NCBI GenBank assembly: GCA_000317655.1
Contig: CP003940.1
Coordinates: 744,001-808,000 of the forward strand
Origin: Cyanobacterium stanieri PCC 7202
GTDB taxonomy: Bacteria; Cyanobacteriota; Cyanobacteriia; Cyanobacteriales; Cyanobacteriaceae
Direction: 5' to 3'
Length of the DNA stretch: 64,000 nucleotides
Shown piece after piece: positions 1 through 64,000 of the stretch. The notes under the pieces are model-generated. The model was not told where the DNA came from and ran no database searches. It saw nothing but the letters and a program-made list of their open reading frames with translations. The first letter of the stretch is position 1, and every line of letters begins with the position of its first letter. The position numbers and the translations under genes are program-made.

Positions 1-1449
1 CAGGGCAAAAGGATCACTAGAACCCGATGGTATCATGCCTAATCCAATTATACTGACAATGGTGTCGAGGCGATCGCCTATACCCACCACCTGACCATTA
101 AGGGTATGGGGCATAATATCATCAGCATTACGGGGTAAATAATGTTCAAAAATACCCCTAGCCACCGTTGCCGACTCCCCACTAACGAGGGCATATTTTT
201 CCCCCATCACCCCTTGTAATTCGGGAAACTCATAAACCATTTGGGTAACTAAATCTGCCTTACACAGAGAAGCTGTGCTTTCAATTTCCGCTTTTTGGGT
301 GGCATCGAGGTTTAATTGTTCGGCAATTTGTTGACTGATGGCAATGATACGATTAACCTTATCGTGCATGGTGCCTAAGTCTTCTTGGAAAGTGACGTTT
401 TCTAGTTGGGGGAGATAGGTTTCTAAATGCTCATCACAATCGGCTTGGTAGAAAAATTGAGCATCTGCCAGTCTTGCCCTAATTACCTTGGCGTTACCTG
501 TGGCGATGATGTCGGACTTTTGGGGATCTCCGTTACCGATGGTGATAAAGTAGGGTAATAATGCTCCCTTTTCGTCTTTGATAGGGAAATAACGTTGGTG
601 TGTCACCATGACGGTGGTGATTACTTCGGGGGGAAGTTCCAAAAATTCTGGCTCAAAACTACCTAACACGGCGGTAGGATATTCCACAAGGTTAGTAACC
701 TCGGCGAGTAAGTCGGGATAAATTTCCGCTTTACCCCCTACTTTTTGGGCTATTTCTTGGATTTGTTTTTTGATAGACTCACATCTTTCATTCACATCCA
801 CTTGCACAAAGGCTTTTTCTAGGGATGCTTTATAGTCTTTGGCGGTGTCGATGGTGATTTTCTCAGGATGTAAAATACGATGCCCCGTAGAAGAGCGATC
901 GCCCTTAATAGTTGTGTTACCGTTAGGTAATTGGAGGGGTAATATTTGATTATCCCAAAGTGCCACTAGATGACGAATGGGGCGAGGAAAACGCAAATCG
1001 CCATCCGCCCAACGCATAAACCTTCTACCTTCTAACCCCGTTATCCATTGAGGGATCAATGCTTGTAATATTTCTGTGGTGTTTTTGCCCACAAACTTTT
1101 TATTAACAAAGATAAAATCCCCTTTGGGGGTAGTTTTTATCTCCACCTCATCCATACTCACCCCTTGCTTACGGGTAAAACCTTCTAATGCTTTGGTGGG
1201 TTGTCCATCCTTGTAAGCGGCGCTGACAGGGGGGCCTTTTATTTCTTCTTCTCTATCGGGTTGTTTTTCGCCGATGCCTTCTATTAATACGGCTAAACGT
1301 CTGGGAGTGCCATATATATTGATTTTTTCAGGTTGTAGATATTCTGATTCTAAATGATTTTTTATTTTTTCTTGCCACTGTGCGATCGCACTATCCACAA
1401 AACTAGCGGGTAATTCTTCTGTTCCAATTTCTAATAGAAAATCAGGCAT
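1..1449 (-). CDS. glyS: Glycine--tRNA ligase beta subunit (3' end outside window)
   Basis: Beta subunit of the alpha2-beta2 glycyl-tRNA synthetase, which charges tRNA-Gly. I translated the minus strand from the ATG at 1449; 483 codons are open to the window edge, so the C-terminus is missing. The protein opens [18 protein letters not shown], the typical GlyS start, and continues with motifs of the family such as [18 protein letters not shown], and [13 protein letters not shown]. The alpha subunit gene (glyQ) is not next to it here, as is usual in cyanobacteria where the two are unlinked. A cysH gene lies upstream on the same strand. Confidence 0.95.
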
Positions 1450-1549
1450 CTTATAAAAATTTACTCATAATATTATTCATACTAATTATATAGGTAGGGT
1501 TGATCCATGTCTCTCCTGAAGTTCAATAATATGAGTTTCCCATCAAAAT

Positions 1550-1575
1550 TCCCCCTCTAGGTTTATAAAGGGGGA
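1550..1575 (-). terminator. Hairpin downstream of cysH
   Basis: A 7-bp perfect stem (TCCCCCT / AGGGGGA) with a 12-nt loop starts 10 nt after the cysH stop and is followed on the minus strand by AATTTTG. It probably ends the cysH transcript. The T tract is short, so efficiency is uncertain. Confidence 0.5.
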
Positions 1576-1584
1576 TGCTGAAAT

Positions 1585-2343
1585 TTACAATTGACTAGAA
1601 TCAAGACTTTGGGCTTCATCGTTACTTAGGGGTAAGTGTAAGCCACACTCTTGTTTTACTCCATGGAAACGGGTATCCCTTTCATCTCCATCGGTGGCAC
1701 TTAATGGACGGCTAGAATGCCAATCTCCCACGGATACATAACCTTTGTCAAAGTAGGGATGATAGGGCAAATCATGCTCTGTTAAATATTCGTAAATATC
1801 ACGGGAACTCCATCTGAGAATGGGTAAAATTTTGTAGTGTTCCCCTTGTTTGTTGACATATTCCAATTGTTGACGGAATTTGGTCTGGTTTTGTCTCAAA
1901 CCTGCCAACCATGCCTCGGCTTTTAGTTCTTTTAATGCCCTTTGCATGGGTTCTACTTTCCTGATGCGATCGTAAAGGTTCAGGGATTCTACGTTTTTAT
2001 CCTGCCAAATTTTACCATAAAGGGCTTCCATTCTGGCAGGACTCATTTCCGATTGATAAACCTTGAGATTGAGATTTAGTCGGTTGGTTAGTTCTTCGGC
2101 GAAAATATAGGTTTCTTTGGGTAAATAGCCTGTGTCAATCCAGATAATAGGTACGTCGGGAACAATTTGGGTTACTAAGTGCAACATCACGGCGGACTGA
2201 ATCCCGAAGCTGGTACTCATTACCAAGTGTTTTCCAAATTGTTGATTTGCCCAATCAACGATCGCCCCTGCGCTGCAATCGACTAAATTATTATTAATGG
2301 AAACTAAATCTAAGGAATCTCTGACAGTAGATAATTGATACAC
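1585..2343 (-). CDS. cysH: Phosphoadenylyl-sulfate reductase
   Basis: Assimilatory (P)APS reductase: reduces activated sulfate to sulfite with thioredoxin as electron donor, in the cytosol. The 252-residue product has the PP-loop motif STSFGIQS near residues 43-50, the middle motif [12 protein letters not shown], and the C-terminal KQECGLHL (about 229-236) carrying the catalytic cysteine. The CC-x-RK-x-CxxC cluster motif of Fe-S APS reductases is absent, which favours the PAPS-type enzyme. Length is normal for the family. It appears monocistronic, with a hairpin just after the stop codon. Confidence 0.95.
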
Positions 2344-2422
2344 AGGCTATATTGATAACTTTTATACTTGGTGGATGGTTGAATTATATTCTAGGTTTGA
2401 CCCCTAATATATGTCAACTCAC

Positions 2423-2448
2423 AAAAAATCCCACATTGTTTGGTGGGA
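2423..2448 (-). terminator. Intrinsic terminator
   Basis: Read on the minus strand, a TCCCAC / GTGGGA stem with an 8-nt loop is followed directly by six T. It starts 12 nt after the stop of the 61-residue gene upstream, so it is a textbook Rho-independent terminator for that gene. Confidence 0.75.
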
Positions 2449-2459
2449 CGGATGAATAC

Positions 2460-2645
2460 TTAATAAGCAAGGGTTTCTAAGGTAGAGCGTAAATATTCTC
2501 GTACTTGCTCATCGGTTTCTGTTGGGGCGGATTGTTTTTCCTGTTGCCACTGTTTAAAACCAGAGCTTTTGGCGATCGCCTTTTTAAGATTGTTCCAAAT
2601 TTCTTGATCCTTGCCTAAACCACTCGAAATAGTTGACATTGCCAT
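2460..2645 (-). CDS. Small conserved hypothetical protein (61 aa)
   Basis: I do not recognise a function. The product is short, hydrophilic and without membrane segments or cysteines. It has a predicted helical centre (NNLKKAIAKSSGFKQWQQEK) and a C-terminal helix (VREYLRSTLETLAY). The architecture resembles small cyanobacterial proteins that have only a family name. A good intrinsic terminator directly after the stop supports it as a real gene. Two ATG starts are possible, 2645 and 2639; the ribosome binding site does not decide between them. Confidence 0.6.
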   Translation of the reverse strand: MAMSTISSGLGKDQEIWNNLKKAIAKSSGFKQWQQEKQSAPTETDEQVREYLRSTLETLAY

Positions 2646-2740
2646 AAATACCTATTTTCGTCTTAATATTTAGTCCTAAATACAATATAACTTAATATTT
2701 CTTTTCTTGATTGTAGTTATTGTCACAGTTTCATCAAAAG

Positions 2741-2920
2741 GGCAATAGGCAATAGGCAATAGGCAATAGGCAATGGGCAATAGGCAATAGGCAATAGGCA
2801 ATGGGCAATAGGCAATAGGCAATGGGCAATAGGCAATGGGCAATAGGCAATGGGCAATAGGCAATGGGCAATAGGCAATGGGCAATAGGCAATGGGCAAT
2901 GGGCAATGGGCAATAGGCAA
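2741..2920. repeat. Heptanucleotide tandem array GGCAATR, 25 full units
   Basis: Twenty-five consecutive units of GGCAATA or GGCAATG, followed by a partial GGCAA, with no indels; only the seventh base varies. The order of that base is AAAAGAAAGAAGAGAGAGAG then AGGGA, so units 11 to 22 alternate strictly A/G and form a 14-bp higher-order unit. Because 7 is not a multiple of 3, every minus-strand frame reads the same stop-free peptide period, which creates false ORFs. It belongs to the short tandemly repeated repetitive (STRR) heptamers known in cyanobacteria. Confidence 0.95.
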
Positions 2921-2950
2921 AATAATTAATTGTCAATTGTCAATTCTTCA

Positions 2951-2990
2951 CACCTTTACAAGACTATAAATTTTATACCAAACTCAAATT
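2951..2990 (+). repeat. Fragment of the MITE-like element (right end)
   Basis: The stretch CACCTTTACAAGACTATAAA and the six bases after it are identical to the right end of the full element at 11541-11756. The homology then decays (ACCAAACT instead of CCCGAACT). It looks like a decayed remnant next to the heptamer array. Confidence 0.65.
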
Positions 2991-3062
2991 ATTTATATCC
3001 CATTGCTTTCTACTATTTCAAAAACAAATGATAATTACTTGCAATAATACTTTAAATAGGAT

Positions 3063-3078
3063 AAGCTAAGTTTAGCTT
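3063..3078. other. Inverted repeat upstream of the hydrolase gene
   Basis: AAGCTAA-GT-TTAGCTT, a perfect 7-bp stem with a 2-nt loop, about 110 nt before the hydrolase start. It could be an operator or a leader hairpin. No T tract follows, so it is not an obvious terminator. Confidence 0.35.
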
Positions 3079-3186
3079 CGGGAAATTAGAAGCGAAGTGA
3101 ATCGGTTACTTGTTTTAGGCAGGATATTATATCTTGCTTAAAACTTTTTTAATATTGAAAAGTTATTATCATTATAGTTGAGAATT

Positions 3187-3948
3187 ATGTTCAAAAGTCC
3201 TGATGTGTTGTGGTTAAATACAAATACCTACTTAAAAAGATTCAATTTACCTATCATAAAATACCTCTCTCGTCAGGTATCTATTGGACAGTGGGAATAT
3301 GAACAAAATCAGGATGAAGGATGTTCCCTTGAAGGTGCGATCGCCCTTTTAGATGATTATTTAACCATGACCAAAAAACCAGTACACCTCATCGGACATA
3401 GTACAGGGGGATTATTAGGTTTACTATATGCCCGTCAACATCCCGAAAAAATCAAATCTCTAACCCTCCTAGGAGTAGGGGTAAACCCTAGCATCGACTG
3501 GGTAGAATATTATTACAACCTTCGTAAAAACTTTCCCTGTAGTCGAGAAACCATCCTCACCCGTCTTTCTCATCATCTTTTTCATTATCAAAACCACTAC
3601 TATCAAAAAGCCTTCGTTAATATCCTCGATAAAGCCCTACTATATTCCCTTTCCCCCCATTCCCTTTATAAAAGCGAAGAAATATCCAAAGGAGGTATCG
3701 AAAAACCTTTGATGGTGTGCGGCAGTGCGGAGGATGGCATAATCCCTTGTCAAGACATAGAACAATGGCAACCCCATCTAAAACAAGAAGATTATCTCTG
3801 TTTAATTAATCAAAATAGTCATTTCTTTCATTACCTATCTCCCCAATGTGTAGGGCAACAAATACTCAAATTTTTGAAAGCTACCTCACAAACCGCCGAC
3901 AAAAAACCCCTCCCCGAAACTTCGAGGAAGGGAATATATCACAAATAG
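3187..3948 (+). CDS. Alpha/beta hydrolase
   Basis: A 253-residue alpha/beta-fold hydrolase. The nucleophile elbow GHSTGG puts the catalytic serine near residue 72. A later VCGSAEDGIIP segment supplies the likely acid, and NSHFFHYL the likely histidine. Substrate is unknown; it could be an esterase, lipase or C-C hydrolase. I chose the ATG at 3187 over a TTG three codons upstream. The usual oxyanion-hole HG motif before the elbow is not obvious, and the protein starts late in the fold compared with longer family members, so its N-terminus may be shortened. It converges with the ammonium transporter gene with a 23-nt gap. Confidence 0.8.
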   Translation: MFKSPDVLWLNTNTYLKRFNLPIIKYLSRQVSIGQWEYEQNQDEGCSLEGAIALLDDYLTMTKKPVHLIGHSTGGLLGLLYARQHPEKIKSLTLLGVGVNPSIDWVEYYYNLRKNFPCSRETILTRLSHHLFHYQNHYYQKAFVNILDKALLYSLSPHSLYKSEEISKGGIEKPLMVCGSAEDGIIPCQDIEQWQPHLKQEDYLCLINQNSHFFHYLSPQCVGQQILKFLKATSQTADKKPLPETSRKGIYHK

Positions 3949-3971
3949 GAGTAAAAATATTTAGAACAGAA

Positions 3972-5453
3972 TTAACCTTCTGTACCAGAGGAGATTTCAC
4001 TACTAACAGAACTTGCAAAACCGCCAGAGAGAACATCCGCCTCTTTCACAAATCCGCTGTAAGCCTCCATACCATGTTCAGTAATATCAAGACCTTTGAT
4101 TTCGTCCTCAGCATGAACTCTGATACCTATGGTTGCTTTGAGAACAAACCAGAAAATACCACTAGCTACCACAGTAAAAGCACCAATGGCAAGAATACCA
4201 ATAATCTGAGTAACAATATTCTCATCACCAGTGCCGAAAATGCCTACTGCCAAGGTTCCCCAAATACCGCAGACTAGGTGAACAGAAGTCGCACCCACGG
4301 GGTCATCAATGTGAAGAACTTGGTCAATGAAAGCCACAGAGAATACTACAAGCGTACCAGCGATCGCACCGATAAGAACAGCCCCGGGAATAGTAACAGT
4401 ATCACAACCTGCGGTAATACCCACCAAACCAGCAAGAATACCATTAATGATCATGGATAAATCAGGCTTACCATCTTTAATCCAAGCAGTAGCAGTCGCC
4501 ATAACACCACCAGCCGCCGCCGCCAAGTTAGTAGTCAAGGCAATGAAAGGAACGTTAGCAGTAGCCGCCAACTCAGAACCGGGGTTGAAACCAAACCAGC
4601 CAATCCAAAGGATAAGACATCCCAAGGTAGCAATACTCATATTGTGACCGGGGATAGCATTTACCCTGCCATCAGAGGAGTATTTTCCTTGACGAGGGCC
4701 AAGAATAATAGCTCCAGTAAGGGCTGCCCAACCACCCACAGAGTGAACGATGGTAGAACCAGCAAAATCAGCAAAACCTAAACCATCTAACCAACCTTCT
4801 CCCCAAGTCCAATAACCAGTAATGGGGTAAGAAATACCTACTAATAAAACACTGAAAATTAAGAATGCATCGAACTTAATTCTCTCGGCCACTGCACCAG
4901 ATACGATAGTTGCAGCAGTTGCAGCGAAAGCTACCTGGAATAAAAACTCGATAGCAGGGGGAACAGCTTCAGGATATGGATCCAAGCCATAAGGCTCACC
5001 ATTTACCCCGTCGAAGAAAAATCCTGCTAAACCGATAAAGCCATTGTCGCTATTACCATACATGAAGGCAAATCCAATGGCCCAATAAACGATGGTAGCA
5101 ATCGCAAAAACAATTAAGTTTTTGGAGAGGATGTTAACAGCATTTTTCTGACGACAAAAACCAGTTTCTAGCATCCCGAAACCAGCGTTCATAAAGATAA
5201 CTAGAATAGAAGCAACTAACAAGAAGATAGAATCTAAAACGACCCTCAATTCCTCAAGAGTTTCAGGAGGATCGAAACCTTGGGCTTGGGCGGAAAAACT
5301 CCACACCACAAAAATTAAAGCACTTAGGGGGATGCAACCAACCCAGTAGGAAGGTAATTTACTACGTAACCACCCCATAGAATTTAGTATAAAGCTATCT
5401 TGACCCTGCGATCGAGACATTTTTCTGTTTGCTCTTTTTGACATTATCACCAT
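3972..5453 (-). CDS. amt1: Ammonium transporter
   Basis: Amt/MEP/Rh-family channel for ammonium uptake across the plasma membrane. The 493-residue product has an N-terminal hydrophobic leader ending SFSAQAQG, which fits a cleaved signal sequence, then about eleven membrane spans. Family signatures include [30 protein letters not shown], and [13 protein letters not shown], and the pore histidine pair is present (IVHSVGG and TSVHLVCG). The C-terminal tail is cytoplasmic, the usual contact for the regulator GlnK/PII. In-frame ATGs at 5453, 5444 and 5420 leave the exact start open. A perfect NtcA box upstream indicates induction under nitrogen limitation. Confidence 0.96.
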
Positions 5454-5555
5454 AGTTAATGAGATTATTATTTTATTTTCTGCCTACTTGGAGGAGGACT
5501 CAATGATTTAATCCAATGACTAATAGATATTCATACGTTTACCCTCATCATTTCT

Positions 5556-5569
5556 GTATCAAACAATAC
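5556..5569 (-). promoter_or_regulatory. NtcA binding site of the amt promoter
   Basis: GTA-TCAAACAA-TAC is an exact match to the NtcA consensus GTA-N8-TAC. It lies 103 nt upstream of the amt start. On the minus strand a TATGAA hexamer, a passable -10, follows 20 nt after the box, close to the 22-nt spacing of class II NtcA-activated promoters. Activation of amt genes by NtcA is established in other cyanobacteria. Confidence 0.75.
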
Positions 5570-5697
5570 AATAACTGTAGTATTTAATCAAAACTAATGG
5601 AAAATCACCAAAAACTCATCTCATACGAATAAAATAATTTTTTTCAACTCATGTGCGAAATAGCTAAAAATATAACAATTACTATTAATATTTTTTT

Positions 5698-5718
5698 TAT
5701 TTGTAGTGGCTACAAATA
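5698..5718. promoter_or_regulatory. Inverted repeat in the amt/pentapeptide intergenic region
   Basis: A 9-bp perfect inverted repeat around a 3-nt spacer: TATTTGTAG-TGG-CTACAAATA. It contains GTA and TAC but only 5 nt apart, so it is not an NtcA site. It sits in a 762-bp AT-rich divergent region between amt (minus) and the pentapeptide-repeat gene (plus). The rest of that region shows no credible ORF; a factor binding here could serve either gene. Confidence 0.4.
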
Positions 5719-6215
5719 GATAAAACCAATTTTTAAAAAGCTATCTAAAGTATTGTTGCTTTTTTGTAACAATTAAAATTTTACAATATTTTTTTGACCT
5801 GAGAAAGTAAGAGTCACTCTTAAGAAAGAGAATCTTTTTATTATAATTGACTTAAACTTATTAATTATAATTAATATAGCTCGCAATCTTTATTTGATGC
5901 CTATTTAGGAGTTATCCCCCTCCCGATAAGGGGTTCGTTTTATGAGAAAAGCGTAAAAATTGTTGAAAAAAAGTCTTTCTCTTTACATAAAAAATATATA
6001 AATTCACTGAAAATCGCAGGGGATCAGTGATAACACTTAATTTATATCAACTAGATATATGATTTTATTTTGTAAAGTTAAAAAATGTAAAAATATACCT
6101 TTTTTTATAACAATAAAATCTTAACAATGTTATAAATATAACTATAAACACAGTTATTGAGATACAAGAACAAGACAACACATATATACAAATTGCCAAC
6201 ATCAAGGATAAATAC

Positions 6216-7043
6216 ATGGTAGTAACAACAATTAATGCAGATATACAAACCAAATATGGTTGGGGAGAGAGAAATTTTCCTAAATTGCAATTAAGAAGAA
6301 TAGATCTAAGAAATGCGGAGCTTAAAGGTGCTAATTTTCAAGGTTCAGATTTTAGTTATGCCGATTTAAGGGGTGCTGATTTAAGCAAAGCAGATTTGCG
6401 TAATTGTTACTTTAATGAAGCCAATCTCACAGGGGCTAATTTAAAAGGTGCTAATTTGCAGGGAGCTTATTTCATCAAATCCTATTTAATCAGAGCTGAT
6501 TTGACTAAGGCAAATATCAAAGAAGCATATTTAACTGGCAGTTTTGTTACTAGGGCTAATTTTGCCAAGGCGGATTTATGCGGGGCTTTTCTTAATGGTA
6601 CTCATATTGGTGGTGCCGATTTTAGGGGCGCTGTCTATGATAGTTCTACTCGATTTGATAAAGGTTTTGATCCCAATATCCTAAAAATGGTCGTTGTTTC
6701 TTCTTTTCAAGGTGCGATCGCCCATAAAATCACCGTGGGGGATGTAATTGCCAACTTTGAACAAATAGCCAATATTACCAGCCATTACCTAGGAGGCATG
6801 ATCACCGTCAAAAATTTTGAACAATCCCGTCCCGATGCCGAGTGGTTAGAAAACTTCGCCATGGATAAAAACTGTAAAATCACCTTCCAAGGTTCCTTAA
6901 ACCATCAAGCAACCACCATGCAGCTTAAATGGTTAGAAAAATGGACTAATTCCTTTGTCGAAAAATCCTCCTTAATTGTTCAAGATTTACCTCGCATTAT
7001 CGAAGAAAAAAGTTTAACTATTCCTTCTCTTTTGAAAAAGTAA
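6216..7043 (+). CDS. Pentapeptide-repeat protein
   Basis: A 275-residue protein. Residues about 25-145 are tandem A(D/N)Lxx pentapeptides (for example GADLSKADLRN and ANLTGANLKGANLQGA), which fold as a right-handed beta-helix. The C-terminal 110 residues are a separate domain without repeats (QGAIAHKITVGDVIANFEQI...), whose role I do not recognise. AAGGA lies 7 nt before the ATG. The gene precedes the photosystem II assembly operon in the same direction but is 200 nt away, so it may have its own promoter. Cytoplasmic, no signal peptide or membrane span. Confidence 0.85.
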   Translation: MVVTTINADIQTKYGWGERNFPKLQLRRIDLRNAELKGANFQGSDFSYADLRGADLSKADLRNCYFNEANLTGANLKGANLQGAYFIKSYLIRADLTKANIKEAYLTGSFVTRANFAKADLCGAFLNGTHIGGADFRGAVYDSSTRFDKGFDPNILKMVVVSSFQGAIAHKITVGDVIANFEQIANITSHYLGGMITVKNFEQSRPDAEWLENFAMDKNCKITFQGSLNHQATTMQLKWLEKWTNSFVEKSSLIVQDLPRIIEEKSLTIPSLLKK

Positions 7044-7245
7044 TTACGTAAATAAAAAATATCAATATATGAATAAACTTTATCTTTTTTAATAAAACAT
7101 CACACAAAACCATAGATTGTATAGAAATGTTTAATAAACTAATCAGCAGAAAAAAACATGGTTAAACTAATACTTAAAAGGTGGTTTTGAGATACATTCA
7201 GACTGTTCGAGAAAATAATTAAAGTACCAAAGGATAATAATATCT

Positions 7246-7962
7246 ATGACTTTTACACCAACAAAACCCAGTCGCATTGTGGAAAAAATTTCCAAAAATC
7301 TTTGGAAAAATCAATATCCAAAAAAACATGATCACTACACCATAGAAGACTTTTTTCATTTTGATACCGTTAATGGAGATATTACCGATTGGAATGAATC
7401 CCGTAATGTTTTAGTAACCGAAGATTTTATCGTGGGATTAATTGAAGGTTTAGAAGAAGAAGTAGGGCCTGCCTCTAGTGTGGTGATGTATAACATCGGT
7501 AAAAATTGGGGTATTCGTGATGCCGATTTCTTCTGTGATTGGTTCCAAAAAGAATATGAATATCCCAAAGATATTCGTGAAATGAATTTACTATATGTCC
7601 TAGAAGCCTGGTGGTGGCCTTTTACCACCCAAGGTTGGGGTAACTGGGATGTAGATTTGAGTGAACAAAAAAACGGCTTTATGTTCGTCAATATCTTTGA
7701 CTCCGCCGTTGCCCGTACCCTCGGCGACGTAGGAAAACCCGTATGCCATATTTACGCTGGACTATTAGCAGGATTTTTTAGTCGCTTTATCAATAAGCCC
7801 TTAAACTGCATTGAAATTCAGTGTTATTCCATGGGAGAAACCTACTGTAAGTTTTTGTTAGGTAAACAAGATCGCATTGATGCGGCTACTTTCTGGCATA
7901 ACGAAGGCGCAGGGGCGAAGGATATTCAAAAACGATTGATCAATGGAGAGTATCTCAAATAA
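7246..7962 (+). CDS. V4R-domain protein, Slr0144-like (Pap operon gene 1)
   Basis: A 238-residue protein with a V4R (4-vinyl reductase) domain in its C-terminal two thirds, ending in the family's Cys-containing signature CYSMGETYCKFLLG. It corresponds by order and domain to Synechocystis slr0144, first gene of the operon linked to photosystem II assembly. V4R domains are small-molecule binding modules, often proposed to bind tetrapyrrole-like ligands; ligand and reaction here are not known. A tryptophan-rich stretch (EAWWWPFTTQGWGNWD) near residue 125 is notable. AAAGGA lies 11 nt before the ATG. It is followed by six genes with gaps of 14-52 nt. Confidence 0.85.
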   Translation: MTFTPTKPSRIVEKISKNLWKNQYPKKHDHYTIEDFFHFDTVNGDITDWNESRNVLVTEDFIVGLIEGLEEEVGPASSVVMYNIGKNWGIRDADFFCDWFQKEYEYPKDIREMNLLYVLEAWWWPFTTQGWGNWDVDLSEQKNGFMFVNIFDSAVARTLGDVGKPVCHIYAGLLAGFFSRFINKPLNCIEIQCYSMGETYCKFLLGKQDRIDAATFWHNEGAGAKDIQKRLINGEYLK

Positions 7963-8014
7963 TTGATCCCTAATCCAACCAATAAAGTTCAAGCAAAAGA
8001 AGCAAAAAAATCCT

Positions 8015-8440
8015 ATGAGCTTAACACCAACATTAGATAGTATCAGTGTTGAGCAATTCTTCTTCAATGCCAACTGGCGAGGTATAAAAAGAAATCAAAG
8101 TCCATCTGCCATCCACCATCAGGAAATTATTAATGCCGATGACTTTATTCCTAACCTTAATTTACCAGTAGAAGAATTTTTCACCCATCATAATTGGCAG
8201 GGAGTCAAAAAAATGATTTCCTACTCCCCCAATTTCAACACTGAGCATAATTCCGCCGTAACCACAACTCTTTCCTTACAGATGGAAGTGAGGGATTTCT
8301 TTCACAGATTTCCATGGCAAGGGGAAACAAGGGAAGTAAAAGTAAATATTGCCCAAGCACCAATCGTCGAACCAAAATCGGAAAACTCACCCCCTCCCTT
8401 TAGTGAATTAAAAATGAATGATTTGTCTGATTTATTTTAA
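8015..8440 (+). CDS. Three-repeat FF-W-G protein, Slr0145-like (Pap operon gene 2)
   Basis: A 141-residue protein with no catalytic domain. It carries three copies of a short motif, V-x-x-F-F-x5-W-x-G, at residues 12-23, 52-63 and 92-103, spaced by exactly 40 residues (VEQFFFNANWRG, VEEFFTHHNWQG, VRDFFHRFPWQG). The linkers are polar and look disordered, and the C-terminus ends with an acidic-hydrophobic tail (NDLSDLF). By position it matches slr0145 of the Synechocystis operon. I infer a scaffold or linker binding three equivalent partners; no function is established from sequence. Confidence 0.75.
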   Translation: MSLTPTLDSISVEQFFFNANWRGIKRNQSPSAIHHQEIINADDFIPNLNLPVEEFFTHHNWQGVKKMISYSPNFNTEHNSAVTTTLSLQMEVRDFFHRFPWQGETREVKVNIAQAPIVEPKSENSPPPFSELKMNDLSDLF

Positions 8441-8454
8441 ATAAGGATAGAACT

Positions 8455-8928
8455 ATGTACCCAGAATTACAAACACTCATCCACGAAGCAGAATATAACT
8501 ACCTTCAAAAGGATGATTTAGAACTCTTTTCCGAGCATATTAACAATCTTCAGCAAAAACTAGAAGTTTATCGCTTACTTAGAGATCAAGAAATTGAGAT
8601 TTTCCAAGGGGTAGCCGATAAATTGGTAGCTCAATTTTCTGATAGTCAGGAAAAGGCTCTCGAAACTTCTTTGCACCATTGGTTACTGATTATGAGATAT
8701 GCTGCCATGGCAATGTTACTCAATAATCCTGAGTTTTTGGAACGTCGATTATTGGAATGGTTAACGGATATTGTCCAAGTCAGGGAATCTCAATCCATTG
8801 ATTCGGCTGTTCATTCTCTTCTCATGACTCAACTAGGAAAAACTATGGATTCTTCTGAGTTGAATTATTTAGAACCTTTTTTGAATCAAGCTAAGGAATA
8901 CTTAGTAAATGCCCCTGTACGAGCTTAG
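8455..8928 (+). CDS. Phycobiliprotein-like protein, Slr0146-like (Pap operon gene 3)
   Basis: A 157-residue all-helical protein. The segment WLLIMRYAAMAMLLNNPEFL resembles the phycobiliprotein helix RYxxYALLAGDPSxL, and the following LLEWLTDIVQ matches the next helix. The chromophore-attachment cysteine is absent, indeed there is no cysteine at all, so it should not bind bilin covalently. It is related to the sixth gene of the operon. AAGGA precedes the ATG, and the gap to the upstream gene is only 14 nt. The globin-like fold assignment is inference from motif similarity. Confidence 0.7.
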   Translation: MYPELQTLIHEAEYNYLQKDDLELFSEHINNLQQKLEVYRLLRDQEIEIFQGVADKLVAQFSDSQEKALETSLHHWLLIMRYAAMAMLLNNPEFLERRLLEWLTDIVQVRESQSIDSAVHSLLMTQLGKTMDSSELNYLEPFLNQAKEYLVNAPVRA

Positions 8929-8953
8929 TAATAAATTATTGGGAGATAAGTAA

Positions 8954-9628
8954 ATGATTTCTATTACAGATTTAGTAGAAAAGAAACCTTTGAAGGGGAA
9001 TTATTTTTCCCCAGATGCCTATGTGCAGGGAGACTTTGAGTTGGGGCTTTTGGAAACTCGCCAAGGTTCTCGCCTTATTGCTTTACCTGAAGTTCTTTTA
9101 AAGGGTATCTATGACGGGTTGGATGAGGAAATCGGACAGGCTTCGGGAATAGTTCTTTATAATTGTGGACGCTGGTGGGGTAAGAGTTTTTATCGTCGCT
9201 TTTTGGGTGAGGTGAGCGAATATTATGAAAAATCCCTTGCTCAAATGGAGATGGCGGAGTTTATTAGTTGTTTAAAACAATGTTGGAAAACCCACGGCTG
9301 GGGAGTGGCAGAGTTTGATTTTGACTACTATCCCCATGGTTTTATGGTGGTGAAAACCGTTAATTCTCCTTTTGCGGCGGCGGCTCCTCAAAATAAGCAA
9401 TTTTCTTGTCAACCAGAGGCAGGTATTTTGAGTGCTTTCTTTAGTCAGTTGACGGGGGAAGATTTGGGCTGTGTACAAACCAGTTGTGAGTCTATGGGCG
9501 CTGAGGCTAATTATTTTGTGATTGGTTTGGCGGAAAGAATTAAACTCACGGAGGGTTGGTTGGAGGAAGGACAGGATCATCCTACTATTATGGAACGTCT
9601 TTCCCGTAGTGAGATGACCAGTTTGTAA
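8954..9628 (+). CDS. V4R-domain protein, Slr0147-like (Pap operon gene 4)
   Basis: A 224-residue paralogue of the first operon gene. Shared blocks include EVLLKGIYDGLDEEIGQASG, LYNCGRWWGKSF, and a C-terminal CESMGAEANYFVIG. The second cysteine of the V4R signature (C-x-SMG-x3-C in the paralogue) is replaced by asparagine, so any metal or ligand site must differ between the two copies. GGGAG lies 8-9 nt before the ATG. It probably pairs with its paralogue as a heteromer; that is inference. Confidence 0.83.
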   Translation: MISITDLVEKKPLKGNYFSPDAYVQGDFELGLLETRQGSRLIALPEVLLKGIYDGLDEEIGQASGIVLYNCGRWWGKSFYRRFLGEVSEYYEKSLAQMEMAEFISCLKQCWKTHGWGVAEFDFDYYPHGFMVVKTVNSPFAAAAPQNKQFSCQPEAGILSAFFSQLTGEDLGCVQTSCESMGAEANYFVIGLAERIKLTEGWLEEGQDHPTIMERLSRSEMTSL

Positions 9629-9656
9629 TTAAGTTTTTAGAGGTTTATTAGGAATA

Positions 9657-10142
9657 GTGGCTAAAACAATCAAGTTAGATCCTATAGGTACGGAAACAGC
9701 AATTAAAACTAATGATAATCTTTTATCTGGTTTGCTCAAAAATGATTTAGATGTAATGCAGGAGTGCGGTGGTCGTGGTATGTGTTCTACTTGCCATGTT
9801 TACATCAAGGAGGGTATGGATAGTTTATCACCCCTCAATCGTCGGGAAAAAAGAACTTTGGAGGTGATTACTACCTGTAAGACTAATTCTCGCCTTGCTT
9901 GTCAGGCAAGGGTGATTGGTGAGGGGGTTGTGGTGGAACTGCCTTCGGGGATGTATTTGAGTCAAATTGATGATGTGGATGCTTTGATTGGCAGACGCGC
10001 CCAGAAAAATATTCTTCACCCTATTTCTGGAAAAATTTTGGTGGAGGAGGGTAAGTTAATTACTCGTTCGATGATTACTCAATTGGAAAATACTAAGGGG
10101 GAGGTTAATCAATATCTTGCCCAAACGGAAAATGTTGTTTAG
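9657..10142 (+). CDS. 2Fe-2S ferredoxin-type protein, Slr0148-like (Pap operon gene 5)
   Basis: A 161-residue protein with a plant-type [2Fe-2S] ferredoxin domain in its first 100 residues. The cluster ligands appear as ECGGRGMCSTCH (C-x5-C-x2-C) with the distal cysteine in RLACQARV. The C-terminal 60 residues are an extension not found in photosynthetic ferredoxin. The start is GTG at 9657, preceded by AGGAA. In Synechocystis the operon has a second ferredoxin-like gene (slr0150) before the TPR gene; none is present here. Confidence 0.85.
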   Translation: MAKTIKLDPIGTETAIKTNDNLLSGLLKNDLDVMQECGGRGMCSTCHVYIKEGMDSLSPLNRREKRTLEVITTCKTNSRLACQARVIGEGVVVELPSGMYLSQIDDVDALIGRRAQKNILHPISGKILVEEGKLITRSMITQLENTKGEVNQYLAQTENVV

Positions 10143-10166
10143 TTTATCAAAATAGGAGTTGGAGTT

Positions 10167-10619
10167 ATGTTGAAACAATTTGCTGATTTAACCCTTGAGG
10201 CTGATGGTCGTTATGCTCAAGATTATGAGTTAAGGTTTTTGGAGGATTATTTTGCGACTAAGGATGTACGAATGAGTGCTTATGTCAAAATTAGGGATTC
10301 TGCCAAGGACATCGTAGAGGCTGTGAGGGTTGGTAAGCAACAGCGTAATCCTGAGTTTAAGGATTTTTACAGCACTTGTAAGCGTGATTTAGTGGATTTG
10401 TTGCGTTATTCGGCGGCGGCTTTGTTGTTTGATGATATGGAACGGTTACGCACAAATATGTTGCTCTGGTTTCAGACTATTTCTATGGCTTATAAGTTTG
10501 AGGATGATAATGTTGATACTTATGATCTTCTTCTTAAGGCTATGGGAGAATTTTTGACTCCTGAAGAGGCTAAGTTGGCTATTCCTATTTTTGAGCTTAA
10601 TTGTGCGGTATTGGTATAG
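10167..10619 (+). CDS. Phycobiliprotein-like protein, Slr0149-like (Pap operon gene 6)
   Basis: A 150-residue helical protein. The stretch DLLRYSAAALLFDDMERLRT aligns with the third operon gene and with the RYxxYAL helix of allophycocyanin/phycocyanin subunits. The bilin cysteine at the usual place is missing; the only cysteines are YSTCKRD and ELNCAV. It is therefore likely a chromophore-free member of the phycobilisome fold. GGAG precedes the ATG. Homology to phycobiliproteins is inferred by eye. Confidence 0.7.
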   Translation: MLKQFADLTLEADGRYAQDYELRFLEDYFATKDVRMSAYVKIRDSAKDIVEAVRVGKQQRNPEFKDFYSTCKRDLVDLLRYSAAALLFDDMERLRTNMLLWFQTISMAYKFEDDNVDTYDLLLKAMGEFLTPEEAKLAIPIFELNCAVLV

Positions 10620-10654
10620 TTGCGATTTTTTTTATAAGAGGTTTTAAAAAAATT

Positions 10655-11422
10655 ATGGATAAGCAAGTTGATGTTTTGGGTTATGTGGGCTTGGGTGTAA
10701 CTGCGGTAGGGGCGATCGCCTCTGCGATTACAGGACAGGTTTTACCGCTTTCTATCGGCTCTACCATTGGGGTGGGTTGTAATGTGTTTAGTCGTAAGCA
10801 GTCGGAAGAAAGGTTGATTGATGAGTTTAATAATCAGCAACAGAGATTAGAGACTTTACAAAATACTGTGGAGGTAAATCATGGGGAGTTGAAGGAGTCT
10901 TTAGTTATGAGTAAAGCTGATTTTGGTAATCAGGTAGAGGATTTGAAGGTTAAGTTAAATGATCGTTTAACGAATGCTAAGGATGGTTTGGAGGGGGAAA
11001 TTGCCCGTCTTAGTGGTCAAGCCCAAGAAATCAAGGATATTGTTAGTAATCTACGACAGGTGGAAATTTTATCCCAAGAGTTACGGGTTAAGCCTGATTC
11101 TGCTTCTTTCTTTTATGAAAGGGGTAATAGTCATAGTAAGTTGGGTAATATCTCAGGGGCGATCGCAGATTATACCGAAGCCATTAACAAAAACCAAGAT
11201 TATGCCCAAGCCTATCACAAAAGAGGGGTTTTATATTTAGATTCAGGAGCGAAACAAAAGGCAGTGGACGATTTACGCAAGGCTTCTTTACTCTATTTTG
11301 AACAAGGAGATATTGACAGTTATCACCAAGCAAGGGAAATGAGTAAAAATGTTCATGAATTACACCATAATGGTAATGGAGCGAAAAAAGAGTTAGTAGT
11401 GGGTGCAGAGTTATTTTCTTAG
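10655..11422 (+). CDS. TPR protein, Slr0151-like (Pap operon gene 7)
   Basis: A 255-residue protein. An N-terminal hydrophobic hairpin (LGYVGLGVTAVGAIASAITG and VLPLSIGSTIGVG) anchors it in a membrane. Residues about 55-150 form a coiled coil, and residues about 155-225 hold two tetratricopeptide repeats (FFYERGNSHSKLGNISGAIA, AYHKRGVLYLDSGAKQKAVD). This order matches Slr0151, a thylakoid-associated TPR protein implicated in photosystem II assembly and repair. I start at the ATG at 10655, which has AGAGG upstream, rather than at a TTG-type start inside the previous gene. It is the last gene of the operon. Confidence 0.85.
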   Translation: MDKQVDVLGYVGLGVTAVGAIASAITGQVLPLSIGSTIGVGCNVFSRKQSEERLIDEFNNQQQRLETLQNTVEVNHGELKESLVMSKADFGNQVEDLKVKLNDRLTNAKDGLEGEIARLSGQAQEIKDIVSNLRQVEILSQELRVKPDSASFFYERGNSHSKLGNISGAIADYTEAINKNQDYAQAYHKRGVLYLDSGAKQKAVDDLRKASLLYFEQGDIDSYHQAREMSKNVHELHHNGNGAKKELVVGAELFS

Positions 11423-11475
11423 GTCCATAATTGTTTTGCCTTGTGACATCAGGTTCGGGTAATCAGTCCTGTTTT

Positions 11476-11506
11476 GCCCCCCAAATCCCCCAATTCTGGG
11501 GGACTT
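11476..11506 (+). repeat. CCCCCA hairpin repeat, copy 1
   Basis: Dispersed 31-nt palindromic element: GCCCCCCAAATCCCCCAATT followed by CTGGGGGACTT. The stem CCCCCA-ATT-CTGGGGG and the leading CCCCCC can form alternative hairpins. It lies 54 nt after the last Pap gene, in the same orientation relative to its upstream gene as the three other copies. Confidence 0.75.
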
Positions 11507-11540
11507 CCATTGTTATTATTTATCCGAACCTAATATAACT

Positions 11541-11756
11541 CGAGTTCGGGATAACAGTTGTCAGTATGGTTAGGTTACAGGTTGCAGGTTGCAGGTTACA
11601 GGTTTAAAATACGACCAGCCTTTGTTAGTTCCTTGATGGAACTAAGTATCAGAAAATTAATTAACATTACAGTTTTTGTAAATTTCTTAACCTGATACCT
11701 GACACCCGATACCTGGCACCTTTACAAGACTATAAATTTTATCCCGAACTGAGGTT
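11541..11756 (+). mobile_element. MITE-like element, complete copy
   Basis: A 216-bp non-coding element with terminal inverted repeats AGTTCGGGATAA (11543-11554) and TTATCCCGAACT (11739-11750). Inside it are a four-unit heptamer AGGTTRC, an internal hairpin TTAGTTCC-TTGAT-GGAACTAA (11625-11645), and a tail of CCTGATACC/CCCGATACC repeats that is partly complementary to the heptamers. A nearly identical copy lies at 25823-26023. No transposase is encoded. No clear target-site duplication is visible. Confidence 0.75.
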
Positions 11757-11831
11757 AATATAAGCGTTTTTGCATTCTTACTTTGAATCACCCCTGCTTT
11801 ATACTCCTTGAATGTTCTGTTAACTCCAAAT

Positions 11832-12512
11832 ATGTTTGATATTTATCTATTAAATACAGATCATTTTCTAACGGATATACCTTATTTGAGATCTCTGTTA
11901 TCCATAGATGAATGGCAAAGAGTAGAACGTTTTAAACAAAAGATACAAGCTGATAAAAGTTGTATAGCTAGGGCTAATCTCAGAATTATTTTAAGTAAAT
12001 ATTTGAATATAAATCCAGCAAAAATAATTTTTGATTACAACCAAAAAGGTAAACCTTTTTTAAAAGATTATCCCCATTTACATTTTAATTTATCCCATAC
12101 TGATAACTTGATTGTTTATGGTATTTCTGATCATCTAATGGGGATAGATATAGAAAATATTAATAAAAAAGTTAAGTTTCAAGAACTAGCTCAAAGATTT
12201 TTTTGCCCTTCAGAATATATCCTTATGAACCAAATAAATCCTGAAAATGAAGCGAAACTATTTTATACCCTTTGGACAGCAAAAGAAGCCTATTTAAAAG
12301 CCATTGGAGAGGGATTATCTGGAGGGTTAGATAGTATTGAATTAAGTTATAATTTCCAAAATGAAGATGTGGAAATTACTTCGGCGAAAATCAGGGAAGA
12401 ATGGCAGATAAAAAACTGTAAGATTAATGATAATTATTTGGTTTCTGTGGCGATAAAAAGTAAAGATGAATTACCTGATAATTTGACAATTAAAAAGTTT
12501 GAAAAATACTAA
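11832..12512 (+). CDS. 4'-phosphopantetheinyl transferase (Sfp/HetI type)
   Basis: Transfers the phosphopantetheine arm from CoA to acyl- or peptidyl-carrier proteins. The 226-residue product has the Sfp-type motifs LHFNLSHT, MGIDIE (Mg2+ ligands) and WTAKEAYLKAIGEGL in the right order. Cyanobacteria usually carry one such enzyme, which serves fatty acid synthase and any polyketide or peptide synthases. I take the ATG at 11832; a TTG eight codons earlier is less likely. The last 4 nt overlap the convergent antitoxin gene. A copy of its 3' end recurs at 12806-12851. Confidence 0.92.
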   Translation: MFDIYLLNTDHFLTDIPYLRSLLSIDEWQRVERFKQKIQADKSCIARANLRIILSKYLNINPAKIIFDYNQKGKPFLKDYPHLHFNLSHTDNLIVYGISDHLMGIDIENINKKVKFQELAQRFFCPSEYILMNQINPENEAKLFYTLWTAKEAYLKAIGEGLSGGLDSIELSYNFQNEDVEITSAKIREEWQIKNCKINDNYLVSVAIKSKDELPDNLTIKKFEKY

Positions 12513-12516
12513 ATAA
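12471..12516 (+). repeat. Direct repeat A (3' end of the Sfp-type gene)
   Basis: Forty-six bases beginning TTACCTGATAATTTGACAAT, encoding the C-terminus LPDNLTIKKFEKY. They recur at 12806-12851 with about six mismatches. The two copies bracket 289 bp that hold the antitoxin gene. Confidence 0.8.
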
Positions 12517-12718
12517 AATATCTAAATGTTTTAGAAGCATCAGGAGAAGCATCTTTGACAATTCCAGCTAAATCGAGTAATTTTGCACCATTACGAGGAC
12601 GTAATTTTTCTTTTAATGCCACTTGCACCACACTAGAAGCATTTTCCTGTGGATGTTTATCTAAATAGTCACTTAAATCTTTCCATAGTTCGTCAGGAAT
12701 ATATAGTGTTCTTTTCAT
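12509..12718 (-). CDS. Ribbon-helix-helix antitoxin-like protein, orphan
   Basis: A 69-residue protein. The N-terminus MKRTLYIPDELWKDLSDYLD has the ribbon-helix-helix pattern, and LLDLAGIVKDASPDAS is typical of the toxin-binding tail of CopG/VapB-type antitoxins. No PIN-domain or other toxin gene follows; the next sequence is the converging phosphopantetheinyl transferase, which overlaps by 4 nt. I start at 12718, not at a TTG-type start seven codons upstream. A perfect 18-bp palindrome lies 15 nt upstream, the probable autorepression operator. The C-terminus may be shortened. Confidence 0.75.
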   Translation of the reverse strand: MKRTLYIPDELWKDLSDYLDKHPQENASSVVQVALKEKLRPRNGAKLLDLAGIVKDASPDASKTFRYFI

Positions 12719-12733
12719 TTTTTGAAATCTTGT

Positions 12734-12751
12734 GTACAACTATAGTTGTAC
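12734..12751 (-). promoter_or_regulatory. Palindromic operator of the antitoxin gene
   Basis: GTACAACTATAGTTGTAC is a perfect 18-bp palindrome. Its centre TATAGT could be the -10 box on the minus strand, 15 nt before the antitoxin ATG. This is where ribbon-helix-helix autorepressors normally bind. Confidence 0.7.
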
Positions 12752-12805
12752 TCTAACAAATTCCTCTGTAGATTAAGCAAATTGTTAAAGAAAATTATTT
12801 TTATG

Positions 12806-12851
12806 TTACCTGATAATTTGACAATTAAAGAGTTTGAAACACAATAAATAA
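12806..12851 (+). repeat. Direct repeat B (duplicated tail of the Sfp-type gene)
   Basis: Second copy of the 46-bp repeat. It reads LPDNLTIKEFETQ and a stop, in frame with a preceding ATG, but is too short to be a gene. It marks the right edge of the duplicated or inserted antitoxin segment. Confidence 0.8.
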
Positions 12852-12865
12852 TTGTCCATTGTTTT

Positions 12866-12882
12866 GGTGGGCAATGCCCACC
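12866..12882. repeat. GGTGGGC hairpin repeat, copy 1
   Basis: GGTGGGCAATGCCCACC, an 8-bp perfect stem around one base, 11 nt after the atpC stop. The same 17-mer, inverted, occurs at 47827. It may end or stabilise the atp transcript. Confidence 0.65.
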
Positions 12883-12893
12883 CTACGATAAGA

Positions 12894-13298
12894 TTATTTG
12901 TTGGTTGCCTGAAGTCTAGCTCTAGCTTTTTTATAGTTAGAATTAGCTTTGATTTGTGCGAGGCGATCGCCACTAGCATTGGCAGATTGTAACTCATTTT
13001 GAGCAGTTTCTAGGTCAGCCTTAGCAGTTTCCTTGTCGATGGATTCCCCTAACTCAGCACCATTAACGAGAACCTTAACCTCGTTATTTTCCACCTCAGC
13101 AAAACCGCCCATCACAGCGATGGATTTCCAATCCTTCTCGGTGCGCACTCTCAAAACCCCAATATCAAGGTTAGTCAAAAGAGGAGCATGATCAGTCAAA
13201 ATCCCTAACTGTCCGCTACCACTAGGTAAGATAACCTCTTGAGCATCCTGATCCCAGACAGTCTTATCAGGAGTAATTACCCTTACTGTTAAAGTCAT
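12894..13298 (-). CDS. atpC: ATP synthase epsilon subunit
   Basis: Epsilon subunit of the thylakoid F1Fo ATP synthase, part of the rotor and regulator of ATP hydrolysis. The 134-residue product opens [16 protein letters not shown] and contains the diagnostic [19 protein letters not shown]. The C-terminal half is the helical hairpin ([18 protein letters not shown]). It lies 132 nt downstream of the beta subunit gene, the usual cyanobacterial pairing, but a terminator-like hairpin separates them. Some nomenclatures call it atpE. Confidence 0.97.
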
Positions 13299-13335
13299 AA
13301 TCTAAAAATTTAATACTTATAATTTTATTTCTCTC

Positions 13336-13382
13336 AAAAAAAGGAAAGACATGGGAATATTATTCACTTATCCTGTCTTTCC
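13336..13382 (-). terminator. Terminator between the beta and epsilon ATP synthase genes
   Basis: On the minus strand a 9-bp stem GGAAAGACA / TGTCTTTCC with a 22-nt loop is followed immediately by seven T. It therefore has the form of a Rho-independent terminator, inside what should be one operon. A second perfect hairpin, TTGCGGAT-5-ATCCGCAA (13392-13412), precedes it. Confidence 0.65.
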
Positions 13383-13430
13383 CTTGTAATGTTGCGGATT
13401 TTATATCCGCAAACTAATAATTAGCTATCC

Positions 13431-14897
<1,467 letters not shown>

Positions 14898-15040
14898 TTA
14901 CTTTCGTAAACTTTAATTTATAATAAAATTTGACACTTTTAAGATTATCATGGTGTGGCATCAATCTTCTACTAATTCCCTATACTTATTGAGTTATTTT
15001 TGAGTAACTCTGTTGATGAATAAATATCAATTTCCGTCAC

Positions 15041-15068
15041 CATTGCCCGTTCCCTATTCCCTACTCCC
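15041..15068. repeat. Heptamer repeat, four units
   Basis: CATTGCC-CGTTCCC-TATTCCC-TACTCCC, the reverse-strand form of GGSAAYR heptamers, just 8 nt before the SpoU methyltransferase start. It belongs to the dispersed period-7 family. Confidence 0.7.
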
Positions 15069-15076
15069 CAAAAATT

Positions 15077-15868
15077 GTGTTAAGTAGTCTCAAAAACCCC
15101 CTTATCAAGGAAATACGCAAGTTACAACGCCCTGCCGAAAGACATCGTCAAAATCTTTGTTTATTGGAGGGGACAAATTTATTGGAAGTGGCTTCTCAGG
15201 TTAATTACCCCCTCGATACCTTATTATTTACCCCTATCTGGCAAAATAAAAATTATCTTCTCGCCCAAACTTTACAAAATCAAGCCCAAAGGGTGGAGAT
15301 GGTAAGTGATGAGGTGATGAAGTCTCTGGCAACCACGGTAAATCCTGATGGGGTGTTGGCAACTGCTTCCCGACACCATCGCCAAAGTAAGGATCCTGAC
15401 AATATTAAGTTAGGGGTTGTGTTGGAAAGATTACAGGATCCGGGTAATTTAGGCACTATTATAAGGTCTAGCGTTGCCATGGGGGTGGATATGTTGTGGT
15501 TGAGTGGGGATAGTGTGGATTTGGACAATCCCAAGGTTATGAGGGCTTCTGTGGGGGAGTGGTTTAGGATTAGGGCGAGGGCGGAGGATGATTTAATAAC
15601 TTTGGTGCAAGGTTATGCGCAAAAGGGTTATCAAATTATTGCTACTTCTTTGGAGGGGGATAAAACTCCATGGCAGATTGATTTTTCTTTACCGACAATT
15701 TTATTGATGGGTAATGAGTCTCGGGGTTTGTCTCCTGATTTGGCGGATTTGGCAACGGAGAAGGTAAAAATTCCTTTGCTTAACGGGGTGGAATCCCTCA
15801 ACGTTGCGATCGCCACTAGCCTTTTTTTGGCAGAATATCAAAGACAAAGATTGAGTCATTCACCCTAA
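15077..15868 (+). CDS. TrmH/SpoU-family RNA 2'-O-methyltransferase
   Basis: AdoMet-dependent ribose methyltransferase of the SPOUT superfamily, acting on rRNA or tRNA. The 263-residue product has an N-terminal substrate-binding domain (KNPLIKEIRKLQ, FLLEG-like CLLEGTNLLEVA) and the C-terminal knot with the three motifs: RLQDPGNLGTIIRSSVAMG, LLMGNESRGLS, and IPLLNGVESLNVAIATS. The start is GTG at 15077, which fits the usual family N-terminus. The stop overlaps the convergent thrS stop by 4 nt. Confidence 0.9.
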   Translation: MLSSLKNPLIKEIRKLQRPAERHRQNLCLLEGTNLLEVASQVNYPLDTLLFTPIWQNKNYLLAQTLQNQAQRVEMVSDEVMKSLATTVNPDGVLATASRHHRQSKDPDNIKLGVVLERLQDPGNLGTIIRSSVAMGVDMLWLSGDSVDLDNPKVMRASVGEWFRIRARAEDDLITLVQGYAQKGYQIIATSLEGDKTPWQIDFSLPTILLMGNESRGLSPDLADLATEKVKIPLLNGVESLNVAIATSLFLAEYQRQRLSHSP

Positions 15869-17712
15869 AAAACTTTGCCTAATAATTCTTTCAATTCATC
15901 CAAGTTTAGCTCTCCCATATCACCATCTTTTCTACTTCTGAGGCTAAGGGTTTGTTTCTCTACCTCCTTGTTACCGATGACAGCTACGAGGGGGATTTTT
16001 TCTAGTTCAGCTGTTCTAATTTGTTTCCCGAGGCGATCGCCCTTATAACTTACCTCTACACGATAACCTAGATTGCGTAACTGTTGGGCAACGGAATCAG
16101 CGTAGGGATATTGTTCTTCGGTGACGGGTAATAACCTTAACTGAATGGGTGCTAACCAGAAAGGAAAATCCCCCGCATAGTTTTCAATGAGGATACCGAA
16201 AAATCTTTCTAAAGAACCAAAAATGGCACGGTGAATCATAATAGGGCGTTGACGAGTGCCATCAGAAGCCACATAGTGGAGATCGAAACGTTCTGGGAGG
16301 TTAAAATCTACCTGAATGGTGGAACATTGCCACAATCTACCGATGGCATCCCGAATTTTAATGTCAATTTTAGGGCCATAGAAAGCACCACCCCCATCAT
16401 CTACCACATAATCCCATCTTTTCTCCTTAAGGGCATCGATTAAGCCTTGGGTGGCTAAATCCCAAATTTCTGAACTACCTACGGATTTGGCGGGGCGGGT
16501 AGATAAATTTACCTCATAATCAGTGAAACCAAAATCCGATAAAATTTGCTCCGTAAGGTTCAAAACCCCTAATATTTCCCCTTTAACCTGTTCTGGTAAA
16601 CAGAAGATATGGGCATCATCTTGAGTAAAACCCCTTACCCTCATCAATCCATGTAATACTCCTGAACGCTCATAGCGATACACAGTGCCTAATTCTGCCC
16701 AACGGATGGGTAAATCACGGTAGGAATATAAAGCACTTTTGTAGGTTAGTACATGAAAAGGGCAGTTCATGGGTTTGAGTTGATATTTTTGGGCATCAAT
16801 ATCCATTTGATCGAACATATTTTCCCGATAAAAGTCGTAATGCCCTGATGTTTTCCACAATTCAAGGTTGGCGATGTGGGGGGTATATAAAAATTCGTAG
16901 CCTGATTTTAAATGTTGCTCTCGCCAATAGTTTTCGATGAGTAGGCGCATTTTTGCCCCCTTGGGTAGCCAAAAGACTAATCCCCCTCCTGCATCTTCTT
17001 GGAGGTTAAAGAGTCCTAATTCTGTGCCTAGTTTGCGATGATCTCTTTTTTTTGCTTCTTCTTTTTGGGTTAAATAGGCTTTTAATTGTTCGGGGGTTTC
17101 CCATGCGGTGCCGTAAATTCTTTGTAGTTGGGGGTTGCTTTCATCTCCTCGCCAATAAGCCCCCGCAACGCTTTCGAGGGCGAAGGCTTTGGGGTTGATT
17201 TCCCCTGTATGGTTCACATGGGGGCCAGCGCACAAATCCCACCAGTATTCTTGGGGGGGAATTGGCACTGATTCAATGAGGGATGGTTCGACTTCTGGAT
17301 GGTTGGTTTTGCCCACATCAGGGCTACCGATAAAGTAACGGGTAATGGTTTCGTCTTCGGGAATATTATCTAAGATTTCGAGTTTGTAATTCTCTCCGAG
17401 GGCTTCTATTTCTTCTCGTAAGTGCGATCGCGCTATTTCCTCCCTAATAATGGGCAGTTTTGCCTTGATAATCCTTTTCATCTCCTTTTGAATTAATTTT
17501 AGATCCTCTGGAGTAAAGGGTAAAGGGCGATCGAAATCATAATAAAATCCATTCTCAGTCCAAGGCCCTATAGTTACTTTCGTTTCAGGAAAAAGACTTT
17601 GTACCGCCATCGCCATCACATGGGCGCAAGTATGACGAATACGCAATAACTTATCAGGGTTACTTTGACTTAAAACATCGATGCTATTTTGATCCTTTAC
17701 TGAAACCGCCAT
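15865..17712 (-). CDS. thrS: Threonine--tRNA ligase
   Basis: Charges tRNA-Thr. The 615-residue product starts directly at the editing domain (HTCAH near residue 27, and CAGPH later, both zinc-site-like editing motifs intact), and lacks the N-terminal TGS domain of the E. coli enzyme. The class II core has the zinc ligands in PMNCPFH, DDAH and MIHRAIFGSLERFF. The anticodon-binding domain closes the protein. A Fur/Zur-type box sits 11 nt before the ATG. In Anabaena one of two ThrRS genes is induced by zinc starvation through Zur, so a similar control is plausible here. Confidence 0.95.
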   Translation of the reverse strand: MAVSVKDQNSIDVLSQSNPDKLLRIRHTCAHVMAMAVQSLFPETKVTIGPWTENGFYYDFDRPLPFTPEDLKLIQKEMKRIIKAKLPIIREEIARSHLREEIEALGENYKLEILDNIPEDETITRYFIGSPDVGKTNHPEVEPSLIESVPIPPQEYWWDLCAGPHVNHTGEINPKAFALESVAGAYWRGDESNPQLQRIYGTAWETPEQLKAYLTQKEEAKKRDHRKLGTELGLFNLQEDAGGGLVFWLPKGAKMRLLIENYWREQHLKSGYEFLYTPHIANLELWKTSGHYDFYRENMFDQMDIDAQKYQLKPMNCPFHVLTYKSALYSYRDLPIRWAELGTVYRYERSGVLHGLMRVRGFTQDDAHIFCLPEQVKGEILGVLNLTEQILSDFGFTDYEVNLSTRPAKSVGSSEIWDLATQGLIDALKEKRWDYVVDDGGGAFYGPKIDIKIRDAIGRLWQCSTIQVDFNLPERFDLHYVASDGTRQRPIMIHRAIFGSLERFFGILIENYAGDFPFWLAPIQLRLLPVTEEQYPYADSVAQQLRNLGYRVEVSYKGDRLGKQIRTAELEKIPLVAVIGNKEVEKQTLSLRSRKDGDMGELNLDELKELLGKVF

Positions 17713-17722
17713 ATTAATACTT

Positions 17723-17742
17723 TGAAAATGATTATCATTATT
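17723..17742 (-). promoter_or_regulatory. Fur/Zur-type box before thrS
   Basis: TGAAAATGATTATCA matches the Zur-like palindrome TGATAAT-N-ATTATCA at 13 of 14 fixed positions. In the minus-strand register 17742-17724 it also matches the 19-bp Fur box at 17 positions. It lies in the 43-nt gap between the upstream phosphoesterase gene and thrS. Confidence 0.6.
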
Positions 17743-17755
17743 AATATTATAGCAA

Positions 17756-18451
17756 TTAATACCCCACAGTTTTAAGCATTAACTGACCATTATAAGGACT
17801 ATATAGGACATAACTTGCTTGATGGGGAACTTTGCCCACGTTACCCACCCCAATAATTTTTTTCTCCTTAACATCCTTGCTATAACTACTCTGATCATCC
17901 AAAGTCATTACTTGTGATGTTAAATTACCCTGCTCTAACCTATACTCATACAATAAACCAGAACGCCCCGAAAACATATAATTAACATTCATCCGTTGTA
18001 AACGATCCAACATTACCCAAGGAGAAGTATCAGGGGTTAGCATTTCACCTACACTAACAGTGCTACCATGAATCAAAAGACAATCGAACTCCACAAAACC
18101 AAAATCCAATTTTTGTAACCAGTCCATCACCTCACGGGAAATAGAATCCCATAACTTTTTAGTAGCATCAACTCCAAATTGATCAATTAACTCCATAGGA
18201 TCAGCCGTAGAAGTCAATCCATGAAGGATTAAACATTGTTCCTCCCACCAACCACGACACACATGGGGGATTAATTCATCACTGGGGGGATTGGTTATCC
18301 TCTCGATAACCCTCTCATTTTGCAAACTAATACCAACCACATCACCCAATATATATATATCCTCAATGGTTTGTGTTTGTTGATAAATATCTTTTAATAC
18401 TGCTTCGTAAGCCTTTAAATTTCCTTCAATTCCGCTTAAAATTGCCCACAT
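17756..18451 (-). CDS. Degenerate metallophosphoesterase-like protein
   Basis: A 231-residue calcineurin-fold protein related to its upstream neighbour. The first metal motif DxH is lost (LSGIEGN where active enzymes have SDIHGN), and the last motif GHxH has become GRSG. GDVVG and IHGS remain. Three or more of the metal ligands are therefore missing and phosphatase activity is unlikely; a binding or regulatory role is inference. It lies 43 nt upstream of thrS with a metal-regulator box in the gap. Confidence 0.75.
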   Translation of the reverse strand: MWAILSGIEGNLKAYEAVLKDIYQQTQTIEDIYILGDVVGISLQNERVIERITNPPSDELIPHVCRGWWEEQCLILHGLTSTADPMELIDQFGVDATKKLWDSISREVMDWLQKLDFGFVEFDCLLIHGSTVSVGEMLTPDTSPWVMLDRLQRMNVNYMFSGRSGLLYEYRLEQGNLTSQVMTLDDQSSYSKDVKEKKIIGVGNVGKVPHQASYVLYSPYNGQLMLKTVGY

Positions 18452-18519
18452 TTTTCTTAGTAAATATTTGATAGTGAATGCGTAAGTCCATCAGATACTA
18501 CACTGAGTAAAACTTAATC

Positions 18520-18554
18520 ATTGTCAATTGTCCATTGTTAATTGTCCATTGTTG
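18520..18554. repeat. Heptamer repeat, five units
   Basis: ATTGTCA-ATTGTCC-ATTGTTA-ATTGTCC-ATTGTTG, a perfect period-7 block ending 1 nt before the stop codon of the next minus-strand gene. Part of the dispersed heptamer family. Confidence 0.7.
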
Positions 18555-18555
18555 A

Positions 18556-19371
18556 CTACCTTTGACAGACATGGGATGCGTCTTCCGCTTTTTCCGCAAA
18601 CTCCAATCCCCTACTCAAACGCCAAGCAAAAATAGGCGGTAAACCTTTCTCGATAATATCTCGACAAGTGGAGTGATAATCATATTCAACCTCCCTTAAA
18701 GTTACTTCCCCTGTTTCTTTGTGGTAAATAACATAAGTGGCATTTGGTCTTCCGTGACGAGGTTCACCCACAGATCCCACATTTATAATACGTTTTAAGG
18801 GGCTAGAAAACTGTTTTTCTGCCGATGATGAGTCCATGGGTTGCTCAATTTTTACTTGTAACATACCCCCTGTTAAGTCACGAACATAGGGAATATGGGT
18901 ATGTCCACAAAATAAAACGTCCGCAGAGGAGCTTAAAACACGCTCTAGGGCGGTAAAAGCATCCATTTCGGGCAAAATGTATTCGTGGTTGCTTTGGGGG
19001 CTACCATGGGCAAAACAGAGATTATCTAGTTTCAGAGTATGGGGTAATTCAGCGAGAAATTGACGATTTTCTGGGGTAATTTGTTCATTTGTCCATTCAT
19101 GGGCGAGGATACCTCTTTTTTCTGCCAAAAGAGAGGGATAACTACATTCACAGGCGTTTAACCCTTCTACTATATCTTCATCCCAACATCCTTGTACGGA
19201 GGGAATTTCTAACTCTCGAATTTTATCAACTATTTCATTAGGGTGGGGACCATACCCTACTAAGTCACCTAAGCTATAGATAGCGTCACACTGATGATCT
19301 TCAATATCTTTTAACACCGCTTCAAAAGCTGGTAAATTAGCATGAAGGCAGGACATAACAGCAATTTTCAT
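18556..19371 (-). CDS. Metallophosphoesterase with substituted metal ligands
   Basis: A 271-residue calcineurin-fold phosphoesterase. Motifs in order: SCLHANL (aspartate of DxH replaced by cysteine), GDLVGYGP, GCWDED (asparagine-histidine of GNHD replaced), AHGSP, and CGHTHIP. The C/H-rich set, including NACECSYP, could favour zinc over iron/manganese; this is inference. The substrate is unknown. The gene is transcribed after the CobW-like gene and before its degenerate paralogue and thrS, with gaps of about 105 nt. Confidence 0.8.
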   Translation of the reverse strand: MKIAVMSCLHANLPAFEAVLKDIEDHQCDAIYSLGDLVGYGPHPNEIVDKIRELEIPSVQGCWDEDIVEGLNACECSYPSLLAEKRGILAHEWTNEQITPENRQFLAELPHTLKLDNLCFAHGSPQSNHEYILPEMDAFTALERVLSSSADVLFCGHTHIPYVRDLTGGMLQVKIEQPMDSSSAEKQFSSPLKRIINVGSVGEPRHGRPNATYVIYHKETGEVTLREVEYDYHSTCRDIIEKGLPPIFAWRLSRGLEFAEKAEDASHVCQR

Positions 19372-19476
19372 TTATATTTTTTCCTCAATTTAGATAAATT
19401 GTTTGTAGTTAAGGCTTTGTTTGTAGTTAAGGCTTTAGCCTTGAACTTTGCATTTGATGTAAATTTGATGAAAAAC

Positions 19477-20265
19477 TTAAGCAGTATTACTTGTTAAAGA
19501 TTGTTTTACTTGTTGCTGATAAAAATAAACCGCTGAATCATCCAAACAAAAATCCCCTAAAGTATCAGCCATGGCTTTTTTATCTAAGTTAAAACCAATA
19601 ATTTCTAAACCACTAAAATGAGTTGGTCTGCCCTCAAGGGATAATGGTAAATTTAAGGGATAAAAATCTGGACTATAACTGTTTTGTAAATATTCACCGT
19701 AAATACATTGACCATCCATAATGTTGAATATACCTTTTGCTCGGAGAATATCACCATAAGCACCTAGGGTTAACTCTTGCCAAAAGGTTTCTAAACTAGA
19801 AAAATCTAGCACTTCTTTTGTTAAATTAGCTCGGTGTATTTGTAAATCGGAAAAGTTTTGTAAATGGGGTTTTATGGTTATGGTTTGATTGATAATAATT
19901 TTGTTAACTAGGGATTTCCATTTATCTTGATTTTCTGTTGGGCTTACTATGGCTATTACTTGAGCATTTAATTTTTCAAATAAATCTTTGATGGGGGCAT
20001 AATCTACATATTCAGGTACTTCTAAATAGATATGATTTTTTTGAGATAATTCTATTAAGTCTTGGGGAGATTGTACATCTACAATTGATAAGTCCTGATG
20101 AATACTTTGTAAAAAAGCACCATCAAGGGGAAAGGTATTGGTTTTCGGACTGTAATAATAAAAATTGTTGTCCTGACTTTCCTTTAACTGTTGTTGTATC
20201 CAATGAGTTTTGCCTACACCAAAACTGCCCATTACTACTGTGATCATATTTTTTGATGGTGACAT
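19477..20265 (-). CDS. Divergent CobW/COG0523-like GTPase
   Basis: A 262-residue G3E GTPase relative. Walker A is VMGSFGVGKTHW, and NKxD may be represented by LVNKIIIN. The C-terminal half has the CobW-C pattern LRAKGIFNIMDG...GLEIIGFNLD. The CxCC metal-binding motif of true COG0523 zinc chaperones is absent, so it is a shortened or divergent member. ATG at 20265 is used; 20247 (MITVVMG) is an equally good start. A Fur/Zur-type box lies 10 nt upstream. COG0523 genes are common Zur targets, which fits. Confidence 0.65.
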   Translation of the reverse strand: MSPSKNMITVVMGSFGVGKTHWIQQQLKESQDNNFYYYSPKTNTFPLDGAFLQSIHQDLSIVDVQSPQDLIELSQKNHIYLEVPEYVDYAPIKDLFEKLNAQVIAIVSPTENQDKWKSLVNKIIINQTITIKPHLQNFSDLQIHRANLTKEVLDFSSLETFWQELTLGAYGDILRAKGIFNIMDGQCIYGEYLQNSYSPDFYPLNLPLSLEGRPTHFSGLEIIGFNLDKKAMADTLGDFCLDDSAVYFYQQQVKQSLTSNTA

Positions 20266-20274
20266 TAATAAAAA

Positions 20275-20291
20275 TGATAATCGTTATTATC
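20275..20291 (-). promoter_or_regulatory. Fur/Zur-type box before the CobW-like gene
   Basis: TGATAATCGTTATTATC contains the perfect inverted repeat GATAAT-CGTT-ATTATC and matches the Zur-like consensus at 12 of 14 positions. It lies 10 nt upstream of the start at 20265, so repression at the promoter is plausible. Confidence 0.5.
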
Positions 20292-20355
20292 TTTTTTGGC
20301 AATGGTCGTTGATTTGTTTTAATCTGAGTTTTTGATAAACTGAAAAATTTTTGGG

Positions 20356-21738
20356 TTATTTACCAATACAAAAACGACTAAAAATTCGATCTAAAACTGA
20401 CTCTGTAACTTCTTCCCCTGTAATTTCTCCTAATGCTTGGATGGCACTACGTAAGTCGATAGTCCAAAAATCGAGGGGGAGTTGATTGTCGATGGTTTCT
20501 TGTACTTGATTTAAGGCTACTTTGGCACGGGTAAGGGCAGCGGCTTGTCTTTGGTTGATGGCGATGTCCAAATCTTGGGCTTGGGTGATGCCTGTTTCTA
20601 CGGTGTTGATGATGGCGTTTTCTAAGTCGGTAATGCCTTGTTGGATGGTGGCGGCGGTTTTGACTATTTGTTTAATTTCTGGGGGGTAGGTTAAGTTTTC
20701 CTTGGCAATATCGATTTTATTGATGATGAGGATGATATTAAGGTGTTTGATTTGTTGATAGATTTCCTCGTCTTCTGACATCCATCCTGTTTCCCCAGAG
20801 ATGGTAAACAGTACCAAATCTGCTTGGTTAACGGCTTTGAGCGATCGCATTACACCGATTTTTTCGACGGTATCTTCTGTTTCCCTGATGCCTGCGGTGT
20901 CTAATACTTGGATGGGGATACCATTTACCACCAATTGAGATTCTACCACATCCCTAGTGGTTCCGGGTAGATCTGTGACTATGGCGCGATCGCTCTTACT
21001 CCAAGCATTCAATAAACTAGATTTTCCCACATTGGGGCGCCCGACAATGGCAACTTTTAAACCACTACGCAACAATTCTCCTTGTTCTTTTGTGGCCAAA
21101 ATGTGTTTTATCTTGATTAAATTTTCCTCCACATCTTGAATAATTTGCTCCTCATCTAGGGGGGGTAAATCATCCTCAAAATCAATTCTTGCCTCCACCT
21201 CCGCCAAAATATCCAAAAGATTGTGACGCATATCCCGAATGGGTTGGGCAAGTTTTCCTTGTAATCCTGCCAAGGCAACTTGGGAAGCATAGGCAGATTT
21301 TGCCCCTACCATCTCGGCAATACTTTCGGCTTGGGTTAAGTCAATTCTGCCATTGAGAAATGCCCGTAAACTAAATTCCCCTCCATTGGCTAACCTAGCG
21401 CCATATTCCAAACATAATTCTAATACCTGTTGTACGGGAATAATTCCCCCATGACAATGAAACTCTATCACATCCTCCCTCGTAAACGAGCGGGGAGATT
21501 GCATATAAATCAACAAGGCTTCGTCAACGACTTTCTCGGTGATGGGATTTTTCACATAACCATAAATGACTTGATGGGATTGCCATTTTGGTTTCCCTTG
21601 GGGTTTAAATATTTTCTGAGCAATTTCTAGGGCATTAACACCGCTCAATCTTACTATACCAATACTACCCTGATTTGGTACTACTGCCGAGGCGATCGCA
21701 ACTATGGTATCTTGTTGAATTATATCTTTCACAAACAA
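20356..21738 (-). CDS. mnmE: tRNA modification GTPase MnmE
   Basis: With MnmG it makes the 5-carboxymethylaminomethyl group on U34 of several tRNAs. The 460-residue protein has the N-terminal THF-binding domain ([10 protein letters not shown]), a helical domain, and an inserted G domain with [26 protein letters not shown] and NKID. It ends with the C-terminal FCIGK that carries the catalytic cysteine. No in-frame ATG exists at the family start: TTG (21738) or GTG (21732) must be used. A heptamer block sits directly in front, so no Shine-Dalgarno is seen. Confidence 0.96.
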
Positions 21739-21741
21739 AAT

Positions 21742-21771
21742 GGGGAATGGGGAATGGGCAATAGGGAATGG
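21742..21771. repeat. Heptamer repeat, four units, abutting mnmE
   Basis: GGGAATG-GGGAATG-GGCAATA-GGGAATG, starting 4 nt from the first possible mnmE codon. A second block, ATTATTC-ATTCTCA-ATTATCC-ATTGTGA-ATTATCC, lies at 21832-21866. Both belong to the period-7 family. Confidence 0.7.
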
Positions 21772-21868
21772 TGATAGAAATTAATATTTAGAAAAGATGG
21801 ACAACTAAGAATAAATAGAAAACCGAATTTCATTATTCATTCTCAATTATCCATTGTGAATTATCCAC

Positions 21869-21997
21869 TTAGCTTTGCTGATTACGCTTAGCGAGGAAAT
21901 TTTGTAACTGACTGATAGCCACTGCACCAATATTAAAAACAGCCCAACCTGCAGCAATTCCTAGAGGTAACAATACAACAACAATTCTCCAGTCCAT
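21869..21997 (-). CDS. psbY: Photosystem II protein PsbY
   Basis: A 42-residue single-span thylakoid protein at the edge of photosystem II near cytochrome b559. The translation [20 protein letters not shown] then [16 protein letters not shown] matches the PsbY family from end to end. GGAG lies 7 nt before the ATG. A heptamer block ends 2 nt after the stop. It is too short for most automatic ORF cut-offs. Confidence 0.93.
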
Positions 21998-22090
21998 TTT
22001 TACTTCTCCAGTTTTTTGTTATAAATGTATTAAATTGATACTATCGCCAAATAAAAGGACGATTTTTTAAATTATTCACCCTTCATAATC

Positions 22091-23278
22091 TCATAATAAT
22101 TTGTTTTTGTCCATGGTGTGAAGGAAAACCCCAATTCTATTTACTGCCTCTTGCAAAACCTCCACAGGTTGCACTAGGGCAAACCTTACATAGCCTTCCC
22201 CCTGCTTCCCAAAACCTGCCCCTGGGGAAAGGGCGACTCCTGTTGCTTGGACTAAATCGACACAAAACTTAATAGAATCGTCATAGGTAGGGGGTAATTT
22301 TGCCCATAGATAAAGGGTGGCGGAGGGGGTATCAACTTCCCAGCCAATATTTTTCAGGGAGTTAACTAAAAAGTCTCGTCTTTGACGATAAATATTGACG
22401 GTTTCTTGGACGCATTCTTGGGAGGAGGTGAGGGCAACCATAGCACCTTCTAAAATGCCTTTATATTGATTAAAGTCCACCACAGATTTTACTTGTTTAA
22501 GGGCGGTAATTAATTGACTATTACCAATGGCAAAACCGATTCTAAATCCTCCCATATTATAAGATTTTGAAAAGGTAAAAAATTCCATAGAAACTTTTTT
22601 TTCTGGATCTGTTTGTAATATTGAGGGAGGTTTTTTATCGTCAAAATAAATATCTAAATAGGGAAAATCATGGACTAAAACAAGCCCATTTTGCTCACAA
22701 AATTTAACTGCTTTTTCAAAAAAACTTTTAGGGGCGATCGCACTGGTGGGGTTATGGGGATAACTCAAAATCATCATTTTTGAGCGAGATAAAATATCAT
22801 CAGGAATCTGCTCAAATTGGGGTAAAAAATCATTTTCTGCCAAAAGAGGCATGGGATAAATATGCCCCCCTGCCAAATACACCCCCCCTGCATGGGAAGG
22901 ATAACCAGGATCTAATACTAGGGCGTAATCCCCTTCATTTAAAACAGTTAGGGGTAAATGGGCGGTGCCTTCTTGGGAACCAATAAGGGGCAATACTTCG
23001 GTATCAGGATCAACTTGCACCCCAAATCTTTGCCCATACCAATGTGCTATTACTTGCCTAAATTCTAATGTGCCTCGATGTAATAAATAACCATGGTTAG
23101 CGGAATTATCCAAGGAAGAGGCGATCGCCTTTAAGATATGTTTAGGGGTAGGTAAATCAGCAGAACCTAAAGACAAATCAATTAAATTTTTACCATTTTT
23201 TACTGCCTCAGATTTTGCTTGATCCATATCAGCAAAAACATTACTTTTTAATGGTTTAATTCTCTTAGATAATTCCAT
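22091..23278 (-). CDS. Class I/II aminotransferase
   Basis: A 395-residue PLP-dependent aminotransferase of fold type I. The lysine that binds PLP is in FSKSYNMGGFRIG, the conserved LSYPHNPT and SLGSADLPTP blocks are present, and the C-terminal arginine region is GYVRFALVQP. It resembles the cyanobacterial AspC/LL-diaminopimelate aminotransferase-like group (Synechocystis sll0938 type); the exact amino donor cannot be read from sequence. It follows the thioredoxin gene on the same strand. Confidence 0.88.
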   Translation of the reverse strand: MELSKRIKPLKSNVFADMDQAKSEAVKNGKNLIDLSLGSADLPTPKHILKAIASSLDNSANHGYLLHRGTLEFRQVIAHWYGQRFGVQVDPDTEVLPLIGSQEGTAHLPLTVLNEGDYALVLDPGYPSHAGGVYLAGGHIYPMPLLAENDFLPQFEQIPDDILSRSKMMILSYPHNPTSAIAPKSFFEKAVKFCEQNGLVLVHDFPYLDIYFDDKKPPSILQTDPEKKVSMEFFTFSKSYNMGGFRIGFAIGNSQLITALKQVKSVVDFNQYKGILEGAMVALTSSQECVQETVNIYRQRRDFLVNSLKNIGWEVDTPSATLYLWAKLPPTYDDSIKFCVDLVQATGVALSPGAGFGKQGEGYVRFALVQPVEVLQEAVNRIGVFLHTMDKNKLL

Positions 23279-23366
23279 TATTTTTTAATTATTTTAATAT
23301 GCTCAATGGGGTAAATTTAATGAATTGAGAGTTGGTAATCGGTAATGAAATTTTAAATGATAGTAT

Positions 23367-23398
23367 AAGTCCCCCAGAATTGGGGGATGTTTTGGGGC
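23367..23398 (-). repeat. CCCCCA hairpin repeat, copy 2
   Basis: Same element as at 11476, beginning 6 nt after the thioredoxin stop, read on the minus strand as GCCCC...CCCCCAATTCTGGGGGACTT. Orientation relative to the upstream gene is conserved. Confidence 0.75.
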
Positions 23399-23403
23399 AA
23401 AGC

Positions 23404-23727
23404 CTAAACAGCCGATTCTACAAAATCCTGTAACCCCTGTTTACCAATAGCCCCCTCATGGGAACTAATCATATTACCATCTTTGAAAATTCTGAGGGCT
23501 GGTACACCTTCTACCTTGCAGGTTGCCACACTATCAGGACTGGCATCAACTTCCAATTTTACCACCTTGAGGCGATCGCTATAGTTTTCTGCTACCCAAC
23601 TAACCGAAGGAGACACCAAGCGGCAAGGACCACACCAAGGCGCCCAGAAATAAGCTAAAACTGTCTCATTAGCCTTCACCACTTCATCATTAAACTGAGA
23701 ATCTTGAATTTCGATTACTTTACTCAT
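23404..23727 (-). CDS. Thioredoxin
   Basis: A 107-residue thioredoxin with the active site WAPWCGPCR and the cis-proline in GVPALRIFKDG. It reduces disulphides in target enzymes using ferredoxin- or NADPH-dependent thioredoxin reductase. The sequence differs from the main m-type TrxA (for example NYSDRLKVVKLEVDAS and ALRIF), so it may be a second cyanobacterial thioredoxin such as TrxB. A 3' hairpin repeat follows the stop closely. Confidence 0.92.
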   Translation of the reverse strand: MSKVIEIQDSQFNDEVVKANETVLAYFWAPWCGPCRLVSPSVSWVAENYSDRLKVVKLEVDASPDSVATCKVEGVPALRIFKDGNMISSHEGAIGKQGLQDFVESAV

Positions 23728-24249
23728 AATTTTCTAAAAATAATAACAATAAATTGAAAGGATAATTTTATCTATGGCAGAGTACCTAAGATAACAGAAC
23801 ACCTTCTATCTTATCGTTACCATGGATTGAGAATCAATATACTGGGAGTCATCCGTTTATTTACGTAGAAATATTAATTCTTTATATTTATATTTTTTAT
23901 TAATATTTTAAAATGTTAAATATTTATTAATAAATATGTTATTTGCTCCTTTATTTCGACTCAAATGATATACTAATAGTATGGAAAACATATTTTTATT
24001 TGAGGAGAATTTATTTAATTTTTTTGTAAAATCTGTCAGTTGTTATTCCATGATATTCTTTTGGGAAAATAAATAATTGAGAATCTTTTTTATTTTAATC
24101 ATCATCATCAAAAGGAAAATAAGGTTGTCACGAAAATTTATTATTAAGTTTTAACATCACGAAAACTAAGCAAAAAAATATCTTTTCTCTTTTCAGGAGT
24201 AAACAATAACAACTAAAGTTTGCCAATTAGATTAGGAGATATTGCGCTC
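23728..24249. other. Long AT-rich intergenic region, no gene seen
   Basis: This 522-nt divergent region separates the thioredoxin gene and the SH3 gene. It holds an inverted repeat TAAGATA/TATCTTA (about 23789-23815) and long A/T runs. The longest plus-strand ORF (32 codons from 23981) has no family resemblance. It probably contains two divergent promoters. Confidence 0.6.
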
Positions 24250-24786
24250 ATGAATACAATCTTATCCACAACCATCAAAACAGCTTTAATTTCAACCACC
24301 GCCCTAGCGGGATTATTGTTACCCAACGCTATTAAGCCAGAAACTCCAGCCGTGGCTCAAAATAGTATCGCCGTGGTTTATGCCCCTCCATCCAATGTCA
24401 GAGCGACCCCCAATGGTAGAATTATCTGTAGTGTAAGAAGGGTTAGCACCATCAACATCTATGGAGAAAATAATGGCTGGTATGTAACCGATGCCTGTGG
24501 TACCATGGGGTATATCCATCATAGCCAGATTAGTTTCCAAAGTAATGTTCACACTGGCTCAGGAGTGAGGGCTGGATTGTGTTATGTTACTAATTTACGC
24601 ACAGGACAACTTGCCGTAAGACACTCCCCCGGAGGATCATCTTTTGCAGGTCTAAATAACGGTAATACAGTTCAATATATTCGGGGTAATCATCCCTGGT
24701 ATTTGGTGACTGTGATTAACGGCCCTAATAGTGCTGTTAATAATCGTACTGGATGGGTAAATGCTAACTATTTGGATTGTTATTAA
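24250..24786 (+). CDS. Secreted SH3-domain protein
   Basis: A 178-residue exported protein. A signal peptide covers about the first 35 residues and ends near PAVAQN. Two bacterial SH3-like units follow: one starts SNVRATPNGRIICSV and ends MGYIHHSQI, the other NLRTGQLAVRHSPGG and ends TGWVNANYL. Four cysteines in the mature part suggest disulphides. Such domains often bind peptidoglycan or metals. I start at the ATG at 24250, with AGGAG 11 nt upstream. rlmN follows after 13 nt, so they may be co-transcribed. Confidence 0.8.
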   Translation: MNTILSTTIKTALISTTALAGLLLPNAIKPETPAVAQNSIAVVYAPPSNVRATPNGRIICSVRRVSTINIYGENNGWYVTDACGTMGYIHHSQISFQSNVHTGSGVRAGLCYVTNLRTGQLAVRHSPGGSSFAGLNNGNTVQYIRGNHPWYLVTVINGPNSAVNNRTGWVNANYLDCY

Positions 24787-24799
24787 ATAGTCAAAATCA

Positions 24800-25825
24800 A
24801 TGACAGAAGTTTTATTAGGAAAATCGTTGCCCGAGTTGACTGATTGGGTACAACAACAAGGACAACCATCATATCGTGGAAAGCAGTTATATCAATGGTT
24901 ATACCAAAAGGGCGCTAGATCTCTTTTAGATATTACTGTTTTTCCTAAACAATGGCGAGAACAAAATCAGGAACAGGAAATCGGGCGATCGCACATAGAC
25001 TATTATAATACAGCGCCAGATGGTACCAGAAAATACCTCTTAAAACTCAAAGATGGCTTGATTGTAGAAACCGTAGGCATTCCCACCGCCAAACGCCTCA
25101 CCGTGTGTGTCTCATCTCAGGTAGGCTGTGCCATGGCGTGTGATTTTTGTGCCACAGGAAAAGAAGGCTTCACCCGCAACCTCAAAGCCCATGAAATCAT
25201 CGATCAAATTTTAACCGTCCAAGAAGACTTTAACCAAAGGGTTTCCAATGTCGTATTTATGGGCATGGGTGAACCCTTACTAAACCTTCCTGAAGTAGTA
25301 AAAGCCATCCAATCCATTAACCAAGACGTGGGTATTGGCGCCCGTAACCTCACCGTCTCCACCGTGGGCTTACCCCGTAAAATTTTAGATCTAGCCGAGC
25401 ATAAACTACAAATTACCTTTGCCGTCAGTCTCCATGCCTCCAACCAAAAACTAAGACAAAGTTTAATCCCCAGTGCGGTGCATTATCCCCTCAGTCAACT
25501 ACTCAACGACTGTAAAGAATATGTCAACATCACAGGAAGAAGAGTAACCTTCGAGTATGTCCTACTAGCAGGAGTCAACGACTTACCCGAACACGCCCAC
25601 GAGTTAGCACGGCAAATCAGGGGTTTTCAAACCCATGTAAACCTAATTCCCTATAATCCCATTTCCGAAGCAGACTATCAGCGCCCTAGCCCCGAAAGAA
25701 TTAAACAATTTACCCAGATACTAGAGCAACAAAAAATCGCCGTCAGCGTTCGTTATTCCCGTGGCTTAGAAGCCGATGCCGCCTGTGGACAATTGCGCAG
25801 TAACAAATCAAGGGTAAATACATAA
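24800..25825 (+). CDS. rlmN: Dual-specificity RNA methyltransferase RlmN
   Basis: Radical SAM enzyme that makes 2-methyladenosine at A2503 of 23S rRNA and A37 of some tRNAs. The 341-residue product has the radical SAM cysteines in [15 protein letters not shown], the GMGEPLLN motif, and the C-terminal cysteine in ADAACGQL that carries the methyl in the reaction. Length is normal. The stop is followed within a few bases by the second MITE-like element. Confidence 0.97.
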
Positions 25826-26023
25826 CCTCAGTTCGGGATAACAGTTGTCAGTATGGTTAGGTTGCAGGTTACAGGTTGCAGGTTACAGGTTTAAAATACG
25901 ACCAGCCTTTGTTAGTTCCTTGATGGAACTAAGTATCAGAAAATTAATTAACATTACAGTTTTTGTAAATTTCTTAACCTGATACCTGACACCCGATACC
26001 TGGCACCTTTACAAGACTATAAT
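25823..26023 (+). mobile_element. MITE-like element, second copy (right end lost)
   Basis: Matches 11541-11756 over about 190 bp with only two base differences, both in the heptamer tract (GGTTGCAGGTTACA in place of GGTTACAGGTTGCA). The left terminus TAACCTCAGTTCGGGATAA is complete and overlaps the rlmN stop codon. The right end stops at ACAAGACTATA, so the right inverted repeat is missing. Confidence 0.8.
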
Positions 26024-26049
26024 TTGAAACTATTTACCCTTGTTTCAAA

Positions 26050-26337
26050 CTAACCCATAATTTTGGGAACTCGGAAAAAGTCATCATCCCGAGAGGGGGC
26101 ATTATCCAATAAACTCTCTCTATCTTCGTAGGTCGTTTGTGCATCAGAGCGCATAATATTACTAACATCGATCGCCCTTGTAGTGGGTTCTACTTCACTG
26201 GTATCTAATTCACTTAATTGATCAAAATATCCAAGGATAGCATTTAACTGATTACCAAACTCCTGCTCCTCTTGTTCAGTAATATCTAAACGGGCTAAAT
26301 TAGCCACCTTTTTAACTTCTTCTTGACTAATACTCAT
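26050..26337 (-). CDS. gatC: Asp-tRNA(Asn)/Glu-tRNA(Gln) amidotransferase subunit C
   Basis: Small subunit of GatCAB, which converts Glu-tRNA(Gln) to Gln-tRNA(Gln), essential in cyanobacteria that lack GlnRS. The 95-residue product has the family pattern [13 protein letters not shown] and ends [12 protein letters not shown] start at the ATG at 26337; two codons further upstream is only a TTG. It lies alone, not with gatA or gatB. Confidence 0.95.
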
Positions 26338-26403
26338 AAACAATAACTAATAAAAAATAACAAAAACCCTCATTATAATAACAGGGTTAATCACTTATAT
26401 TTC

Positions 26404-26434
26404 AAGTCCCCCAGCATTGGGGGATTTAGGGGGC
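26404..26434 (-). repeat. CCCCCA hairpin repeat, copy 3
   Basis: Element of the same family (minus strand GCCCCCTAAATCCCCCAATG then CTGGGGGACTT) 16 nt after the ycf3 stop. Confidence 0.75.
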
Positions 26435-26449
26435 TAAAATTATCAATTA

Positions 26450-26971
26450 TTAAAAGAATACATCCATTTCAGATCTACCAGTGGTTTTGAGCCAATTTTG
26501 AGCCTCTAGGTAACTATTCGGGGAAATTCTGATCGCCTGTTTCCAATATTCTGCAGCCTTATCAAAGAAACTTTCCGCCTCATCTTCCTTTCCTTCCTGC
26601 TTACACTTATCCCCTTGATAATGATATAACACTGCAATATTATTAAGGGCAGAAGGTTTGCGAGGATTGAGTGCCAGACATTGATGGTAATAATCTAAGG
26701 CTTCCTCCAACTTACCATTACTAGCATGGATTAAACCCATATTATACAGGATTTCGCTGCGATCGCTCGGATCCTCCTCCAACTTCAAGGCTTCCTCATA
26801 GTTTTCAAGGGCTTCCGCATATTCCCCATCAGCCTGTGCCGACATACCATCACGGTAATATACAAACGCCTCTTTTGCCTTGGGGTTAATCGGTAAAACC
26901 TTTAAAATAATATCCGCCATAACGGTAAAAGTCTTATCGATAAAGTTATCATTTCTTTGAGATCTAGCCAT
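26450..26971 (-). CDS. ycf3: Photosystem I assembly protein Ycf3
   Basis: TPR protein needed for photosystem I assembly, peripheral on the thylakoid. The 173-residue product has the conserved start [15 protein letters not shown] and three TPRs ([53 protein letters not shown]). Length and end (NWLKTTGRS) are typical. It is followed by a hairpin repeat and is near hemF and gatC on the same strand. Confidence 0.97.
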
Positions 26972-27068
26972 ATATTTAATTTATTAAAAATAAAAGATTT
27001 TCCTTGATCCTAATACAAGTATCTATTATGTTGTTGTAAAGATTTTATATCCTCAAACCATAACATTT

Positions 27069-27099
27069 AAGTCCCCCTGTATTGGGGGATTTAGGGGGC
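27069..27099 (-). repeat. CCCCCA hairpin repeat, copy 4
   Basis: Fourth copy (minus strand GCCCCCTAAATCCCCCAATA then CAGGGGGACTT), 12 nt after the hemF stop; same orientation as the other copies. Confidence 0.75.
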
Positions 27100-27110
27100 A
27101 AAATTATCAA

Positions 27111-28142
27111 CTATTCCCAGTTTGCCCAATCTTGAGGCTTGAGAAAAACATCATATAACTGAGCTTCAGGGGTATTAGGTTCAGGGGTATAACCATATTC
27201 CCAGCGTACCAAAGGAGGTAGAGACATCAAAATAGACTCGGTGCGCCCATTGGTTTGTAAACCGAAAATAGTCCCCCTGTCATATACCAAATTAAACTCT
27301 ACATAACGTCCACGGCGGTATAACTGGAAGTTTCTCTGGCGATCGCCATATTCCGTATGACGACGTTTTTCAGCAATAGGCACATAAGCAGGTAAAAAAG
27401 TTTTACCGCAATCTTGCACAAAAGCAAAAATTTCCTCCCAACTACGCTGTTTTTGGGGAGGTAACTGATTACTATATTGTGCCGCCGCCTTATCAGCATG
27501 AGGACCACGATAAAGAGGATCATTGCCATCTTGATAGTCAAAGAAAAGCCCACCCACCCCACGGGTTTCGTCACGGTGTTTTAGATAAAAATATTCATCA
27601 CACCAACGCTTAAACACATTGTAATACTCAGGATGATGCTTATCACAAGTATTCTTAAAAGTAGTGTGAAAATGCTTGGCATCCTCCGCAAAAGGATAAT
27701 AAGGAGTTAAATCAGCACCACCCCCAAACCACCATACTGGGCCTGCCTCAAAGTAACGATAATTGAGGTGTACTGTGGGAATGTAAGGATTTTTAGGGTG
27801 TAATACCATAGAGGTACCTGTGGCATAAAAACGATGACCTTCAGCTTCGGGGCGCTGTTTTAAAATGCTAGGAGGAAGATGATCGCCCCATACCTCAGAA
27901 AAATTAACCCCGCCCTGCTCAAAAACATCACCATCAGTCATTACACGAGATCTACCGCCGCCGCCTTCCTCTCTTTGCCAACTATCCTCCTGAAACTTAC
28001 CTTTACCGTCAAGGGCTTCTAAACCTTGGCAAATCTCATCTTGGATAGACTGCATAAATTGACTGACCCTATTTTTTGCATCTTCGGGAGGAAAAGAAGT
28101 AGAATTAATGGGATTAGTATTTTCTTTAGTCGCCGTATTCAT
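27111..28142 (-). CDS. hemF: Oxygen-dependent coproporphyrinogen III oxidase
   Basis: Oxidatively decarboxylates coproporphyrinogen III to protoporphyrinogen IX, a step in haem and chlorophyll synthesis, in aerobic conditions. The 343-residue product has the HemF signatures [20 protein letters not shown], and [17 protein letters not shown]. Length is normal. It starts at the ATG at 28142. The anaerobic radical enzyme (hemN) is not in the window. Confidence 0.97.
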
Positions 28143-28345
28143 AAATTTTTTTTAAAATTGCTAAAAATAACTTACAATCTATCAATCTAAACTGTAAGGG
28201 GTATCTGAACTAGAAAATTTTGCAGATCTTAATATTCTGCAATAAAACCCTCAGCGATAATTGAGCAAGACTAACTCTAAATACTGTCTTAGCGAAAAAG
28301 TGAATAAATTATCGGTCAATCATCAATTATCAATTGCCTACTATC

Positions 28346-28828
28346 ATGATTTTCAACTTTTCTTTTAAACTACTTCTGGCAGATGGCGAGAAACAACTAT
28401 GTCAAAGCTCTCTCTACAAAACCTATCGAGTGACGACAAGTATTCCCGTGGATGTAGTTTGGCATCGTTTAATCAATTTAGCTGATATGTCTTGGCATCC
28501 TTTATTTGTGAAAACAAAATTACCGCAGGGATTAATACCCAAACCCGGATTAATTTTTGGGGTTGTTACCCGTCTTACTCCCATTCCCATTAGGGTATTT
28601 GTGGAAAATGTTCGCCCCAGAGAACTTTTGAGCATTCGTTTATTGGCGATTCCGGGTATTGAGCAAAGAATTACTTATCAGATGGAGTCCACCCTTTGCG
28701 GTAGTTATATCGCTTATTCTATAACCCTCAAAGGATGGTTATCTCCAGTTATTTGGTGGTTTATAAAACCCTATTCGGCGAAGGTGGCTTCTGAGTTGGT
28801 AAATGCGGCGGCGAAGTCTTTACCGTAA
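28346..28828 (+). CDS. SRPBCC-family protein
   Basis: A 160-residue protein with the START/polyketide-cyclase-like (SRPBCC) layout: an initial SIPVDVVWHRLINLADMSWHP strand-helix, a central beta sheet, and a C-terminal helix (KVASELVNAAAKSL). The fold binds hydrophobic ligands; the ligand is unknown. I start at the ATG at 28346, four codons after a TTG. It converges with the membrane protein gene with only a 6-nt gap. Confidence 0.7.
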   Translation: MIFNFSFKLLLADGEKQLCQSSLYKTYRVTTSIPVDVVWHRLINLADMSWHPLFVKTKLPQGLIPKPGLIFGVVTRLTPIPIRVFVENVRPRELLSIRLLAIPGIEQRITYQMESTLCGSYIAYSITLKGWLSPVIWWFIKPYSAKVASELVNAAAKSLP

Positions 28829-28834
28829 AAAAAA

Positions 28835-29602
28835 TTAATCTTGTTTACGAGAAGGATGATTAAACCATGGTCTTTGTTCTTGACTATCGTTATATTTTTC
28901 CCCCAAAAGTTTTGTAACATCTTCCATGGTGCCTTGATGGGAAACCCATCCATGTTCGATGTCGGGAAAATCTAACTGACAATTTTCACATTTTTTGTCG
29001 GAATAGAAGCGGATAGGACACCAAAATGATTCTACATTTCTTAACATCTCACTACCCAATGACCATACCCCTGTCATCCAGTCACAGTACAAACACCAAA
29101 TTAGGTCATAGCCTATTAATCCCTCAAATTTTTGACGAGATACATTGACCCATTCTTTTGCTTCATATTTGGGTAATTTAATTAACCACGTGAGGGGGGG
29201 ATAAACGATGATTTCACCTAATCGAACAAACCAGAATATAGGAATTGCAAGGGCAGTAATCCAAACTGCCAAATGATTGCGCCATTTGCCTACCATACCG
29301 CTTAGGGTTCCATGGATATTAGCAGGAGGTTTTTTGTGCAAGGATTCATGGGCAATAATCCAAACCCAAAGACTACTAATTTCGGCTAATAAGGCAATGC
29401 TAACTCCTTGCCACTGGGCAAAGACAGAACCAACGATGAGAGGAAGTAGCATAAAATAAGCTAGTGCTAAATCAATACCGGGAGCATAACAGAGGCGATC
29501 GCCCATTTTTTTTCCTGCTTCGCCCAGTCTAGGTAACAAGTGCAAAACACCAATTCCTAATAGTAATGAGACAACTAGATAAAGATATAGTCTTATTAAC
29601 AT
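28835..29602 (-). CDS. Cyanobacterial membrane protein with C-terminal Cys pairs
   Basis: I do not recognise a named family. The 255-residue product has about four membrane spans in the first 130 residues (LYLYLVVSLLLGIGVLHLLP, AYFMLLPLIVGSVFAQW, IALLAEISSLWVWIIAH, LAVWITALAIPIFWFV). The soluble C-terminal part carries CLYCDW, WCPIRF and CENCQ: five cysteines that could make a zinc or Fe-S site. The end is hydrophilic. An HESLH motif lies in the loop after the third span. Confidence 0.6.
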   Translation of the reverse strand: MLIRLYLYLVVSLLLGIGVLHLLPRLGEAGKKMGDRLCYAPGIDLALAYFMLLPLIVGSVFAQWQGVSIALLAEISSLWVWIIAHESLHKKPPANIHGTLSGMVGKWRNHLAVWITALAIPIFWFVRLGEIIVYPPLTWLIKLPKYEAKEWVNVSRQKFEGLIGYDLIWCLYCDWMTGVWSLGSEMLRNVESFWCPIRFYSDKKCENCQLDFPDIEHGWVSHQGTMEDVTKLLGEKYNDSQEQRPWFNHPSRKQD

Positions 29603-29769
29603 TGATTTTCTGGTATCAATATTGTGATTCTTCTATTACCCATCAGTATAGGGAAAAAAAATTAGGAAATAAATAAGTTTTATTACACCAAAACTAAGCC
29701 ACTATCATTCTCTATTTTCCAAAACCTTGCATGATTAAAAAAAATTCGTTATACTTGTAAAAGTGATGA

Positions 29770-29843
<74 letters not shown>

Positions 29844-29854
29844 TAAAATCAAGA

Positions 29855-30646
29855 TTAAGGGGCTAGTAAGTTTTTACCGAGCCTCTTTTTCTTATATACT
29901 TCTGCCACTTCTGGCATCCATTGCTCAAAGTGATATAACAATAGGGTTGCTAAGTCTCTGATTTCTGATTGGGCATCCTTGGGTAATCGGAGGTCACAAA
30001 AATGTAGTAAGCTACGGGCATTAAAAGATACTACAAAATGTTGACGGATATTTTGGGTTAATATATCCCTTGCGTGTTCTGGGGCATAACCATCATTATT
30101 TATTTTTTCCGCATAATAGGCGATCGCACTTTTAGTAAAAGCAATATCCTTATTACGGGTATCCTGAGAATAAAAATATTTATTACCCTCCCGATCAAAA
30201 TAATTACCAATGGCACGAAAATAGAATAAAGATTCAATCTCATGGGCAATAACATCAAAATCCGCCGATTGGGCTTCTAACTCCTCAATTTTTTTGGCAA
30301 GATTTAAGATGCGCTGGCTAGTGTAACGCTGAGATTGACAATCAAAACTTACCCCCACCCGATGGGTGCGCGCCTGTACCATCACAGAATGGGGGAAATT
30401 GATCACATTAAAAGTAATACTAGGATGTTCAATAATACCCCAGTGCATTTTATTCACACAATTACGAACAATTCTGCGTCCTAATTCCGCCTCAGAATAA
30501 CTAGCTAATTTTTCGTATTCCTCCGCCACAAAACTTTCACTATAATCTTGGTGCATTGCCAAATAACAAAGCAAATTAGGGCGCTCAGTTTTTCCCAAAA
30601 CCGTCACCGCAAAACGAGGATCTAATAATTGTAAATTATCGGTCAT
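29855..30646 (-). CDS. thyX: Flavin-dependent thymidylate synthase
   Basis: Makes dTMP from dUMP with FAD, NADPH and methylene-tetrahydrofolate. The 263-residue product has the ThyX motif region RTHRVGVSFDCQSQRYTSQR, and INFPHSVMVQ before it. I prefer the ATG at 30646: the minus strand has AAGGAG 6 nt before it, but zero nt before the other ATG (30652). The start lies inside the end of the MazG-like gene (11-nt overlap), so they are probably translationally coupled. Confidence 0.95.
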   Translation of the reverse strand: MTDNLQLLDPRFAVTVLGKTERPNLLCYLAMHQDYSESFVAEEYEKLASYSEAELGRRIVRNCVNKMHWGIIEHPSITFNVINFPHSVMVQARTHRVGVSFDCQSQRYTSQRILNLAKKIEELEAQSADFDVIAHEIESLFYFRAIGNYFDREGNKYFYSQDTRNKDIAFTKSAIAYYAEKINNDGYAPEHARDILTQNIRQHFVVSFNARSLLHFCDLRLPKDAQSEIRDLATLLLYHFEQWMPEVAEVYKKKRLGKNLLAP

Positions 30647-30956
30647 CTCCATCTCCTTGTAAAGTTTGATTTTCCTTTCTTTTTAGTAGTTTATTAATAT
30701 TCCCTTCCATCACTTCTTCAGGATTTAATCCCAATTCATCACATAATCTTGCCCAATACCATAAAACATCTCCTAACTCTTTTGTCAATTTTTCTTGAGC
30801 TTGTTCGAGGGGAAAATCCTTACGAATATACTTTTTGACCACCCCACTAACTTCCCCAGCTTCAGAAGCTAAACCCAAAGTTAGATACTCCAAAAAAGTA
30901 TCAGGAGGATAAATAGCAGTTTGTTTTGTCAACTCTACATATTCTTTAATATTCAT
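30636..30956 (-). CDS. MazG-like nucleotide pyrophosphohydrolase
   Basis: A 106-residue all-helical NTP pyrophosphatase domain protein. The metal-binding pattern is EAGEVSGVVKKYIRK followed by KELGDVLWYWARLCDELG. Such enzymes hydrolyse aberrant or excess dNTPs to the monophosphate. It overlaps thyX, which points to a shared function in dUMP/dTMP balance; the substrate is inferred. Confidence 0.88.
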   Translation of the reverse strand: MNIKEYVELTKQTAIYPPDTFLEYLTLGLASEAGEVSGVVKKYIRKDFPLEQAQEKLTKELGDVLWYWARLCDELGLNPEEVMEGNINKLLKRKENQTLQGDGDDR

Positions 30957-31178
30957 AAAAAAAAGAAAATAATTTACTTAAAATTCAACACAAAAAATCA
31001 ATCTGAATCTTTCCTTGACACAGTAAACCCAGGTCAGATTAAACTTGCAAAATTTCTTGATCATTTAATCAAACCCTGTAATATCAGATTTGTTTAAATA
31101 CCTATTTGTGATACATCGCAATAGGCACAATTACTAAAGTCAAATAAAAAGACAACAGACAAGACTAAGTAGTATCTC

Positions 31179-31206
31179 ATTGTCCATTGCCCATTGTCAA
31201 TTGTTT
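31179..31206. repeat. Heptamer repeat, four units
   Basis: ATTGTCC-ATTGCCC-ATTGTCA-ATTGTTT, directly downstream of ftsZ (9 nt after its stop). Part of the period-7 family. Confidence 0.65.
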
Positions 31207-31214
31207 CTTGGTGC

Positions 31215-32471
31215 CTAACGGCGAGGAAATCGGCGACGTTGTAAAAACTCAGGAATATCCAACCCTGCGAGGGGGTTACTTTCAGACTCCGAGTTAGTAG
31301 CGGTTTTTTCTTCCTCATCATCAGAGGTTGAGGTTTGAGGAATGGTAGGAGGAGAAATAATCGCCTGTAAAGAATCATCCCCATTATTCTCAGCGGAGAA
31401 TCCAGTGGCAATGACAGTTATACGGATTTCTCCTTGCATACTTTCATCTATCACTGCTCCAAAAATAATATTAGCATTGGGATCAACAATATCATAGATA
31501 GTTTCAGCCACGGTATTAACTTCATGGAGAGTTAAATCATTACCCCCAGTAATGTTTAATACAACCCCTTTGGCACCCTGAATAGAAGACTCTATGAGGG
31601 GGGAAGAAATGGCAGCCACGGCGCTCTCTTTTGCCCGAGATTTTCCAGAGCCAATGCCAATACCCATAAGGGCTGAACCTGCATCAGCCATTACCGCCCT
31701 GACATCTGCAAAATCAACGTTAACTAATCCGGGGATGGTGATAATATCAGAGATACCTTGTACCCCTTGACGGAGAATATCATCAGCAATGCGGAAAGAT
31801 TCTTGCAAGGGAGTATCGGAGGGGATAACCGATAATAGTTTATTGTTGGGGATAACAATGAGGGTATCTACACGACTTTGTAAGGCGCTGATGCCATCAT
31901 CGGCTTGGGTGGTGCGTCTTCTACCTTCAAAAGTGAAGGGGCGAGTAACTACCCCCACAGTAAGACAACCCATTTCCTTGGCAACTTCGGCAACGATGGG
32001 CGCGGCGCCTGTACCTGTACCTCCTCCCATACCTGCTGTAATGAATACGAGGTCAGTATTTTCTAGGGCTTTGGCAATTTCTTCCCGAGATTCTTCGGCG
32101 GCTTTTTGTCCGATGGAAGGATTACCCCCTGCCCCTAATCCTCGGGTGAGTTTTTGCCCGATTTGGAGGCAATAGGTTGCCATGGATTCGGTAAGGGCTT
32201 GGGCATCGGTGTTAATTTGCCAAAATTCTACCCCTGAGACGCTGCTTTGAATCATGCGATTGACGGCATTACAACCCCCTCCGCCAACACCGATGACTTT
32301 TATTTGGGCTACATTACTAGGTACTATTTGACGTGAGTTCATATTGTTTTCAAGGGGGGGAGTTTGAGCCTTGGTTTTTTGAGTTTTTCGGGGGGTGTTG
32401 TTATCTTGATTTTTATTAATGCCTGATGACTCAATTAAATATTTTGCAAGGTTTAAATCTGCTTCATTCAT
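31215..32471 (-). CDS. ftsZ: Cell division protein FtsZ
   Basis: Tubulin-like GTPase that forms the division ring. The 418-residue product has a 55-residue cyanobacterial N-terminal extension, the core from [17 protein letters not shown], the tubulin signature GGGTGTG within [16 protein letters not shown], and a C-terminal linker of about 50 residues. The C-terminal peptide is [11 protein letters not shown], which binds SepF/FtsA-type partners. Start at the ATG at 32471. Confidence 0.98.
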
Positions 32472-32646
32472 TTTTATTTTAGGCTAATTTGGATATAGTT
32501 TTGAAGAAAAATAGTCTTTTTATTTAGTAGAAATAATTGCTACATAAATGTTTCAATTTATAGTTTCTGATGGTTTTTTCAATCCTCACAGAAATTATAA
32601 CTTAAGTTATGATAATGGTTATTTTTATGGTTGTCTGTTTATGGGT

Positions 32647-33681
32647 TTACTTTTGTGCAAAAAAATCTACTAATTCTTGTAATTTATCCCATGCACTGCC
32701 ACTTTCAATGATATTCCTCGCTTTTTCAATGGCTGTGGGATAATCCCCTAGGGGGGTAACTTCTCCTACTTGTAGGGCAAGGGAAGCATTTAAGACTACG
32801 GCATCGGTTTGGGCTTGGGTGCCTTTTCCTTGTAATACCTGAGTTAAAATCTGGGCATTTTCTTCCACATCTCCTCCTTTTAAATCGGCGAGGGTGGCGG
32901 GGGTTAAACCTAATTCTTGGGGATTGATGGTGGTTTTATTTACTTTGCCATTATCAATGATGGCGATGTCGGTAATGTCCCCAAGCCCTGCCTCGTCTAG
33001 CTTTTCTCTTCCATGAAGGGCGATCGCCCTTTTGACTCCCAAAGTATTAAGGGCTTCTGCCATGGGTTCTATGAAATGGGGTGCATATACCCCAATAATT
33101 TGCCCTGTAGGACGCATAGGATTAACTAGAGGACCTAACAAATTGAAAATTGTTCTGATTTTTAATTCTCGACGAATAGGGCCCACTGCCTTCATGGCAG
33201 GATGCCATCCGGGGGCAAATAAGAAGGTAACGCCTACCTCATCTAATGCCTGTTTATATTCTTTTATATCACCGTTTAACTTTACGCCGAGATGTTCTAA
33301 AACATCGGCAGAGCCTACTTTACTTGAAGCTGAACGATTACCATGTTTTGCTACCTTTACTCCCCCAGCCGCCGCCACAAAGGCCACTGCGGTGGAAATA
33401 TTAAAAGTAGAAGAGCCATCTCCCCCCGTGCCACAGGTATCAATGACGGGGGTAGTATGGGTTATCAAATCTGACTGGAGAGACTGAGATTGCAACACTT
33501 TCGCCATTCCTGCCAACTCTATACCTGATACTCCTTTGGCTTGTAGTGCCGCCAAGATAGCCCCTGACAAGGCTGGACTAATTTCCTCTTTTAACCATCC
33601 CTCCATGAGGGTTGACGCTTGACTTTGACTCAAGGATTCCTGGGCGAGAAGTTGTTGTAATAATAAAGTCCAGTCTGTCAT
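32647..33681 (-). CDS. trpD: Anthranilate phosphoribosyltransferase
   Basis: Second step of tryptophan synthesis: joins anthranilate to PRPP. The 344-residue product has the family motifs [37 protein letters not shown], and [11 protein letters not shown] use the ATG at 33681; a TTG eight codons upstream is also in frame. No other trp genes adjoin it, as is usual in cyanobacteria where the pathway is scattered. Confidence 0.96.
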
Positions 33682-33774
33682 CTTTAGTTCATCGGGTAAT
33701 TGCAATAATGGCTAAATTTTATCACCGACTTTACACACTATCAACTTTTTATAAAAATTTTTGACCCACAACCT

Positions 33775-33802
33775 GTAGGGACGTACCATGGTAAGTCCCT
33801 AC
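33775..33802. terminator. 28-nt near-perfect palindrome after the SPFH gene
   Basis: GTAGGGACGTACCATGGTAA then GTCCCTAC forms a 13- to 14-bp stem with one mismatch. It lies 27 nt after the SPFH gene stop and before the trpD start. It may terminate the SPFH/nfeD unit; there is no T tract. A related GGACGTAGC palindrome lies at 52060. Confidence 0.5.
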
Positions 33803-33828
33803 CAATAATGATTTACCCATTTATTAAC

Positions 33829-34743
33829 TTAAAGGCGGGTGTGACCATCTATCAAAGAACCCATGCCCTCAAGGGTGGATACAATACTACTAGGATCCAT
33901 AAACATTACCTTACTACTTTCACTACTACCAATGACTTTTCCTGTTTCTAAGTATTGCTGAGTGAGTAAAAACTGTAATGCTTTTTGGGCTAAGGTATCT
34001 CCTCGCAACTGATTGACAACTATTTGCAGGGCTTCGGCGGTGGCTTGGGCTTGGAGAATCTGTTGTTGTTTGTCTGCTTCTGCCTGTAGGATGGCGGCTT
34101 TTTTGAGGGCTTCTGCTTCCAATATTTTGGCTTCTGCCCTACCTTGGGCGGAGTTGATGGCGGAGTCTCTTTCTCCTTCGGAGGTGAGAATGGCGGCTCT
34201 TTTTTTCCTCTCGGCGGCCATTTGTTGTTCCATGGATTGTTGTACCGCCATGGAGGGGGTAATGTCTTTTAGTTCTACTCTCAATACTTTAACACCCCAA
34301 GGGTCGGTGGCAATGTCTAATTCTCGCAGGAGAATGTTATTGATTTCGGTACGGGCGACAAAGGTTTCGTCTAGTTCTAATTTTCCTATTTCCGCTCTGA
34401 TTTGGGTTAAAACTAGGTTTTGCATCCCCCCTTGTAAATTTTCAATTTTGTAATAGGCTTTTTCCATGTCGATGATGCGCCAATATACTACGGCATCAAC
34501 GCTGATGGCTACGTTATCTTTGGTGATGCAGGATTGGGGGGGTACATCGAGGATTTTGTCTCTGACGGTGTCTTTGTACACTACTTTATCGAGGAAGGGA
34601 ACTACAAAATTGAGTCCGGGGGATAGTTTTTTGTTGTAGCTTCCTAAACGTTCTACTAAAAATTCGTTTTTCTCATTAACGATTTTGACGCTACCAAAAA
34701 CTGCTGATCCTGCTAAAACTACGATAAAAAATAGTTGTTCCAT
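33829..34743 (-). CDS. SPFH-domain (stomatin/band 7) protein
   Basis: A 304-residue stomatin/paraslipin-type protein with an N-terminal membrane anchor ([18 protein letters not shown]), then the SPFH domain ([33 protein letters not shown]) and a long helical region with [20 protein letters not shown]. It forms oligomeric membrane microdomains. The downstream partner on the same strand, an NfeD-like protein, is encoded just before it (106-nt gap). Confidence 0.92.
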
Positions 34744-34849
34744 GATAATCTTTTTTTATGTTTTATTTTTAGTTTAGTCTATTAGAGAGGTCTGATTATT
34801 TATTTAAGAAAAGTTTAAGATATTTGACCATAAGTTAATATTTTTTACA

Positions 34850-35272
34850 TTAAAATTTTCTCGGCAAAACTGATAAAGTATTACCATGGCGACTGACAAT
34901 ATATACTTTTTCGTCGGGACTTAATTCTATGGTTTCATCGGCACATACTGCCTGCCACGAACTCCCTTCATACATTACTCTCCCCATTTTCCCTGGGGCG
35001 ATCGCCGTTATGGTGACACCCTCATCTTCTTCTAATAATAAAGGATCTTTTCTTTTGGGGGCAAGATATTTTTTCGCTAAGAGAATTAAAGTAATAGAAA
35101 GAACCATCCAAATAACAATTAAAACATTATTATAGGGCAAAATAAGGGAAATACCGGCCACCATAAAAGCACTCAAACCCATCATAAATTCGACAAATGC
35201 GGTGGGAAAAATAAGCTCCATTAAACAAAAAATTGAGCCTATGATAAGCCATAATAGTACGGGAGAAGACAT
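34850..35272 (-). CDS. NfeD-like membrane protein
   Basis: A 140-residue protein with three to four membrane spans and a C-terminal OB-fold beta domain (GKMGRVMYEGSSWQAVCADE, EKVYIVSRHGNTLSVLP). It is the short NfeD type, without the serine protease domain. NfeD and SPFH genes are commonly adjacent and their products act together at the membrane. Start at the ATG at 35272. Confidence 0.88.
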   Translation of the reverse strand: MSSPVLLWLIIGSIFCLMELIFPTAFVEFMMGLSAFMVAGISLILPYNNVLIVIWMVLSITLILLAKKYLAPKRKDPLLLEEDEGVTITAIAPGKMGRVMYEGSSWQAVCADETIELSPDEKVYIVSRHGNTLSVLPRKF

Positions 35273-35412
35273 AGAAAATTAATTGTTATCAGCTATTTTG
35301 ATAGTAGATTTTTTTTGAAAGTAAGCACTAAATATTTTGGGATAATATTTAGTCTTTTATCTTTATTTATCTTCTATTATAGCTAGGGCATTCTTTTATT
35401 TTCCGATGATTG

Positions 35413-35430
35413 AGGGAAATTAACATTTCC
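35413..35430. terminator. Hairpin after the YggT-family gene
   Basis: GGGAAAT-TAAC-ATTTCCC, a 7-bp stem with a 4-nt loop, 17 nt after the stop of the minus-strand YggT gene. No strong T tract; a possible terminator. Confidence 0.4.
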
Positions 35431-35446
35431 CTACATCACCGGCAAC

Positions 35447-35875
35447 CTAGGGGCGTTTGTAAAGGTATCTAACTAAACTGACACCCAACCAGCCCAAAAG
35501 GGCATAGACGATGATTGCCACAATCACGTTTAAATCAAAAACATTACTACCACCGATGGGATTGAGACTATCATCGGATACAGGACTGATAAATAAGGTT
35601 GCAAAAGGAACCATAAATGGTCGAGAGATGCCGTAGATAAATTGGGCAAATTGATTTTCTGGATTAGCACCTAAAAGCCTTAGCAAAAATCGGATAAACA
35701 ATAGTACCTGTAAAAATCCTACTAAGATATAAATAGTATTAACAATCCAGGCAAATGTAGAGGCTCGTTTTTTTGCTTTTAATTCCCTTTCTTTTTTATG
35801 AAGTTTGTAGGCTTCTTCTTCTTGGCGAAGTTGTTGTTCTTTTTCTATATTATCTTCAAAAGGTTCATGGTTCAT
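35447..35875 (-). CDS. YggT-family membrane protein
   Basis: A 142-residue protein with an N-terminal charged coiled coil (EKEQQLRQEEEAYKLHKKER) and two membrane spans of the YGGT family, including FIRFLLRLLGANPENQFAQF and LLGWLGVSLVRYL. YGGT proteins include Ycf19 and are linked to osmotic tolerance or thylakoid/division site organisation in cyanobacteria. No precise role follows from sequence. Start at 35875; a second ATG lies nearby at 35869 out of frame. Confidence 0.85.
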   Translation of the reverse strand: MNHEPFEDNIEKEQQLRQEEEAYKLHKKERELKAKKRASTFAWIVNTIYILVGFLQVLLFIRFLLRLLGANPENQFAQFIYGISRPFMVPFATLFISPVSDDSLNPIGGSNVFDLNVIVAIIVYALLGWLGVSLVRYLYKRP

Positions 35876-36094
35876 GGTTTTAGGGTTTATTTACTTAGGG
35901 TGTAGTAGAGGACTTTTATAAATAGTTGAAATCTTTTTTTTACTAAAATTATTCCCTATTGTAATCAATTTGAGGGGGATTTTTATAATTTTAAAAAAAA
36001 TTAATATTCAAATTATATTTGAAATAAAATTTCTGATTACTTCACCCTATGAAAAACACAAAAACCAATCAGCCTGTCCATTTTCAGGGAGTTG

Positions 36095-37570
36095 TTAATT
36101 GAGTTTACTACCTAATAGAAATAGACTGAAAAGAGTACCACTATTCCATAAACTATGTACCATAATCGAAGAGAGTAAACTGCGGGAGCGAGTATATATT
36201 ATTCCCAACAAAATACCTAAAGTTGCTAAAGGTAATATTTCTGATAAACTAAGATGGGCGATCGCAAAGACACCTCCACTAAGTACAATGGCACCCCATA
36301 CAGGCATATAACGGGTAAGAGAAGGTAATAGAAAACCTCGGAAAATAATTTCTTCAAAAATAGGTGCCGCCACTGAGGCAGTAATAAAGAAAATTAGTAA
36401 TGCCACCTTATCTTGAGATTCCAAAGCTAATAATAACAATGGATTGCTACCCCCCTGTCCATCCCAAATTTGTTGATTGAGAAAAGAAACCAAAAATACT
36501 AAGGGAATGGCCGTTAAATAGCCACCTAATCCCCACCAAAACCAATTTTTGTTGGTTAGTTTGAACCAACCTTCGGGCAAAGGGAAAAAGGGTTTGACGG
36601 ACAAATATAAAACTAATAAACCACTCCCTGCCATCAAGAAATAACTAACTAAAACATATAACGCCTTACCTCTAATATTAAAACCTGCAGGACTAATACC
36701 ACTGGCACTAAAAATAAGGGGCAATAGTATTTGAGAAACAAAGAAAAAACCAACAATTAAAACTTGTAAAATAGTCTCCCAATCCCATTTTAATTCCCAA
36801 GATAAACCACCATTAACTGCTAATATTGATGATTCTTTTTTAAGGAACCATTGGATTAATAAAAATAAGATTAAACCAGTACCAATTACACCTCCAAAAA
36901 AGGGAATAAGACTAAGAATAATTAATCTTGTGGTTGCTTTTTCTGCGAGGGTTTGTTGTAATGCTTGAATCTCTAACAATTGAGTTTGATTATTTTCAAT
37001 TTGATAATATTTTTCAAGGACAATTAATTGAAACCAATCATCTAAATTATCTTCAATAATTACCTCTGCATTTTCATCTATGGATGTTGGCGAAATCCAG
37101 ATTTGATCAAGGATTGGTGCAACGGGATTGGTTGATGCTTGTTGCCAATACTCAGACGCTTTTTCCTCGTTATTTTGAACCGCATTGATGATGCCTAATT
37201 TAATTTTTAATTGTTCTGTTAATTGTTGATTGGCATTAATGCTTTCCTTTATTTGTTGTCTAGGAGTTTCAGAAATATTAATAAACTCTTCTTCTTTTTT
37301 TTCTGTTTGTGTAATGACAGCATCGAGAACATTTTGATATTGTTTTTCTGCTACTTGATAGGGGTTATTTCCCACCAAAGTTTGGGCAATTTCGTTGATA
37401 TTTTTATCTTCAGATTCTTCTAATTCTGCAACATTGAGAATAAGATTAGTTTGATATAATTCTAGTTGAGATTGAACTTGAGGCTCTGCTAAACTTTGCC
37501 CCAAGGCAAAAAACACACTAAATAGGGAAACGATTGTGACTATGGCTAAAAGCGATCTTTTGAGATTCAT
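36095..37570 (-). CDS. CPBP-family intramembrane metalloprotease
   Basis: A 491-residue membrane protein. A signal-anchor (SLLAIVTIVSLFSVFFALG) is followed by about 190 residues of exposed helical sequence, then at least seven membrane spans. The CPBP (CAAX protease, ABI) motifs are intact: EEIIFRGFLLP with the EExxxR signature and FAIAHLSLSE with the second histidine. Substrate unknown; in cyanobacteria such proteins are poorly studied. Start at the ATG at 37570. Confidence 0.88.
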   Translation of the reverse strand: MNLKRSLLAIVTIVSLFSVFFALGQSLAEPQVQSQLELYQTNLILNVAELEESEDKNINEIAQTLVGNNPYQVAEKQYQNVLDAVITQTEKKEEEFINISETPRQQIKESINANQQLTEQLKIKLGIINAVQNNEEKASEYWQQASTNPVAPILDQIWISPTSIDENAEVIIEDNLDDWFQLIVLEKYYQIENNQTQLLEIQALQQTLAEKATTRLIILSLIPFFGGVIGTGLILFLLIQWFLKKESSILAVNGGLSWELKWDWETILQVLIVGFFFVSQILLPLIFSASGISPAGFNIRGKALYVLVSYFLMAGSGLLVLYLSVKPFFPLPEGWFKLTNKNWFWWGLGGYLTAIPLVFLVSFLNQQIWDGQGGSNPLLLLALESQDKVALLIFFITASVAAPIFEEIIFRGFLLPSLTRYMPVWGAIVLSGGVFAIAHLSLSEILPLATLGILLGIIYTRSRSLLSSIMVHSLWNSGTLFSLFLLGSKLN

Positions 37571-37783
37571 ATATTAATTTATAAAATGCTTTTATTTGTT
37601 ACTTTATCAAAAATTGTCCTTTTAAGAAAATAATATTAAGTTCTATCTATCAATTACAAAAAGATATTATTATTTATTTGCCTAAATCTAGCAATTCTGA
37701 GGAACTTTCAGGATCATTATTCAGACTAAGTTGATATAAAATTATAATTTAGAAAATTAATCAATATTTCTGTTTAGGTGTAA

Positions 37784-38275
37784 TCAAATTTTTAAAGCAA
37801 TTAGATGATATTTATTATCTACAAAAATAATTACTAAAACTCTTTGATCATTAAGGTTTTTTAGATTGATGATTTCTTTGTTTAAGTTCAAATTTTTGAT
37901 AATATTTCCTTTCTTATCTAAGATTAAAATATTTCCTTTGGTACTAGCACAGATAAAATAATCACTATAGGAGAATATAAAATGGGGATAAAAATCTAGG
38001 GGTATCCTTTTAATGTGAAAGGGTTTGAGATTAACTAAAACAGCATAATTAGTAAATTTTTCTCTGGCTAAAAAATAGCTTTTATATTTTGGATGGACAA
38101 TAATATTTTCTAAAGGTAAATTGAGACAATAATTATTGTACCAGTAGCCCTTTCTAGTAAATAATCGCCAAAATGTATAATTAGAATTAAATTCTTTTTG
38201 CCGAAAGCTAACTAAACCATGACCTTGATCAATGACGATAATTTCTTGGGGTAAAAAATCCTCAATTTGAGGCAT
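37784..38275 (-). CDS. C-terminal fragment of split Ser/Thr kinase
   Basis: A 163-residue ORF that reads as the tail of a beta-propeller-like sensor (LVSFRQKEF, YFICASTKGNILILDKKGNI). The open frame extends upstream of its ATG as KKFQLIKPEELKPLM and meets the kinase gene at the A7 run, 36-42 nt away. It therefore is most likely the end of the kinase gene, one base out of frame, rather than a separate gene. Confidence 0.75.
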   Translation of the reverse strand: MPQIEDFLPQEIIVIDQGHGLVSFRQKEFNSNYTFWRLFTRKGYWYNNYCLNLPLENIIVHPKYKSYFLAREKFTNYAVLVNLKPFHIKRIPLDFYPHFIFSYSDYFICASTKGNILILDKKGNIIKNLNLNKEIINLKNLNDQRVLVIIFVDNKYHLIALKI

Positions 38276-38301
38276 TAGCGGTTTTAATTCTTCTGGTTTA
38301 A

Positions 38302-39531
38302 TTAATTGAAATTTTTTTCTAATTTACTTTTAATTGATACAGCTATCCAGTTACAATTAGGGGCGATCGCACTTACACAATCATCAGCATTAAAAGAATA
38401 TAAAGAAGTAAATTGATCAACAAAATGACCAATAGTATAAGAAGAAATAGCACCCTTATTCTTGATAACTATGATACAACCAATATCTAAAGATTTTAAA
38501 TCAGAAATGGTACCATCAAAAGAATAATAATCACAAGAATTGAAAGTTAAATTATTATCATCTATTTGATAACCTTTAACTAACAAATGATTATTATTGG
38601 CAAGATAAACACATTGATCATTTACTGCCAAAAAATCAAAATAATCATCAAAAATATCAACAGTATCATAAATATAATTATCCCCCTTACTATTTGAAAT
38701 AGCAGAAAAAAAAGGATTTCTATCAGGAATAATAGTATTTAATCTTAAAAGACATTTTAAAACCTTTAACTTCATCTCCTTCGCTGTGCGAAAACGATGC
38801 TGAGGTAACTTTGCCAAAGCAATTTTTAAAATATCTTGCAATAAAACAGGTAAATCATCAGGAATAAAAGGCATCAGATTTAGATGTCCTACCATAATCT
38901 CCTTTGGGCTACCTGAAAAAGGACGTTTTCCCATCAATAACTCATAGAGAATGATGCCAACTGCATAAATATCCGAACTATAAGAATATTTACCGTAAAA
39001 TTGTTCAGGAGCCATATAAGCAGGAGAACCAGTATCCCCTAAACTATTTATATCAGCCTCTCTGTCCTCATTTTCAATCTTTGCTACTCCAAAATCAGAT
39101 ATTTTGGCAACCCAACCCGTGGGAGAAACCGTCAATAAAATATTTTCTGGCTTTAAATCCCGATGAATAATTCCTTGTAAATGAACATAAGATAAACCTG
39201 ATAAAATGTCAATAATTATCTTTAACTTTTGTTCTATATTTAAGCTAATTTTACCATCAATAAAATCCCTTAAAGTTCCACCTTCACAATATTCTGTTAC
39301 TAAAAAACGACTTTTTTTACTATGCTCTAATCCCAAACAACGAGCAACATTTTCATGATCTAAACTTAATAAAATTCTGATTTCACGTAAAAATTTTTTG
39401 GTGGAAAACTTCTCCGAATTTAACTCCTTTAATGCTACCAACTCCCCTGTCTGTCGATGAATTGCACTATAAACCTTACCAAACTGCCCCTCTCCCACAA
39501 GGCTTAACATTCGATAATGACTACTTTTCAC
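38302..39531 (-). CDS. Serine/threonine protein kinase (frame-split)
   Basis: Eukaryotic-type (Hanks) kinase of 409 residues. The kinase domain (about 1-270) is complete: GEGQFGKVY, VALKEL, HRDLKPENIL, DFGVAKI and the APEQ activation-loop end. A C-terminal region with beta-propeller character begins near 290 and breaks off at a stop just after a run of seven A (T7 on plus at 38312-38318). One more A would continue the frame into the next ORF, giving about 582 residues in all. GTG start at 39531. The kinase part should be active; the sensor part is split unless slippage occurs. Confidence 0.85.
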   Translation of the reverse strand: MKSSHYRMLSLVGEGQFGKVYSAIHRQTGELVALKELNSEKFSTKKFLREIRILLSLDHENVARCLGLEHSKKSRFLVTEYCEGGTLRDFIDGKISLNIEQKLKIIIDILSGLSYVHLQGIIHRDLKPENILLTVSPTGWVAKISDFGVAKIENEDREADINSLGDTGSPAYMAPEQFYGKYSYSSDIYAVGIILYELLMGKRPFSGSPKEIMVGHLNLMPFIPDDLPVLLQDILKIALAKLPQHRFRTAKEMKLKVLKCLLRLNTIIPDRNPFFSAISNSKGDNYIYDTVDIFDDYFDFLAVNDQCVYLANNNHLLVKGYQIDDNNLTFNSCDYYSFDGTISDLKSLDIGCIIVIKNKGAISSYTIGHFVDQFTSLYSFNADDCVSAIAPNCNWIAVSIKSKLEKNFN

Positions 39532-39661
39532 CAGATAACTACCTATCGTTTAATTTTTAGATACACCTAGTTTAACCTAACCCAATCTTGGAAAAAGATT
39601 AATTATCCTTCTAAAATAAGAGATAATAAAGATCCAGTACTAAACTACTAACTTTAAACCT

Positions 39662-40096
39662 ATGAATAGTTGTGTTTTAATGGCCAAAATAGTTCGTAGT
39701 CCCCAACTACGATATACTCAAGAAAGCCAATTGGCGATCGCAGAGATGATGGTAGAATTTGAAAGTATATCCCCCAATAATCCCCCATCAACCCTTAAGG
39801 TAATCGCCTGGGGTAATCTAGCCACCGAAGTAGAAAAATACGTCGAAGGAAATGAAGTAATCATGGCAGGGCGTTTAAAAATGGAGTTGGTGGAAAGACA
39901 AGGATATAAAGAAAAAATTGCAGAGTTAATCCTTTCCCAAATTCATCCTGTCGGTAACAATTCTCCCACCCCTGACAATGTCGTTAACCTACAAAACTAC
40001 GATGAAGGCAGTATTCTCGAAGAAGATCATACCACAGAAGATCATCAGGAAAGTTATGACTCTGAAGATACAAATTTAGATAATATTCCTTTTTAA
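39662..40096 (+). CDS. ssb: Single-stranded DNA-binding protein
   Basis: A 144-residue SSB. The OB fold spans about residues 5-105 (IAWGNLATEVEKYVEGNEVI, MAGRLKMEL), and the acidic tail ends LDNIPF, the usual protein-interaction tip. It binds ssDNA in replication and repair. In Synechocystis ssb and tic22 are neighbours (slr0925, slr0924); here they lie 8 kb apart. An 8-bp hairpin follows the stop. Confidence 0.92.
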   Translation: MNSCVLMAKIVRSPQLRYTQESQLAIAEMMVEFESISPNNPPSTLKVIAWGNLATEVEKYVEGNEVIMAGRLKMELVERQGYKEKIAELILSQIHPVGNNSPTPDNVVNLQNYDEGSILEEDHTTEDHQESYDSEDTNLDNIPF

Positions 40097-40129
40097 TCGT
40101 TGAAAATATCAGTTTTGTAAAAACTTAAT

Positions 40130-40147
40130 AAAGCCTTAAAAGGCTTT
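40130..40147. terminator. Bidirectional hairpin between ssb and the converging gene
   Basis: AAAGCCTT-AA-AAGGCTTT, a perfect 8-bp stem with a 2-nt loop, between the ssb stop and the stop of the minus-strand gene. It can end transcription in both directions. Confidence 0.6.
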
Positions 40148-40164
40148 CTCTAAACTGATATACA

Positions 40165-41811
40165 TTACTCAGATTTCAGAATTTTTTTGATCAATGATTG
40201 ACAAAAACCAATTATTTTTAAAATCAATTCCTCTAATGCCAATATTACCGTATCCAATTTCTCGAGGATGATTTCTAAAAAATGTTTATCATAGCCAATG
40301 GTAATGACTTTAGCTTCTATCTCCCCCTCCGAGGGATGTTTTTGCACATCATTAAATTCCTTTTCTTCAATAAAAGTAATTATTTCATTGTCTAACTCTT
40401 TCTCAATTATTAACTCGCCCTTATTTTTTGAGTTATCTTCTACTGTTTGCAAATCACTTTCTGAGGGAGGATTAATGACAATGTGAGAATCATTAATTTT
40501 GTTTATATTATCCTCCAATATAGAGGGCTTTTTCTCTCCATATAAATCTTCCCATGATAGCCAAGGATCACTAATTTGACCATCAATTAATAATAATTCT
40601 TCCGTAGTTTGAGAAAAAGTTAAGGGTTTATCTTTATTCAATTTAACATTAAAGAAATAATCAATAGCTGCCCAGATTAAGGCTTGTATATTTAAAGGAT
40701 TATCGTCATGATTAATCACCGCATTAAATTTATTTTTCACCACAGAAGCCTGACTTAAACCTTTGACCATTAGTTTTTCAGTTTGGGCTTGAATTACAGG
40801 CAAAATTTCCTGAGTTTGATTTACTATTCCTTGAATAGCTTGATTTATTTCTTGATTGTGGTTTGTCGAAGTAATTACATTATTATTTTTACTGGTACTA
40901 TCATTTAAAGTTTTCTCATCTTTGGTACTTGCGTTGATACCTAAAGATTGTTTGTTATCGGAAGTGAAAAAGTAATTTATGGCGGCTTCAATAAGTCTGA
41001 GTAAATAATTTTTATCGGGAGATTTATCTTGGCTTATTTCCTCTGTATTATGCCCCGAAGTAATATCACTATGTTCTTTTTTGAATACCGTTAATGTGCC
41101 ATTTTCTATTTTGATGAATACTTGATCAATAAAGAGTAGTATTTTGTTAGGAGGAGGGCTTTCTTCTGTGAATATTTTTTGGGAATTATTTTCTGCGAGT
41201 TCTGAGTTTTTGATTTGTTCTAAATCTCGACTAATTTTTCGATGACCAAAAAAATTAAGTAACGAACCAACGTTATTTTTTGAGGAATTTATTTGTTTTT
41301 TTGCCTCTGATTTTCCTATCAATAGTAGTTCTTTTTTTGTTTGATACTCTCCAACGATTTTACTAATAATAGTGTCTATGGCTTGTGTTTGCTGATAAGA
41401 AAAAACAACTTTTGTTTGATTATTAGGTTTAGCGATAACCATCTTTTTATTTTCAATTAAATTTGCCAAACCTTGCACAGATTTTCCTCTTAATTTGGGA
41501 ACTTCTGGAATATTAGTTACTTGTTCTGATACTTGCTCTAAAATATAGTCTGAAGAGATTTTTTCTTGGGTTTGATTTAACTGGGTAGTTTTTTGACTTT
41601 CTGCAGATGGACTAAAAATATTGGTAATTTTTTTGGTATTTTTTAATAAAACATAAAAGGGATACAGAATCGTGGCAATTCCTGTATTTACTGTTTGGGT
41701 AAATTGCCTGACTGATATTCCCAAAGACGAATTAACTTTCAGATACTGACGGTTGAAAAAATTAAATAATCTACTTTTGTAGGGGCTGGATGATTCTTGG
41801 GTAGAAGACAT
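40165..41811 (-). CDS. Hypothetical protein, 548 aa, low-complexity
   Basis: I do not recognise this protein. It is hydrophilic with long low-complexity parts rich in Asn, Ser, Glu and Lys, and no obvious catalytic motif. One hydrophobic patch (GIATILYPFYVLLKNT) lies near residue 45, and repeated short units resembling AAINYFF and AAIDYFFN occur near residues 280 and 380. The C-terminus ends in an amphipathic helix (ILEKLDTVILALEELILKI). Its start faces tRNA-Arg. It looks like a lineage-specific surface or scaffold protein; that is a guess. Confidence 0.55.
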   Translation of the reverse strand: MSSTQESSSPYKSRLFNFFNRQYLKVNSSLGISVRQFTQTVNTGIATILYPFYVLLKNTKKITNIFSPSAESQKTTQLNQTQEKISSDYILEQVSEQVTNIPEVPKLRGKSVQGLANLIENKKMVIAKPNNQTKVVFSYQQTQAIDTIISKIVGEYQTKKELLLIGKSEAKKQINSSKNNVGSLLNFFGHRKISRDLEQIKNSELAENNSQKIFTEESPPPNKILLFIDQVFIKIENGTLTVFKKEHSDITSGHNTEEISQDKSPDKNYLLRLIEAAINYFFTSDNKQSLGINASTKDEKTLNDSTSKNNNVITSTNHNQEINQAIQGIVNQTQEILPVIQAQTEKLMVKGLSQASVVKNKFNAVINHDDNPLNIQALIWAAIDYFFNVKLNKDKPLTFSQTTEELLLIDGQISDPWLSWEDLYGEKKPSILEDNINKINDSHIVINPPSESDLQTVEDNSKNKGELIIEKELDNEIITFIEEKEFNDVQKHPSEGEIEAKVITIGYDKHFLEIILEKLDTVILALEELILKIIGFCQSLIKKILKSE

Positions 41812-41945
41812 AATAAGCGTCAGTTAGTTGTGATTGGGCAGGGCAATTTTTACGTCTATGATAAACAATATTTGACTTCTTTTTTATTGATTTATGTACA
41901 ACCAAAAAAGTCATTAATTGTCTTAATTATTTTGCCTAATGATAA

Positions 41946-42018
41946 CGAGTACGGAGGGATTCGAACCCCCGACACCCAGAACCGGAATCTGGTGCTCTAT
42001 CCCCTGAGCTACGCACCC
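41946..42018 (-). tRNA. tRNA-Arg(CCG)
   Basis: The minus strand folds into a 73-nt tRNA: acceptor GGGTGCG/CGTACTC with two G-T wobble pairs, D-arm GCTCAGGGGATAGAGC, anticodon stem CCAGA/TCTGG with anticodon CCG, and a T-arm with TTCGAAT. CCA is not encoded. The discriminator base is G. Confidence 0.93.
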
Positions 42019-42156
42019 ACAATATCTATATAAGATACCATTTTTTTGGTTGGTTGACAAAGTTATTTTTGAATGATTCTAATTAATATCTATGGGATCA
42101 AGGGGAATTGTGAGAGTATAATTTGTATTAGTGGTAACTAATCAAAGTGAGAATAA

Positions 42157-42543
42157 ATGGAACTAAGTAGGGAAGAAATTGGTTATTATCGTGAGCAATT
42201 AGAAGATTGTGAAATTGCTTTGAGGGCATTGGATATTATTGAGGATTGCGAGGGAGATTTGGAAGATTCGGCGACGAGTATGGCTTTATCTATTGGGCAA
42301 AGTCCTGATAGAATAGATTGGTTTGAGGGAATGGTGAAAAGGTGTCGAGTGGCGTTGTGTGGGCAAAGTTTGAGGCAGGATTTACAAGACAATTATATTG
42401 AACCTGCCGTACAATATTTATTAGAGCGTGAAATTTGCCCTCCTTTGTTGGTCACCCCTGTAATTATTTATGCGGTAAAGCAGGGAATTGATAGTTTCTG
42501 TGAGCCTCTTAGTTATAAGTTGGGGATGGATAGGGAAGGGTGA
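42157..42543 (+). CDS. Conserved cyanobacterial hypothetical protein
   Basis: A 128-residue helical protein. It starts MELSREEIGYYREQLEDCEI and has CGQSLRQDLQDNYIEPAV and LEREICPPLLVTPVIIYAVK. No transmembrane segment is strong and no known domain is visible. It lies in front of the dehydrogenase gene in the same direction (45-nt gap), so it may share its transcript. Confidence 0.65.
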   Translation: MELSREEIGYYREQLEDCEIALRALDIIEDCEGDLEDSATSMALSIGQSPDRIDWFEGMVKRCRVALCGQSLRQDLQDNYIEPAVQYLLEREICPPLLVTPVIIYAVKQGIDSFCEPLSYKLGMDREG

Positions 42544-42588
42544 TGGTTTAGGTTGTATTTTTATTAGATTAAAGATTTAAGTTTATCA

Positions 42589-43713
42589 ATGAGTAGAACA
42601 AAATCGGTAGTAAACAAGGCGAGTAAGAAGAATGTTTTTAGTTTACAAATTGCTCCTGCAAGGATATTAAAGGGAGAGGATTGTTTGAGGAATGCGGGGG
42701 CGCAAATTGCTTCGTTGGGTAAGCGCCCCATGGTGGTGGGTGGAGATAATACTTTAAGGGTTATTGATGATTATTTGACTCCTATTTTTAAGGAGTATGG
42801 TTTGGATGCGATGAGTGCTAGTTATGCCCCTGACTGTTGCGAGTCTTCTCTGGCAAGGTTGCAAAAGGGGCTTGAATCCCATGATGCTGATTTTGTTATT
42901 GGCGTTGGGGGTGGTAAGGCTCTTGATATGGCGAAGTTGGTAGCTTTTAAGGGGGGTTTACCTGTGGTAACTATTCCTACTTCGGGGGCAACCTGTGCGG
43001 CTTGGAGTGCGTTGAGTAATATTTATTCTGAGGAGGGGGCTTTTTTGTATGATGTCAGTCTCAAAAGTTGTCCTGATTTGTTGATTTTGGATTATGGTTT
43101 GATCGCTTCTGCACCCCCTCACACGCTCATAGCAGGGATTGGGGATGCGATCGCCAAGTGGTACGAGGCATCTATTAGCAGTGGCAATTCGAGCGCCACA
43201 TTGACCATTGCGGCGGTACAACAGGCACGGGTATTAAGGGATATTTTATTTCAAAAGGCAGAAAGTGCGATCGCCCATCCCCTAGGTGAAGATTGGCAAG
43301 AGGTGGTGGATGCAACGGTATTACTCGCAGGGGTAAGCGGAGGTTTAGGAGGTGCGAACTGTCGTACTGTGGCGGCCCATGCGGTGCATAATGCCCTTAC
43401 CCATCTAGCCCAAAGCCATCATAACCTGCATGGGGCAAAGGTTTCCTATGGCATTTTGGTACAGTTGCGACTAGAAGAAATGCTCGAAAACAATCAATTA
43501 GCTGCCACCTCCAGACAGCAATTGATTAAGTTTTATCATGCCATCGGCTTACCCTGTAGTCTTGAGGATTTGGGGTTAGGTAAGCTCACCCTTGAGGGGT
43601 TGCGCCATTGTGCCGAAATCGCCTGTCAACCCCAGTCAGACATCCATCGTTTACCTTTTAAAGTCAAACCAGAGCCTTTGGTGGCGGCCATGGTTTCTAC
43701 TACCCTATCTTAG
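42589..43713 (+). CDS. Iron-containing alcohol/glycerol dehydrogenase-family protein
   Basis: A 374-residue member of the iron-containing alcohol dehydrogenase superfamily, closest in motifs to glycerol dehydrogenase (GldA). NAD-binding GVGGGKALDMAKL is near residue 105. The metal ligands are likely an aspartate in GIGDAIAKWYEA and histidines in AAHAVHNAL and LHGAKVSYG. It would interconvert glycerol and dihydroxyacetone, or a related polyol; the true substrate is not readable from sequence. Confidence 0.85.
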   Translation: MSRTKSVVNKASKKNVFSLQIAPARILKGEDCLRNAGAQIASLGKRPMVVGGDNTLRVIDDYLTPIFKEYGLDAMSASYAPDCCESSLARLQKGLESHDADFVIGVGGGKALDMAKLVAFKGGLPVVTIPTSGATCAAWSALSNIYSEEGAFLYDVSLKSCPDLLILDYGLIASAPPHTLIAGIGDAIAKWYEASISSGNSSATLTIAAVQQARVLRDILFQKAESAIAHPLGEDWQEVVDATVLLAGVSGGLGGANCRTVAAHAVHNALTHLAQSHHNLHGAKVSYGILVQLRLEEMLENNQLAATSRQQLIKFYHAIGLPCSLEDLGLGKLTLEGLRHCAEIACQPQSDIHRLPFKVKPEPLVAAMVSTTLS

Positions 43714-43719
43714 GTAAGA

Positions 43720-43747
43720 GGGAACGGGGAACGGGGAACAGGGAACA
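43720..43747. repeat. Heptamer repeat GGGAACR, four units
   Basis: GGGAACG-GGGAACG-GGGAACA-GGGAACA, 6 nt after the stop of the dehydrogenase gene. The seventh base again toggles between G and A. Confidence 0.7.
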
Positions 43748-43785
43748 GGTAAGAAGCAATAATTGTTAATCGTCCATTGTTCTCT

Positions 43786-45081
43786 CTATAATACCCTGAT
43801 AATACTAGGGATTTTCTTGATAGCTTCCAAATCTTCAATGGCTTGAATGGCACTGCGGAAGTTACCCTCCCTTACATGGTGGGTGACTACCACGATTTCT
43901 GCCAAATCATCCTGAAAACCAATTTGCACCACAGAGGCTAAACTAACCCCAAAGTCACCAAAAATGGTACCTAAATGACCGATTACTCCCGGTACATCCG
44001 CACAGAGAAAACGGGCATAAAAACAGGTAGAAACATCGTCAATGGGGGCAATGGGAGCTGGTTTTTCGGGGGAAGAACTTAGAAGAGGATCAAGGGCATG
44101 GGCGCCATGGTTACTTTGTAGTACGCCCACTATATTAAGTATATCCGCCACAACGGCGCTGGCAGTGGGGCCAGAACCTGCCCCTGGCCCATAAAACATA
44201 ACCTGACCAAGGGGCTGCCCTTCTACTAAAATGGCGTTAAATACCCCGTTCACGTTGGCGAGGGGATGGGATTTTTCCACTAAGGTGGGGTGTACCCTTA
44301 ATTCCAAGTTTTCTTGATCCTGTGCTGGTTTTTGGGCGATCGCCAAGAGTTTGATCACATAACCAAGTTTGTCGGCATAATCAATATCACTGCTAGTAAT
44401 AGAAGTAATACCCTCACTATAAACATCTTCCCGTTTCACCTGACGATCAAAAGCCAAAGAGGCAAGAATAGAAATTTTATCCGCCGCATCATAACCTTCC
44501 ACATCGGCGGTGGGATCAGCTTCTGCATAACCAAGGGCTTGGGCTTCTTGGAGTACCTCGGCAAAATCTGAACCCTTTTCGGTCATTTCAGTGAGGATAT
44601 AGTTGGTGGTACCGTTAACAATGCCGATGATAGTTTCGATGCGATTGGCACCGAGGGATTGTTTGAGGGGTTCTACGATGGGAATACCACCACCTACCGC
44701 CGCTTCTAATAGTACATATACCTTGGCTTTTTTGGCGGCTTCAAAAATTTCTTGACCATAACGGGCAATGACGGCTTTGTTGGCAGTTACTACGTGCTTT
44801 CCAGAGGCGATCGCCTTTAAAATAAGGGTTCTGGCGGGTTCTAGTCCACCAATCAACTCCACGACAATATCAATATCAGGATCGCTAACAATAGAGTCTA
44901 AATCTGTGGTGAGAACTTCAGCGGCTATGTCAATAGTTCGTTGTTTATTTAAAGATTTCACCCCTATTTTTGCAATGGTAATGTCATTTAGCAGGGGATG
45001 TCTTCCTTGGGGATTGTATATAATTTCTGCGGTGCCTGAGCCGACAGTGCCTAGTCCTAATAAACCTATTTTAAACGCCAC
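43786..45081 (-). CDS. hom: Homoserine dehydrogenase
   Basis: Reduces aspartate semialdehyde to homoserine, the branch point to threonine and methionine. The 431-residue product has the Rossmann start MAFKIGLLGLGTVGSGTAEI, the substrate motif VNGTTNYILTEM, and ends with an ACT-domain C-terminus (VPGVIGHLGTIFGDFGVSLA). The ACT domain indicates threonine feedback control. The start is GTG at 45081. Confidence 0.96.
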   Translation of the reverse strand: MAFKIGLLGLGTVGSGTAEIIYNPQGRHPLLNDITIAKIGVKSLNKQRTIDIAAEVLTTDLDSIVSDPDIDIVVELIGGLEPARTLILKAIASGKHVVTANKAVIARYGQEIFEAAKKAKVYVLLEAAVGGGIPIVEPLKQSLGANRIETIIGIVNGTTNYILTEMTEKGSDFAEVLQEAQALGYAEADPTADVEGYDAADKISILASLAFDRQVKREDVYSEGITSITSSDIDYADKLGYVIKLLAIAQKPAQDQENLELRVHPTLVEKSHPLANVNGVFNAILVEGQPLGQVMFYGPGAGSGPTASAVVADILNIVGVLQSNHGAHALDPLLSSSPEKPAPIAPIDDVSTCFYARFLCADVPGVIGHLGTIFGDFGVSLASVVQIGFQDDLAEIVVVTHHVREGNFRSAIQAIEDLEAIKKIPSIIRVL

Positions 45082-45279
45082 AATATCTATCCTTCACAAT
45101 GTAATCTGTTGACTTCGCGCCTAACCCGAATCACTTATGGATTAAATGCCCTATCTTGATGGTCAAAACAGGTATTTAACCTAAGTTTTAGGAGAGTCAC
45201 TTCCTTGAGTATTTTATGCATATTATAGCAATAGAGGCAATAATTCCCCGAAAATTAATTATGGATTCGGGGAAAATTA

Positions 45280-47118
45280 TTAATTGTTGGAACTAACGTG
45301 GCTAGGGGGAATTCCCTTGAGGGAAATTAAAGACTTCATTACATCTTTGACCACGGGAGCGGCAACAGTAGACCCAAAAAGACTATCTCCTTGGGGTTCG
45401 TCAATGACTGCCAAAACTACATAACGAGGATCATCGGTGGGAAAAATGCTCACAAAACTGGTAATTCTGGCGGTGGCGGAATATCTTCCCCGACCATCAT
45501 GTTTTTGGGCGGTACCCGTTTTGCCACCAATGTTATAGCCATCTATGTGGGCGGCTGCCCCTGTACCATTTTTGACCACCGACTCCATCATTTTTACCAC
45601 CGCATCAGCGGAACTTTCTTGGAAGACTTGGGTTTCTTCTATGTCTGGATAAACTTTAATTTCTCCTTGGGCATCTACTAATCCTTCTACCACGTGGGGA
45701 GTAATTAATTTACCACCATTGGCGATCGCCCCATGGAGTTGAGCTAATTTCATCGGTGTTAAAGATAAACCCTGACCGAAAGAAGACACTGCCATTTCAA
45801 TATCACGAGCGGTAAAAACTTCCTTAGATTTGAGAAAACCAACCCCCTCAAAAGGTAAATCTAAGCCCATGCGCTCATTAATGCCCAATGCTTCCAGTCG
45901 TTCATAGTAGCGAGATCTGGTCATGCGACGCATAATATCAATCATCGCTGTGTTACTAGATACATCCATGGCCCGAGTAAGGCTAACTGTACCCAATCCC
46001 GTACGGGAAGCATTGGCAATGGGCCAGCCGTCAATGGTTACTTGGGCTGGATCCGATACATAGGAGGTTGGGGTAACCACTCCCTCATCAAGGGCGATCG
46101 CCACATTAATCGGTTTAAAAGTCGAACCGGGTTCGTAAGTATCTGTCACCGACCAATTTTTAAACAAAGCAAAATCATATAAAAAATAACGATTGGGGTT
46201 GTAGGTAGGCTCACAAGCTAGGGCTAAAATACCCCCCGTTTGAGCATCCAAAACAATTACCGCGCCTTTTTTTGCCTTAAATTGATCCATTTGTACCCGG
46301 AGGCGATCGCGCACAGCCCTTTGCAAACGAGAATCCACCGTCAATTTAAGACTCAAATCATCCAACCTTGCCACCCCTTCAGGCAAAGTAACAGGAAGAA
46401 TTTGCCCCCGAGCATTTTTCTTCACCTGAACCATCGCCCTAATTTCTGGGCTAGATAAATCCCGTTCCAACAAATCACTATTACTATACTCTAACCCTGC
46501 TTGTCCCTGATGATCACCATCCACATAGCCCAGCACATCCGCCAATAAATGATCCTGCGGATAAAAACGAGCATAACGTTTTTCCAAATCCACCCCCCCA
46601 AGACTCCAAGAGCGAACCTTTTCCGCCTGATTTTCTGTCAGAGCACGGGAAATTAAAACCCCTGTATTTCTCGTATTCAGCAACTGAATAAAATCATTAA
46701 CATTTTTGTCAGGAAAAACATCCACCAACCTAGCCGCCATCTCCTCAATGCTCTCGGTCAACATAATCGGATGAATGTACAACTCATAAATTAGCTGATC
46801 CGTCGCCACGACATTATTATTGGCATCAATAATAGAACGTCTTGGCACATAAGGTCTTAAATTAAACTGTTGTTGCAATACAGCCTTTTGCCGATATTCC
46901 TCTCCCTTGAGTATCTGTAAATCATATAACCTGAAGCCAAGGGCAACCATACCACCAACCAAAACCAACCAAACCAAAAAAATTCTGACCAATCCCTGCC
47001 AGGACTTACCAGCAACACGTCCCCCCCCATTTCTTCTACCACCAACCAAAGAAGATTTTTTTCTTCTCAGGGAGGGAGAATTGAGAGCATTGGAAAAACT
47101 AGGCTTCAAAAAATTCAT
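45280..47118 (-). CDS. ftsI: Penicillin-binding protein, FtsI/PBP2b class
   Basis: Class B transpeptidase for septal peptidoglycan. The 612-residue product has a short cytoplasmic tail, one membrane span (LVRIFLVWLVLVGGMVAL), the dimerisation domain (RSIIDANNNVVATD), and the transpeptidase with STFK, SSN and KTGT motifs in EPGSTFKPIN, SSNTAMID and GGKTGTAQKH. I start at the ATG at 47118; the longer reading needs a TTG. It is 19 nt after an FtsL-like gene, as in dcw clusters. Confidence 0.94.
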   Translation of the reverse strand: MNFLKPSFSNALNSPSLRRKKSSLVGGRRNGGGRVAGKSWQGLVRIFLVWLVLVGGMVALGFRLYDLQILKGEEYRQKAVLQQQFNLRPYVPRRSIIDANNNVVATDQLIYELYIHPIMLTESIEEMAARLVDVFPDKNVNDFIQLLNTRNTGVLISRALTENQAEKVRSWSLGGVDLEKRYARFYPQDHLLADVLGYVDGDHQGQAGLEYSNSDLLERDLSSPEIRAMVQVKKNARGQILPVTLPEGVARLDDLSLKLTVDSRLQRAVRDRLRVQMDQFKAKKGAVIVLDAQTGGILALACEPTYNPNRYFLYDFALFKNWSVTDTYEPGSTFKPINVAIALDEGVVTPTSYVSDPAQVTIDGWPIANASRTGLGTVSLTRAMDVSSNTAMIDIMRRMTRSRYYERLEALGINERMGLDLPFEGVGFLKSKEVFTARDIEMAVSSFGQGLSLTPMKLAQLHGAIANGGKLITPHVVEGLVDAQGEIKVYPDIEETQVFQESSADAVVKMMESVVKNGTGAAAHIDGYNIGGKTGTAQKHDGRGRYSATARITSFVSIFPTDDPRYVVLAVIDEPQGDSLFGSTVAAPVVKDVMKSLISLKGIPPSHVSSNN

Positions 47119-47136
47119 TACACCATAAAAAAACAA

Positions 47137-47676
47137 CTAATAGGCAATGGGAAAAATAGGCTGAATCCTTTTAGGGGAAGAAATATCCGTCTCCTCTGGT
47201 TTGACCATTTCCACATCAGTTTTGGGCAAAAAAACAGGAGAATGACTTAAATCGGGACTCACTAACCCTGAATCACTTCGCCCAGATTCCTCCGCCAATT
47301 GATTCTTTAAAACTTCATTACTAAAAGTAAATTGTCTTTCCCTTTGTTGTAATTCTTGCAAATCCCTATATTTTTGTGTCCATTCACTAGGCGCCGATAC
47401 CGTCAAGCCATAAACAGCCAAACAAGCCATCACCGTCATAATCGATAAACCTGTAGATGTGGTACCAATAAAATTAAAACATTTTAACCAAAAAGGAACC
47501 TTTACTTTTGGCGAACGGGAAACAACCTGATTCTCATGGCTAGTTTGATTATTTTTAACTCTTTTTGGAGTAACACTAGCACGGGGATAAGAAATAACAG
47601 AATCTGAGCGCAAATAGCTTTTCCGTTTAAGATTGGTCAATTGTTCGTCTTGGGAGACTCTATCGGGAGCTAACAT
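47137..47676 (-). CDS. FtsL-like cell division protein
   Basis: A 179-residue bitopic protein immediately upstream of ftsI. It has an N-terminal basic cytoplasmic segment of about 65 residues, one span (GLSIMTVMACLAVYGLTV), a short coiled coil (WTQKYRDLQELQQRERQFTF), and a proline-rich tail. This is the plan of FtsL, which recruits FtsI to the divisome. Sequence identity to FtsL is too low to be certain, so the gene name is left empty. Confidence 0.7.
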   Translation of the reverse strand: MLAPDRVSQDEQLTNLKRKSYLRSDSVISYPRASVTPKRVKNNQTSHENQVVSRSPKVKVPFWLKCFNFIGTTSTGLSIMTVMACLAVYGLTVSAPSEWTQKYRDLQELQQRERQFTFSNEVLKNQLAEESGRSDSGLVSPDLSHSPVFLPKTDVEMVKPEETDISSPKRIQPIFPIAY

Positions 47677-47786
47677 ACATCTATGCTCGACTTATTAGAA
47701 TTTAACTAACTAATACTAGCAAATATATCAAAAATTGCCCGTTTTTATTCTGTTTTTTTTAATAGTTCTTAAAATTTGAAAATTTT

Positions 47787-47821
47787 ATTATCAATTACCC
47801 ATTCTCAATTATTAATTATTT
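47787..47821. repeat. Heptamer repeat, five units
   Basis: ATTATCA-ATTACCC-ATTCTCA-ATTATTA-ATTATTT, an in-phase block ending 5 nt before a GGTGGGC hairpin. Confidence 0.6.
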
Positions 47822-47826
47822 TGTAG

Positions 47827-47843
47827 GGTGGGCATTGCCCACC
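47827..47843. repeat. GGTGGGC hairpin repeat, copy 2
   Basis: GGTGGGCATTGCCCACC, the same 17-mer as at 12866 in opposite sense, 31 nt after the stop of the tic22 gene. Confidence 0.65.
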
Positions 47844-47874
47844 ATGATTTTCTCAATAAAAATGAAATAAAAGA

Positions 47875-48609
47875 TTACTGCTGAGGGGTGTTTTCTCTGA
47901 TGAATTGAATGGATTCCTGAGAAGGCCAGAGCATGATTCTTTCCAATAACTCATCGTCTCCTTGTTCAAGGGCAGAAATCATACCTTCTAAAACCACCAC
48001 TTCAATTTGTACCGAATCCGCCATATCAGGCTGAGATTGTTTGAATCCTTCAACCAATTCCCTTACCTGAGATTCCTCAAAAAAGAAAGGGATAAATTCT
48101 TGATTTCCTTGTCTAACGGTTAGATAACCTTGATCATCTCCTGCTGTCGCTACAAATAAAGGAACACCACTACGATATTCTGAGTTTAATCTTCTTGCTT
48201 GTTCAACATCTGCCTGACGAGGTACATAAGCAAATCTAATGCCATCGGGTTGATTGGCGTTAGCTTCTGCCATTTCATATACTTCCCCGAGGGAAACAGG
48301 AATCACCTGAACTTGTCCCCCCAATTCAGGGTTGCTTTGTCTTAGTTGTTGTACGAAGTTGTTGGCATCAGCTTTACTAATAAAAACCCCTGCTACTCTT
48401 TGATTTTGGTTTTCTCCATTGGTTGCCACGAGGGGGGCGCCTTGCTCATCCGCTACGGTAAAAACGGGGATGGATTGTAATTTTTCGACAATTACCTCTT
48501 GAGGTAATGCCAATAATTTACCCATGGGGGCCAACCAACAACTAACAACGGTAGCACCAACAATACTTGCATTACGAATAGTATTTACTAAAGATTTCTT
48601 CTTTAACAT
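47875..48609 (-). CDS. Tic22-family protein
   Basis: A 244-residue exported protein. A signal peptide covers about the first 35 residues (NASIVGATVVSCWLAPMGKL then LALPQ). The mature part is the Tic22 fold, with VAGVFISKADANNFVQQLRQ and PLFVATAGDDQGYLTVRQGN. The Synechocystis homologue (slr0924) is an essential thylakoid/periplasmic protein that is thought to help outer membrane protein delivery. I start at the ATG at 48609; the longer form needs a TTG. Confidence 0.9.
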   Translation of the reverse strand: MLKKKSLVNTIRNASIVGATVVSCWLAPMGKLLALPQEVIVEKLQSIPVFTVADEQGAPLVATNGENQNQRVAGVFISKADANNFVQQLRQSNPELGGQVQVIPVSLGEVYEMAEANANQPDGIRFAYVPRQADVEQARRLNSEYRSGVPLFVATAGDDQGYLTVRQGNQEFIPFFFEESQVRELVEGFKQSQPDMADSVQIEVVVLEGMISALEQGDDELLERIMLWPSQESIQFIRENTPQQ

Positions 48610-48829
48610 AATCTCTCTCAATAAAAAATTAACTGTGCTTTTTGACGAATACTTGAGTGTATAGTTTCATCAAACCTAAAACTGGTTCATCTCATTCTAT
48701 CTATATCAATAGAAAACAACAATTACACTTTAACAGCCATTGCTTCCAATGTTAATTTTCCTTTGATGCTTAAAGATTCCGCCCAAAATCCGTTAAATTA
48801 GAAGAAAGAGCATAACAAAACTTAAAACT

Positions 48830-49468
48830 ATGACATCATCTTCCATCGCTGTTAGAGAATTACCGTTGTTTCCTCTTCCCGAAGTGGTATTATTTCCAGG
48901 GCGCCCGTTACCTTTACATATTTTTGAATTTCGTTATCGCATGATGATGAATACAATTTTAGAGTACGATCGCCGCTTTGGGGTGTTGATGATCGATCCG
49001 ACTAATGGGGAAATCGCTCAAATTGGTTGCTGTGCAGAAATTATCCATTTTGAACGTTTGCCAGATGATCGTATGAAGATCTTAACTTTGGGGCAACAGA
49101 GATTTAGGGTACTAGAATATGTTAGGGAAAAGCCTTATCGTGTGGGGCTGGTGGAGTGGATAGAGGATGAGCCAACCCCCGATAATCTGCAGGGAAAAGC
49201 GGACGAGGTAAAAACCCTGTTAACAGATGTGGTTAATCTTTCGGCTAAGTTGACGGATCAAAAAATTGAACTCCCCGAGAATCTGCCCACTACTCCTACG
49301 GAGTTGTCTTATTGGGTAGCAAGTAATTTGTATGGGGTGGCAGTGGAACAACAGGCTCTCTTAGAAATGCAAGATACTGCGGAACGTTTGCAAAGGGAAG
49401 CAGATATTTTGACCACCACTCGGGGAAATTTAGCGGCTCGAACTGCCTTAAAAGATGCTTTTAATTAA
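48830..49468 (+). CDS. Lon N-terminal (LON) domain protein
   Basis: A 212-residue protein that consists of the substrate-recognition domain of Lon protease without ATPase or protease parts. The motif LPLFPLPEVVLFPGRPLPLH opens it, and a helical segment (ILTTTRGNLAARTALKDAF) closes it. It may bind unfolded proteins; role unknown. Similar stand-alone genes are common in cyanobacteria. Confidence 0.88.
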   Translation: MTSSSIAVRELPLFPLPEVVLFPGRPLPLHIFEFRYRMMMNTILEYDRRFGVLMIDPTNGEIAQIGCCAEIIHFERLPDDRMKILTLGQQRFRVLEYVREKPYRVGLVEWIEDEPTPDNLQGKADEVKTLLTDVVNLSAKLTDQKIELPENLPTTPTELSYWVASNLYGVAVEQQALLEMQDTAERLQREADILTTTRGNLAARTALKDAFN

Positions 49469-49519
49469 TGAAACTATATCTTGAGAAAATAATATTAACA
49501 ATTTGCTTTTATAGATAAT

Positions 49520-49613
49520 TTTGACTTTGACAGGATAAAAAACTATCTTAAACAGTCAAGAATTGATTTTCTTGTTTTTTGTTTGATAGTTCTGAAAAAC
49601 CTGCAAAGTCAAA
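49520..49613. other. Long nested hairpin between the Lon-domain gene and psbM
   Basis: Three nested stems: outer TTTGACTTTG/CAAAGTCAAA with CAGG/CCTG (one bulged base), middle AACTATC/GATAGTT, inner CAAGAA/TTCTTG with a 6-nt loop. The inner stem is followed by T6 on the plus strand. It lies 12 nt after the convergent psbM stop and 51 nt after the Lon-domain gene stop. It may be a bidirectional terminator or a structured RNA. Confidence 0.55.
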
Positions 49614-49624
49614 GGTAAAAAGTA

Positions 49625-49729
49625 TTATGCTTCGTTTTTTCCTGTTTGGATATATAAAATTAAGAGAAAAACGGTAGGCACAAGCACAAACAGTAAGGTG
49701 GCAACAAAACCTAGATCGTTAACTTGCAT
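49625..49729 (-). CDS. psbM: Photosystem II reaction centre protein M
   Basis: A 34-residue single-span protein at the photosystem II dimer interface. The translation [20 protein letters not shown] then [14 protein letters not shown] matches PsbM throughout. It is too short for most ORF cut-offs. No strong Shine-Dalgarno precedes the ATG. A long hairpin lies just after the stop. Confidence 0.94.
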
Positions 49730-49835
49730 TTTTTTATTTTTCAGATATTAAACTAACGGTAACTAGAATATCATAATTTAGCTTCTTCCACTCAATCAAC
49801 CATTGCCATATATGGGTTTTGAATGTTAAGAAATA

Positions 49836-51047
49836 TTACGATTGTTGTAAAGAGGCGATCGCCCTTTGATACTGTAAATCAACCTCGGTGCCAATTTCAA
49901 AATAGTTAATAGGTTCTTGGGATACCACCAAATCGGGAGTAATGCCCAACTTATTAATATCCTTATGTTTGGGGGTTTCATACTTCGCCACTGTCACCGC
50001 CAATCCTGCCCCATCGGGAAGCTCGAATAAGGATTGAATTAAGCCCTTACCGTAGGTTTTTTCCCCCACCAAAATCGCCCGATGGTTGTCCTGTAGCGCC
50101 CCTGCCAAAATTTCACTGGCGCTGGCGGTACCTTGGTTTACCAATACCACCAAAGGGGTGGTGGTAATAGGCTCTCCCACCGCATCATAACTGCCCATGG
50201 TACCCTGTCTGTTGACCGTATAAACAATGGTACTAGGTTTGAGCCATAGACGGGCAATTTCGACTCCTGCCTGTAATAAACCCCCTGGGTTGTTGCGTAA
50301 ATCCAAAATATAACCCTTGACGTTTTTTTCTTCAAAATGGGCGATGGCATGGGCTAAATCCTTGGTGGCACTGCCACTAAATTGATTTAACCTTAGATAA
50401 CCCACAGGAAAATCGGGGTTGGAATCATCTAAACGACTAATAACAGAACTCAACGAAAGGCGATCGCGCTTTAAATGATATACATTAATAGTATCCTTAC
50501 CCTGGGGGCGAATCTCCAAAACAACCTCCGTACCCACCTTACCCCGAATACGACTCGCCGCCTCATCCAAAGAAAGACTATCCGCCTTCACCCCATCAAT
50601 GGTTATCACCTCATCTCGAGGATGAATCCCTGCATCCTCCGCAGGGGAATTAGGCAAAGGAGAAACCACCTCAAGATGCTTAGTTTCAGGGTTCACACTA
50701 ATTTGTAAACCCACCCCCGAAAGTTCTCCTGATGTCGTAATCTGTAAATCATGGTAGCGCTCGGGGGGCAACAAACGAGTATAAGGATCATCCAAAGTTG
50801 CCAACATTTCCCGAATCACCCCATAGGTTTCCTCACGATTTCCTAGGGGTTTTCTTAAAATTTTTTGCCGTAAATTCCACCAATTTTGACCATTAAAAGA
50901 ACTATCCACATAGGCTTCATTTACCAACCGCCAACATTGAAGAACTAATTTTTCCTCCTCACTAAAAGCATAGGCATTCGGCACTCCCAAAATTCCCGAA
51001 AAGAATATATAAAAAATAACGAGGCAACAAAGAAAAAATTTTTTCAT
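49836..51047 (-). CDS. Carboxyl-terminal processing protease
   Basis: S41-family protease of the CtpA/CtpB group; in cyanobacteria CtpA trims the D1 precursor for photosystem II. The 403-residue product has a signal peptide ending near PNAYAF, a PDZ domain (about 95-190, with SGVGLQISVNPET), and the Ser-Lys dyad in NQGTASASEILAGAL and GEKTYGKGLIQS. The start is the ATG at 51047; a longer form would add seven residues. psbM lies downstream. Which Ctp paralogue it is cannot be fixed by eye. Confidence 0.92.
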   Translation of the reverse strand: MKKFFLCCLVIFYIFFSGILGVPNAYAFSEEEKLVLQCWRLVNEAYVDSSFNGQNWWNLRQKILRKPLGNREETYGVIREMLATLDDPYTRLLPPERYHDLQITTSGELSGVGLQISVNPETKHLEVVSPLPNSPAEDAGIHPRDEVITIDGVKADSLSLDEAASRIRGKVGTEVVLEIRPQGKDTINVYHLKRDRLSLSSVISRLDDSNPDFPVGYLRLNQFSGSATKDLAHAIAHFEEKNVKGYILDLRNNPGGLLQAGVEIARLWLKPSTIVYTVNRQGTMGSYDAVGEPITTTPLVVLVNQGTASASEILAGALQDNHRAILVGEKTYGKGLIQSLFELPDGAGLAVTVAKYETPKHKDINKLGITPDLVVSQEPINYFEIGTEVDLQYQRAIASLQQS

Positions 51048-51136
51048 AATAAAAATAAACAGGCACAAACAACCGAAAACTTGATCACTAAACCTAATTA
51101 ATATTGCTCCCTAACACCCCATCACCCATAGATAAT

Positions 51137-51907
51137 TTATTTATCCACCGTCAGAATTTCTACCCCTTCCTTAGTTACCGCAATGGTATGCTCAAATTGA
51201 GCCGATAATTTACGATCCTTTGTTACCGCTGTCCAATTATCATCAAGAATATCAGCCTCCCATGTACCCTCATTAATCATGGGCTCAATGGTAAACACCA
51301 TGCCCGGACGAATTTTTTTACCCGTGCCTTTTTTGCCATAATGGGGAACTTGAGGCGCTGTGTGAAATACTCTGCCAATGCCATGTCCAACAAAATTACG
51401 CACCACAGAAAAACCACAACTTTCTGCATATTCCTGAATAGCTGCCCCAATGTCGCCGATTCTGCCGTTGGGTTTAACAGCATTGATGCCACGGTATAAA
51501 CATTCTTCGGTTACTTCTACCAGTTTCTTGGTTTTGGGGGAAGGGTTGCCCACAAAAAAGGTTTTGGAGGTGTCACCATGATAACCGTCCACAATGGGGG
51601 TTACATCAATATTAATAATATCACCGTCTTTGAGGATTTGATTTTTACTGGGGATACCATGACAAATTACCTCATTGATACTGGTACAGATGGAAGCAGG
51701 GAAAGGCGGGTTTCCATAGCCCAAAGGGGCGCTGATGGCACCTTTTTCCTTTGTCCATCTTTCGGCTTCTTGATTGATTTCATAGGTACTAACTCCCGGT
51801 TTAACCATTTTTCCTAAATGGTCTAACAATTGGGCGGCGAGTTTTCCTGCTTGACGCATTTTGTCAATTTCTCGGGAGGATAAGAGTACGATATTTTCAT
51901 TACCCAT
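51137..51907 (-). CDS. map: Methionine aminopeptidase
   Basis: Removes the N-terminal methionine from nascent proteins. The 256-residue type I enzyme has the metal ligands in INIDVTPIVDGYHGD, GHGIGRVFH, FTIEPMIN and QFEHTIAV. Start at the ATG at 51907. A short-form MAP, without the zinc-finger N-terminus. It lies upstream of ctpA on the same strand. Confidence 0.96.
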   Translation of the reverse strand: MGNENIVLLSSREIDKMRQAGKLAAQLLDHLGKMVKPGVSTYEINQEAERWTKEKGAISAPLGYGNPPFPASICTSINEVICHGIPSKNQILKDGDIINIDVTPIVDGYHGDTSKTFFVGNPSPKTKKLVEVTEECLYRGINAVKPNGRIGDIGAAIQEYAESCGFSVVRNFVGHGIGRVFHTAPQVPHYGKKGTGKKIRPGMVFTIEPMINEGTWEADILDDNWTAVTKDRKLSAQFEHTIAVTKEGVEILTVDK

Positions 51908-51960
51908 TTAATCTATTTTTCCTAATTGTAAATAAAAATTAACTATATTCTTATTTTAAC

Positions 51961-52125
51961 TTGAGTTCGGGATAACATTTAAGGGGGGAATAGGCAATAG
52001 GCAATGGGCAATGGTTTCTATGCTTTAATTAATCACGCTCTATTCAGAGGACGTAGTGCGGACGTAGCGTGCTACGTCCCTACGTCCCCTACCATACTGA
52101 CAACTCTTATCCTGAACTAAGGTTA
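51961..52125. mobile_element. Composite member of the MITE-like family
   Basis: The left end TTGAGTTCGGGATAAC and the right end ACTCTTATCCTGAACTAAGG have the family termini (the right end is the inverted left end of the full element with two mismatches). The interior differs: a GGGAATA-GGCAATA-GGCAATG-GGCAATG heptamer block (51986-52013) and a palindrome GGACGTAGC-GT-GCTACGTCC (52060-52079). It looks like a different cargo between the same ends. Confidence 0.6.
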
Positions 52126-52827
52126 ATTATTGTTTTGGGTTTGTTGCCAAATTTTGATGGTGCCATCTACCCCCCCAGCCACTAAAATTTCTCCATCTTC
52201 ACTGAGAGCGAGGGAAAAGATACGATTATCGTCGCTAATTTTTAAATGTCCTAATTCGTTACCTGTGGCACAGTACCAGATTTTTAAAAACCCATCTACC
52301 CCCGCAGTATATAGTAGTTGGTCATCGGGACTAAATATTAGATCCATGATTTGTCCATGATGTCCTTGGATTTGTAGGGTGGGTGATACTTCTTGGAAAA
52401 GGGTAAAGATGGATGGGGGTAAATACCAAATCATAATTTTTCCGTTGGCACAACCTGCGGCAACATATTCCCCTGATTTACTGATGGTGATGGATTCGAG
52501 GGAGATTAAGTTACCTACCAAGATGGCTAATTTTTTGTTGCCACTGATTTCCCATACTGAGATACTGCCATCTCCTCCTCCACTGACGACAATCCCTATT
52601 TTATCGTTAAGGGCGATCGCATTTATAGCGCCATTATCATCATAACAACTATCAATTAAATCCCCTTGAAGGAGATCCCATTTTTTCAAAGTTTGATCGT
52701 AACTACCGCTAATTAAATAATTATTTTCTGGAGCAATTTCTAGACCATGAATGGAACCTGTATGCTCGGTTAAAGTATGTTCTAATCTAAATTCTAATTC
52801 TTTTTTTCCTTTTTTTCCAATGACCAA
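52123..52827 (-). CDS. WD40 repeat protein, C-terminal part (frame-split)
   Basis: A 234-residue run of WD40 blades (ISGSYDQTLKKWDL, VVSGGGDGSISVWEI, LYTAGVDGFLKIWYC, VAGGVDGTIKIWQQ). It lacks the first blades, which are in the upstream ORF; the two overlap by 34 nt around two A7 runs. Adding one A at either run joins the frames in the middle of a blade. It should be treated as one gene with a frameshift. Confidence 0.8.
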   Translation of the reverse strand: MVIGKKGKKELEFRLEHTLTEHTGSIHGLEIAPENNYLISGSYDQTLKKWDLLQGDLIDSCYDDNGAINAIALNDKIGIVVSGGGDGSISVWEISGNKKLAILVGNLISLESITISKSGEYVAAGCANGKIMIWYLPPSIFTLFQEVSPTLQIQGHHGQIMDLIFSPDDQLLYTAGVDGFLKIWYCATGNELGHLKISDDNRIFSLALSEDGEILVAGGVDGTIKIWQQTQNNN

Positions 52828-53642
52828 ATCTTAACATCTTGGTCTAAACTTCCTGTGGCAATACCATGGTCAAAATAATTAGTTGCATGGGTGCTAACGG
52901 TTAGTAAACCCTGTTCTGAAGCCTGAATGCTATCAATTTCTAAACCATCTCCCAATGACCATAATTTTAGATATTGATCCCAAGAAACACTGACCAAATA
53001 TTTTTTATCATGGGTCAAACTTAAGTCTGTAACTGATTGATTATGGGCTTCGATAATGTGAATACATTTCCAACCAATTCTAGGGGGCGAATTAAGGTTA
53101 TATTCTGGCAATTTTTGATGGATAATTTCGGGATCTGCTAGTTGAATAGAATCACCACTATTTGAACCACTACCATAATTGAGGGAATCTATATAGGGTA
53201 ATTTTTGCTCAATGATACTGATTCTTTTTTGTATATCGTTATTATTTACATAATCAATCATGCTGGTGACGGATTGATTAATCATTTCTATATCTTTTTG
53301 AAGGGAAGCAATGATTTCATTATCAGATACTTTTATTTTTGAGGTAGATAAAGAAGATTTGTTAAAATATTTACTGTTATTTAAAGCATTAAATCTTTCA
53401 TTAATTTCTGCTATTTGTTCAGTAAACTTTTTTAGTTGAATATTAAGAGCTGCCGCAATTCTTTTCTTATTTCTATACTCTAATGATTTACGATTAATCA
53501 GGTTAAGAATTAGCACAATCGCCATAACAAATATAATGGGAAAATTTTCCTGTCCATCCCCGTAGGTGATGAGTAAAATTAAGAAGATTATGACCGTAAT
53601 ATATTCCCCAATCTCCCACCAAGTAAAATTTTTGAAAATCAT
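52794..53642 (-). CDS. Membrane-anchored WD40 protein, N-terminal part (frame-split)
   Basis: A 282-residue ORF with two membrane spans (YITVIIFLILLITYG, NFPIIFVMAIVLILNLI), a coiled coil (about 60-150), and the first two WD40 blades (LVSVSWDQYLKLWSL, GIATGSLDQDVKIWSL). It ends at LEKKEKKN just after two A7 runs (plus-strand T7 at 52801-52807 and 52810-52816). With one extra A it reads on as ELEFRLEHTLTEHTGS into the next ORF, giving about 506 residues. Ends 10 nt from mgtE in the same direction. Confidence 0.8.
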   Translation of the reverse strand: MIFKNFTWWEIGEYITVIIFLILLITYGDGQENFPIIFVMAIVLILNLINRKSLEYRNKKRIAAALNIQLKKFTEQIAEINERFNALNNSKYFNKSSLSTSKIKVSDNEIIASLQKDIEMINQSVTSMIDYVNNNDIQKRISIIEQKLPYIDSLNYGSGSNSGDSIQLADPEIIHQKLPEYNLNSPPRIGWKCIHIIEAHNQSVTDLSLTHDKKYLVSVSWDQYLKLWSLGDGLEIDSIQASEQGLLTVSTHATNYFDHGIATGSLDQDVKIWSLEKKEKKN

Positions 53643-53652
53643 TGCCTTTCTC

Positions 53653-55053
53653 CTAAAGTCCTAACAACATACGGGCGATAGTAAAATAGATTAACACACC
53701 TAAAACATCTACTGCTGTGGTGATAAATGGGGCAGACATCAACGCAGGATCTAATCCTAGAGAGCGAAATAGAAATGGTAATGCTGAACCCGCTACCGAA
53801 GCTAAAAGGGCGATCGCCACTAAACTAAATCCTACCGTAATACACACAATGGGATTTTGATTTGTTTGTGGTAAAAAATAAGCCCAAACCGTAGCCAATA
53901 AACCCAATATTAAACCTAATAATAAACCTGCTATGGCTTCCCTAAAAATAATTTTTCCAGGACCATAATCACTCACTTTATCAGTGCTTAATCCCCTGAT
54001 TACCACCGTTGAAGATTGAGTACCAATATTTCCCCCCGTGCCAATCAAAAGAGGAATAAAAGCCGCTAAAACCGTTACCTGTGCCAGTATATCCTCCTGC
54101 GCCCCAATAATACTCCCCGTCACAGTATTAGTTAATAACAATACCAACAACCATACAACCCTTCTTCGGGCTACTACAAACAAATTTGTTTTAAAATAAC
54201 TACTATCTCCATCTGACTGTACCGCACCGAGGGCATAAATATCCTCCGTCGCTTCCCTTTCGATAATATCAATGACATCGTCCACCGTCACGATACCCAC
54301 TAACCGTAACTCCTTATCCACCACAGGCACAGCCAAAAAGTCGTAACGTTGAATCAACCTCGCTACCTCTTCTTGATCCATGTCCGTGTTAACATAAACT
54401 ATATCTTTTGTTAAAACCTTATCAAGGGTATCATCAGGAGAACTAACCACCAAGTCTCGTAAAGAAACAATGCCCAAAAGATGACGAGAAGCATCGGTAA
54501 CATACATATAATATATTAACTCCGAAGCCCTAGCTTCCGTGCGAATTTTCTCGAGGGTTTGTCCCACTGTAAAATCTTGTTTGAGGGCGATATATTCAGG
54601 AGTCATTATCCGCCCTGCCGTATCTTCCCCATACCCTAACAGTAAATTAGTTGCCTGTCTTTCCTCTGGGCTGAGTTGCTCTAAAATACGACTAACCACC
54701 GCCGCAGGTAATTCATCAAAAAGTTTTGCCCTATCATCAGGGGACATTTTATCAACAATGTCCAACACTTCCTGACGTTTAAATTCTTGAATCAAAGATT
54801 GCTGGGTGTTGTAGTCTAAATGTTCATAAACATCAATGGCTTCAGTTTTATTTAAAAGTCTAAAAGCAATTAATTTTTGTGTTTCTGGCAAATCCCCAAT
54901 GGCTTCGGCAATATCTACAGGTTGCACGGGTAATAGTAAAGATTTCGCCCCCTCAAGATTATTTTGCTCTAACATTAATCTTAGTTGCGAATTAAGTAAT
55001 TCTCTTAATTCATGACGAGAATCCTGTTTATTGATGGTTATATTATCACTCAC
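53653..55053 (-). CDS. mgtE: Magnesium transporter MgtE
   Basis: Mg2+ channel of the plasma membrane. The 466-residue product has the N domain (LRLMLEQNNLEGAKSLLLPV), paired CBS domains (MTPEYIALKQDFTVG, ARLIQRYDFLAVPVVDKELR), the plug helix, and five membrane spans starting near residue 285. GTG start at 55053 with GGGAGGAA 4 nt upstream. A 7-bp inverted repeat TAGCCAA-TG-TTGGCTA at 55107-55122 lies in the leader. Confidence 0.95.
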   Translation of the reverse strand: MSDNITINKQDSRHELRELLNSQLRLMLEQNNLEGAKSLLLPVQPVDIAEAIGDLPETQKLIAFRLLNKTEAIDVYEHLDYNTQQSLIQEFKRQEVLDIVDKMSPDDRAKLFDELPAAVVSRILEQLSPEERQATNLLLGYGEDTAGRIMTPEYIALKQDFTVGQTLEKIRTEARASELIYYMYVTDASRHLLGIVSLRDLVVSSPDDTLDKVLTKDIVYVNTDMDQEEVARLIQRYDFLAVPVVDKELRLVGIVTVDDVIDIIEREATEDIYALGAVQSDGDSSYFKTNLFVVARRRVVWLLVLLLTNTVTGSIIGAQEDILAQVTVLAAFIPLLIGTGGNIGTQSSTVVIRGLSTDKVSDYGPGKIIFREAIAGLLLGLILGLLATVWAYFLPQTNQNPIVCITVGFSLVAIALLASVAGSALPFLFRSLGLDPALMSAPFITTAVDVLGVLIYFTIARMLLGL

Positions 55054-55240
55054 CTAGTTCCTCCCTTGATATTGGACATATATTTATAGTCACTGACATC
55101 TAATTCTAGCCAATGTTGGCTATTCTGAAAATTTTTCTCAAAATAGTTACGTCTTTTCTTATTTTTAGATGTAAACTCTTACGATCATGGTTAAATTAAA
55201 TAACTTTATTATTGTCAGCTATGATCAATTTTATCATCCG

Positions 55241-56638
55241 CTATTTTTTCAAATTTCTAGGGGCGATTTCTTGACCTTGATAAAATCTCTTTTCAATTTT
55301 ACCTAAGTAAAAATAGCTAAAAATACTAACTAGATTGACTGTGATCACGGAGTAAATAATTGCTGGAGATATATTTTCTAATTTAAGGGCAATTGCTGGT
55401 AAAATTGACCAAATAATAGCACTAAAAATGATTAAAATTTGACGAATTTTTTGAATGTTTTTCAGCGCTTGTCGACAACTAGAACATTTTTCTGTATGAG
55501 AATGATAACGCTCTAATAAAGTTTCATGGGTGGGGGTTGCTGGTAAGTTTTGATGGGGGAATAATTCGGCATTATATTTATTTACCCACTGTCTAAATTC
55601 GGTTACATATAAATCTGCCTTGGTGGGTAAGTAACAGGCTTTTTCATATTTTTCGCTACCGCCTAATTTTTCTAAGTATCGCTCTTGATAATGAAGGAAA
55701 ATTTGATCATCTTCAAGGATAGCATTTTGGTTAAGATGGGAATACCAACGAGGGGTTAATTTGATAAAAAATTGAGGGATTTTTGAGGAAAATTGGAAGG
55801 GAAAACGAGCAAACAAACGACATTTTCCTTTACTAATAGGAGTTGCATAAACCACCGTCATGGTGCGTCCAAATTGTTTTGAGGTTAAGTCATGCCACAT
55901 TAAATTGGGGGCAACAAAGGTCGTATATTGACTGCCTAGCTTACCTTTTCTTGGTCCTTCTTGCCATACCCCATTAAAGCCTTGCCTATTACTACTGATA
56001 ATCTCTAATTCTACCGTAGAAACGTTGGTGCGATCGCCCACAGAACCATGATGAGTATAGGGTATATGACTAGAATCCAAAACATTTTCCAATAAAGTGA
56101 GAGCAGAATAAGGAATATCTCGAAAAGTATTTAACACTAACCATTTATCCTTATCCTCCTCCAAAGGACCTACTATGGGAATAGGAGTTTTATCCGCATT
56201 ATCAGGATTACCAGCATAAACAAATAATAAATCCTGCTCAACCTTACAAGGATAAGCCCTCACACAGGCACGGGAAGAAGTATGCGCCCGTTGATTTTCT
56301 TGTTGTTGGGGTATCACCTCACAATCTCCTTCCCCAGAAAAAGCCCAACCATGATAAGGACATTCCAACAAACCCTCCTCATTAATTCTCCCCTCCGTTA
56401 AAGGCGCTAAACGATGAGGGCATTTATCGGTGAATACTCGCCATTGAGAAGTTTTTTCCTCCCACCAAATCACAATATCTTCCTCTAATAAAGTAAAAGA
56501 ATTGGGTCGATTTTTCTCCAAATCCTCCACAAAAAACACAGGATACCAAACCTCTTGATAATTAAAATTATCTTCATCCTCTCCCCCCACAGGTAAAACT
56601 ATAGGGGCTTTTGCTTTTTCTAGGGTAGATTGTGTCAT
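55241..56638 (-). CDS. Rieske non-haem oxygenase, PAO/Tic55 family
   Basis: A 465-residue Rieske-type oxygenase of the pheophorbide a oxygenase group (PAO, Tic55, PTC52). The Rieske ligands are CPHRLAPLTEG and CPYHGWAF, and the non-haem iron site is NVLDSSHIPYTHHG. The C-terminus has CSSCRQAL (a CxxC) followed by two membrane spans, which is typical of the group and anchors it in a membrane. Substrate is likely a chlorophyll derivative; inferred from family. Confidence 0.9.
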   Translation of the reverse strand: MTQSTLEKAKAPIVLPVGGEDEDNFNYQEVWYPVFFVEDLEKNRPNSFTLLEEDIVIWWEEKTSQWRVFTDKCPHRLAPLTEGRINEEGLLECPYHGWAFSGEGDCEVIPQQQENQRAHTSSRACVRAYPCKVEQDLLFVYAGNPDNADKTPIPIVGPLEEDKDKWLVLNTFRDIPYSALTLLENVLDSSHIPYTHHGSVGDRTNVSTVELEIISSNRQGFNGVWQEGPRKGKLGSQYTTFVAPNLMWHDLTSKQFGRTMTVVYATPISKGKCRLFARFPFQFSSKIPQFFIKLTPRWYSHLNQNAILEDDQIFLHYQERYLEKLGGSEKYEKACYLPTKADLYVTEFRQWVNKYNAELFPHQNLPATPTHETLLERYHSHTEKCSSCRQALKNIQKIRQILIIFSAIIWSILPAIALKLENISPAIIYSVITVNLVSIFSYFYLGKIEKRFYQGQEIAPRNLKK

Positions 56639-56732
56639 AGGAATTAATTTTAGTAACTATTACAAAATGTTAACAAAAATCTATCCCTATCTAAAGTTTA
56701 ATTACTTTTGTTGACAAAATTAAATCAATATG

Positions 56733-57725
56733 TTAGACAATTTTGTAATAATCCTTGTACCAACTTACAAACCTTTCAATGCCCTCCTCAATAGAAGTAG
56801 TAGGCTTAAAACCGACATCTTGAATTAAATCATCAATATCTGCATAGGTTGTCGGCACATCTCCGGGTTGTATGGGTAAGAAATTTTTTTCAGCCTCCAT
56901 ACCCAAGCAATTTTCGATAACTTCAATAAATCTAGTTAACTCAACGGGTTGATTATTACCAATGTTATATATCTTATAAGGGGGGATTTTGCTTCCATCC
57001 TCAGCTGTTGATGATTGAGGAAGATGATTCATTACCCGAATAATTCCCTCCACAATATCATCGATATAGGTAAAATCTCGCTGCATTCTGCCATAATTAA
57101 AAACCTTAATCGGTTTTCCTTCTAAAATAGCCTTAGTAAATAAAAAGTATGCCATATCAGGTCTTCCCCAAGGCCCATAAACGGTAAAAAAGCGTAATCC
57201 CGTACAAGGAATATGATACAGATGACTATAGGTATGCGCCATCAACTCATTGGCTTTTTTGGTGGCGGCATATAAACTAACAGGATTATCGACATTGTCG
57301 GAGGTAGAAAAAGGAATCTTTTTGTTAGCCCCATAAACAGAGCTAGAGGAGGCGAAAACTAGATGTTTTATGCTATTATGCCGACAACATTCCAAGAGAT
57401 TTACAAAACCCACTAAATTACTATCTACATAGGCATGGGGATTTTCGATGGAATATCTTACCCCTGCTTGGGCGGCTAGATGTATGACGAAATCAAATTG
57501 ATTGTTTTTAAATAATTGTTCTAAATTTTTTCTATTCGCTAAATCTAGTTTGTGAAAGGTGAAGTTTTTTTGTGCTGCTAATTTTTGTAATCGTGCTGTT
57601 TTGAGGGAGGTATCGTAGTAATCATTAAGATTATCTATACCGATAACAGATTCTCCTCTGGATAGTAATTCTTGAGTTAGATAAAAACCAATAAATCCTG
57701 CGGCACCTGTTACTAATATATTCAT
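56733..57725 (-). CDS. NAD-dependent epimerase, UDP-glucuronate 4-epimerase type
   Basis: A 330-residue short-chain epimerase. NAD-binding [15 protein letters not shown] is at residues 7-21. The catalytic Tyr-x3-Lys is YAATKKANE, and [12 protein letters not shown] is typical of UDP-glucuronate epimerases (CapI/LspL type). It makes sugar nucleotides for surface polysaccharide and may serve the cluster that begins at 59.3 kb. Start at the ATG at 57725. Confidence 0.88.
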
Positions 57726-57797
57726 GTCCTAGTTAGTCTGGGAATATGCTTTTTCGTATTTTATGATGATAATTGATACGGGTAATGATTTTCATAG

Positions 57798-57827
57798 TTG
57801 AAACTTACCTTTGCAATAAGCTATAAT
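57798..57827 (+). promoter_or_regulatory. Promoter of the SRP RNA gene
   Basis: TTGAAA, an 18-nt spacer, then TATAAT; initiation would be near 57834, at the first bases of the SRP RNA. Confidence 0.6.
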
Positions 57828-57834
57828 ATTAGAT

Positions 57835-57930
57835 GACTCGGACTTATGCGGTTTCGACGCTCAAACTTTGTCAGGACCGGAAGGTAGCAGCAATACGGGA
57901 TGCTTGAAATGGGCGTAAGATTCGGGTCTT
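57835..57930 (+). ncRNA. ffs: Signal recognition particle RNA, 4.5S type
   Basis: The conserved SRP domain TTTGTCAGGACCGG and GGTAGCAGCA is present. The two ends GACTCGGACTTATGC and GCGTAAGATTCGGGTC pair to close the long stem. About 96 nt, the bacterial 4.5S size. It directs Ffh to membrane protein signal sequences. Confidence 0.93.
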
Positions 57931-58196
57931 TAATGATCTCACTTTTTCTCCACATCAAAAATAGGTGCGATCGCCCTTTTGCTATACTCAGGAATTAAAA
58001 GTAGGTCTTTTAAACCATTGTGCATTAACTGCATAGTATTTCAGGTTCTTTTGGTTTTTGCTCAATCAACTAATTTTAACTACTTAACCTAATAATTTTC
58101 TCGAAATCTCGTTTGTTTCTAAGATTAATCGGTAAGGGCGATCTTGAATATAATCGCCACGTATCGTAGACGATGATTCAATTCGTGATAAACCTA

Positions 58197-58949
58197 TTAA
58201 TCAATAATAGGAACATCTTCGGCATAACTGTAAACCTCAATACCTAATTTTTTGGCTACGGGTAACGCCCGTTTGTCAACCATGGGAGAAATGACTAATT
58301 TACGATTAACTTGACGTTGATGGTGTTTTTGATAAAATTCTACTTTACGATTAAAAATATACATTCCACCCTTATCAATATTAGATTTGATTTCACATAG
58401 TATCAATAAACCATTTTTAATAATGACATCAATTTCTACCTGATCAGGACGACCAAACACTTCCCCCTCATCATCAAATTCATTCACATTGATTACTTCT
58501 ACCCCAAAAGAATCCTCCAAAATCCCTTTGAGTCCATTGCGAAAACTAGCTTCAGAATATAAACCCCATCTTGAACCTAAAGCACCTATGGTACTGTCAT
58601 ATCTTTGATCTAGTCTTTTTATTTCCTGAAGAAGTTGCTTGTTGAAATTATTTTGTTCCTGCCATTTCTGATTTTGTTCATGGATAAAGTTATCTAAACG
58701 TCGATTTTGCTCATCCCATTTACGGTTATTTTCATCCCATTTACGGTTGTTTTCATCCCATTTACGAGCTTGTTCTTCTCTGTCTCGCTGTAATTCTGCT
58801 AAGATACGGTCAAATTTACTTTCGGTTTCTTGTCGGGGAGAATAATAGTCTGATACGGTACGAAGAATAAAATCCCGAATCTGCGGATCGTTGTTAATTA
58901 ATTCAGGAAGTTGTTGTTGAATAAGATTTTTGATCTCCCTTTCTGTCAT
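58197..58949 (-). CDS. DUF3782-like protein with PD-(D/E)xK nuclease fold
   Basis: A 250-residue protein. Residues 63-83 are three tandem 7-residue repeats (KWDENNR, KWDENNR, KWDEQNR) in a longer coiled coil. The C-terminal half has VEIDVIIKNGLLILCEIKSN, a PD-(D/E)xK-like core (D, then E-x-K). Proteins of this layout are widespread and multicopy in cyanobacteria and their role is unknown. Length is usual. The repeats are also repeated at DNA level (21-bp units). Confidence 0.8.
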   Translation of the reverse strand: MTEREIKNLIQQQLPELINNDPQIRDFILRTVSDYYSPRQETESKFDRILAELQRDREEQARKWDENNRKWDENNRKWDEQNRRLDNFIHEQNQKWQEQNNFNKQLLQEIKRLDQRYDSTIGALGSRWGLYSEASFRNGLKGILEDSFGVEVINVNEFDDEGEVFGRPDQVEIDVIIKNGLLILCEIKSNIDKGGMYIFNRKVEFYQKHHQRQVNRKLVISPMVDKRALPVAKKLGIEVYSYAEDVPIID

Positions 58950-59310
58950 GGTTTCTTTTCCTATTTTCTAGCTATCCTTTTAAGTTATGCTTCAAAGTTA
59001 TTGTCAGTATTTTTAAATTTTTCCTTGATTCCTTTATTTTACCGCTTTCAATAACTATTGATTCTATTATGGCGATCGCCCTTACTGTCCTGGTTTTTCC
59101 TTACTGCCAATTGCTATACATTTTGAACTGTCCATGTAAAATTTAAAGCAATATTAAAATCATTAGTGTCATGATAATAAAAGTGTTTAATAATTTAAAC
59201 ATTTGATAGAATTAAAGTCTCAAATTAGGTTACTTATTCAGAGTCTATTCATAAATAACTTAATGATCATTAACCAACGGCTAAATATAATAAGATAAAT
59301 TTAATAAAAA
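58950..59310. other. Intergenic region before the polysaccharide cluster
   Basis: This 361-nt divergent AT-rich stretch separates the DUF3782-like gene (minus) and the first glycosyltransferase (plus). It has one HIP1 site and no ORF with a family resemblance. It must hold promoters for both sides, but no motif stands out. Confidence 0.5.
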
Positions 59311-60222
59311 ATGTTAGTTGCAACACTAGACACATTACCCCCACCACCAGAAAATAAACAGGGCTGGCCTTGGACGGAAGAAACGCCTCGAGTCAGTGAT
59401 AAAATGCCAGAAGGTGTTGACTGGCCAAAAATTACCATCGTGACTCCCTCCTATAATCAAGGGGAGTATTTAGAAGAAACCATACGCTCAGTATTACTTC
59501 AAGGCTATCCTAATCTTGAATACATTATTATTGACGGTGGTAGTAATGATAATTCTGTTGAAATTATCGAAAAATATTCCCCATGGTTAGCTTACTGGGT
59601 AAGTGAAAAAGATCAAGGACAAAGTAATGGTATTAACAAAGGTTTTCAAAAGGCTACAGGGGATATAATTGCTTGGCTTAATTCTGATGATTATTATTTT
59701 CAGGGAGTGTTAAGCCGAGTTGCCCAAGAAATCAACCCTCAGAAAAAACGCTTTGTAGTGACTGGCAAAGTATTCTTGAGCAATATCAATACTTTTCATG
59801 GCTTATCCCCTGTATTTTCCCGTTATAATCTTTTATTTCATCAGCAATCAGGAATGAAAGGATTACCAACGGTTATGCCACCACAACAAGGAACATTTTG
59901 GCACAAAGAGGTTTTCACAAAAACAGGTTTGTTGGATGAAGAACTTAATTTATGTATGGATTATGATTATTGGTTAAGAATCATGTTATATAACCATTAT
60001 AAATTCCACTTTATTCCCCAAGAATTTGCATATTTTCGTTTACATTCTGACTGTAAATCTGGTCAAGGTTGGAGTACTTTTGCAAAGGAAAATATGGCTG
60101 TATTTAACAAACATTGGCAAAATTTACCTTCATGGGAAAAGGTGTACGCCAAATTTTATTGGTTAAGTAGTTCTTATTTATTTATGTTTGCCCTTAAATG
60201 TAAAAAGTTATTATCAAAATAA
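59311..60222 (+). CDS. Family 2 glycosyltransferase
   Basis: A 303-residue GT-A fold enzyme. It has ITIVTPSYNQGEYLEETIRS, IIDGGSNDNSVEII, and the DxD-like AWLNSDDYYF. The C-terminus ends with a hydrophobic helix near LYLFMFALKCKK. It starts the polysaccharide region. Donor sugar cannot be predicted. Converges with the next gene (11-nt gap). Confidence 0.88.
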   Translation: MLVATLDTLPPPPENKQGWPWTEETPRVSDKMPEGVDWPKITIVTPSYNQGEYLEETIRSVLLQGYPNLEYIIIDGGSNDNSVEIIEKYSPWLAYWVSEKDQGQSNGINKGFQKATGDIIAWLNSDDYYFQGVLSRVAQEINPQKKRFVVTGKVFLSNINTFHGLSPVFSRYNLLFHQQSGMKGLPTVMPPQQGTFWHKEVFTKTGLLDEELNLCMDYDYWLRIMLYNHYKFHFIPQEFAYFRLHSDCKSGQGWSTFAKENMAVFNKHWQNLPSWEKVYAKFYWLSSSYLFMFALKCKKLLSK

Positions 60223-60233
60223 ATTAATAATTA

Positions 60234-61451
60234 TTACTTCAATAGTTGTTGATATAAGTTACTATATCTTTGTGCTTGTAATTCCAAGGAATATTCATTT
60301 AAAGCTATTTCACGGCAATTTTTACCCATTTTCTCTCTTAAGTTATCATCTTCTAATAGTTCTATTATTCCCCTCGCAAAGTCTTCTGCTTGTTCGGGGG
60401 GAGCTAGGTATCCCGTTATATTTGGGCGTACTAAATCTGATACCCCACCGATGTCAAATGAAACCATGGGAGTACCACAAGCCATACTTTCTTGTAATAC
60501 TAGGGGTAAATTATCCGCACGGGTGGGAAAGAGAAATAAGTCCGATGCAGAATAGGCTTGTGATTTGAGGTAATCATCATTTAAGTAACCTAAACTAAGG
60601 GTTTCTATGTCAAGGTTTTTACTAAAATTACCACCACCAGACCCCATTATTAAAAGTATAATTTCTTTCTTTAAGGCGGTAGGAAGTTGTAAGAGAGCTG
60701 ATTTTAATAAATCTCCTCCTTTGCGGGTTTCAGCAAGACTCTGGGCGGCAAACATTAATACTTTTCTTCCTTGAGGTATTCCCAAAATTTGGCGACATTT
60801 TTCTTTCTCAAGAGGTTGATAAGTTTTGGTATTAATACCGTTGGGAATACATTGAATTGTAAAGCGATTCAACATACTTTTTTTTGCTTTTTGAGCTAAC
60901 CAACTACTAGGAGTGACAATGGTTAAATTAGAGTTTTCATAAACCCATTTTTTTAGTTTCCATTCTAGTTTGGTATTGTCTCGTTTAATTTTAGGATAAG
61001 TGTCGGGATAAGGACATTTTCCGCAACCAGTTTGCCATTTATTACAGTCATAGCTATAGGCGCAATGTCCTGTAAAACTCCACATATCATGGAGGGTATA
61101 AACGGCAGGTTTATTTTTGGTTAAGGCAGAAACAGCTAGATAGTTAAAGTAACCTGTATGTAGATTATGGAAATTTAGAATATCTGCTTCTTTGTAAAAG
61201 GGATGTTTGAGAATATTATATGTACTGAGTAGATGTATATAATTTAACCCTAATCTACTGGTAATTCGATATAGTTGAGTGTCAATTTTTCCTTGACGGG
61301 GAACTTTTTGAACTAATTTATCTTCTTTTTGGACGTTGCCTACTAATAATTTTGAGTCAATGTTTGCTTCTAATAATCCTTGGTGTAAACGATAAGATGC
61401 AATAGCCGCACCACCGCTCAAATCTGATTGATTAATTTGTAAGACTTTCAT
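60234..61451 (-). CDS. Family 4 glycosyltransferase
   Basis: A 405-residue GT-B enzyme with an N-terminal acceptor domain (SDLSGGAAIASYRLHQGL) and a C-terminal nucleotide-sugar domain with the E-x7-E motif in PLVLQESMACGTPMVSFDIG. GYLAPPEQAEDFARG follows. A four-cysteine patch (GHCAYSYDCNKWQTGCGKC) near residue 140 is typical of a subgroup of such enzymes. Likely adds a sugar in surface polysaccharide synthesis. Confidence 0.9.
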   Translation of the reverse strand: MKVLQINQSDLSGGAAIASYRLHQGLLEANIDSKLLVGNVQKEDKLVQKVPRQGKIDTQLYRITSRLGLNYIHLLSTYNILKHPFYKEADILNFHNLHTGYFNYLAVSALTKNKPAVYTLHDMWSFTGHCAYSYDCNKWQTGCGKCPYPDTYPKIKRDNTKLEWKLKKWVYENSNLTIVTPSSWLAQKAKKSMLNRFTIQCIPNGINTKTYQPLEKEKCRQILGIPQGRKVLMFAAQSLAETRKGGDLLKSALLQLPTALKKEIILLIMGSGGGNFSKNLDIETLSLGYLNDDYLKSQAYSASDLFLFPTRADNLPLVLQESMACGTPMVSFDIGGVSDLVRPNITGYLAPPEQAEDFARGIIELLEDDNLREKMGKNCREIALNEYSLELQAQRYSNLYQQLLK

Positions 61452-61721
61452 TTTTTTATCTTAAAGTATCATCCTATATTATTTATTATTTAATTTTTTT
61501 CAAAGCAAACATAGATGGTATGACCCTCAATATAATTCCGGACTAGTGAAGTTTTCAAAAATTGTCGAATAACTTTATATGTAAATTTATTTCTAAGGAA
61601 TAAATTATTCAGCAGACCCTAATTAGTTAATGGGCTAATAATCATAAATTTAAACTTGTATTGTTATTTAAGAAGGATAAGTTTTTGTTATTGTTAAAAT
61701 ATCTAAATACTACCCAACTTA

Positions 61722-62822
61722 TTATAGAGTTGAGGCATAATATTTAGAGATAAATTTATCAATAGCCTCAAAATGTCCGTATGATTTCTGTCTAAAAATA
61801 GGAAGCTTAGTATTATGGTGAATCGCATCAATTATAGATGACAGTTTTTTTCTATTCAAAATCAAGAAAAATAGACGAAGTAAGTAAAAACGTCCAATAC
61901 TGAAATATGAATTAATATTAGCTTGATCAAAGAATGCTTTAGTTTTTTTAGCACCATTAATTGAGATAAAAGGAATTCCATAAGACAATGCAAAAACTCC
62001 AGCGTGCAGTTTACATGAAATAATTAAATCAGAATTTAGTAAAGCATCTCTAACCTGCTCTATATTTTCATATCTGACAACTTGCTCATCTGATTCTGAA
62101 CCGAGATACTCATAATCAAGAAAAGGTGGTTTTGATGGATTAAGCCATGAGAGGTGAGTTCTTAAGTACGTGATCTTACTATGACAGAATATAAAAAGTA
62201 AATTAATTAATTTAAATATAATTCTTATGTTATTGCGTTTTGACAAATTGATCATGATTGAAAATTTGGAATTTTTCTGAGCTTTTGTTTCCACATAATT
62301 ATCTGAATTAACAGGAAAGAATATAGGACTTGATAAAATAATATCAGGGTAAAATTCACAATCAATTTCTAATTCTTCAAAAAGTTTAACATCCGATTCT
62401 AGCCTGACTGTTCCTGATTTTATATTGGGAAGAAGCAATGATTTTATTGCATATAAGCTCAACAGAGGAAGTGAGGAATTTCCGTCACCACCAATACTAC
62501 AAAAATGAACAGGAATTGGGTACTGTGAAAGAGAGTGATAAAACTTTTTCCATTCATTATCCATCAAATTATCTGGACATAAAAGACCACCACCACCAAC
62601 AATACAAGCAATTGAACCTGAGAAAAGAATATTTATGTCTGATTCAGAGGATATTCCGTAATACTCGGCTAACTTAGCGTCTAATTTATAAACAACAGGA
62701 TGAAAACCTTGTTTTTGAAGATGACGAGATACCATAATTGCCATAACATCATCACCAAAGTTACCCCAAAGATATGATCCCCAAACTGCAATCTGTGGGG
62801 CTTTATTTATTTGCTCACTCAT
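61722..62822 (-). CDS. Polysaccharide pyruvyl transferase-family protein
   Basis: A 366-residue protein of the PS_pyruv_trans family, with GSYLWGNFGDDVMAIMV near the N-terminus, CIVGGGGLL, and ISCKLHAGVFALSYGIPFIS. Such enzymes add ketal pyruvate to sugars in exopolysaccharides. It lies 24 nt from the FkbM-chimera gene and on the same strand, and belongs to the same cluster. Confidence 0.85.
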   Translation of the reverse strand: MSEQINKAPQIAVWGSYLWGNFGDDVMAIMVSRHLQKQGFHPVVYKLDAKLAEYYGISSESDINILFSGSIACIVGGGGLLCPDNLMDNEWKKFYHSLSQYPIPVHFCSIGGDGNSSLPLLSLYAIKSLLLPNIKSGTVRLESDVKLFEELEIDCEFYPDIILSSPIFFPVNSDNYVETKAQKNSKFSIMINLSKRNNIRIIFKLINLLFIFCHSKITYLRTHLSWLNPSKPPFLDYEYLGSESDEQVVRYENIEQVRDALLNSDLIISCKLHAGVFALSYGIPFISINGAKKTKAFFDQANINSYFSIGRFYLLRLFFLILNRKKLSSIIDAIHHNTKLPIFRQKSYGHFEAIDKFISKYYASTL

Positions 62823-62846
62823 TTTTTATTCCTCTGAATTATTACT

Positions 62847-63680
62847 TTATCTAATAATACTTTTAGTAAATTGAATTATTTGAAATTTCAACTTTAATTT
62901 TTTTGTTGGGTTAAAACGTAGTAACCTTTCATTTTCAATATCAACTGGACAATAGAGCCATTCAGGATGCGTACAAATTGATAGCTCATTAGTTTTTGCG
63001 AAAGCACGTTTATCAGAGCCTCTGGTATGTGTTGCATCCATACCGAAACCTATATTTTGAATTAAGTTATTCATTGGTAAGATAGAGAAGGCTTTTTGCA
63101 GAGTGCAGGAAAAAGACCAAATATAATCCCATGTATCAACCATATTATTTTGTACATCTAAAAGTTGTTTTTGTCTAATAACTCTTTCGTTTAAATCCGG
63201 CCAAACATCAGCAAGTTGATTTCTCGAATTAAGTTCTGTTTTTCCTACTATACGATATTCTCCCCTCAAACCATCTCTTTCTTTGGCTAAGTCTTCAGAA
63301 AAACCATTTAAAGCAGGTTCGTTAAATTGATAATAAGTCAAACTTTCATTTTGGTTAGAAATTGCTAATTCAAGATTTATGTCATTTGATCTTAATTGAT
63401 TAAATTTCTCCATAGAACCCGGTAGCGGATCAATGTTAATTCCTCGCCATCCTTTTAAATAGAACAAATAAGTATTAGAAAATCGCTGAGGATGATGTGC
63501 TCCGACATCTACATAAAAACCTTTTTCTTGTCTTTCAAAAAATCGATTTAATATTCTATCCTCTCCTTCTTGACTAAATGAAAGCTGATGATATTTGTAT
63601 TGAGTTATCAAATAAGTATAATATTTGCCTTTTATTACATCAAATAGTTTATATGTTTTGTTTTTTATTTTACTGAACAT
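62847..63680 (-). CDS. FkbM methyltransferase / glycosyltransferase chimera
   Basis: A 277-residue ORF of two unlike halves. Residues about 30-135 are the N-terminal half of an FkbM methyltransferase (SFSQEGEDRILNRFF, GFYVDVGAHHP, GWRGINIDPLP), but the family's C-terminal VEG region is missing. From about 150 on, the sequence (TWDYIWSFSCTLQKAFSILP, NLIQNIGFGMDATHT) resembles the C-terminus of certain glycosyltransferase-like proteins. It is probably a fusion created by an internal deletion. Function is doubtful. Confidence 0.6.
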   Translation of the reverse strand: MFSKIKNKTYKLFDVIKGKYYTYLITQYKYHQLSFSQEGEDRILNRFFERQEKGFYVDVGAHHPQRFSNTYLFYLKGWRGINIDPLPGSMEKFNQLRSNDINLELAISNQNESLTYYQFNEPALNGFSEDLAKERDGLRGEYRIVGKTELNSRNQLADVWPDLNERVIRQKQLLDVQNNMVDTWDYIWSFSCTLQKAFSILPMNNLIQNIGFGMDATHTRGSDKRAFAKTNELSICTHPEWLYCPVDIENERLLRFNPTKKLKLKFQIIQFTKSIIR

Positions 63681-63685
63681 ATTTA

Positions 63686-64000
63686 TTAATCTAAAAGTTT
63701 ATTTTTAATAGGTTTTATTTTACTTTTAAGTTTATGAAATATACTACGTTTTTTTAACTCTTTTGGTTTTTGTTCAGGATTTTTTAAAAATCGATAGTAC
63801 AAAAATTCTTCCTGATAACGAATATTGACATCATATCCCTTCGTTAAACTAGCAAAGTCTGCGGAAGAATAATTCATATAATGGATGCGATGGATAGGTT
63901 TTAAGCCCTGCTTGTTGCACAGTACATTATCCACATTGATGAAAGGATCGGCATCAGCACAGTTACCCGTGCGATCTTGGGGATTTTCACTTAATGTAAA
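63686..64000 (-). CDS. Unknown protein, 3' part only (5' end outside window)
   Basis: The frame is open from the window edge, so this is the C-terminal 104 residues of a longer protein, not the short ORF that begins at the GTG at 63934. It contains TGNCADADPFINVDNVLCNK, HRIHYMNYSSADF, and a basic tail (KKRSIFHKLKSKIKPIKNKL). The cysteines and HRIHYMNY motif are distinctive but I cannot name a family. It lies 5 nt upstream of the chimera gene. Confidence 0.7.
   Translation of the reverse strand, partial: FTLSENPQDRTGNCADADPFINVDNVLCNKQGLKPIHRIHYMNYSSADFASLTKGYDVNIRYQEEFLYYRFLKNPEQKPKELKKRSIFHKLKSKIKPIKNKLLD

Follow-up and report, generated by a model that had tools for sequence, protein, structure and literature searches.

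Threonyl-tRNA synthetases (ThrRS) of the cyanobacterial T2 class are repressed by Zur and edit weakly. As described in the parts of PMC4787780 drawn on here, the T2 enzyme of Anabaena is under Zur control, replaces the zinc-sensitive T1 and still uses zinc itself, and an interaction with its COG0523 neighbour was not detected. A second related system is that of Synechococcus PCC 7002. According to excerpts of PMC4628125, hemB-II, folE-II, G0131 and G0132 are upregulated there both in a zur mutant and with TPEN, the phosphoesterase G0129 is not induced, and TPEN caused iron limitation too.

In Cyanobacterium stanieri PCC 7202, the ORF list of the window (the whole 64-kb stretch of DNA that was analysed) contains a block of four minus-strand ORFs. 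These are GTP (a label only; 19477-20265), encoding a 262-aa CobW/COG0523-like P-loop protein, MPPA (18556-19371, 271 aa) with a metallophosphoesterase fold, MPPB (17756-18451, 231 aa), a divergent MPPA paralogue in which most metal ligands are gone, and thrS2 (15865-17712), encoding a 615-aa ThrRS assigned to the T2 type. The original prediction had described four minus-strand genes of which the first and the last are preceded by a metal-regulator box, and the ORFs and both boxes were found. We give a probability of roughly 0.6 to the explanation as a whole, in which the block is a zinc-starvation unit with the cassette GTP-MPPA-MPPB as its metal handler. Its regulatory and orthology part is, judging from sequence comparison, very probably correct, and the metal-handling mechanism of the cassette is put forward tentatively. 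GTP may instead start at an internal ATG at 20247, where the ORF begins in the relatives L076, L082, L084 and L088; in the other relatives it is a few residues longer than from this start. Regarding the origin of the block, its composition (GC of 0.389 against 0.379 for the window, and 0.32 for GTP alone) gives nothing decisive for a foreign source, and a search of a phage collection returned no match for GTP. Of three genus mates without the block, the two examined (G172 and G013) offer no clean empty site, because the mnmE side is conserved but the other side differs.

The box before thrS2 (minus strand; core 17723-17737, 21-mer 17720-17740) has the core TGATAATCATTTTCA, with one mismatch to the consensus TGATAATNATTATCA, and lies 8-28 bp ahead of the ATG, a position that would fit Zur repression of T2. 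The box before GTP (minus strand; core 20275-20289, 21-mer 20272-20292) reads TGATAATCGTTATTA on the plus strand, with two mismatches to TGATAATNATTATCA. It overlaps a promoter-like -10 element at 20279-20274, which is weak evidence because the region holds 22 promoter-like sites against 14.1 in shuffles. The consensus alone also proves little, because it occurs with at most one mismatch at 12 places in the whole genome against 10 for the reversed pattern. It was therefore rejected as proof of Zur sites, and a motif trained on 40 znuA/hemB upstream sites from other cyanobacterial genomes was used instead. With this motif, the thrS2 and GTP boxes rank second and third in the window, at 19.5 and 18.4 bits. 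Six window positions reach at least 12 bits, where 10 first-order Markov controls give 0.2 on average, and four of the six are these two boxes in two overlapping registers each. The top match (20.0 bits, 32607-32627) lies between trpD and ftsZ and the remaining one (12.6 bits) at 53210-53230; therefore, the motif also marks sites without an evident zinc gene.

Elsewhere in the genome, boxes were found for folE-COG0523 (24.8 bits), one znuA-like gene (21.3 bits) and a gene for an exported protein (19.0 bits). The second znuA-like gene (5.8 bits) and the sole hemB (best 5.1 bits) have none, and box counts of znuA and hemB are in themselves no test, because the motif was trained on sites of these genes. 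Flavodoxin genes are usual iron targets, and since the flavodoxin gene of this genome has a 16.1-bit box, Fur and Zur sites are indistinguishable from the box alone. This box, together with the iron limitation caused by TPEN in PCC 7002 (PMC4628125, in part), would agree with the boxes being Fur rather than Zur sites and with a unit that responds to iron, alone or along with zinc. Such a reading is nevertheless very improbable: the training sites of the motif lie next to zinc genes, zinc genes are also the recurrent neighbours of the cassette, and, according to the same excerpts, the gene at the first cassette position is induced in PCC 7002 when zur is mutated. Zur-type regulation of the block thus appears well supported by comparison. 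The genome encodes four Fur paralogues, and the comparison with solved structures covered one of them, L002, which has an 11.8-bit box beside its gene. By sequence, L002 best matches 7ne9 ('Ferric uptake regulator family'), followed by 2o03 ('probable Zinc uptake regulation protein FurB'). Among the NCBIfam models none reached its cut-off for L002, and the Fur models outscored the Zur model; L002 may tentatively be considered the candidate Zur of this genome.

As the original prediction would lead one to expect, the boxes recur among relatives. Counting ORFs with at least 100 bases upstream outside the window itself, boxes of at least 8 bits precede 56 of 80 GTP genes in the best 80 of 385 loci, a count that is not independent of that for the FAD gene because divergent genes can share one box. 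Within these best 80 of 385 loci, the box is present for 49 of the 63 GTP genes that are apparently first in their unit and for 5 of the 15 that are apparently internal, and for none of the 80 MPPA upstream regions. In the relatives' loci, 12 of 15 thrS genes have such a box, as do 73 of 857 other ORFs. In L107 (17.9 bits), L112 (18.4 bits) and L135 (14.1 bits), MPPB is likewise followed by a thrS that has a box in front of it, and L113 shows this arrangement with a weak box of 8.0 bits.

From its sequence, the window ThrRS is assigned to the known Zur-type T2 paralogues. In a ThrRS tree, 34 T2-side and 12 T1-side rows are split with a support of 100/100, and the window ThrRS falls on the T2 side, as a long branch whose placement within T2 is unsure. 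The alignment shows insert a of the editing domain near DxCxGPH, with a spacing of 47 against 21 in the T1 of the same genome, and inserts b and c are absent. The Zur-controlled ThrRS of Anabaena, named as a parallel in the original prediction, is of the same T2 type, and the second ThrRS gene that it proposed to look for is present as a T1 type, which groups with the genus mates in the tree. The prediction also stressed a ThrRS without TGS. Indeed, no match to this domain was found in the window ThrRS, but the other ThrRS of the genome aligns with it over the full length and shows no extra N-terminal domain in this alignment; therefore, the absence is not peculiar to the cluster, and TGS loss was rejected as a special feature of it. 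A zinc-free ThrRS was rejected as well, since the zinc-ligand motifs MNCP, RGFTxDDxH and MIHRA are all kept. The idea of a 'zinc-sparing unit' acting as a zinc-free replacement misfits this ThrRS because of the kept ligands, and T2 of Anabaena uses zinc too (PMC4787780, in part). What stands is the Zur-type zinc-limitation cluster (boxes, T2 ThrRS and relatives), for which 'zinc-starvation unit' is the better name.

The P-loop protein resembles the COG0523/G3E GTPases (YjiA and kin) in its P-loop and, tentatively, in a weak CobW_C match and its best fold match. Walker A residues G18 and K19 are conserved in all 80 GTP rows that have a residue there (two rows are gapped), PF07683 scores 19.4 bits, below the cut-off of 22, and the top Foldseek match is YjiA (E 2.3e-9). 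It differs from them in a whole-chain TM of only 0.31, in the guanine-type pattern [NTS]KxD, found anywhere in 6 of 82 GTP rows against 43 of 47 COG0523 neighbours for [NT]KxD, and in CxCC. This metal motif, whose absence from the window protein the original prediction had pointed out, occurs in none of the 82 GTP rows and in 45 of the 47 COG0523 proteins encoded nearby.

The predicted phosphoesterases with changed metal ligands were also recovered: the full set of seven canonical metallophosphoesterase ligands is found in neither MPPA nor MPPB. MPPA matches PF12850 with 75.1 bits (cut-off 27) and has the fold of its closest solved structures, 3rqz and the Ap4A hydrolase SapH, as well as five of their seven ligand positions. 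It differs from this type by Cys at ligand positions 8 and 62, an extra CxC and a C-terminal tail with H267 and C269. C8 is present in 76 of 81 rows (D in the other five), and C74, C76 and C269 in all 81. The counts for C62 and C155 lean upwards because loci were found with patterns containing both, and C8 and C62 occur in all 13 MPPA rows from searches without these patterns. MPPB has no match in Pfam, its profile finds the solved structures 2gju and 1nnw, and its ligand positions read G, E, W, R and G. MPPA could be an active phosphoesterase that works with another metal (Fe or Mn) through its Cys ligands and substitutes for a zinc-dependent enzyme when zinc is limiting; its substrate would be a nucleotide such as Ap4A, and MPPB and the P-loop protein would aid its maturation or control. 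H10, D36, H122, H157 and H159, kept in 81 of 81 rows, agree with this, as do the SapH-like structure and the zinc-enzyme paralogues that Zur regulons often contain (PMC2770081 and PMC6103462, in part). Two of seven ligand positions are changed, however, and the dead paralogue and the CobW-like partner point to metal handling, which makes an active MPPA possible but rather unlikely.

The cassette is tightly linked. GTP and MPPB matches occur together in 116 of 243 genomes of the order, with GTP alone in one and MPPB alone in 10, where the MPPB query picks up MPPA as well and perhaps further phosphoesterases. Among the best 80 of 385 loci, all named, GTP lies next to MPPA in 78 and all three genes are present in 45; one or more of eight zinc families (COG0523, folE, hemB, znuABC, thrS, hisI) is within reach in 61, two or more in 41 and none in 19, or in 9 of the 36 loci of at least 18 kb. 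When T2 is defined by an identity of 71% or more with the window ThrRS, counting partial matches, GTP is found in 37 of 42 genomes with T2 and in 80 of 201 without it (raw counts that ignore kinship). A plasmid island of Trichormus ATCC 29413 holds the cassette together with hemB, thrS, hisI and genes for a metal ABC transporter and a GTP-binding protein. Picosynechococcus PCC 73109 is another strain in which the complete cassette is present. It is very improbable that the cassette serves another pathway, e.g., metalloid detoxification, and merely travels in such islands. Three non-cyanobacterial relatives examined do sit in ars operons on plasmids, sharing 33.7 to 34.3% identity and a CxC that aligns with C74/C76 of MPPA. 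Unlike MPPA, these metallophosphoesterases keep D8 and N62; no ars gene was seen by eye among the 14 neighbour families present in at least six loci (families from single-linkage clustering, named mostly by eye, with annotations agreeing for several), and the boxes precede the cassette itself.

Taken as a zinc-starvation unit, the block would be Zur-repressed at two promoters, which serve GTP-MPPA-MPPB and thrS2, respectively. A fall in zinc would release Zur from both boxes, and the T2 ThrRS, by orthology, would then replace the zinc-sensitive T1 in charging tRNA-Thr. The biochemical job of the cassette is what we infer: the CobW-like NTPase, MPPA and MPPB may form a metal-handling complex, in which MPPA offers a phosphoesterase fold whose bimetal site would have gained two thiolate ligands, and MPPB may be a catalytically dead paralogue serving as partner. 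Most likely, the NTPase would power the capture of scarce metal at the thiolate-rich site of MPPA or its movement to or from this site, the direction being conjectural, and zinc enzymes would thereby stay loaded. The more specific picture of a three-protein metal-delivery machine, with MPPA as thiolate zinc carrier and the dead paralogue as scaffold, is doubtful. If it is true, we know of no metallophosphoesterase that had become a metallochaperone before MPPA, and the metal-delivery cassette would be a core part of the response to zinc starvation, found in zinc islands of both chromosomes and plasmids. It would address the open question of what keeps zinc enzymes supplied with metal in zinc-starved cells; with its tight linkage, its Zur-type boxes and its presence in roughly half of the order's sampled genomes, the cassette is a concrete candidate that can be tested.

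As far as a limited literature search reaches, the cassette seems to be unnamed: no metallophosphoesterase was found in a described cyanobacterial Zur regulon, and PMC4628125 alone was found on phosphoesterase, Zur and zinc deficiency in cyanobacteria. The zur cluster on plasmid pAQ7 of Synechococcus PCC 7002 described there (in part) has hemB-II, folE-II and an FAD oxidoreductase gene beside a GTP homologue, G0131, identified from plasmid gene order as a truncated form of GTP; an exact box separates G0131 from the FAD gene. The cassette is disrupted in this strain, with MPPA missing and the C-terminal half of MPPB left, which may explain why G0129 is not induced; work in PCC 7002 would therefore miss the system. 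In comparison to the Zur operon of Anabaena PCC 7120, in which the COG0523 gene all4722 adjoins thrS2, GTP-MPPA-MPPB precede thrS here and the block holds no canonical COG0523, the folE-COG0523 of this genome sitting outside it. According to the parts of PMC4787780 and PMC10957091 drawn on here, the Anabaena operon shares with this block a T2 ThrRS, and it has two promoters repressed by Zur, of which one directly precedes thrS2; the two boxes described here would correspond to these.

As originally predicted, four ORFs lie on the minus strand of the window, which belongs to a single-contig genome of 3,163,381 bases whose relatives mark it as cyanobacterial. These encode the CobW-like P-loop protein GTP (a label only; 19477-20265), the phosphoesterase-fold protein MPPA (18556-19371), its divergent paralogue MPPB (17756-18451) and a ThrRS (thrS, 15865-17712). 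Pfam and NCBIfam assigned the ThrRS to TIGR00418 (710 bits) and MPPA to PF12850 (75 bits); no family matched MPPB, and GTP gave a CobW_C match alone, below threshold. The two gaps inside the GTP-MPPA-MPPB cassette hold short imperfect repeats at 18520-18550 and 19420-19450 (acaatggacaatt; agccttaactacaaac).

The cassette is a real, recurrent component of the cyanobacterial zinc response, for which no name was found in the literature searched. Among 243 genomes of the order, 117 matched GTP, 126 MPPB and 116 both. MPPA lies inside the short flank of GTP in 28 of the 30 loci fetched (own locus counted), the exceptions being G146 and G117, where znuABC or more genes separate the two. A scan of named genomes yielded 385 MPPA relatives, and in the best 80 of these GTP adjoins MPPA in 78 and all three genes are adjacent in 45. 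When the window is added to these best 80, the recurrent neighbours across the 81 loci are COG0523 (37), an FAD/NAD(P)-binding oxidoreductase (32, often divergent, e.g., L197 6757-8022), FolE (29), HemB (28), ZnuC (20), ZnuA (17), ThrS (16), ZnuB (15), a WD40 protein (13), HisI (12), an SLH-type protein (7) and one unnamed family (6). From eight zinc families, at least one is present in 61 of the best 80 loci, at least two in 41 and none in 19. Such islands are also found on plasmids, in Trichormus variabilis ATCC 29413 (plasmid A), Dolichospermum DET69 and Picosynechococcus PCC 73109.

Next, Zur-type boxes were considered. Those before thrS (17723-17737) and GTP (20275-20289) differ from TGATAATNATTATCA by one and two mismatches, respectively. 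Across the 80 named loci and the window, upstream sites with at most two mismatches were counted for znuA (14/17), hemB (21/29), thrS (12/16), the FAD gene (23/32), COG0523 (23/47) and GTP (47/82). They are few before MPPA (2/81), MPPB (10/70), folE (4/29), znuB (0/15) and other ORFs (69/922); a gene internal to a unit would not be expected to carry one. With a motif learned from 40 sites of znuA and hemB (window excluded), the thrS box scores 19.5 bits and the GTP box 18.4 bits. The sole window site above both (20.0 bits) is at 32607-32627 in the trpD-ftsZ interval, upstream of ftsZ. Sites of at least 8 bits precede 49 of 63 GTP genes that are apparently first in their unit versus 5 of 15 apparently internal ones. 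Elsewhere in the genome, boxes precede folE-COG0523 (24.8 bits), one znuA-like gene (21.3 bits), a flavodoxin gene (16.1 bits) and the gene of a protein that is probably exported and matches no NCBIfam model (L158 1413-2177; 19.0 bits, near the start); by the same motif, neither the only hemB nor another znuA-like gene has a box.

The second ThrRS gene that the original prediction suggested looking for was found in this genome, and its product, T1, is 55% identical to the window ThrRS. Insert a is present in the window enzyme, where b and c are absent, and T1 shows the reverse; these patterns match those given for T2 and T1, respectively, in PMC4787780. A tree of 46 rows splits T2 from T1 with support 100/100, and both enzymes retain the zinc-ligand motifs. 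Around T1, the best site reaches 9.1 bits. Upstream of its gene (L006, before 1459), TTGATAA units are repeated and the palindrome TGATAATTATCA (9.1 bits) differs in register from the Zur box. According to the same source, Anabaena T2 is under Zur control and replaces T1 at low zinc, still uses zinc and edits poorly. By comparison, both the T2 identity of the window ThrRS and the predicted Zur-type regulation are well supported. GTP is present in 37 of 42 T2 genomes versus 80 of 201 others (Fisher 4.7e-9, kinship ignored).

The altered metal ligands predicted for both phosphoesterases were borne out. In an alignment with 3rqz, ligand positions 8 and 62 of MPPA are both Cys, with H10, D36, H122, H157 and H159 retained. 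Of the ligand set, MPPB retains a single Asp and a single His; its DxH and GHTH motifs are gone. The MPPA model (pLDDT 80, pTM 0.82) most resembles 3rqz and SapH, an Ap4A hydrolase. In the best 80 of 385 relatives plus the window, C8 occurs in 76 of 81 rows; the other five (L106, L123, L125, L129 and L152, from records of Cyanothece, Crocosphaera and one unicellular isolate) combine D8 with C62. C62, C74, C76, C155 and C269 occur in all 81 rows and C236 in 80, the C62 and C155 counts being biased by the scan that gathered the rows. For the cassette, the mechanism we favour is a phosphoesterase fold armed with thiolates that would handle metal; the main rival, given the ligands retained, is a metal-switched phosphoesterase. 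The three non-cyanobacterial relatives examined (L204-L206, out of 149 matching plasmid records) each belong to an arsenic operon (ArsR together with ACR3, ArsM or ArsH), a setting in which metallophosphoesterases are mentioned in print. They share the CxC (CGC) motif with MPPA yet retain D8 and N62, so CxC looks older than the C8/C62 changes.

GTP is called CobW-like, outside COG0523. As predicted, CxCC is missing (0/82 GTP rows vs 45/47 COG0523 neighbours), and the simple NKxD pattern occurs in 6/82 vs 43/47. YjiA is the top structure match of the GTP model (pLDDT 88) with an E of 2.3e-9 and a TM of only 0.31.

Three other genomes of the genus, each at least 99% complete, gave no match to GTP, MPPB or T2, and likewise a fourth (63% complete). 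The mnmE side of the locus is conserved in the two block-less genus genomes examined.

The widely used laboratory strain PCC 7002 has a broken cassette on pAQ7 (L200 23717-25488), with GTP truncated. Assigning G numbers to ORFs by their order along the plasmid, the ORF at G0131 starts with an N-terminal piece of GTP, 99% identical to PCC 73109 over 147 residues. MPPA is absent, the next ORF has no similarity to the cassette, and the last corresponds to MPPB's C-terminal half (93%). The stretch separating GTP from the FAD gene contains an exact box. In PMC4628125, G0129 and G0130 are not up in the zur mutant. There, the FAD/NAD(P)-binding family member is induced in this mutant, and hemB-II, folE-II, G0131 and G0132 are up both in it and under TPEN.
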